Positions 1 through 23,132 of a stretch of 23,132 nucleotides of DNA are shown here, piece by piece; within the stretch, counting starts at the first letter, position 1; each line of letters begins with the position of its first letter. Made by a program: the position numbers and the translations under genes. The notes below the pieces were generated by a model. It saw nothing but the letters and a program-made list of their open reading frames with translations. It was not told the origin of the DNA and ran no database searches. The stretch covers positions 1 through 23,132 of the forward strand of contig CAIJMQ010000029.1 of NCBI GenBank assembly GCA_903821905.1. Direction: 5' to 3'. This DNA comes from an uncultured bacterium. GTDB taxonomy: Bacteria; CAIJMQ01.

Positions 1-1628
1 AGAATATGTCCCGCGCTTGTAAGAACTATGGATTCTTAAACATATTTCCCGACACAGACGGAGTATTGAGGAAAGCAATACTGCCGATGAAATATAAATC
101 CGACATAGAATGGTATAGTTCTTTCCCCCTGCAGATATTAAAAAATTATTTAGGTGAAACTATACAGCTTAAAGTTTTAAACAATGGCATATCAGTTCTT
201 TCATTGGGAGAAAGGAATATCCCGGTTGATACAAGCGGAGCGATACTGATTGATTATAGTGTGCCCTTTGAATCTTTCCCTACCTATTCATTTGTTGATG
301 TTATGAATGGGACAGTCGATAACCCGGCAAAATTCAAAGACAAAATTGTATTGATAGGAATAACAGACCCCGGTCTTGTAAGAGATACTTGGACTACTCC
401 GGTCGAACCGGTAGTCCCCGGCATAAAAATACATGCACAAACCATAAATACAATACTTAATAACTGGTTTATTTCTTACTCACGTACGCTTTTAAGTCCT
501 GTTTATCCCGATTCGTTCCTAAAAGGTGAATTTATATATTATTCCGATAAAGTAAATCTTATTAATCTATTAGCCATAATCTTATTAGGCGGAATACTTA
601 TCTTGGCTATTCCCAAATTCCCCCATGCAAGTTATGGTGCTTATACAGCCATTTTATTACTTGTCGGTTATAGTTTCACAGTATTTTTCCTGTTTAAAAA
701 TATGAGAATCTGGATTAATATGGTCTATCCTCTTTCGAGTATTGCCATTGTTTATACAACGGAAACGCTTTATAGGGCTTTGACTACTGAGCGAAAGGCA
801 CGTGAGATACGGGGTGCTTTTCAAACTTATGTTCCCCATCAAATTGTTGATGAACTTATCAAACATCCTGAAAAATTACAGTTAGGCGGAGAAAGAACAA
901 ATGTTTCTATTCTTTATTCCGATGTGAAAGGATTTACAACCATATCTGAGAAACTTTCCCCAGAAGAACTTGTTGAACTTATGAATAGTTATTTTACGCC
1001 GATGAGCGGGATAGTATTTAAATATGAAGGGACACTTGATAAATATATCGGAGATGCTCTTTTAGCTTTTTACGGAGCGCCGTTGCCACAGGAAGACCAT
1101 TCCTTAAGGGTTACTCTTTCAGCTTTGGATATGATAAGAACATTGAAAGAATTGAGAAAGAAATGGAAAGAAGAGAATAAACCTTTGATCGATATCGGTA
1201 TCGGCGTAAACACAGGCGAAGTATCTGTCGGAAACATGGGTTCAAATACGCGGTTCAACTACACGGTAATGGGAGATAACGTCAATCTAACTCAGCGAAT
1301 AGAAGAATTGACCAGAATATATAAGAATAATATATTAATCAGCGAGTTCACTTATAAAAAAGTAAAAGAACAAATTCTGTGCAGGGAAATTGATGAGGTT
1401 ACAGTAAGGGGAAGAACTCAACCAATGAAGATTTATGAACCTATTGGTAGGATAGAAGAAATAACTCCCGAAGACAAGAACATTACAGTGCACTTTGAAT
1501 CAGGGCTTAAACTGTATAGAGAGAAAAAGTTTTCTGAAGCAGAGAAAGAATTCGATGAAGTATTGAAAATAGCATCCGAAGATGGCCCCAGCAAGTATTT
1601 CTTGGAGAAAAGCAAGGAGAAAAGGTAA
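1..1628 (+). CDS. CHASE2-domain class III adenylate/guanylate cyclase, 5' partial
   Basis: Likely makes cAMP from ATP at the membrane in response to an extracytoplasmic signal. The frame is open to the left edge, so the start lies outside; the ATG at 6 is internal, since only about 170 residues of CHASE2 sensor precede the membrane segments. Numbering from position 6: CHASE2 remainder about 1-165, hydrophobic segments about 184-255, cyclase domain about 295-465. The cyclase domain keeps metal-binding D306 (SDVKGFT) and D350 (KYIGD), the purine-selecting K346, and the Asn and Arg of the NVNLTQR stretch. A TPR-like helix pair ends the protein (about 495-540). All seen catalytic residues fit an active adenylate cyclase; a guanylate preference is less likely because of K346. 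The histidine kinase starts immediately after its stop, implying one operon. Confidence 0.9.
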   Translation, partial: NMSRACKNYGFLNIFPDTDGVLRKAILPMKYKSDIEWYSSFPLQILKNYLGETIQLKVLNNGISVLSLGERNIPVDTSGAILIDYSVPFESFPTYSFVDVMNGTVDNPAKFKDKIVLIGITDPGLVRDTWTTPVEPVVPGIKIHAQTINTILNNWFISYSRTLLSPVYPDSFLKGEFIYYSDKVNLINLLAIILLGGILILAIPKFPHASYGAYTAILLLVGYSFTVFFLFKNMRIWINMVYPLSSIAIVYTTETLYRALTTERKAREIRGAFQTYVPHQIVDELIKHPEKLQLGGERTNVSILYSDVKGFTTISEKLSPEELVELMNSYFTPMSGIVFKYEGTLDKYIGDALLAFYGAPLPQEDHSLRVTLSALDMIRTLKELRKKWKEENKPLIDIGIGVNTGEVSVGNMGSNTRFNYTVMGDNVNLTQRIEELTRIYKNNILISEFTYKKVKEQILCREIDEVTVRGRTQPMKIYEPIGRIEEITPEDKNITVHFESGLKLYREKKFSEAEKEFDEVLKIASEDGPSKYFLEKSKEKR

Positions 1629-1629
1629 A

Positions 1630-2868
1630 TTGGTTAAAAAAACCGGCTGCCCAAAAGGCAGAAAAGATTCATCATTAACAAAAGAGCTTGATACTCTACA
1701 TCGAATTTCCGGGTTCATTGATTCAATAACTGACCTGAAGTCTCTGCTTAAAATGATTATGGAAGAGAGCAAGAAAGTTGTGAATGCGGAAGCGAGTTCA
1801 CTTTTACTTTATGATAACGAGAAAGATGAATTGTATTTTGAAGTTGCACTGGGCAAAAGAGGCGAAAATGTCAAAGAAATTAGATTAAAAGCCGGACAAG
1901 GTATAGCCGGCACTGTTGCAAGAAAGAAGAAATCCATAAATATAAGTAATGTCAAAAAAACAAACATGTGGAATAGCGATGCAGATAAAATGTCGGGTTT
2001 CAAAACCCGTTCTATACTTGCTGTTCCTATGATAAGAAAGAATAACCTTTCAGGTGTCATTGAAGTTCTTAATAAAAAAGGTGCTGATAATTTTTCCAGT
2101 GAAGATGTCCGAATAATGGAGATATTAGCCGAGCAGGCTGCTCTATGTATTGAAAATGCAAAGTTGTATGAAGAGAACCTAAGAACGGCGCGAATGGCAG
2201 CTATCGGACAAACAATGGCGGAATTATCTCATTATATAAAGAATGTTTTGGCAGGATTTGAAGCAAGTAGTTCTCTTTTGGAATCGGGTTTGGAAAAAGA
2301 TAACCGCAAACTTATAGAGCAAGGCTGGTCTTTCTTGAAACAAAGTGAAGAGAAGATTTCGTCCCTTGTTATGAATATGTTAAGTTATTCCAAAAACAGA
2401 AAACCATCTTTTGATTTGCATGATGTGAACAAAGTGGTTGGGGATGTAGTCTCGTTGATGCAACCACGCTTAAAAGAAAAATCGATAGGGATTGAGAGTA
2501 ATTTAGACAAGAATATAAAAGAAATAGTAATTGACAGCGACGGTATCTATAACTGTGTTCTTAATTTAATATCTAATGCTATGGAAGCAATAGAAGGTGA
2601 AAATGGTAAAATAACGGTAAACACGCTGGATGACAAAGAGAATAAACAGGTTAAAATAGAAATCAAAGACAATGGAAACGGCATTCCTAAGGATAAACTT
2701 AATAATGTTTTTAATCTTTTCTACTCATCAAAGAAAAAGGGAACGGGACTTGGTTTGGCGGTTACAAAAAAAATAATTGATGAACACAAAGGAAAAATTT
2801 CAGTAGAATCGCAGGAGGGGAAGGGAACGAAGTTTACAATCGTTCTCTCCGCCAATGCAAACAAATAA
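1630..2868 (+). CDS. GAF-domain sensor histidine kinase
   Basis: Cytoplasmic sensor kinase with no membrane segment. Numbering from the TTG at 1630 (412 aa): GAF domain about 30-180, a short helix, H-box with H201 (ELSHYIKN), N-box about 308-318 (LNLISNAMEA), G1 DNGNGIP at about 347-353, and G2 GTGLGLA at about 371-377. I prefer TTG 1630 because AAGGAG at 1614-1619 lies 10 bases upstream and the cyclase stop ends at 1628. An ATG at 1582 would add 16 basic residues, overlap the cyclase by 47 bases and has no clear ribosome binding site. Tight spacing to the cyclase suggests coupled translation and a shared signalling task. No receiver or response regulator follows, so the partner is unknown. 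Confidence 0.88.
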   Translation: MVKKTGCPKGRKDSSLTKELDTLHRISGFIDSITDLKSLLKMIMEESKKVVNAEASSLLLYDNEKDELYFEVALGKRGENVKEIRLKAGQGIAGTVARKKKSINISNVKKTNMWNSDADKMSGFKTRSILAVPMIRKNNLSGVIEVLNKKGADNFSSEDVRIMEILAEQAALCIENAKLYEENLRTARMAAIGQTMAELSHYIKNVLAGFEASSSLLESGLEKDNRKLIEQGWSFLKQSEEKISSLVMNMLSYSKNRKPSFDLHDVNKVVGDVVSLMQPRLKEKSIGIESNLDKNIKEIVIDSDGIYNCVLNLISNAMEAIEGENGKITVNTLDDKENKQVKIEIKDNGNGIPKDKLNNVFNLFYSSKKKGTGLGLAVTKKIIDEHKGKISVESQEGKGTKFTIVLSANANK

Positions 2869-2884
2869 TAACCGGGAGTGAGTT

Positions 2885-4138
2885 ATGGGACAGACACTGG
2901 TAGAAAAAATTTTGTCTAAAAAATGCGGCAGAAAAGTTACAGCAGGCGAAATAGCAATTGTGCCTTTGGACTGGATTATGGCGCAGGATGGCACAGCACC
3001 GCTTGCTATTGATTCGTGGAAGAAATTAGGTTTAAACAAAGTAGCTAAACCAAAAAATACGATTTTCTTTTTGGACCATTCAGCTCCTGCTCCGCGTAAG
3101 GAAATGGCTGGACATCATAAAGTTATGAGAGAGTTTGCAAAAGAATATGGCATTATTATCTCCAAAATAGGGGACGGAATCTGTCATCAACTCTTACCGG
3201 AATTATATGTAGGCCCTGGCGATATCGTGATAGGTGCTGATTCACATACTTGCACTCACGGTGCTTTGGGTGCTTTTGCAACCGGCATGGGCTCTACTGA
3301 TATTGCAGTAGGTATGACCTTAGGTAAAATGTGGTTCAGGGTTCCCGCCACCATTAAGGTTGAAGTCAAAGGCAAATTCCCCAAAGGTGTAATAGCAAAG
3401 GACTTGATTCTTAATGTAATCGGCATTCTTACCAGTGAAGGTGCTATATATAAAGCTTTGGAGTTTTCAGGAGAAACGATTTCAAATCTTCCAATGAATG
3501 AACGACTCACAATATGTAATATGGCGGTTGAAGCGGGTGCCAAGGTTGGTTTAATAGCATCAGACAAAATAACAAAAGAATATCTTGCGAGTATGGGAAG
3601 AGAAAAACAATATGTAGAAATAAAGCCCGACGAAGATGCTGTATATGAGCGAGTTGTATCTATCGATGCAAACAAACTGTCTCCCCAAATAGCGGTTCCA
3701 CACAGCGTAGATAATGTGAAAGATGTAAAAGAACTTAAAGGAACAAAAATAGACCAGGTTTTGATTGGGACTTGCACCAACGGAAGATTGGAAGATTTTA
3801 GAGCTGTCTGCAAGATACTCAAAGGTAAGAAAGTTGCCAAAAGTGTGCGGCTCGTTGTTGGTCCTGCTTCAAAGACAATTTATGCGCAAGGTTTAAAAGA
3901 AGGACTATGGGAAATCATAGTAGAGGCAGGCGGTATTATTCTTCCTCCCGGATGCGGTCCTTGTGTAGGAATACATCAGGGAATCTTAGCCGATGGCGAA
4001 GTATGTCTATCAACAGCAAATAGGAACTTCCACGGTAGAATGGGCAATCCTAATTCTTATATTTACCTTGCATCGCCTTTAACCGCTGTAGCTTCAGCGA
4101 TAAAAGGCGAAATAACAGACCCAAGAGATTTCCTATAA
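2885..4138 (+). CDS. leuC: 3-isopropylmalate dehydratase large subunit
   Basis: Aconitase-superfamily Fe-S lyase that, with a small subunit (LeuD), isomerises 2-isopropylmalate to 3-isopropylmalate in leucine synthesis. At 417 residues it matches the short archaeal/bacterial LeuC-2 type. The three 4Fe-4S ligands are visible as C297 (IGTCTNGR) and C357/C360 (PPGCGPC), as are the family blocks GADSHTCTHGALG (118-130) and NRNFHGRMG (379-387). Ribosome binding site GGGAGTG just before the ATG. The usual partner leuD and leuB are not adjacent; the next genes encode an ABC exporter. Homoaconitase or 2-methylmalate/citramalate-type dehydratase are alternative substrates within this subfamily that sequence alone cannot exclude. 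Confidence 0.88.
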   Translation: MGQTLVEKILSKKCGRKVTAGEIAIVPLDWIMAQDGTAPLAIDSWKKLGLNKVAKPKNTIFFLDHSAPAPRKEMAGHHKVMREFAKEYGIIISKIGDGICHQLLPELYVGPGDIVIGADSHTCTHGALGAFATGMGSTDIAVGMTLGKMWFRVPATIKVEVKGKFPKGVIAKDLILNVIGILTSEGAIYKALEFSGETISNLPMNERLTICNMAVEAGAKVGLIASDKITKEYLASMGREKQYVEIKPDEDAVYERVVSIDANKLSPQIAVPHSVDNVKDVKELKGTKIDQVLIGTCTNGRLEDFRAVCKILKGKKVAKSVRLVVGPASKTIYAQGLKEGLWEIIVEAGGIILPPGCGPCVGIHQGILADGEVCLSTANRNFHGRMGNPNSYIYLASPLTAVASAIKGEITDPRDFL

Positions 4139-4198
4139 TAAGAACTCCTATCTTCCATGGAATACCTGAATAATTGTCTAAAGCTGTTACACATATCT

Positions 4199-4207
4199 TG
4201 GTACAAT
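4199..4207 (+). promoter_or_regulatory. Possible extended -10 promoter for the ABC exporter operon
   Basis: TGGTACAAT matches an extended -10 (TGn plus TACAAT). No good -35 lies 16-18 bases upstream (TTGTCT at 4174 is 22 bases away). If used, transcription would begin near 4214, which rules out the TTG at 4174 as the start of the following gene. Weak evidence. Confidence 0.3.
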
Positions 4208-4221
4208 ATATAAAACTACCC

Positions 4222-5055
4222 ATGTTATCTAAAACCAACAAAATATATTCTATGTGGCAAAGCTTAAAAGCGTATTCTTACTTTACTAAAATCCGCATTA
4301 TCAATAATTTTGCATATAGTTTTGAAATTATGGCCCGTTTCGTATCCAATTTTTTGGTTTTAGTTATTACCGTATTTATCTGGAAGGCAGCGTATAAGAA
4401 TAATGTCGGTATAGCGGAAGTTAATCAGGAACAGATGATTACTTACAGCATTATTTCTATATTGCTGGTTTCGATATATAGCGTAAGGGTCGACCGTATC
4501 GTTAATGAGCGTGTCCGCGAAGGATTTATTGCTATAGATTTCATGCGTCCTATTAATCTTATAGTCGGATGGTTTTTTGACGATATTGGAACCAGCATAG
4601 ACTCTTTTCTGCTGACTCTGTTGCCGCTGTTGATTTTTTCTATCGCGATAATAAAAGTCCCTTTGCCTGCCAATCTAACCGCTTTTATGTTGTTTTTGGC
4701 AAGTGTTTTTTTGAGTTATCTTATTTTATGGATAATAACCGCCATGACAAGCATGATAGCATTTTGGTTTATTGAACTGGGCAATCTTTCGTTTGTAAGG
4801 TCTCAGTTAATTCGCATTCTTTCGGGGAGTTTCGTGCCGTTATGGTTTTTCCCGAAAGTAGTACAGAAAGTGTCCGCTTTTTTACCTTTTGTTTATATTT
4901 ACCAAGTGCCTTTGAGTATATATATCGGGAAAATAAATTTTCAACAGGCTTTGCAGTCCATGTTGATTCAAGTTGTTTGGATTCTGATTTTAATTTTCCT
5001 TTTAAGTCTTATATGGAAAAAGGCCTGTCGTATGGTAACTGTGCAAGGAGGATAA
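4222..5055 (+). CDS. ABC-2 type exporter permease (ABC2_membrane_6/DUF990-like)
   Basis: Inner-membrane permease, about 278 aa with six hydrophobic segments. The loop with RPINLIVGWFF is the hallmark seen in paired DUF990-type permeases (RP followed by a hydrophobic stretch), and the next gene carries the matching RPMDSFFLFI. Family members work as two-permease, one-ATPase exporters of unknown or lipid/drug-like substrates. The frame extends to a TTG at 4174, but that region looks like promoter; ATG 4222 or ATG 4252 (MWQSLKAY) are better starts, and neither has a strong ribosome binding site. The 3' end contains the AAGGAGG that serves the next gene, so translation is coupled. Confidence 0.8.
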   Translation: MLSKTNKIYSMWQSLKAYSYFTKIRIINNFAYSFEIMARFVSNFLVLVITVFIWKAAYKNNVGIAEVNQEQMITYSIISILLVSIYSVRVDRIVNERVREGFIAIDFMRPINLIVGWFFDDIGTSIDSFLLTLLPLLIFSIAIIKVPLPANLTAFMLFLASVFLSYLILWIITAMTSMIAFWFIELGNLSFVRSQLIRILSGSFVPLWFFPKVVQKVSAFLPFVYIYQVPLSIYIGKINFQQALQSMLIQVVWILILIFLLSLIWKKACRMVTVQGG

Positions 5056-5058
5056 ACT

Positions 5059-5874
5059 GTGTTCAGGTGGTTAAAACATTACATTTCCGTTACTAATTGT
5101 TTTGCCCGGTTAGCTATTCAGCGCCAGATGGAATATCCGACATTCCTTTTTGGTTGGATTGCCGGTAATTTTCTTCAATGGTTCGGAGGTTTGTGGTTGA
5201 TTCAGACCATTATGAGCCGTTTCGGAGATTTGGCGGGTTGGAAAGCAGAACAGGTGATTTTTATTTACAGTTTATCCGTAATTTCCCACGGTTTAGTTGT
5301 TATTTTTTTTCTTCAAACGTGGGTCATAGGACAGATGATTATTGTGGGCGAGTTCGACCGTATTCTTTTAAGACCTATGGATTCATTCTTTTTGTTTATT
5401 GTCCGCAATATTAATTTTGTGGGTATTACGGATGCTATCCCCGGCATTATAATTTTTTTCCATGCCTGTTCTTTGGTGAAATTTCATTGGTCTTTCGTCA
5501 ATATTGTTAATATCGGACTTATTTTGATAGGTGCCACTCTAATCAGAACAGCTTTATATATGCTGGTAGGATCCATTTCTTTCTGGAAAATAAATCGCGA
5601 TGCTCTATCGGTTTTGATGATGCATTTCCAACAGCAGGCGACCAGTTATCCTATTTCTATTTATCCGTATTCTTTGCAGGTGATTTTTACTTTTCTCATT
5701 CCCATCGGTTTTATTTCTTTTTATCCCGCCAGCCAGTTTTTTGGAATAGGGACGATTCTGGATATCCCTTTTAACTTTTCTTTTGCAACTTTATTTATGG
5801 GCGTTATATTTTTTTTCTTGGCTTCTTATGTGTTTACAACAGGTTTGAAAAAATACGAAAGTGTAGGTAATTAA
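5059..5874 (+). CDS. ABC-2 type exporter permease, second subunit
   Basis: Membrane protein of 271 aa with about six transmembrane helices and the RPMDSFFLFI loop, paralogous to the permease encoded just upstream. The start is a GTG at 5059, set by a strong AAGGAGG at 5045-5051 with 7-base spacing, which lies inside the last codons of the upstream gene. It ends directly before the ATPase ATG (stop 5872-5874, ATG 5875). The three genes therefore encode a complete heterodimeric exporter. The substrate cannot be read from sequence. Confidence 0.85.
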   Translation: MFRWLKHYISVTNCFARLAIQRQMEYPTFLFGWIAGNFLQWFGGLWLIQTIMSRFGDLAGWKAEQVIFIYSLSVISHGLVVIFFLQTWVIGQMIIVGEFDRILLRPMDSFFLFIVRNINFVGITDAIPGIIIFFHACSLVKFHWSFVNIVNIGLILIGATLIRTALYMLVGSISFWKINRDALSVLMMHFQQQATSYPISIYPYSLQVIFTFLIPIGFISFYPASQFFGIGTILDIPFNFSFATLFMGVIFFFLASYVFTTGLKKYESVGN

Positions 5875-6849
5875 ATGATAGTCGTAAAGAATTTAAGTAA
5901 AGAATTTTTGGTAATTAAAAAATCTCCCGGCTTTTCGGGCGCGTTAAAAAGTATTTTCTTCCCGGATAAAAAGATAGTCCATGCTATTGATAATGTAAGT
6001 TTTTCCATAAACCGCGGTGAAATCGTGGGTTATATAGGTCCCAATGGTGCAGGCAAGAGCACGACCGTAAAGATTCTATGCGGTATTCTGCACCCTACAA
6101 GCGGAACTATTTTAATTAACGGTCTGGACCCCCAGAAAAAACGTCAAGAAATCGTTCGCAATATTGGCACCGTTTTCGGTCAGAGGACACAGCTGTACTG
6201 GGATATACGCTTGGGAGAGTCCTTTGAACTCTTAAGACGTATTTATCGAATCGACAATGAAACCTATAATCATAATCTAAGTGTAATGAATGAAATGCTG
6301 CAGATTAATGAATTGATAGATATACCCGTTCGGCAATTATCTTTAGGCCAGAGGATGCGGGGTGATTTGGTTGCTGCATTCCTGCATTCCCCCAAGATTA
6401 TTTTCCTGGATGAACCTACTATCGGGCTGGATATCCAGGGGAAAAAGAGTATCCGCAAATTCATCAAAAACATCAACCGTTTAAATAAAGCGACCATAAT
6501 CTTAACAACCCACGACCTCGACGATGTGGAAGAACTATGCAATCGTTTAATCATTATCAATAAGGGGCGGATTGTCGAAGACGGGGGACTAAAGCAAATT
6601 ATAAATAAAATTACCCCTTACCGGTTATTGATTGTGGATGCGGAGAAAATACCGGTTAATTTTAAAACTGAAAACTGCGAGATAGTGAAATCCGAGCTTA
6701 ACCGCATTCACCTGAAATTCGACAAAAATAAAATAACAGCTTCGCAATTGATAGCCCAGATTTCCCTTCAGATTAAAATCGTCGATTTGAGTGTCAAGGA
6801 ATCCGATATTGAAGACGTTATTGAAAATATTTATGGCCAAAGTGTTTAA
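5875..6849 (+). CDS. ABC exporter ATP-binding protein
   Basis: Nucleotide-binding subunit (324 aa) that powers the two upstream permeases. Walker A GPNGAGKS (55-62), Q-loop Q103 (FGQRTQLYWD), signature LSLGQ (155-159), Walker B IIFLDE (175-180) and switch histidine H213 are all present, so it should be active. The N-terminal extension (about 15-35, FSGALKSIFFP) and the C-terminal domain of about 85 residues are typical of ATPases paired with DUF990-type permeases. Its ATG follows the upstream stop without a gap. Confidence 0.92.
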   Translation: MIVVKNLSKEFLVIKKSPGFSGALKSIFFPDKKIVHAIDNVSFSINRGEIVGYIGPNGAGKSTTVKILCGILHPTSGTILINGLDPQKKRQEIVRNIGTVFGQRTQLYWDIRLGESFELLRRIYRIDNETYNHNLSVMNEMLQINELIDIPVRQLSLGQRMRGDLVAAFLHSPKIIFLDEPTIGLDIQGKKSIRKFIKNINRLNKATIILTTHDLDDVEELCNRLIIINKGRIVEDGGLKQIINKITPYRLLIVDAEKIPVNFKTENCEIVKSELNRIHLKFDKNKITASQLIAQISLQIKIVDLSVKESDIEDVIENIYGQSV

Positions 6850-6850
6850 A

Positions 6851-6873
6851 GGTCAATCTTTGAAAAAGATACC
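6851..6873. terminator. Possible hairpin between convergent genes
   Basis: ATCTTT-GAA-AAAGAT forms a six-base-pair stem, extended by GGT/ACC across a two-base bulge. It sits in the 32-base gap between the convergent ABC ATPase and Ntn-hydrolase-like genes. No clean T-run follows directly (TAATTTTT begins about 9 bases later), so termination activity is uncertain. Confidence 0.3.
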
Positions 6874-6881
6874 GAGGAATT

Positions 6882-7826
6882 CTAATTTTTGTCAGTAGGT
6901 AAATTTTCTCCACTTTTCGGTAGAATAGTTCGTTGGTTTCTCGAAGCCACAACCTTTTGGGTCAAAGTTTTTTGAGCAATAGCTTTTTCAGCTGCCACTA
7001 CGGCTTTTTTAAGAAGACTTTTGATATATTTATCTACACTGTTTTTTGCTTTCAGAGATGCCTTGCGTTCCCTTTCTTGTTCTTCGTTATAGATTTTTTC
7101 TAGAACACCCAGAGTCTTACTATTTATTGATATCTTGGAACCAAGTGCTGGTCCAATCATAAACATATCAGTGACTGAGCCAACACCCGGTGCAACCTCT
7201 GCTCGCTTTTTTGCAGAATATACCAATAACAATGTTTCAGGAAACGACTTCCGTCTAGTATGTGAAGCAAACATCATTTGAGAATTTGCGTGTCCTGCTC
7301 CAATCCCTATTGCTGCAAAACCAACTAGGTTTCTACAACTAACGTCCTCTTTATCAACTACATAGATATTAGGTCCACTGCTATCCACTCCTGCAAATAT
7401 CGCAGCAATTGTTGGGATTTCAAAATTCCTCAGTTCATTAGCAAGCTGTCGAATTAATCCCGGATCCATTTCTTTCTGTCTACTGATAAAGGTATTGCTA
7501 TCTAATCCTAAAGGAGTAAGAATATTCTTCTCTGCTCTCTTAACACAGGCCTCGTGACAATAATGACTGTATAATTCAGCTATATCTTTTACATTCAACC
7601 AATTATTAGGTTCGGCCTTTAAGCGTTTATTTACCTCAGAAAAAACTTTTAGTAAGATTTCATCTTGTATGAAAGTATCACCTGCAATCATAGCAGTAAT
7701 TGAATTAGTTATGGAAATTATTTTGGTTAATTGAGGCTCAAATTCAATGTTACCAGAGGTTAACATGCGGTCTGAAGCTCCTATAATCTTATCGTTGTCA
7801 CATATAGCTGCAACACATACAGTCAT
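6882..7826 (-). CDS. Proteasome-fold (Ntn-hydrolase-like) protein
   Basis: 314 aa. The N-terminus MTVCVAAICDNDKIIGASDR resembles the start of proteasome beta-type subunits: T2 would be the N-terminal nucleophile after Met removal, with D19 (ASDR) and K35 (LTK) placed like the canonical D17 and K33. Glycine-rich GFAAIGIGAGHA at about 173-184 fits the later core strands. A long charged helical tail (about 240-314), rich in Lys, Arg, Glu and Ala, is unlike proteasome subunits and could be a coiled coil or tail. Strong ribosome binding site AAGGAGG, 9 bases before ATG. Single gene on the minus strand; the substrate is unknown. Assignment rests on motif reading; it may be a non-peptidase Ntn protein. 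Confidence 0.65.
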   Translation of the reverse strand: MTVCVAAICDNDKIIGASDRMLTSGNIEFEPQLTKIISITNSITAMIAGDTFIQDEILLKVFSEVNKRLKAEPNNWLNVKDIAELYSHYCHEACVKRAEKNILTPLGLDSNTFISRQKEMDPGLIRQLANELRNFEIPTIAAIFAGVDSSGPNIYVVDKEDVSCRNLVGFAAIGIGAGHANSQMMFASHTRRKSFPETLLLVYSAKKRAEVAPGVGSVTDMFMIGPALGSKISINSKTLGVLEKIYNEEQERERKASLKAKNSVDKYIKSLLKKAVVAAEKAIAQKTLTQKVVASRNQRTILPKSGENLPTDKN

Positions 7827-7916
7827 AGGTATTTACCTCCTTATTTCGTTTTTCTATTATGAAGGAACACACTCAATTTATTATACGCTTTTTCCACTTT
7901 TTAGATAACATATTTT

Positions 7917-9743
7917 CTATTTAGAGTGCTGGTAAATTGTCATTCCACAGGTATCACAGTTGAATTCCACGTTAAATCGCTGGCCGTCTTCATCCTCCAG
8001 GAACATTGTTCTAGTAGTGCCTGTTTCTTTTTTACCTTCGCATAATCCCAGTTCTTGCTTAAGGCAGTATTTGGTGAACATTACTGCTTTGCTGTTTAAA
8101 TCAATGCCTGATTCAGCAGCGCTTTCAATCGTTTCTACGCCATGGTGTTCGTAAAATGCTTGTGCTTTCTTATTCAGAACGTTCCCCAAATAGCTTAATT
8201 GTTTTTCGGGATACGGAACATTATTGGGTACTATTTTGCTTTTATTATGTGGACGGTTGGTTTCGCGTATTTCCGAGAGTTTCTGAACGATTACCCGTCT
8301 AAATTCATTCAACACCGAAACAGGAAAGAAGTAAATATCTTTGGTTTCAATGCTTACGCCTGTGGATTCAAAAATCGTATTGCCCAACTTTTGCAATTGT
8401 GTGGTAATGATTTCTTTGGCTGATTCTTTTTTCTGTGCTAACTTTTTTTCAGTTTTTATTTCGACTATTGCTTCATTACCGTCGGAATCTTTGGCGATAA
8501 CTGCTATGCCTTCGGAGGTATCGCGTAATATCAATGAGATAAGTATTTTTCTCCGTGCGGGATTATTTTCCAGAAGTTTCGTAAATTCGTGGTCATAGTT
8601 GCGAAAAATTCTCATACCGGTACGGATACCGTAAAGCTTTTGCGGGATTATCTTACGTCCTTCAACACCATTTATCATAGTTCCATCCAGATTATTATGC
8701 GAATCAAAAAAGCAAATCCCATCGCTGTTATGCAGCTGGATATCTCCGTTGAGTGTAAAAGAGTTTTTCTCCACTCTTGATACAATGCCTACAAATTCGC
8801 CCATGGATTTTGGCGTATTTATTGAACCCATATTTTTGCATTTGCCCATAATGTTGTAGTTGGTATAACCCCGATTAAATGTTTTATTCAATTCGGGCGT
8901 GAAGTTTAAAGACGATTTGCCGGATGAGTTTTTTTGTAATCCTTTTTTTGTCAGAATTGCGTCTAATTTTTGCCGGTAGAATCCGACTACATTAGCCACA
9001 TAAGGCGTTTCCTTGAGCCGACCTTCAATCTTAAATGTGGTGACGCCTGCATCGATAAGTTCTTCCAGATAGTTCGACAGGTTTAGGTCTTTGAGTGAGA
9101 GTAGGTAGCGGTCCTTGACGATGGTTTTACCGGATTTATCTTTCAAGCTGTATAACCTTCTGCATGGTTGTGCGCAGATGCCGCGATTACCGCTTCGTCC
9201 ACCGTTCGCATAGCTCATATAACATTGTCCGCTTGCTCCAACACACAACGCCCCGTGAATAAAATATTCCAGTTCGATTGTCGTATGTTTTCGGATTTCC
9301 CGGATTTGTTCAAGTGATAATTCCCTTGCCAGAATTACCCGCGAAAACCCAACGTCCTGCAGAAACTTAATTTTTTCTACAGAAGCATTATTCGTTTGTG
9401 TACTGGCAATTAACGGTATAGGCGGCAAGTCCCATTCTAAGAGACCTACATCCTGAATCATTAATCCATCAACGCCGATTTTATAAAGCTGGTGAATCAT
9501 TTTTAAAGCGACTGGCAGTTCATTGTCATATAGCAGTGTATTGAGCGCAACATGGACCCTAACATAATACGGGTGAGCAAACTCAACAATCTGTCGGATA
9601 TTGTCGATACTGTTGCTTGCGGCTTGACGGGCGCTGAACTGAGGTGCTCCGATATAAACTGCATCTGCACCACACTTAATTGCAGTGATGGCTGTTGCCA
9701 CATCTTTTGCCGGTGCCAGTAATTCAATCTTTTTATTTTCCAT
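7917..9743 (-). CDS. U32 family protein, RlhA/YdcP-like
   Basis: 608 aa. The N-terminal U32 domain (about 1-260) opens with ELLAPAKD and GADAVYIGAPQFSAR. C167, C174, C190 and C194 (CVGASGQC and ICAQPC) are spaced as in U32 proteins that hold an Fe-S cluster. The long C-terminal part fits the DUF3656-containing branch, and a second Cys group (about 563-601, including CDTC) ends the protein. The E. coli relative RlhA hydroxylates a cytidine of 23S rRNA and TrhP acts on tRNA wobble uridine, so an RNA hydroxylase is more likely than the historical 'peptidase'. It is transcribed away from ilvB across a 122-bp divergent gap. The exact RNA target is not determined. Confidence 0.85.
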   Translation of the reverse strand: MENKKIELLAPAKDVATAITAIKCGADAVYIGAPQFSARQAASNSIDNIRQIVEFAHPYYVRVHVALNTLLYDNELPVALKMIHQLYKIGVDGLMIQDVGLLEWDLPPIPLIASTQTNNASVEKIKFLQDVGFSRVILARELSLEQIREIRKHTTIELEYFIHGALCVGASGQCYMSYANGGRSGNRGICAQPCRRLYSLKDKSGKTIVKDRYLLSLKDLNLSNYLEELIDAGVTTFKIEGRLKETPYVANVVGFYRQKLDAILTKKGLQKNSSGKSSLNFTPELNKTFNRGYTNYNIMGKCKNMGSINTPKSMGEFVGIVSRVEKNSFTLNGDIQLHNSDGICFFDSHNNLDGTMINGVEGRKIIPQKLYGIRTGMRIFRNYDHEFTKLLENNPARRKILISLILRDTSEGIAVIAKDSDGNEAIVEIKTEKKLAQKKESAKEIITTQLQKLGNTIFESTGVSIETKDIYFFPVSVLNEFRRVIVQKLSEIRETNRPHNKSKIVPNNVPYPEKQLSYLGNVLNKKAQAFYEHHGVETIESAAESGIDLNSKAVMFTKYCLKQELGLCEGKKETGTTRTMFLEDEDGQRFNVEFNCDTCGMTIYQHSK

Positions 9744-9807
9744 TTTTGTCTCAGGAATAAATTAACACCTCATTTTACACTAAAAGTTTCTTCATAAGTA
9801 CATTAGG

Positions 9808-9836
9808 TTGACCACTTTTGCTTCGGAGAGTATAAT
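9808..9836 (+). promoter_or_regulatory. Sigma-70-type promoter for ilvB-ilvN-sppA
   Basis: TTGACC (9808-9813), a 17-base spacer and a perfect TATAAT (9831-9836). Predicted start of transcription is near 9843, only about 23 bases before the ilvB ATG, with AAAAGGA as ribosome binding site. The short leader leaves no room for a T-box or peptide attenuator, so any leucine/valine control must act on initiation. Confidence 0.8.
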
Positions 9837-9865
9837 CTAAACAAAATTTTTAAAAGGAAAAACAA

Positions 9866-11533
9866 ATGAAAATGACTGGCGCAAAAGCTATTGTTGAATC
9901 TCTTAAAAGAGAAGGAGTTGACACTATTTTTGGTATTCCGGGTGGTCAAGTCCTTCCTCTTTTTGATGCACTTTATGACGCACCATTCCGTTTTATCTTA
10001 ACAGGGCATGAACAGGGTGCTGCTCATATGGCGGACGGATATGCCCGCGCCACCGGGAAAGTAGGAGTGTGTATTGCTACTTCAGGCCCGGGAGCTACAA
10101 ATCTTGTAACAGGCATTGCAACTGCTTATATGGATTCGGCTCCTATGGTTGCTTTAACCGGGCAGGTTACAAGAAAGATGATAGGCAACGATGCATTTCA
10201 GGAAGCGCCGATAACCGAGATAACAAAAGCTATTACTAAACATAATTTCCTCGTTCAGGATGCGAGAGAATTGCCTGAAATCATAAAATCGGCATTTTAT
10301 ATTGCTTCTTCAGGTCGTCCTGGACCTGTACTTATAGACCTTCCCAAAGATGTACAGACAGAAGAAATAGAATTTAAATATCCTGAAAAATTAAATTTAA
10401 ATTATAAGCCGGTATTGAAGGGACATATCGGACAGATAAAAAAAGCGTGTGAACTTATTCATACAGCAAAGAGACCGGTTTTATATATCGGCGGCGGGGT
10501 GATTATATCGGGTGCTAGTGAGCTTGTTTACAAGTTAGCTGAAAAAATAAAGACACCTGTGACAATGACACTTTTGGGATTAGGCGGATTTCCTTCTTCG
10601 CATCCGTTATCACTTGATATGCTCGGAATGCACGGAACAAGATATGCCAATTATGCAGTTATGGAGGCAGATTTAATTATTGCGATAGGTGCAAGATTTG
10701 ACGACAGAGTGACCGGCAAAATAGATTCTTTTGCCCCGCATGCAAAAGTTATACATATTGATATAGACCCTACATCTATAAGTAAATCCATAGATGTGGA
10801 TGTGCCGATAGTAGGGGATGCCAAGGAAGTATTGAAAGATTTGATTGCAAATGTAAAAGCACCAGATACTGCGGATTGGCTGAAAAAGATAAATGGATGG
10901 AAAAAGAAATATCCTCTTACATATACCAAGGACAATAAATTAAGACCTCAATATGTAATAGAGGAGATTTGTGACCTTACAAAAAATAAAGCGATTATAA
11001 CAACTGAAGTAGGTCAGAATCAGATGTGGGCAGCCCAATTCTATAAATATAGTTTACCAAGAACGTTTTTGTCATCAGGCGGGCTGGGAACTATGGGATA
11101 TGGGTTTCCTGCGGCTATTGGTGCGAAGATGGGCTGTCCCGACAAAATAGTTTTTGATATTGCCGGTGACGGCAGTATTCAGATGAATATTCAGGAACTT
11201 ATAACAGCAGTAGCATATAAAGTTCCCGTGAAAGTTGCTATTTTGAATAATTGTTATCTGGGGATGGTAAGACAGTGGCAGGAACTTTTCTATAAGAGGA
11301 GATATTCTGCAAGCGATTTAAAGAGGAACCCTGACTTTGTGAAGATAGCTGAAGCATACGGGGCTTTGGGCATAAGAGTGGATAAGAAAAAAGACGTAAG
11401 AAGTGCCTTACAGAAAGCTATTAAGAGTCCGCTGCCTGTATTTATTGATTTTGTTATAGAGAGAGAAGAAAACGTTTCTCCCATAGTTCCGCCAGGAGAA
11501 GCACTTGACCAAATGATAGGTGGAATGGCATAA
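9866..11533 (+). CDS. ilvB: Acetolactate synthase large (catalytic) subunit
   Basis: 555 aa ThDP-dependent enzyme joining two pyruvates (or pyruvate and 2-oxobutyrate) in valine, leucine and isoleucine synthesis. Order of parts: N-terminal PYR domain with the cofactor glutamate in [15 protein letters not shown] (E49), a central FAD-type domain (about 190-330), and a PP domain with the ThDP/Mg motif [12 protein letters not shown] followed by NN (about 430-460). Length and motifs are normal for the family. It lies 14 bases upstream of ilvN and is driven by the promoter at 9808-9836. Confidence 0.97.
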
Positions 11534-11547
11534 AAAGTGAGGGGAAT

Positions 11548-12066
11548 ATGAAAAAACATATAATATCTGTGTTAGTAGAGAATAAGTCTGGCGTTCTTTC
11601 AAGAATTGCTGCTCTATTTGCTGCGCGCGGATTTAACATAGATTCCTTGGCAGTTGGCGAAACGGAAGACCCGAAGATTTCACGCATGACTATTGTTTCA
11701 GAAGGAGAAGAGAATGTTTTGGAACAGGTTGTAAAGCAACTACGCAGATTGATTGATGTCATAAGCGTTTCTGACTATACCAAAAAAGGACTTGACTATG
11801 TAGGCAGAGAACTGGTTTTAGTTAAAGTAGATGCTCCTCCCTCCAAACGCTCGGAGATTATTGAGATTGTAGATATTTTTAGAGCCAAGACAGTAGATGT
11901 GTCGATTAATACATTATCTATAGAAATTACCGGAACTGATAGCAAAATACAGGCATTTTTGGATTTGATGCATAATTTTAAAGTAAGAGAAATTGTGCGG
12001 ACAGGCAAAATTGCGATAGTTCGAGAGAATCAGTCCTCAGGCAAGAAAGAGAGTAAAAATGAATAA
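11548..12066 (+). CDS. ilvN: Acetolactate synthase regulatory subunit
   Basis: 172 aa, the usual size of IlvN/IlvH. An ACT domain (about 4-75, ISVLVENKSGVLSRIAALFAARGFNIDSL) binds the valine effector; the C-terminal half (about 80-160) is the ALS small-subunit domain. It activates IlvB and confers feedback inhibition. GAGGGG just before the ATG is the ribosome binding site. Its last bases overlap the sppA start by 8, so sppA is coupled to amino-acid synthesis genes; no ilvC follows. Confidence 0.96.
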   Translation: MKKHIISVLVENKSGVLSRIAALFAARGFNIDSLAVGETEDPKISRMTIVSEGEENVLEQVVKQLRRLIDVISVSDYTKKGLDYVGRELVLVKVDAPPSKRSEIIEIVDIFRAKTVDVSINTLSIEITGTDSKIQAFLDLMHNFKVREIVRTGKIAIVRENQSSGKKESKNE

Positions 12067-13024
12067 AGAAAGAATAATTTCTGTACTCATTCTTATATTT
12101 TTTATTATATCTTTGATAGCAGCCAGCTTCCTTGTGCTTAGAGTTTCTGAAGAAAAAATGGCGAGGTTTCCAAGAGAACTTAAGGGATTTTCTACATTTA
12201 GCCAGAATATTGCTATAGTTAATGTATATGGTCCGATAGAGATTGAATCAAGTAATTATTTAGGGTTTTTTCCTTCAGGTGCTGATTACATAGTAGAAGA
12301 ATTGCAAAACTTACGTAAAAATCCAGATGTTAAAGCTGTAGTCTTGCGCATTAATTCACCCGGTGGTTCTGTTGGTGCTGTGCAAGAGATATACAGTGAA
12401 CTTTTGAAATTAAAGCAAAGCGGTAAAAAATTGGTGGCTTCACAGGCAGAAGTATCGGCTTCAGGGGGGTATTATCTTGCAGCTGCTGCGGATAAAATTG
12501 TTTCCGAACCGGGTGCTGTAACTGGCAGCATAGGTGTTATTATTCCCATAACTAATTTCGAAGGACTTTTTGGAAAAATTGGCGTTCAGGTTGATGTAGT
12601 TAAGTCAGGTGCACACAAAGATATAGGTTCAAGTTCGAGAGCTCTCACCGATGAGGAAAGAAAGATATTGCAGGATATGGTTGATAGTGCTTATCAACAA
12701 TTCTTAGATGCAGTTAACAAAGGAAGAAGTTCTTTAATGACTGAAGAGAAGATAAAAGAAGTTGCGGACGGCAGAATCATGACGGGTGCACAGGCAAAAG
12801 AAGTCGGTCTTGTTGATGAATTGGGAGATCTTGATGACGCCATAAATATTGCTGCAGAGCTTGCGGGTATAAAAAAGAGTGATATAAGGATTTTTGAGGA
12901 AAAGAAAGATTGGAAAAAAATGCTTTTACAACAAATAGGAAGTAAAACATCCAATAATCCTTTGAGTAGTTTTTTACCTCCCAGGACAGGATTACTTGAA
13001 TATCGCTGGGCTCCTGAATATTAA
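12059..13024 (+). CDS. sppA: Signal peptide peptidase SppA, short type
   Basis: 321 aa membrane-bound serine protease that degrades signal peptides left after secretion. One N-terminal anchor (about 6-27), then a single S49 domain. The Ser/Lys dyad is visible as S135 (SASGGYY) and K187 (SGAHKDIGSS). Length matches the single-domain B. subtilis-like form, not the duplicated E. coli form. Overlap with ilvN and a 1-base gap to the downstream membrane-protein gene suggest one transcript. Confidence 0.93.
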   Translation: MNKERIISVLILIFFIISLIAASFLVLRVSEEKMARFPRELKGFSTFSQNIAIVNVYGPIEIESSNYLGFFPSGADYIVEELQNLRKNPDVKAVVLRINSPGGSVGAVQEIYSELLKLKQSGKKLVASQAEVSASGGYYLAAAADKIVSEPGAVTGSIGVIIPITNFEGLFGKIGVQVDVVKSGAHKDIGSSSRALTDEERKILQDMVDSAYQQFLDAVNKGRSSLMTEEKIKEVADGRIMTGAQAKEVGLVDELGDLDDAINIAAELAGIKKSDIRIFEEKKDWKKMLLQQIGSKTSNNPLSSFLPPRTGLLEYRWAPEY

Positions 13025-13025
13025 A

Positions 13026-13616
13026 ATGAACAACTTAGAAATTCTTTTCAATCTGCTCATCCGTCCCAATTATGCTTTGAAGAGGACGGACAAAACCTTA
13101 AGCTTGTCTATTATGGTGGTAATAGCAGCGCTTTGGTCTTCAACCGTTGGCAGTTACCTCATAAAAGGAGTATCTGTAAACACCTCGATGTTTTTGTTTA
13201 ACATTATTGTCCCGATTATAGTGAAACTTTGTTTGATTATTATGTTAGTTTCGATATGGCATTTCATCTGCGAAAGTTTTAAGGGGGAAGGAAAAGCTAC
13301 TGAACTTTTCCCGTGTATTTGTCTTTCTTTGCTCCCATATATATTTCTTGCACCCATGGCATTGATTCTGAAATTTTCAGGTATCAATGTAACTTTCCTT
13401 TGGATATTTTTTAATTTTTTAATACTTGTATGGGTGATTGCTCTTCAGATATCTTCACTGAAAATAGTATATGAAATAAATGGCCCAGCCGCTACTCTGA
13501 CTTATTTTATTCCGTTTGCGGTGGTTTTTGTTCTTTCTATTTTGATATTAATACTTGTGATATCGTTCTTCTTTATTACAGCTTCCCAAGCATTAACGCC
13601 TTTCTTGGAACTTTAG
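13026..13616 (+). CDS. Yip1-like multi-pass membrane protein
   Basis: 196 aa from ATG 13026, which directly follows the sppA stop. An upstream in-frame start at 12996 would overlap sppA and adds nothing recognisable. About five hydrophobic segments (near 25-45, 55-80, 95-115, 125-145, 160-190) follow an amphipathic start (LFNLLIRPNYALKR) like that of bacterial Yip1-domain proteins. Function unknown; in other genomes Yip1-like proteins are small integral membrane proteins without a fixed role. Last gene of the ilvB operon, 8 bases before the tRNA. Confidence 0.6.
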   Translation: MNNLEILFNLLIRPNYALKRTDKTLSLSIMVVIAALWSSTVGSYLIKGVSVNTSMFLFNIIVPIIVKLCLIIMLVSIWHFICESFKGEGKATELFPCICLSLLPYIFLAPMALILKFSGINVTFLWIFFNFLILVWVIALQISSLKIVYEINGPAATLTYFIPFAVVFVLSILILILVISFFFITASQALTPFLEL

Positions 13617-13624
13617 CACAACAC

Positions 13625-13708
13625 GCCGAGGTGGCGGAACTGGCAGACGCGCATGGTTCAGGACCATGTTCCCTAACGGGATTGGGGGTTCAACTCCCCC
13701 CTTCGGCA
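13625..13708 (+). tRNA. tRNA-Leu(CAG)
   Basis: Class II tRNA of 84 nt. The acceptor stem pairs GCCGAGG with CTTCGGC (one G-U), with discriminator A at 13708 and no encoded CCA. The anticodon arm is CATGG-TTCAGGA-CCATG, giving anticodon CAG (reads CUG). The variable arm is long, as in leucine tRNAs, and the T loop is TTCAACT in a G/C stem. The accessory region begins just past its 3' end, a common integration point. Confidence 0.95.
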
Positions 13709-13747
13709 CTATGAATTGCTACTACGATAAACAAAAGACATTCTGCA

Positions 13748-13767
13748 GGTGTAAGGCTGGTGTAAGG
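13748..13767. repeat. Tandem direct repeat GGTGTAAGG, 11-bp period
   Basis: GGTGTAAGG occurs at 13748-13756 and 13759-13767, one helical turn apart, 40 bases beyond the tRNA and next to an excisionase-like gene. The spacing suits cooperative binding on one DNA face, for example by an excisionase or an integrase arm domain. This role is inference. Confidence 0.5.
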
Positions 13768-13848
13768 ATAATAGATAAGCTCCTCTGACTTTTAACCCTT
13801 GTAGTAACTTTCTTATAAGGGAAGAAAAAACCTGTTATTTGTCTTAGC

Positions 13849-13877
13849 GAAAAAATTTGAATTTTTTCCATTTTTTT
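13849..13877 (+). terminator. AT-rich hairpin, possible bidirectional terminator
   Basis: GAAAAAAT-TTGA-ATTTTTTC (13849-13868) is a perfect eight-base-pair stem with a four-base loop, followed on the plus strand by CATTTTTTT. It could end plus-strand transcripts of the ilvB-tRNA unit and, since the stem itself ends in T on both strands, the minus-strand island operon whose last gene stops at 13876. Stability is low because the stem has one G-C pair. Confidence 0.35.
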
Positions 13878-14115
13878 ATCCCACATTCTTTAATTCTTCC
13901 CGGATTGCTTCCAGCTTCTCAGCTCTCTCTCGCTGTTTCTTAAAACCCTCTTCAATCATTTTCTCAAACGCATCCACGCAAAGACAGACCTTCCCCGCTA
14001 CTTTCACTGTTAACTCAGGATACATTCCAAGAGATCTCCATTTATAGAGTGTCTTCAGTGAAAACGGGCATATCTCCTTTAATCTTTCCCTGTCTGATAG
14101 TGGAATTAATCTCAT
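13876..14115 (-). CDS. Small excisionase-like helix-turn-helix protein
   Basis: 79 aa. Residues about 15-50 (CPFSLKTLYKWRSLGMYPELTVKVAGKVCLCVDAFEKMI) read as a MerR/excisionase-type winged helix: helix, turn, recognition helix (LKTLYKWR), then a short wing ending in a helix. A basic/acidic helix completes it (52-75). Such proteins bend DNA in excision or act as small regulators. AGAGG lies 9 bases before the ATG. It is the last gene of the minus-strand island, 39 bases after the E1 gene, and lies beside the GGTGTAAGG repeats and the tRNA, which supports a recombination-directionality role over a plain regulator. Confidence 0.65.
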   Translation of the reverse strand: MRLIPLSDRERLKEICPFSLKTLYKWRSLGMYPELTVKVAGKVCLCVDAFEKMIEEGFKKQRERAEKLEAIREELKNVG

Positions 14116-14154
14116 TTCTTGTGCCTCTCTTTTAAGAGATTTTTATCATTCTTG

Positions 14155-14916
14155 CTATGTTTTTCTTCCAATAACTCTCTTTACGTCTGGAACAAACCCA
14201 CATAAAAAGAGCTGCCTATAATTCCAATTTCTTTTTCTATCCATCACGACAGAATCAATGGCAAATAAAACATAACCCACTATTATTTTCACAATATCAA
14301 TTATTGCCGGTGTATTGGGGCAGGGATTCCGTTTTTTATCAATTGATTTCGGGAAAGCATCCAAAAATGATGTTTTGTTTGGCTCTTGAATGAATATATA
14401 GCCGGTATTTGCTTGTCGGTCTAACCCCATAAAGATTACAGGTGTGGTTTTATAAAAAAATCTCGAAACAAATATTCTTGTTTCATCGTTATCTGGAGCG
14501 CAAATTGCTATATCGCAATTTGTATCTATATTCTCTTCTATTGTCTTCTGAAACATAAAGGGATAAGCAATTAACTCAGTCTTTCTGATACCTTCTTTAA
14601 CTAAATTCTTGGCAAGGCAGATGGCCTTGTTTTTATATAAATCTTCTTCATAAAACCTTTGCCTATTCAGATTTGAGAGTTCTACTGTATCCCCATCAAA
14701 TATTTTTAAACATCCAACTCCTTTCCTAACTAAACCTTCCCCAATCTCTCCTCCTAAACCACCAGCCCCGATAAGTACTACAGTAAGACCGTTCATGATT
14801 TCTTGTTTGAATCCAGAAACTCTTTCCTGCCTGTCCGTAATGCTTCCGGCAGAAGTATCTTTAATCTCTTTGCAGTAAAATCTAACTGATTTCAGTGATA
14901 CGGTAGATTTTTCCAT
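14155..14916 (-). CDS. E1-like (ThiF/MoeB family) ubiquitin-activating enzyme
   Basis: 253 aa adenylyltransferase expected to activate the C-terminus of a ubiquitin-like protein with ATP. The Rossmann motif is VVLIGAGGLGG (46-56), with D74 after the second strand and the E1 signature SNLNRQRF (81-88). A later loop has CPNTPA with C199, a candidate catalytic cysteine; I see no paired CxxC zinc site like that of MoeB. The first 40 residues (KEIKDTSAGSITDRQERVSGF) are a typical pre-Rossmann segment. Ribosome binding site GGTGGAG about 9 bases upstream. It overlaps the JAB gene by 35 bases, so the pair is translationally coupled. Fits the E1 of bacterial Ubl-E2-JAB cassettes (BilD-like) better than ThiF/MoeB because no thiamine or molybdopterin genes are near. 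Confidence 0.88.
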   Translation of the reverse strand: MEKSTVSLKSVRFYCKEIKDTSAGSITDRQERVSGFKQEIMNGLTVVLIGAGGLGGEIGEGLVRKGVGCLKIFDGDTVELSNLNRQRFYEEDLYKNKAICLAKNLVKEGIRKTELIAYPFMFQKTIEENIDTNCDIAICAPDNDETRIFVSRFFYKTTPVIFMGLDRQANTGYIFIQEPNKTSFLDAFPKSIDKKRNPCPNTPAIIDIVKIIVGYVLFAIDSVVMDRKRNWNYRQLFLCGFVPDVKRVIGRKT

Positions 14917-15556
14917 CTATTTTCTCCACCCCCTTTCCATAAATTTGTATCTCAAAATCAAAACTTGAATAAAATCTGATATAGCCATCTCTTGAGAATA
15001 TCGCACCTATTGCCTTGTAACCACCTCTATCCAAAGTTCCCTGTAGTCTAAGGTCAACTCCTGAAGGCATGGTCGAACCAATGCCCACACCGGGATGGAT
15101 ATGGAAACATCCTTGTAGTCTATGCTCACACTTACTTAGATAAATTAACGTTTTTCTTACCGCCACATCTTCAGCCTTGGCAAAAACAAAGGTTTGTATC
15201 TTAAGCGGCAAATCGATGATCCTGTCTAATATAGAGATATTTCCAACTTGAGGACCTGTAACAAAATGCATAGACTCTACCCTACCTTTATTCAGAAACC
15301 TAAAACAGTCATGCAAAAAGAGGGAGCTTAAAAAATGAGTCTGTACATCTTCTTGTTTCGCTGAAGATAAATCTTCTATAATTCTACCAATCTTGCCTAC
15401 AAGCAATGCCTGTTGAAAAAAGAAATTTGCCTTATCAGTACTATGCTCTTTGCAGGATGAAGCTATTTCCTCAGTAAGCCTGCTTATACTAGTCCCAATC
15501 TCACTTTTTATTTTCTCCATCTCCAATTTAGAATATCCAAAAGTCCCGGTTTCCAT
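14882..15556 (-). CDS. JAB/JAMM metalloprotease, deubiquitinase-like
   Basis: 224 aa. An N-terminal helical part (about 1-80) precedes a JAB domain (about 85-215). The zinc and catalytic residues are E94 (GRVESMHFVTG), H152 and H154 (HIHPG), S165 and D168 (SGVD). The Rpn11/JAMM core is complete, but 10 residues separate the second His from Ser where the classic motif has 7. Expected role: trim or remove ubiquitin-like modifiers, zinc-dependent, in the cytoplasm. The start at 15556 is fixed by GGAGGTG five or six bases upstream. The gene overlaps the Ubl-E2 gene by 49 bases and the E1 gene by 35, giving a compact three-gene cassette. Confidence 0.88.
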   Translation of the reverse strand: METGTFGYSKLEMEKIKSEIGTSISRLTEEIASSCKEHSTDKANFFFQQALLVGKIGRIIEDLSSAKQEDVQTHFLSSLFLHDCFRFLNKGRVESMHFVTGPQVGNISILDRIIDLPLKIQTFVFAKAEDVAVRKTLIYLSKCEHRLQGCFHIHPGVGIGSTMPSGVDLRLQGTLDRGGYKAIGAIFSRDGYIRFYSSFDFEIQIYGKGVEKIDGKIYRITEIS

Positions 15557-16233
15557 TTAGCACCTCCGTTATGATTCTTGAACGCATTAGTTATCAGAGC
15601 TTCAACCGTAATTATTCCTGAATCTACGTTTTTAGGTTTTTCAGAAAAATGGATGTGAAACTTGTCATTGCCCTTATATGAGAAACACTGCCAATGGCTG
15701 CTATCCTTCAATGCTTGTGGTGGATCAAATATATAGAAGGAATAAGAACTTATGAAGTTTCGCTCAATTAAACCTCTAAAAACACCATAATCTGTTTTGT
15801 AAGAGCCTTTTAACCCTTTTGCTGTCTTAATCCAATTATTTTCCTGCCAGTAAGGAATAGTACTATCTGTCTTTGTTATCTTGGTTAGCTTAAATTCTCT
15901 TGTTCCTGTTAACGTTGCATGTTTTCTCAGTACTTCGGGATATAGCCTTCTTGTCCCAATTAGTTTAACCGCAAGATTAATTAAATCCCCCGAAGGGGAG
16001 GCAGTGGAAACGCCAACACTAACGTCTTCGGGTGTTGCATACAATTTTTCCTTGTCTGCAACTAGATTGAAGATATCTGCATCGTTATCCAGAACATCGC
16101 CGCCTTTTCTTGAAAGCTGATACCCTTGCAATCCGGCTTCATCAAGAATTTGTTTGGCGGTTGCGCTTGGAGCAATAGCGACATCTTTAATCTCTCCACT
16201 GCCTGCCACAACTACAGAGATACTCTTCTGCAT
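15508..16233 (-). CDS. Ubiquitin-like domain fused to E2-like domain
   Basis: 241 aa in two parts. Residues about 3-75 form a beta-grasp, ThiS/multiubiquitin-like domain (SISVVVAGSGEIKDVAIAPS at its start, then ILDEAG, a Leu-rich end near 52-65, LYATPEDVSVG). Residues about 85-241 resemble prokaryotic E2 family E: a YIFDPPQALK segment (167-176), then HWQCFSY (180-186) with C183, the only cysteine in the protein and so the candidate thioester site, and WKPGLLDIL near the end. The Ubl part has no terminal Gly-Gly tail, so it may be a docking or regulatory domain, not the conjugated modifier; no stand-alone Ubl is seen nearby. AAAGGAGG precedes the ATG by about 11 bases. First gene of the cassette with JAB and E1. 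E2 identity is inferred from context plus weak motifs. Confidence 0.72.
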   Translation of the reverse strand: MQKSISVVVAGSGEIKDVAIAPSATAKQILDEAGLQGYQLSRKGGDVLDNDADIFNLVADKEKLYATPEDVSVGVSTASPSGDLINLAVKLIGTRRLYPEVLRKHATLTGTREFKLTKITKTDSTIPYWQENNWIKTAKGLKGSYKTDYGVFRGLIERNFISSYSFYIFDPPQALKDSSHWQCFSYKGNDKFHIHFSEKPKNVDSGIITVEALITNAFKNHNGGAKWKPGLLDILNWRWRK

Positions 16234-16265
16234 CTGTCTTTATCCCCTCCTTTCTATTTATAGTC

Positions 16266-16303
16266 TTCACTGGTAGTGGGGATTTTTGGGGAAATTTATA
16301 ACC
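16266..16303 (-). promoter_or_regulatory. Composite element copy A, upstream of Ubl-E2
   Basis: On the minus strand: GGTTATAAA (16295-16303), nine variable bases, then AAATCCCCACTACCAGTGAA (16266-16285), ending 32 bases before the Ubl-E2 ATG. The same layout with the same 9-base gap stands before the methyltransferase gene (21012-21049). TATAAA looks like a -10, which would put the conserved 20-base block at the start of the transcript. It probably starts the ubiquitin-type cassette as its own unit, as the gap to the nuclease gene upstream is 140 bases. Confidence 0.6.
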
Positions 16304-16353
16304 TAGCTTAGGAAAATTTAAAATAGAGAATGGGTTTTTATTCCAGGACTTTC

Positions 16354-16373
16354 TTCCGCGATTTTATTCCGCG
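16354..16373. repeat. Direct repeat TTCCGCG, 13-bp period
   Basis: TTCCGCG at 16354-16360 and 16367-16373, directly beyond the stop of the nuclease-like gene, in the 140-bp gap before the Ubl-E2 gene. A related TTTTTATTCC lies just to the left. It might bind a regulator of the cassette; short enough to be chance. Confidence 0.35.
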
Positions 16374-16745
16374 TTATTCTATTGTTATTGTTATGGGTGT
16401 TGGAAGAAAGTCTTCAATAAGGTAAAATTTTGTTTTCTCAAATAAGGTATTATCTAAATAGTTTTTAACTTGGTTTTTTATATTGTTTAAAACTATAGAT
16501 GAATCGCATACTATCCATACTTCATCACAGCCCAATTCGAAATCTTTTTTAATCTGCAAACAGTGTTTAGGAGAAAGTTGGATTTCTATGGCGATGGTTT
16601 TATTTCTATCATTGATTAAAACGTCAACATTCTTTCCAATATAGGCCTCAATTGTGGCAACCTTGCCCTGATTTATAAAATAATCCGCTATTAGTCTTTG
16701 TAATCTTCTATGTTTTAAGCCGCCTTTACCCTTTTCTTTAGCCAT
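16374..16745 (-). CDS. PD-(D/E)XK nuclease-like protein
   Basis: 123 aa. The core reads E33, then GKNVDVLI with D41, then TIAIEIQLS with E54-x-Q56. This is the pattern of restriction-endonuclease-fold proteins, with Gln in place of the usual Lys, which some active members tolerate. A basic N-terminus (GKGGLKHRRLQRLIADYF) could contact DNA. Its start overlaps the ATPase gene by 31 bases, so the two are co-translated and probably work together, as nuclease plus translocase. AAAAGGTG serves as ribosome binding site. Could instead be a CoiA- or conjugation-associated accessory protein; catalytic activity is not proven by the motif. Confidence 0.6.
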   Translation of the reverse strand: MAKEKGKGGLKHRRLQRLIADYFINQGKVATIEAYIGKNVDVLINDRNKTIAIEIQLSPKHCLQIKKDFELGCDEVWIVCDSSIVLNNIKNQVKNYLDNTLFEKTKFYLIEDFLPTPITITIE

Positions 16746-18442
16746 ATAAGCACCTTTTCTCCTTTATCAGTAACTTTTAAGTTTTTGGCGGGTCTTTTTC
16801 TTTCTCCTGTGCGTAATGTTGATTCTTCTATTAAGCCATTATCCATAAGCTGCTTTTTGAGGTTATCTCCTTTTCTGCCAGATAAATTCAAAGAAGCATA
16901 AAGCTGGGAAATGTTCAGTTGTGAATTATTCTTAGCCTGCTCCAGAAAATTCTTTAATTCTATTAAAAACTCCATTAGGGTCTTCTTTTTGCCTTCATAT
17001 TTAATCCCAGAATCGATTTGGATTTTTAACCTCTGAGAGCTTGATTTGGGAGAAAAATTTAAATTAGCAAGTCTGGGTTTAACTAGGTCTATTAACTCAT
17101 CATCAGAAATATGTTTTGCAACGGGTGATTTAGGAATTTTAATCATAAATGGTGGATGTCCGGCCGGTGAGATAACCGCCTGTGGAATTCTTAAGTAGCG
17201 CAGTTGTTCAACCTGTTCTTTGCTACAGCCCAGAGAATACCCGGTTGCTCTCATCTCTTTCGGTGACGCAAGATTAAAACATATCTGGCAAGATAGATTA
17301 TTAAGTACAAAGTCAGCCAGTTCATTCTTGTTCTGGTCAGTAATAATTGCACCAAATCCCGAAGAACGTCCCTGGGTAAATAACTGCTTTATGAAGTCAA
17401 CCGAAGTGCTACTATGATGCAAGCTTTCAGAGAAAAGCATTTTTGCTTCTTCAAATATTCCAACCATCTTTAATTTGTTTCTCTCTTTGCCTGAAAAACA
17501 TTTATGGTATAAGTGCTTTAATCTTAATTTTGAAAGCCATGACTGGACGTTAGAACTTAAGTTAGACATTTCATATGAAACGAAACTGAGATTTGATAAT
17601 AACTCTTCGGTATATCCTGAACTGCAGTTAAGCATCTCACCTAAACTTGTAAGTAAGGAGTTAATCACTTCAAGACAGGTATAGATTTTTCTTTTCCTTG
17701 AAGCCGAGGTGCTGTTTTTATTTGCCTCTTCAATAAGAAAATCTTTCATATCCTGCACATTGGGATATGATTTATTCCCTTCATAGATACCATACCTTTT
17801 GTAAAGCTCATCGGCATAGTTAAGCCACATAAATTTTGTTTCCGGTTTGAGATTAAAATCCTGCTGTAGAGTGTCAGCCAAAAACTGGAGCCATTCTTTT
17901 GGATTGCCAACCGGCTCAAGAGGATTAAATTTGTCATATTTAGGATTTAAAACGAGCATATCCTGGATAAATGGAAGAAGATCACGGTATTCGGCTTTGT
18001 AATCATATGCCCTGACTGGAATGCCTGCTCGAACTAATTGTAACGCCAAGTTCTGGCATAGATTCGTCTTGCCGCCTCCTGCCCTACCCCAGACTCCGAT
18101 GTTTTCATTGATACGTCTTAAAGGCAGAAATGCCGGCTGATTGTCTCCAACCGTATTTCCTAAATAAATATCTCCTTTTAAAACGCTTGGGCTGGGTGAA
18201 GAAAAGACGTTCCCATTTAAAAGTTGAATGGTCTTTTTTCTTTCCAGTCTTAACCTTACGTCGTTTACTGCTTTGTTGACTACAGCGGGATTATGAGAAA
18301 AAGTCTTTATGGTATTAAGGGCATTGACTACGTAAGGTTTATTCAATTCTTGCACTTCTTTTGCCAAGGAACGAATGTATAGATAGCTTTCCATTGCAAA
18401 TTCTTTCGGGTCCTTAGACTCTAAAATCTTACCAGAATCCAT
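16715..18442 (-). CDS. HerA/TraD-like P-loop ATPase with C-terminal winged helix
   Basis: 575 aa, predicted DNA-pumping ATPase. Walker A GRAGGGKTN (119-127), strand 2 region VRAYDYKAEYRDLL (143-156) typical of HerA/FtsK/VirD4 proteins, a Walker B-like strand MVGIFEEAKMLF (326-337) with EE in place of the usual DE, and sensor ITDQN (367-371) after an RSSGFG loop. A helical insert lies between (about 200-310). The last 80 residues form a winged helix (LNISQLYASLNL to TDKGEKVLIWL) that may read DNA. No membrane segments, unlike TraD/VirD4 coupling proteins, so a cytoplasmic HerA-like role is favoured. GGGAG precedes the ATG. Overlaps the nuclease-like gene; the zinc-finger gene ends 9 bases upstream. 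Confidence 0.82.
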   Translation of the reverse strand: MDSGKILESKDPKEFAMESYLYIRSLAKEVQELNKPYVVNALNTIKTFSHNPAVVNKAVNDVRLRLERKKTIQLLNGNVFSSPSPSVLKGDIYLGNTVGDNQPAFLPLRRINENIGVWGRAGGGKTNLCQNLALQLVRAGIPVRAYDYKAEYRDLLPFIQDMLVLNPKYDKFNPLEPVGNPKEWLQFLADTLQQDFNLKPETKFMWLNYADELYKRYGIYEGNKSYPNVQDMKDFLIEEANKNSTSASRKRKIYTCLEVINSLLTSLGEMLNCSSGYTEELLSNLSFVSYEMSNLSSNVQSWLSKLRLKHLYHKCFSGKERNKLKMVGIFEEAKMLFSESLHHSSTSVDFIKQLFTQGRSSGFGAIITDQNKNELADFVLNNLSCQICFNLASPKEMRATGYSLGCSKEQVEQLRYLRIPQAVISPAGHPPFMIKIPKSPVAKHISDDELIDLVKPRLANLNFSPKSSSQRLKIQIDSGIKYEGKKKTLMEFLIELKNFLEQAKNNSQLNISQLYASLNLSGRKGDNLKKQLMDNGLIEESTLRTGERKRPAKNLKVTDKGEKVLIWLKKRVKAA

Positions 18443-18451
18443 TTTTCTCCC

Positions 18452-18997
18452 TTACCACATATATTGGTTGTAAATCACTTCCTTATAGCAAGCGGGACAG
18501 TAAGGAACGTTATCGCCTTTTTCGTTCTTGAAGAAAGATGTATGGAGTATACAAAGACCGCGCCCGCACCTATTACAGTTAAAAGCATGGTCTTTATTAT
18601 CGTATTGGTTACATATAGAGCACCTTACACCAATTTCTGATTCCTCTATCACCTTGCCACTGACAGTAACGATTAATGCTTTTTCAGTCTTTCTTTCCAA
18701 TCCCTCATTTGTTTCCTTAGTAGAAACGCTTTTACTGATAAAGCCTCTATCTGAAATCATCATTGGCTTTCTGAAGGTTATTTCCTTGCCAATTATTTTT
18801 AAAATGTTTTCAACGATGTTGTCTATATTTGCATCATGTGGAAAATCATTTACAATATCCCTTATTGCATCAGGATTACAGCCAAAATTCCTAATTTTCT
18901 CATCAAGAAGTAGACTGTCCTGAGATTTTGCTGAGCCGTTTTTCTCGTTTTGTTCCAGCTCTATAAGTTTTTTAATCAATTCCCTCAAATCATCCAT
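18452..18997 (-). CDS. Cross-brace (RING/FYVE-like) zinc-finger protein
   Basis: 181 aa. The N-terminal 100 residues are helical and charged. The C-terminal module has eight ligands in the order C126-x2-C129, C141-x2-C144, C149-x2-H152, C167-x2-C170. That is the FYVE/RING-type treble-clef/cross-brace layout, with the CxRCGRxLC block of FYVE and PHD relatives. In an element that also carries E1, E2-like and JAB genes, an E3-like or substrate-adaptor role is plausible, though the gene lies in the neighbouring ATPase unit, not the cassette itself. Plain zinc ribbon or DNA-binding roles are the main alternatives. AAGGGA lies 6 bases before the ATG. It sits between the membrane protein and ATPase genes with gaps of about 10 bases. 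Confidence 0.7.
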   Translation of the reverse strand: MDDLRELIKKLIELEQNEKNGSAKSQDSLLLDEKIRNFGCNPDAIRDIVNDFPHDANIDNIVENILKIIGKEITFRKPMMISDRGFISKSVSTKETNEGLERKTEKALIVTVSGKVIEESEIGVRCSICNQYDNKDHAFNCNRCGRGLCILHTSFFKNEKGDNVPYCPACYKEVIYNQYMW

Positions 18998-19007
18998 TTT
19001 TTATCCC

Positions 19008-19412
19008 TTATAAGTTGCAAAGAATTATCTGCAAAATGAATAGTATCCAGATTGCCAGTTTTATTATTTTCTTGAGTTTAAGCTGATCTCCGTAGCGTGG
19101 AGCAAGAAATGATGGAATAAGGTCGGGCAGAAAAATCATGCAGAGAAAGGAAAAGATAACTATGAAAGCAAGGCCTCCCGAACCCATGTTTCTAAATATA
19201 TTAGTAGGAACATAAAGTCCGATTATAATCGATATTACTGCTACGCATGTCTGCGTAAATACACTCCTGTATAGCCTAAGCCATACCAAAGTTAATAGAA
19301 TATATGTTATCAGTAGAATGAGACCCGTCCGGATTATGAAAGAAATTATGCTAGGGCTCAGCCAAGAGACAAAATTTATCCCAAAATCTTTGATTCTAAC
19401 CCAGATATCCAT
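19008..19412 (-). CDS. Small multi-pass membrane protein
   Basis: 134 aa, mostly hydrophobic, with about four transmembrane segments (near 20-45, 52-70, 78-103, 114-133) and a basic loop RYGDQLKLKK before the last one. No family recognised. GGAG five bases before the ATG. Fits tightly between the methyltransferase gene (3 bases upstream) and the zinc-finger gene (10 bases downstream), so it belongs to the same operon. A membrane partner of the cytoplasmic ATPase, or a toxin-like or effector pore, are both possible; sequence alone gives no choice. Confidence 0.7.
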   Translation of the reverse strand: MDIWVRIKDFGINFVSWLSPSIISFIIRTGLILLITYILLTLVWLRLYRSVFTQTCVAVISIIIGLYVPTNIFRNMGSGGLAFIVIFSFLCMIFLPDLIPSFLAPRYGDQLKLKKIIKLAIWILFILQIILCNL

Positions 19413-19414
19413 AG

Positions 19415-20998
19415 TTACTCCATATTGTTTAGCCTTTTATGGCTCATATTCACATATTCAGGATTTATGTCTATGCCGATGTAGTTTCTGCCTAATTTTT
19501 TAGCCATTAAAAGAGTAGTACCAGAACCGCAGAAAGGATCTAAAACTATGCCGCCATTAAAACCGGCGTTACAACCGCAGTCACTATAACCGACGCATTT
19601 ATAATCTGCTGTGCAAGCAACTTTTTTAGTATTTGCTTGAAACCCAATTTGCATTCGTAAATTTTTGTCTTTATCCGTATCTTCCGTCCAACTTTGATTA
19701 AGCAACTTTTTATATTCTTCGCTTGGTTCTAATATCTTCTCCCTCGCCTTCCCACATTTCTTACACACAAATTCCGGACAGCCAGCCTTAATCATCGGTT
19801 CAACTAAAGTTTCCGGGAATACTGCGAAATGGGCTCCTTTAAATGGCTTTGTGGGTATGTCCCAGACACATCTTTTATTTCTGCCTTGAGGGCTACCAAA
19901 ATGATTCTGTACATAATCTTTAAGAAAATATAATTCTTTATCTGTCAAATTTTCTTCTCTCTGTAATATTTTTAGTCCTTCTCTAAATGCTTTCGCATTA
20001 TCCAATGCTTCATTCCAATTCTTCTGCTTTGCTGATTTCCCCTGATAACTTGATTGTCCCCTTATTTGCCTCTTAATCTCATAAAGTTTTAAGATTAAAT
20101 TGTCTCTTCTGTTATCATTAATTGCCCAAACACAGCGGTGATCTTTTTCACCATAGAAAATTCTCTTTTCTTTAGAAAAATGTCCGCCAGGATAAAAATT
20201 ATTGTAATTTTCTTTCGCTCTATTTTTTGGTTTAGCTACTGGAGTTCGATATGGATCATATTGCGTTTCAAAATAATATTTTTTGCTCTTTACAAAGAAA
20301 AACACATACTCGAAATCCACGGTAAATCTGTCTTTTATGCTTGAAGGCATGCAGTTGCGCTTGTGCCAGATTATGGTATTGCGTAGTATCCAGCCACGAT
20401 TAACCATTTCTATTGCAAAACGAAAAGGAATCATGCAGAGAGACTTATTAGGATAATCTTTATCCCATTTTGTTTGAACTTGCCCTCTTGCGCCTCTATT
20501 ACTAAATTGTTTTTCTGATAATTTTTCTTCACTTGAGCCACGATTATTTCCCCCACCAAAATAAGTGTCTCCCAAATTCACCCAGCAGGTTCCATCTTTA
20601 CGTAGCACTCTTTTAATCTCATCAAAAATATCTGCCAAATGTTTGATGTATAAATCAAAATTCGGCTCTAAACCTAGTGAGCCACGCCATGCTTGGCACT
20701 TAAGACAGAAATCAGCAGTTGGCATGCTTGCCTTGTATTGTTCATTCACATTGTGCCGTTGTGTAAAAAACGGTTGATTACGGTCCCTATTTCCTGCTCT
20801 GTTGCCTATTTGATATGTCTTTGTCTCCCATTCATGCTCACAATTCTCATCACCGCCCCAGATTTGCGGTTTTATCCCATAATCCCTCAGTGCCCAGTAA
20901 GGCGGGCTTGTAACAACACAACCTACGGATTCAGAAGGAAACCGTTTTAATGTTTCCGATACACTACCACAGATAATTTTGTTTATAGATTCACTCAT
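19415..20998 (-). CDS. Site-specific DNA methyltransferase, beta-class, phage type
   Basis: 527 aa from ATG 20998. Motif order SPPY first (TSPPYW, 30-35) and FCGSGTT late (489-495, DPFCGSGTT) is the beta-class of N6-adenine or N4-cytosine methyltransferases. Between them are zinc-ribbon-like pairs (FCLKC near 120, CKKC near 417) common in phage and mobile-element orphan methylases. ATG 20998 is chosen because AAAGGAAG precedes it; the frame runs open to an ATG at 21055, where it would overlap the regulator gene by 14 bases, and an ATG at 21016 is a third option. No cognate restriction enzyme adjoins, so host mimicry, self-protection or regulation are likelier than classic restriction. Leads an operon of methylase, membrane protein, zinc finger, ATPase and nuclease. 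Confidence 0.9.
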   Translation of the reverse strand: MSESINKIICGSVSETLKRFPSESVGCVVTSPPYWALRDYGIKPQIWGGDENCEHEWETKTYQIGNRAGNRDRNQPFFTQRHNVNEQYKASMPTADFCLKCQAWRGSLGLEPNFDLYIKHLADIFDEIKRVLRKDGTCWVNLGDTYFGGGNNRGSSEEKLSEKQFSNRGARGQVQTKWDKDYPNKSLCMIPFRFAIEMVNRGWILRNTIIWHKRNCMPSSIKDRFTVDFEYVFFFVKSKKYYFETQYDPYRTPVAKPKNRAKENYNNFYPGGHFSKEKRIFYGEKDHRCVWAINDNRRDNLILKLYEIKRQIRGQSSYQGKSAKQKNWNEALDNAKAFREGLKILQREENLTDKELYFLKDYVQNHFGSPQGRNKRCVWDIPTKPFKGAHFAVFPETLVEPMIKAGCPEFVCKKCGKAREKILEPSEEYKKLLNQSWTEDTDKDKNLRMQIGFQANTKKVACTADYKCVGYSDCGCNAGFNGGIVLDPFCGSGTTLLMAKKLGRNYIGIDINPEYVNMSHKRLNNME

Positions 20999-21011
20999 CT
21001 CTACTCTTCCT

Positions 21012-21049
21012 TTCATTGGTAGTAGAGATTTATCGCGTGTTTTATAACC
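21012..21049 (-). promoter_or_regulatory. Composite element copy B, upstream of DNA methyltransferase
   Basis: On the minus strand: GGTTATAAA (21041-21049), nine variable bases, then AAATCTCTACTACCAATGAA (21012-21031), ending 13 bases before the methyltransferase ATG. It matches copy A at 16266-16303 in 26 of 29 non-spacer bases with the identical spacing; all three differences are transitions. The TATAAA overlaps the stop codon of the sigma-like gene, so this element would start a separate transcript inside the end of that gene. Confidence 0.6.
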
Positions 21050-21455
21050 CCTCAATAAATTTTCTTAATTTCTTAAGGGCTCTTTTTAGTAAAAAATTCA
21101 CCCTCGGCTGAGATATATTCAGTTTTTGAGCAATCTCCTTCTGTTTATAATTCTGCATAAAGAACCGAATTACTTCCTTTTCCCTGCTATTCAGGGATTT
21201 GTTTATCACCTCTTCCAGTTCTAACTTTGTAAATAATTCTTCCCTCACATAGAGGCTAAGCTTTGTTATGGTATTGAGAACACCTATCTGGAAAGGATTA
21301 AGTGTTTGGTGGGTATCTTCAATATAAGAGAAGTCAACAGGATAGGTTTTTGGCTTTCGAGAGGCGGTTTTTCCCCTGCCGGTGATTTCCTTTTTTAATG
21401 CGCTGCATATCTCTGTACATCTCTCGTGTTCAATACAATCAGGACATAGGGTCAT
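21042..21455 (-). CDS. Sigma-region-4-like helix-turn-helix regulator
   Basis: 137 aa. The C-terminal part has LNSREKEVIRFFMQNYKQKEIAQKLNISQPRVNFLLKRALKKLR, a sigma-70 region 4-type helix-turn-helix (about 88-132), as in phage late regulators of the ArpU/RinA kind and small sigma factors. The N-terminus is cysteine-rich (C4, C7, C13, C17 in CPDC and CTEIC), which could bind zinc. No region 2 is visible, so it probably works with host RNA polymerase as an activator, not as a full sigma factor. Its ribosome binding site and start are covered by a strong hairpin (21440-21508). It sits directly upstream of the methyltransferase and is a candidate reader of the two composite elements. Confidence 0.72.
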   Translation of the reverse strand: MTLCPDCIEHERCTEICSALKKEITGRGKTASRKPKTYPVDFSYIEDTHQTLNPFQIGVLNTITKLSLYVREELFTKLELEEVINKSLNSREKEVIRFFMQNYKQKEIAQKLNISQPRVNFLLKRALKKLRKFIEGL

Positions 21456-21508
21456 TTGAGGCTCCTTTTTGCTGTGAGCCTCTGGTCCTTAGTTGACCCT
21501 ATGCCCTA
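21440..21508 (-). promoter_or_regulatory. Two-helix RNA hairpin over ribosome binding site and start
   Basis: In the transcript, bases from 21508-21494 pair with 21454-21440 as a 15-base-pair helix (13 Watson-Crick, two G-U) that includes the U and G of the AUG. Nested inside, GAGGCUC (21482-21476) pairs with GAGCCUC (21464-21458), burying the last three bases of the AAGGAG (21467-21462). A second CAUAGGG copy just upstream of the outer arm (inside 21504-21510) could compete for the same partner. This should block translation of the sigma-like gene until opened. Confidence 0.65.
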
Positions 21509-21543
21509 TGGGTTAAATTATTCTTTAAGATTCCACATAAATT

Positions 21544-21720
21544 TTAACGAGTGTCAGCAATAAACTGGTTAACTGGCACTTCAGAAAACTCCTTACACCT
21601 TTTGCAATAAATACGGAGAAAACCGTGCTGAACCTCACCCAAGAAATGGCCGTGTTTGTCTTTTATTCTTAAATATCCCTGACAACCAGCAGCCTGTTTT
21701 TGATTTTTATCCTTGTTCAT
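21544..21720 (-). CDS. 58-aa single-knuckle zinc-finger-like protein
   Basis: A small reading frame with ATG at 21720 and TAA at 21544, supported by ACAGGAG about 10 bases before the start. Residues 33-45 (GFLRIYCKRCKEF) carry C39-x2-C42, and C13 and H25/H32 could complete a metal site. The style recalls short phage Com-like zinc-knuckle proteins (Com of phage Mu promotes translation of a DNA modification gene), but there is only one CxxC. It lies between the 68-aa gene and the structured leader of the sigma-like gene, 36 bases from that leader. A role in opening the leader is speculation. Confidence 0.6.
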   Translation of the reverse strand: MNKDKNQKQAAGCQGYLRIKDKHGHFLGEVQHGFLRIYCKRCKEFSEVPVNQFIADTR

Positions 21721-21777
21721 ACACTGTTTCTCCTGTAAGAATACAAAAGGGCTTTCAAAATAGCCCGCACAAATTTT

Positions 21778-21984
21778 TCATCTACAACAATATGATCTGC
21801 TTAAAGTCTGCTTGTTTTTTCTAACCTTTACTTCTATCTCCGGCACATGTGCACGCAATTCCAATTCGTCAATTTGCTCGCTGATTTTCATTCTCTTTAC
21901 AAACGATTCCCAAATTTGGGAATCAACTTCATCTCTCACACGCTGGCATTCATCCAGTTTTTTCTTTAAGTTGTCTTTCAACAT
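21778..21984 (-). CDS. Small charged helical protein, unknown
   Basis: 68 aa, no family recognised. Residues 1-45 are a likely helix or coiled coil rich in Lys, Glu and Asp (LKKKLDECQRVRDEVDSQIWE), followed by a basic tail ending in CCR. A very strong AAAGGAGGTGA sits 6 bases before the ATG, so expression should be high. First gene of the minus-strand island series, reading out of the divergent control region at 21985-22119. Confidence 0.6.
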   Translation of the reverse strand: MLKDNLKKKLDECQRVRDEVDSQIWESFVKRMKISEQIDELELRAHVPEIEVKVRKNKQTLSRSYCCR

Positions 21985-22031
21985 TTTTTCTCACCTCCTT
22001 TTTTTATCTTTCACGATTAATTTTCCATCAA

Positions 22032-22110
22032 TTTAAAAACACATCAAAATCACGAATGCTTACCTTTTGAACCACGAGTTGAGAGAAAGTTTTAAAAACA
22101 CAAAAGGTAA
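22032..22110. repeat. Paired direct and inverted repeats in divergent control region
   Basis: TTTAAAAACACA is repeated at 22032-22043 and 22091-22102 (59 bp apart). TTACCTTTTG (22060-22069) has its exact inverse CAAAAGGTAA at 22101-22110, centres 41 bp apart, about four helical turns. The arms flank the likely plus-strand promoter, as for operators of a dimeric regulator. The 135-bp gap separates the island operon from the gene at 22120. Confidence 0.6.
22067..22095 (+). promoter_or_regulatory. Candidate promoter of the helix-hairpin-helix gene
   Basis: TTGAAC (22067-22072), 17 bases, TTTTAA (22090-22095). The first inverted-repeat arm overlaps the -35 and the second covers the expected transcription start near 22102, a typical repressor layout. 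The -10 is a weak match. Confidence 0.4.
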
Positions 22111-22119
22111 ATAAGTACT

Positions 22120-22527
22120 ATGGTATTTTCAGTTTTAAATAGGGAAAAACTTGAAAGAAGAGTGTTAAATAAGAAAGGTGATCTGAACTTAGATGCTACC
22201 CTTAAAGATTTCGCTGAATATGTGGGATTTAGAGTACACCGGAATGATGAGGGGCTTGGTCATGCTACCTATTCACGATTGCGCAAATTTGACTACATAA
22301 CAATCAGGGATTTGGGGAAAATCAGGCCATACGGATTAAAAAGGCTTATGATAATTGGTATAGGGGGAAAAAATGCAAGAGAGATTAATAAATTCTTGTC
22401 TAAATATGGTGCTGAGCCTATACCTTGGACAACAAAAAAGTATCAGGCTTGGGGATTACAAAAAAAATTGCACAAGGAATATGGCCCAAATATAGATGAC
22501 GTGTGGGATATTATAAGAAAAAACTAA
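22120..22527 (+). CDS. Helix-hairpin-helix (RNA polymerase alpha-CTD-like) protein
   Basis: 135 aa. Residues about 65-100 (YITIRDLGKIRPYGLKRLMIIGIGGKNAREINKFL) resemble the helix-hairpin-helix pair of RNA polymerase alpha C-terminal domains, where ITxxDL and a GxGxKxxxEI loop alternate, suggesting DNA backbone binding. The flanks are basic. Only clear plus-strand gene of the island; it is divergent from the minus-strand operon and overlaps the next gene tail to tail by 4 bases. A weak AAAGG lies 12 bases upstream of ATG. A regulator of the divergent promoters is a reasonable guess; the fold call is moderate. Confidence 0.6.
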   Translation: MVFSVLNREKLERRVLNKKGDLNLDATLKDFAEYVGFRVHRNDEGLGHATYSRLRKFDYITIRDLGKIRPYGLKRLMIIGIGGKNAREINKFLSKYGAEPIPWTTKKYQAWGLQKKLHKEYGPNIDDVWDIIRKN

Positions 22528-23132
22528 TATTTTTCTATTAAGCAATAATTAAACATAGGTATTAACTCATACTCGTCCATCTCGTTTGCCTGAAGTTTAG
22601 TCTTAACTTTTTTTAAGAAAAGTTTATTTAAATCCTCTATTCTTCTTCTTACCCTTCTTGAAATATCTTCCACTTCTCCTTTGGTATTTCCCATAGCGAA
22701 TTGCATCTCTGCTTTTGTGATATTGGGTTTAAGTTCTACTGCTTTGACTATTTCTCTTAATTCTTTTAACTTTCCAGTCTCAGCGATATCCCAAACATGC
22801 TTGGCTATATTCCATGCTGTGCCTCCGGTTCCCTTATGTTTAAGAACATAAGTCAAAATCCTGTATGTGAGCTTGCCCGGAGGGCATTTGTCTTTTCTAC
22901 CATTTATAAAAACTTGCGTGTGAGTTTCTTCTCTAATTACGAGTAAATTGTATTTTTTGGAATTTACTATTTTTTCTTTTTCGTCTATATCAATCGGTTC
23001 TCCTTTAGGTTTAGAATCTTTATACCAAACTTTATATTCCAGTTTCTCCTCTTCTGGGTCAACACTTTTAACGGAGGTACTATCGGTACGTGCTCGTCGT
23101 CTCTTATGCTCTTCTTCTCTTCCATGACTACC
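22524..23132 (-). CDS. Winged-helix DNA-binding protein, 5' partial
   Basis: The frame is open from its TAG at 22524-22526 to the right edge (203 codons without a stop), so the start is outside. A TTG at 22856 is in frame but only internal. The N-terminal visible part is charged (REEEHKRRAR, then DPEEEKLEYKVWYKDSKPKGEPIDIDEKEK by segments); then KCPPGKLTYRILTYVLKHKG and GTAWNIAKHVWD lead to EVEDISRRVRRRIEDLNKLF. This order resembles the OmpR-type winged helix (helix, HVW turn, then an RxRRxI recognition helix). It may be a regulator of the element. No receiver domain is visible within the window. Confidence 0.6.
   Translation of the reverse strand, partial: GSHGREEEHKRRRARTDSTSVKSVDPEEEKLEYKVWYKDSKPKGEPIDIDEKEKIVNSKKYNLLVIREETHTQVFINGRKDKCPPGKLTYRILTYVLKHKGTGGTAWNIAKHVWDIAETGKLKELREIVKAVELKPNITKAEMQFAMGNTKGEVEDISRRVRRRIEDLNKLFLKKVKTKLQANEMDEYELIPMFNYCLIEKY

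What the first reader, a model, noticed from the sequence alone, without database searches (positions are those of the whole stretch)
14155..16233. Compact ubiquitin-type cassette: Ubl-E2 fusion, JAMM peptidase and E1 in overlapping genes
Three genes on the minus strand overlap by 49 and 35 bases. The E1 has the Rossmann glycines and SNLNRQ, the JAB protein has E94, H152, H154, S165 and D168, and the first protein joins a beta-grasp domain to an E2-family-E-like domain. Known bacterial relatives (Bil-type and multiubiquitin E1/E2/JAB operons) act in anti-phage defence by conjugating a modifier to proteins. This one appears on a tRNA-adjacent accessory region without a separate Ubl gene.
Basis: partly seen in the sequence, partly recalled or inferred. 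Interest (0 to 1): 0.85.

Follow-up and report, generated by a model that had tools for sequence, protein, structure and literature searches.

The report
Mobile HerA-nuclease cassette with ubiquitin-like tagging
A mobile DNA element in an uncultured bacterium carries a seven-gene set that joins a ubiquitin-like protein-tagging system to a DNA pump and a nuclease, and because the same set recurs in three other bacterial phyla, and the same genome pairs such a pump-nuclease with a second, unrelated tagging system, bacteria may use ubiquitin-like tags to control DNA-destroying or DNA-moving machines.

Summary
The three overlapping genes are real, at the stated coordinates. The E1 is a ThiF-family enzyme (2.8e-24). 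All five JAMM residues are invariant in four relatives. The first protein begins with a ubiquitin fold (residues 1-76). Its C-terminal half carries the only, invariant cysteine (C183) and an invariant H195, but its E2 fold could not be confirmed; the 'family E' label is inconclusive. The true unit is larger: membrane protein, AN1-like zinc protein, HerA ATPase, CoiA-like nuclease, Ubl-E2, JAB, E1. It is collinear in two further phyla, and rearranged, with ATPase and nuclease fused, in a third. All four copies lie beside recombinases; here the cassette adjoins attL of an element in tRNA-Leu, with a 58-bp attR on another contig. The same genome holds a second, unrelated Ubl/E1/E2/JAB cluster beside a homologous HerA-nuclease fusion, so the coupling recurs. 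Best reading: the JAB frees the Ubl after G74, E1 and C183 conjugate it, and the tag controls a HerA-nuclease complex, probably for defence (inferred). New variant of a known kind.

The parts
13625..13709 (+). tRNA-Leu (CAG), integration site
   Evidence: ARAGORN; Rfam RF00005
13654..13711 (+). attL core: 58-nt direct repeat, exact copy (attR) at G000:C28:8659-8716 next to a tyrosine integrase
13748..13767 (+). two GGTGTAAGG repeats 11 nt apart; similar pair beside attR (L022 8864-8845); candidate arm-type integrase sites
   Evidence: read directly; function inferred
13876..14115 (-). 79-aa putative excisionase-like HTH protein at the element border
   Evidence: ORF; no Pfam match; by position and sequence only
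14155..14916 (-). E1-like ThiF-family adenylyltransferase, 253 aa
   Evidence: PF00899 2.8e-24; 51-67% identity to three relatives; PDB hits Ube1, UBA5, MoeB, ThiF
14882..15556 (-). JAB/JAMM peptidase, 224 aa; E94, H152, H154, S165, D168
   Evidence: invariant in 4/4; Prok-JAB 0.013 best among relatives, none for the window protein itself
15508..16233 (-). Ubl-E2-like fusion, 241 aa: Ubl 1-76 with conserved G74, variable linker, C-terminal domain with C183 and H195
   Evidence: alignment; AF2; Foldseek/VIA; residues
16266..16284 (-). 19-nt motif AATCCCCACTACCAGTGAA upstream of Ubl-E2
   Evidence: second copy upstream of the methylase; two copies against 0.01 expected
16374..16745 (-). CoiA-like PD-(D/E)XK nuclease, 123 aa (E33, D41, E54)
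   Evidence: PF06054 22.2 bits, cut-off 20.3; motif invariant in 4/4; fused to HerA in L006 and L043
16715..18442 (-). HerA/FtsK-superfamily ATPase, 575 aa, possible C-terminal winged helix
   Evidence: HerA_C 7e-7, NCBIfam HerA 1.7e-11 and CedD 4e-11, alignment
18452..18997 (-). AN1-like binuclear zinc protein, 181 aa; candidate E3 or adaptor
   Evidence: C-x2-C-x11-C-x2-C-x4-C-x2-H; zf-AN1 0.017 in relatives, DUF5830 2.6e-4
19008..19412 (-). small integral membrane protein, 134 aa, about four TM segments
   Evidence: hydropathy; homologues in L012 and L013
19415..21055 (-). N4/N6 DNA methylase in the same gene run (this locus only)
   Evidence: PF01555 2.7e-41
21042..21455 (-). sigma-70 region 4-like small regulator, also at the head of the L012 cassette
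   Evidence: PF04545 1.7e-10; blastp 1e-30 to L012

Best explanation
The three genes are the protein-tagging half of a mobile seven-gene cassette; the other half is a HerA-type DNA-pumping ATPase with a CoiA-like nuclease, a membrane protein and an AN1-like zinc protein. The JAB metallopeptidase cuts the Ubl-E2 fusion after the conserved glycine 74 and frees a ubiquitin-like modifier with an exposed C-terminal glycine. The E1 adenylates that glycine and passes the Ubl to C183 of the E2-like half. The E2-like half, perhaps helped by the zinc protein as an E3 or adaptor, attaches the Ubl to a target, and the JAB can remove it again. The target is most likely the HerA-nuclease complex or something that complex acts on, so the tag switches or directs a DNA-degrading machine that protects element and host against other incoming DNA. 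Shown by sequence: the genes, their homologies, the conserved catalytic residues, the ubiquitin fold (predicted), the conserved seven-gene unit, the mobile element, and the recurring link between HerA-nuclease and Ubl systems. Inferred: processing at G74, the E2 role of C183, the E3 role, the target, and defence.
For: The same seven genes and almost nothing else are shared between the window, L012 and L013, in three phyla: all-vs-all BLASTP finds only the cassette, the sigma-r4 gene (two loci) and recombinases. L006, in a fourth phylum, keeps E2 (truncated), JAB and E1, with a divergent HerA-nuclease fusion and positional equivalents of the zinc and membrane proteins. JAMM residues invariant; C183, the only cysteine, and H195 invariant in 4/4. 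The Ubl models as ubiquitin: Foldseek's first hit is Caldiarchaeum ubiquitin in complex with its Rpn11 (25% identity, prob 1.0), VIA Z about 8.7. G74 is conserved and followed by a variable linker. A JAMM protease is known to mature a Ub precursor after its glycine (CsRpn11, PMC6043591). HerA and nuclease genes overlap by 26-31 nt in three loci and are fused in L006 and L043. A second, unrelated Ubl/E1/E2/JAB cluster in the same genome sits beside an end-to-end homologue of this HerA-nuclease (3e-26 to L006, 5e-16 to the window HerA). HerA with a nuclease is an anti-phage arrangement elsewhere (DUF4297-HerA, Sir2-HerA; PMC12948488).
Against: The E2 fold of the C-terminal half is unproven: no profile hit, AF2 pLDDT about 40, no UBC match among the listed Foldseek rows. 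The Ubl has one conserved Gly, not Gly-Gly. The E1 has no separate Cys domain, and both CxxC pairs are lost in the window and L012. No direct evidence of defence: no PADLOC system matches, and flanks are not clearly defence islands. Only four cassettes were found, so conservation rests on few sequences.
Confidence: 0.5

Rival explanations
1. The HerA ATPase, nuclease and membrane protein form a DNA-transfer or uptake machine of the mobile element (like CedD or a conjugative coupling ATPase), and Ubl tagging regulates transfer rather than defence.
For: HerA scores with CedD 4e-11 and VirB4 9e-10; a small multi-TM protein is part of the unit; every cassette lies beside a recombinase; an archaeal Ubl gene is neighbour to a membrane-associated HerA-like ATPase (PMC2948915).
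Against: No relaxase, pilus or other T4SS gene was seen in the sequenced parts; recombinases and flanks differ between loci while the cassette stays, as expected of cargo; a PD-(D/E)XK nuclease fused to the pump suggests degradation.
Confidence: 0.22
2. A Bil-like system: the Ubl is put on phage or other foreign proteins to spoil them, and the HerA-nuclease genes are only co-mobilised defence neighbours.
For: Bil attaches a Ubl to the phage central tail fibre (PMC12948488); BilB has a catalytic Cys and a His 13 residues on (PMC11354881), compared with C183 and H195, 12 apart, here; the Ubl model matches a bacterial Ubl-deubiquitinase complex, 8tyx, at Z 8.6.
Against: HerA and nuclease are in tight order with the Ubl genes in four phyla while other neighbours change; a different Ubl system in the same genome also pairs with a HerA-nuclease; the E1 lacks the two-domain Bil architecture.
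Confidence: 0.13
3. The C-terminal half is not an E2; the E1 transfers the Ubl directly, or the fused Ubl acts non-covalently as a regulatory domain.
For: No test confirmed the E2 fold; archaeal SAMP-type systems conjugate without an E2 (own knowledge).
Against: The only cysteine is invariant in H-x-x-C-F, with an invariant downstream His; predicted strand-helix order is compatible with an E2 core, at low confidence; a JAB and E1 are always next door; Ubl-E2 fusions with JAB and E1 are described (PMC7159879).
Confidence: 0.15
4. A cofactor or sulphur-carrier pathway (ThiS/ThiF, MoaD/MoeB or siderophore type).
For: E1 best family models are ThiF and MoeB, far under their cut-offs; JAB and E1 occur in such operons (PMC1779556).
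Against: No sulphur, thiamine, molybdopterin or cysteine-synthase genes; no rhodanese; neighbours are a DNA pump and nuclease on a mobile element; sporadic presence: one genome in each of four phyla sampled.
Confidence: 0.04

Closest known systems
Ubl-E2 fusion with separate JAB, E1 and RING genes in vWA-MoxR/FtsH ternary conflict systems (Kaur et al. 2020, PMC7159879)
   Same: One protein joins Ubl and E2; separate JAB and E1; a zinc protein as candidate E3; the authors also propose that the JAB frees the Ubl
   Different: Here no vWA, MoxR, FtsH, EAD1 or caspase; the partner is a HerA ATPase with a nuclease and a membrane protein. Direct sequence homology to those proteins was not tested
Bacterial operon types 6a-6e (Iyer et al. 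2006, PMC1779556), including the ICE-borne 6b and Ubl/JAB/E1/E2 6d
   Same: Ubl, E1, JAB and E2-like genes together, sporadic across phyla, some on mobile elements; the 6d E2 has a conserved Cys with a conserved His downstream; 6e sometimes fuses polyUbl to an E2-like domain and has a treble-clef-type Zn protein
   Different: 6e E2-like domains lack the Cys; none of the listed gene sets holds HerA, a nuclease and a membrane protein; no Prok-E2 or Multi_ubiq model matches here
Bil (ISG15-like) anti-phage system
   Same: Ubl, E2, E1 and JAMM enzyme; Cys with His 13 residues on in BilB compared with 12 here
   Different: BilA is a separate double Ubl; BilD has two adenylation domains plus a Cys domain; no HerA-nuclease; Ubl-E2 and JAB here have no PADLOC hit
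DUF4297-HerA and Sir2-HerA (Nezha) defence complexes
   Same: HerA-type ATPase genetically and physically tied to a nuclease or other effector enzyme
   Different: Those have two genes and no ubiquitin-like system; the nuclease here is CoiA-like
PRTRC plasmid cassette
   Same: ThiF-related E1 on mobile DNA; E1 scores 37 bits with PRTRC_ThiF
   Different: Far below that model's 144.75-bit cut-off; no ParB- or ParM-like genes seen

Membership tests
E1/ThiF superfamily | Rossmann GxGGxG, adenylating D-x-D and SNLNRQ motif, ThiF profile | tested here: met
   PF00899 2.8e-24 (86 bits against cut-off 28.1); motifs invariant or nearly so in 4/4
JAMM/JAB metallopeptidase | E ... H-x-H ... S-x2-D metal-binding motif | tested here: met
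   E94, H152, H154, S165, D168 invariant in 4/4; spacing H-x-H-x10-S-x2-D
JAMM/JAB metallopeptidase | Match to Pfam Prok-JAB above cut-off | tested here: inconclusive
   0.013 for the best of 2 of 4 relatives, none for the window protein
Ubiquitin-like (beta-grasp) modifier | Ubiquitin fold | tested here: met
   AF2 residues 1-68 block pLDDT 56-79; Foldseek top hits ubiquitin and ISG15, prob 1.0, best E 5e-3; VIA Z 8.3-8.9, 66-76 residues
Ubiquitin-like (beta-grasp) modifier | C-terminal glycine that can be exposed | tested here: inconclusive
   Single G74 conserved in three complete relatives at the domain end; cleavage not shown
E2 (UBC) fold / Prok-E2_E | UBC fold and profile match | tested here: inconclusive
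   No Pfam or PDB profile match; hhalign to six Prok-E2_E-related proteins prob 4% over 10 residues, but Prok-E2_E and Prok-E2_B do not find each other either, so the test has no power; model too poor
E2 (UBC) fold / Prok-E2_E | Catalytic cysteine | tested here: inconclusive
   C183 sole and invariant; catalysis not testable here
Bil system | Separate BilA Ubl, BilB E2, BilC JAMM, two-domain BilD E1 | tested here: not met
   Ubl fused to the E2-like half; E1 is one 253-aa adenylation domain
Multiubiquitin (6e) operon | Tandem Ubl repeats and JAB-E1 fusion | tested here: not met
   One Ubl; JAB and E1 are separate genes
HerA/FtsK ATPase superfamily | P-loop, Walker B and HerA profile | tested here: met
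   HerA_C 28.7 bits against cut-off 22; NF040937 1.7e-11; P-loop glycines and lysine conserved in 4/4
CoiA-like PD-(D/E)XK nuclease | CoiA_nuc profile and D..ExQ/E motif | tested here: met
   22.2 bits against cut-off 20.3; E33, D41, E54 invariant
RING/AN1 E3 ligase | Binuclear zinc cross-brace with E3 activity | tested here: inconclusive
   AN1-like spacing in three of four; zf-AN1 0.017 at best; activity not testable

The most novel reading that the evidence does not exclude
A previously undescribed class of bacterial system in which reversible ubiquitin-like conjugation controls a HerA DNA pump and its nuclease, carried by integrative elements and assembled at least twice with unrelated Ubl modules (Ubl-E2 fusion type, and the standalone ThiS-like Ubl type on contig C60 of the same genome).
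Probability: 0.4. Interest if true: 0.85.

Novelty: new variant of a known kind. Interest (0 to 1): 0.75.

Why it matters
Known bacterial ubiquitin-like systems tag phage proteins (Bil) or immune synthases (CBASS); HerA-nuclease pairs are a separate group of defences. This cassette genetically joins the two and recurs across phyla, and a second, unrelated pairing exists in the same genome. If the tag controls the DNA machine, it would be a bacterial parallel to ubiquitin control of DNA-processing complexes and would give an unassigned class of Ubl operons a testable target. Its compact form (Ubl fused to its putative conjugating domain, with its own JAMM enzyme) also bears on how ubiquitin systems were assembled.

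Tried and rejected
Relatives in INPHARED phages, PLSDB plasmids and IMG/VR: none with Ubl-E2 or JAB in phages or plasmids, none with Ubl-E2, JAB, E1 or HerA queries in IMG/VR. The genome-contig scans gave only the G140 locus. Plasmid hits of the E1 and HerA were a thiamine-operon ThiF and DptH-like restriction proteins. A weak JAB hit in G261 (5.9e-4, with stops) was set aside as chance. Profile comparison with Prok-E2_E and Prok-E2_B had no power. Folding the C-terminal half alone gave pLDDT 40 and no UBC fold among the listed Foldseek rows. L012 and L013 proteins were not given to the structure predictor because its rule admits only window and the search for related loci/search_dna loci, so the models rest on one full sequence plus a 44-residue fragment. 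Cofactor synthesis was rejected from gene content. Composition does not mark the element: GC 0.34-0.38 against 0.36-0.41 for the flank. Rfam shows only the tRNA. Burroughs et al. 2011, which treats prokaryotic RING-type E3s with E1/E2/JAB operons, is not held, so an earlier mention of a HerA-linked type cannot be excluded.
Full report
OBSERVATION. The window holds three minus-strand ORFs at the stated places, overlapping by 49 and 35 nt, each with a ribosome-binding-like sequence. The E1 is a ThiF-family protein (PF00899, 2.8e-24). The JAB has E94, H152, H154, S165 and D168. Neither the window JAB nor the Ubl-E2 matches any Prok-JAB, Prok-E2 or Multi_ubiq model in Pfam, NCBIfam or PADLOC; among relatives Prok-JAB appears at 0.013.

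RELATIVES. The Ubl-E2 query first gave a fragment at the end of a contig of G140 (JAOZOU010000027.1), next to a JAB and an E1. A profile of the two JABs over 386 diverse genomes added G241 and G279. No further copy turned up in the phyla of G000, G140, G241 and G279 (7, 8, 44 and 10 genomes). The four carriers belong to four different phyla, one carrier each: a sporadic distribution, as expected of horizontal movement.

THE CONSERVED UNIT. Loci L012 (G241) and L013 (G279) show the same order as the window: membrane protein, zinc protein, HerA ATPase, small nuclease, Ubl-E2, JAB, E1. All-vs-all BLASTP finds nothing else shared except a sigma-70 region 4-like gene (window and L012) and recombinases. 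E1 identities to the window are 51-67%, JAB 39-52%, Ubl-E2 41-48%, nuclease 28-56%, HerA 21-55%. In L006 (G140) the order is E2-JAB-E1-Zn-TM-HerA, the nuclease is fused to the HerA C-terminus, and the Zn and TM proteins are positional equivalents without BLAST support. HerA and nuclease genes overlap by 26-31 nt in the other three loci. Fusion in one lineage and overlap in the others suggests that the two proteins work together.

PROTEIN ANATOMY. Ubl-E2: AF2 gives residues 1-68 a beta-grasp order of elements (block pLDDT 56-79; the rest below 50). Foldseek's first hit is Caldiarchaeum ubiquitin in its Rpn11 complex (25% identity, prob 1.0, E 5e-3), followed by ISG15, ubiquitin, NEDD8 and bacterial Ubl entries 8tyz and 8tyx; VIA-align gives Z 8.3-8.9 over 66-76 residues, 8tyx_A 8.6. 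The domain ends at G74, conserved in three complete relatives and followed by a linker variable in length and sequence. The C-terminal domain carries the only cysteine, C183, in H-x-x-C-F, and H195, 12 residues on; both are invariant in four of four. In BilB the catalytic Cys138 has a catalytic His151 (PMC11354881); Iyer et al. noted a conserved downstream His in their 6d E2s (PMC1779556). The UBC fold itself is not shown. JAB: JAMM residues invariant. E1: motifs conserved; both CxxC pairs present in L013 and L006 are absent together in the window and L012. Zinc protein: C-x2-C-x11-C-x2-C-x4-C-x2-H/D then C-x2-C/H in three of four, AN1-like (0.017). Nuclease: CoiA_nuc above cut-off, E33, D41, E54 invariant. 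HerA: HerA_C above cut-off, CedD and HerA equivalogs at about 1e-11. Membrane protein: about four TM segments by hydropathy.

MOBILE ELEMENT. The window is the whole of contig C29. The last 58 nt of the tRNA-Leu region (13654-13711) recur exactly on contig C28 (8659-8716, minus), where no complete tRNA is found. Beside this copy lies a tyrosine integrase (L022:8948-10078, PF00589 7e-35). Chromosomal genes lie on the outer sides: ilvB, ilvN and sppA-like genes in the window; an antiporter, a 2-isopropylmalate/citramalate synthase-like gene and aspartokinase on C28 (names read from sequence). GGTGTAAGG repeat pairs lie near both ends. So the window from 13712 and C28 from 8717 are very probably the two ends of one element of at least 15.2 kb; the middle is not assembled, and the join is inferred. 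The other three cassettes also lie beside recombinases: serine in L012 (its end overlapping a tRNA-Asn) and L006, tyrosine in L013.

AN INDEPENDENT SECOND CASE. A search of the host genome with the E1 found a second E1 on contig C60. Around it (L043) lie, all on one strand, a 669-aa HerA ATPase fused to a CoiA-like nuclease, a DUF2958 gene, the E1, a 75-aa standalone ThiS-like Ubl (PF02597 2.5e-6), a 311-aa protein with HPHVDAQGKPCLG that reads like an E2 (by motif only), and a JAB with a zinc ribbon (Prok-JAB 4.9e-5). This HerA-nuclease matches the L006 fusion end to end (3e-26), the window HerA (5e-16) and the window nuclease (4e-6), while its Ubl, E2 and JAB have no BLAST match among the cassette proteins. 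HerA-nuclease is thus coupled to two different Ubl modules in one genome, which makes a functional link more likely than chance neighbourhood. An earlier archaeal case links a URM1-like Ubl gene to a membrane-associated HerA-like ATPase (PMC2948915).

MECHANISM. JAMM enzymes can mature Ubl precursors; CsRpn11 cuts the Caldiarchaeum Ub precursor after Gly-Gly (PMC6043591), and for Ubl-E2 fusions beside JAB, E1 and RING genes the same release was proposed (PMC7159879). I therefore infer: JAB cuts after G74, E1 adenylates, C183 receives, the target is tagged, the zinc protein may act as E3. HerA-nuclease complexes such as DUF4297-HerA degrade phage DNA (PMC12948488), so control of a DNA-degrading complex for defence is the best guess. 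A DNA-transfer role remains open because of the CedD and VirB4 similarity and the membrane protein. Which target is tagged, and whether anything is, is unknown.

COMPARISON AND NOVELTY. The parts are known kinds. Their combination, HerA-nuclease plus membrane protein plus AN1-like zinc protein plus Ubl-E2/JAB/E1, was not found in the libraries or in the papers read here. It is not Bil (one-domain E1, fused Ubl) and not the multiubiquitin type (one Ubl, JAB and E1 separate). I rate it a new variant of a known kind.

Noticed in passing
G000 contig C60 (locus L043:3203-9749): Second, non-homologous Ubl/E1/E2-like/JAB cluster beside a HerA-nuclease fusion in the same genome; standalone ThiS-like Ubl of 75 aa, E2-like protein with HPHVDAQGKPCLG. 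May be a system type of its own.
   Followed up: partly
window 16266-16284 and 21012-21030 (minus): 19-nt motif AATCYCYACTACCARTGAA occurs exactly twice, just upstream of Ubl-E2 and of the probable ATG start of the DNA methylase; 0.01 expected by chance (the pattern was drawn from these two sites). Candidate operator or leader signal; absent from L012.
   Followed up: partly
window 21042-21455; L012 5532-6059: Small protein with N-terminal cysteines and a sigma-70 region 4 at the head of the gene run in two of four cassettes; possible dedicated regulator.
   Followed up: partly
window 14155-14916 and L012 10477-11226: All four zinc-ligand cysteines (two CxxC pairs) of the E1 seen in L013 and L006 are lost together in these two, while the PCPNTPA motif is kept.
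   Followed up: no
L022 (C28) 8717-14509: Other end of the element: integrase, two unknown ORFs, alpha/beta hydrolase, endonuclease/exonuclease/phosphatase protein, and an OB-fold (exonuclease VII large subunit-like) gene cut by the contig end.
   Followed up: partly
L013 13835-15311: Adenylate/guanylate cyclase-domain protein with weak similarity to Pycsar cyclases (1.2e-5) next to a small unknown protein, near the cassette's integrase.
   Followed up: no
window 22120-23132: Two ORFs at the contig end (135 aa plus strand; about 200 aa minus strand, open) without any Pfam match.
   Followed up: no
L006 4855-6021: Archaeo-eukaryotic-type primase (PriCT_1 1.6e-9, DNA_primase_S 2.9e-4) between the HerA-nuclease fusion and a serine recombinase; the G140 element may replicate itself.
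   Followed up: no
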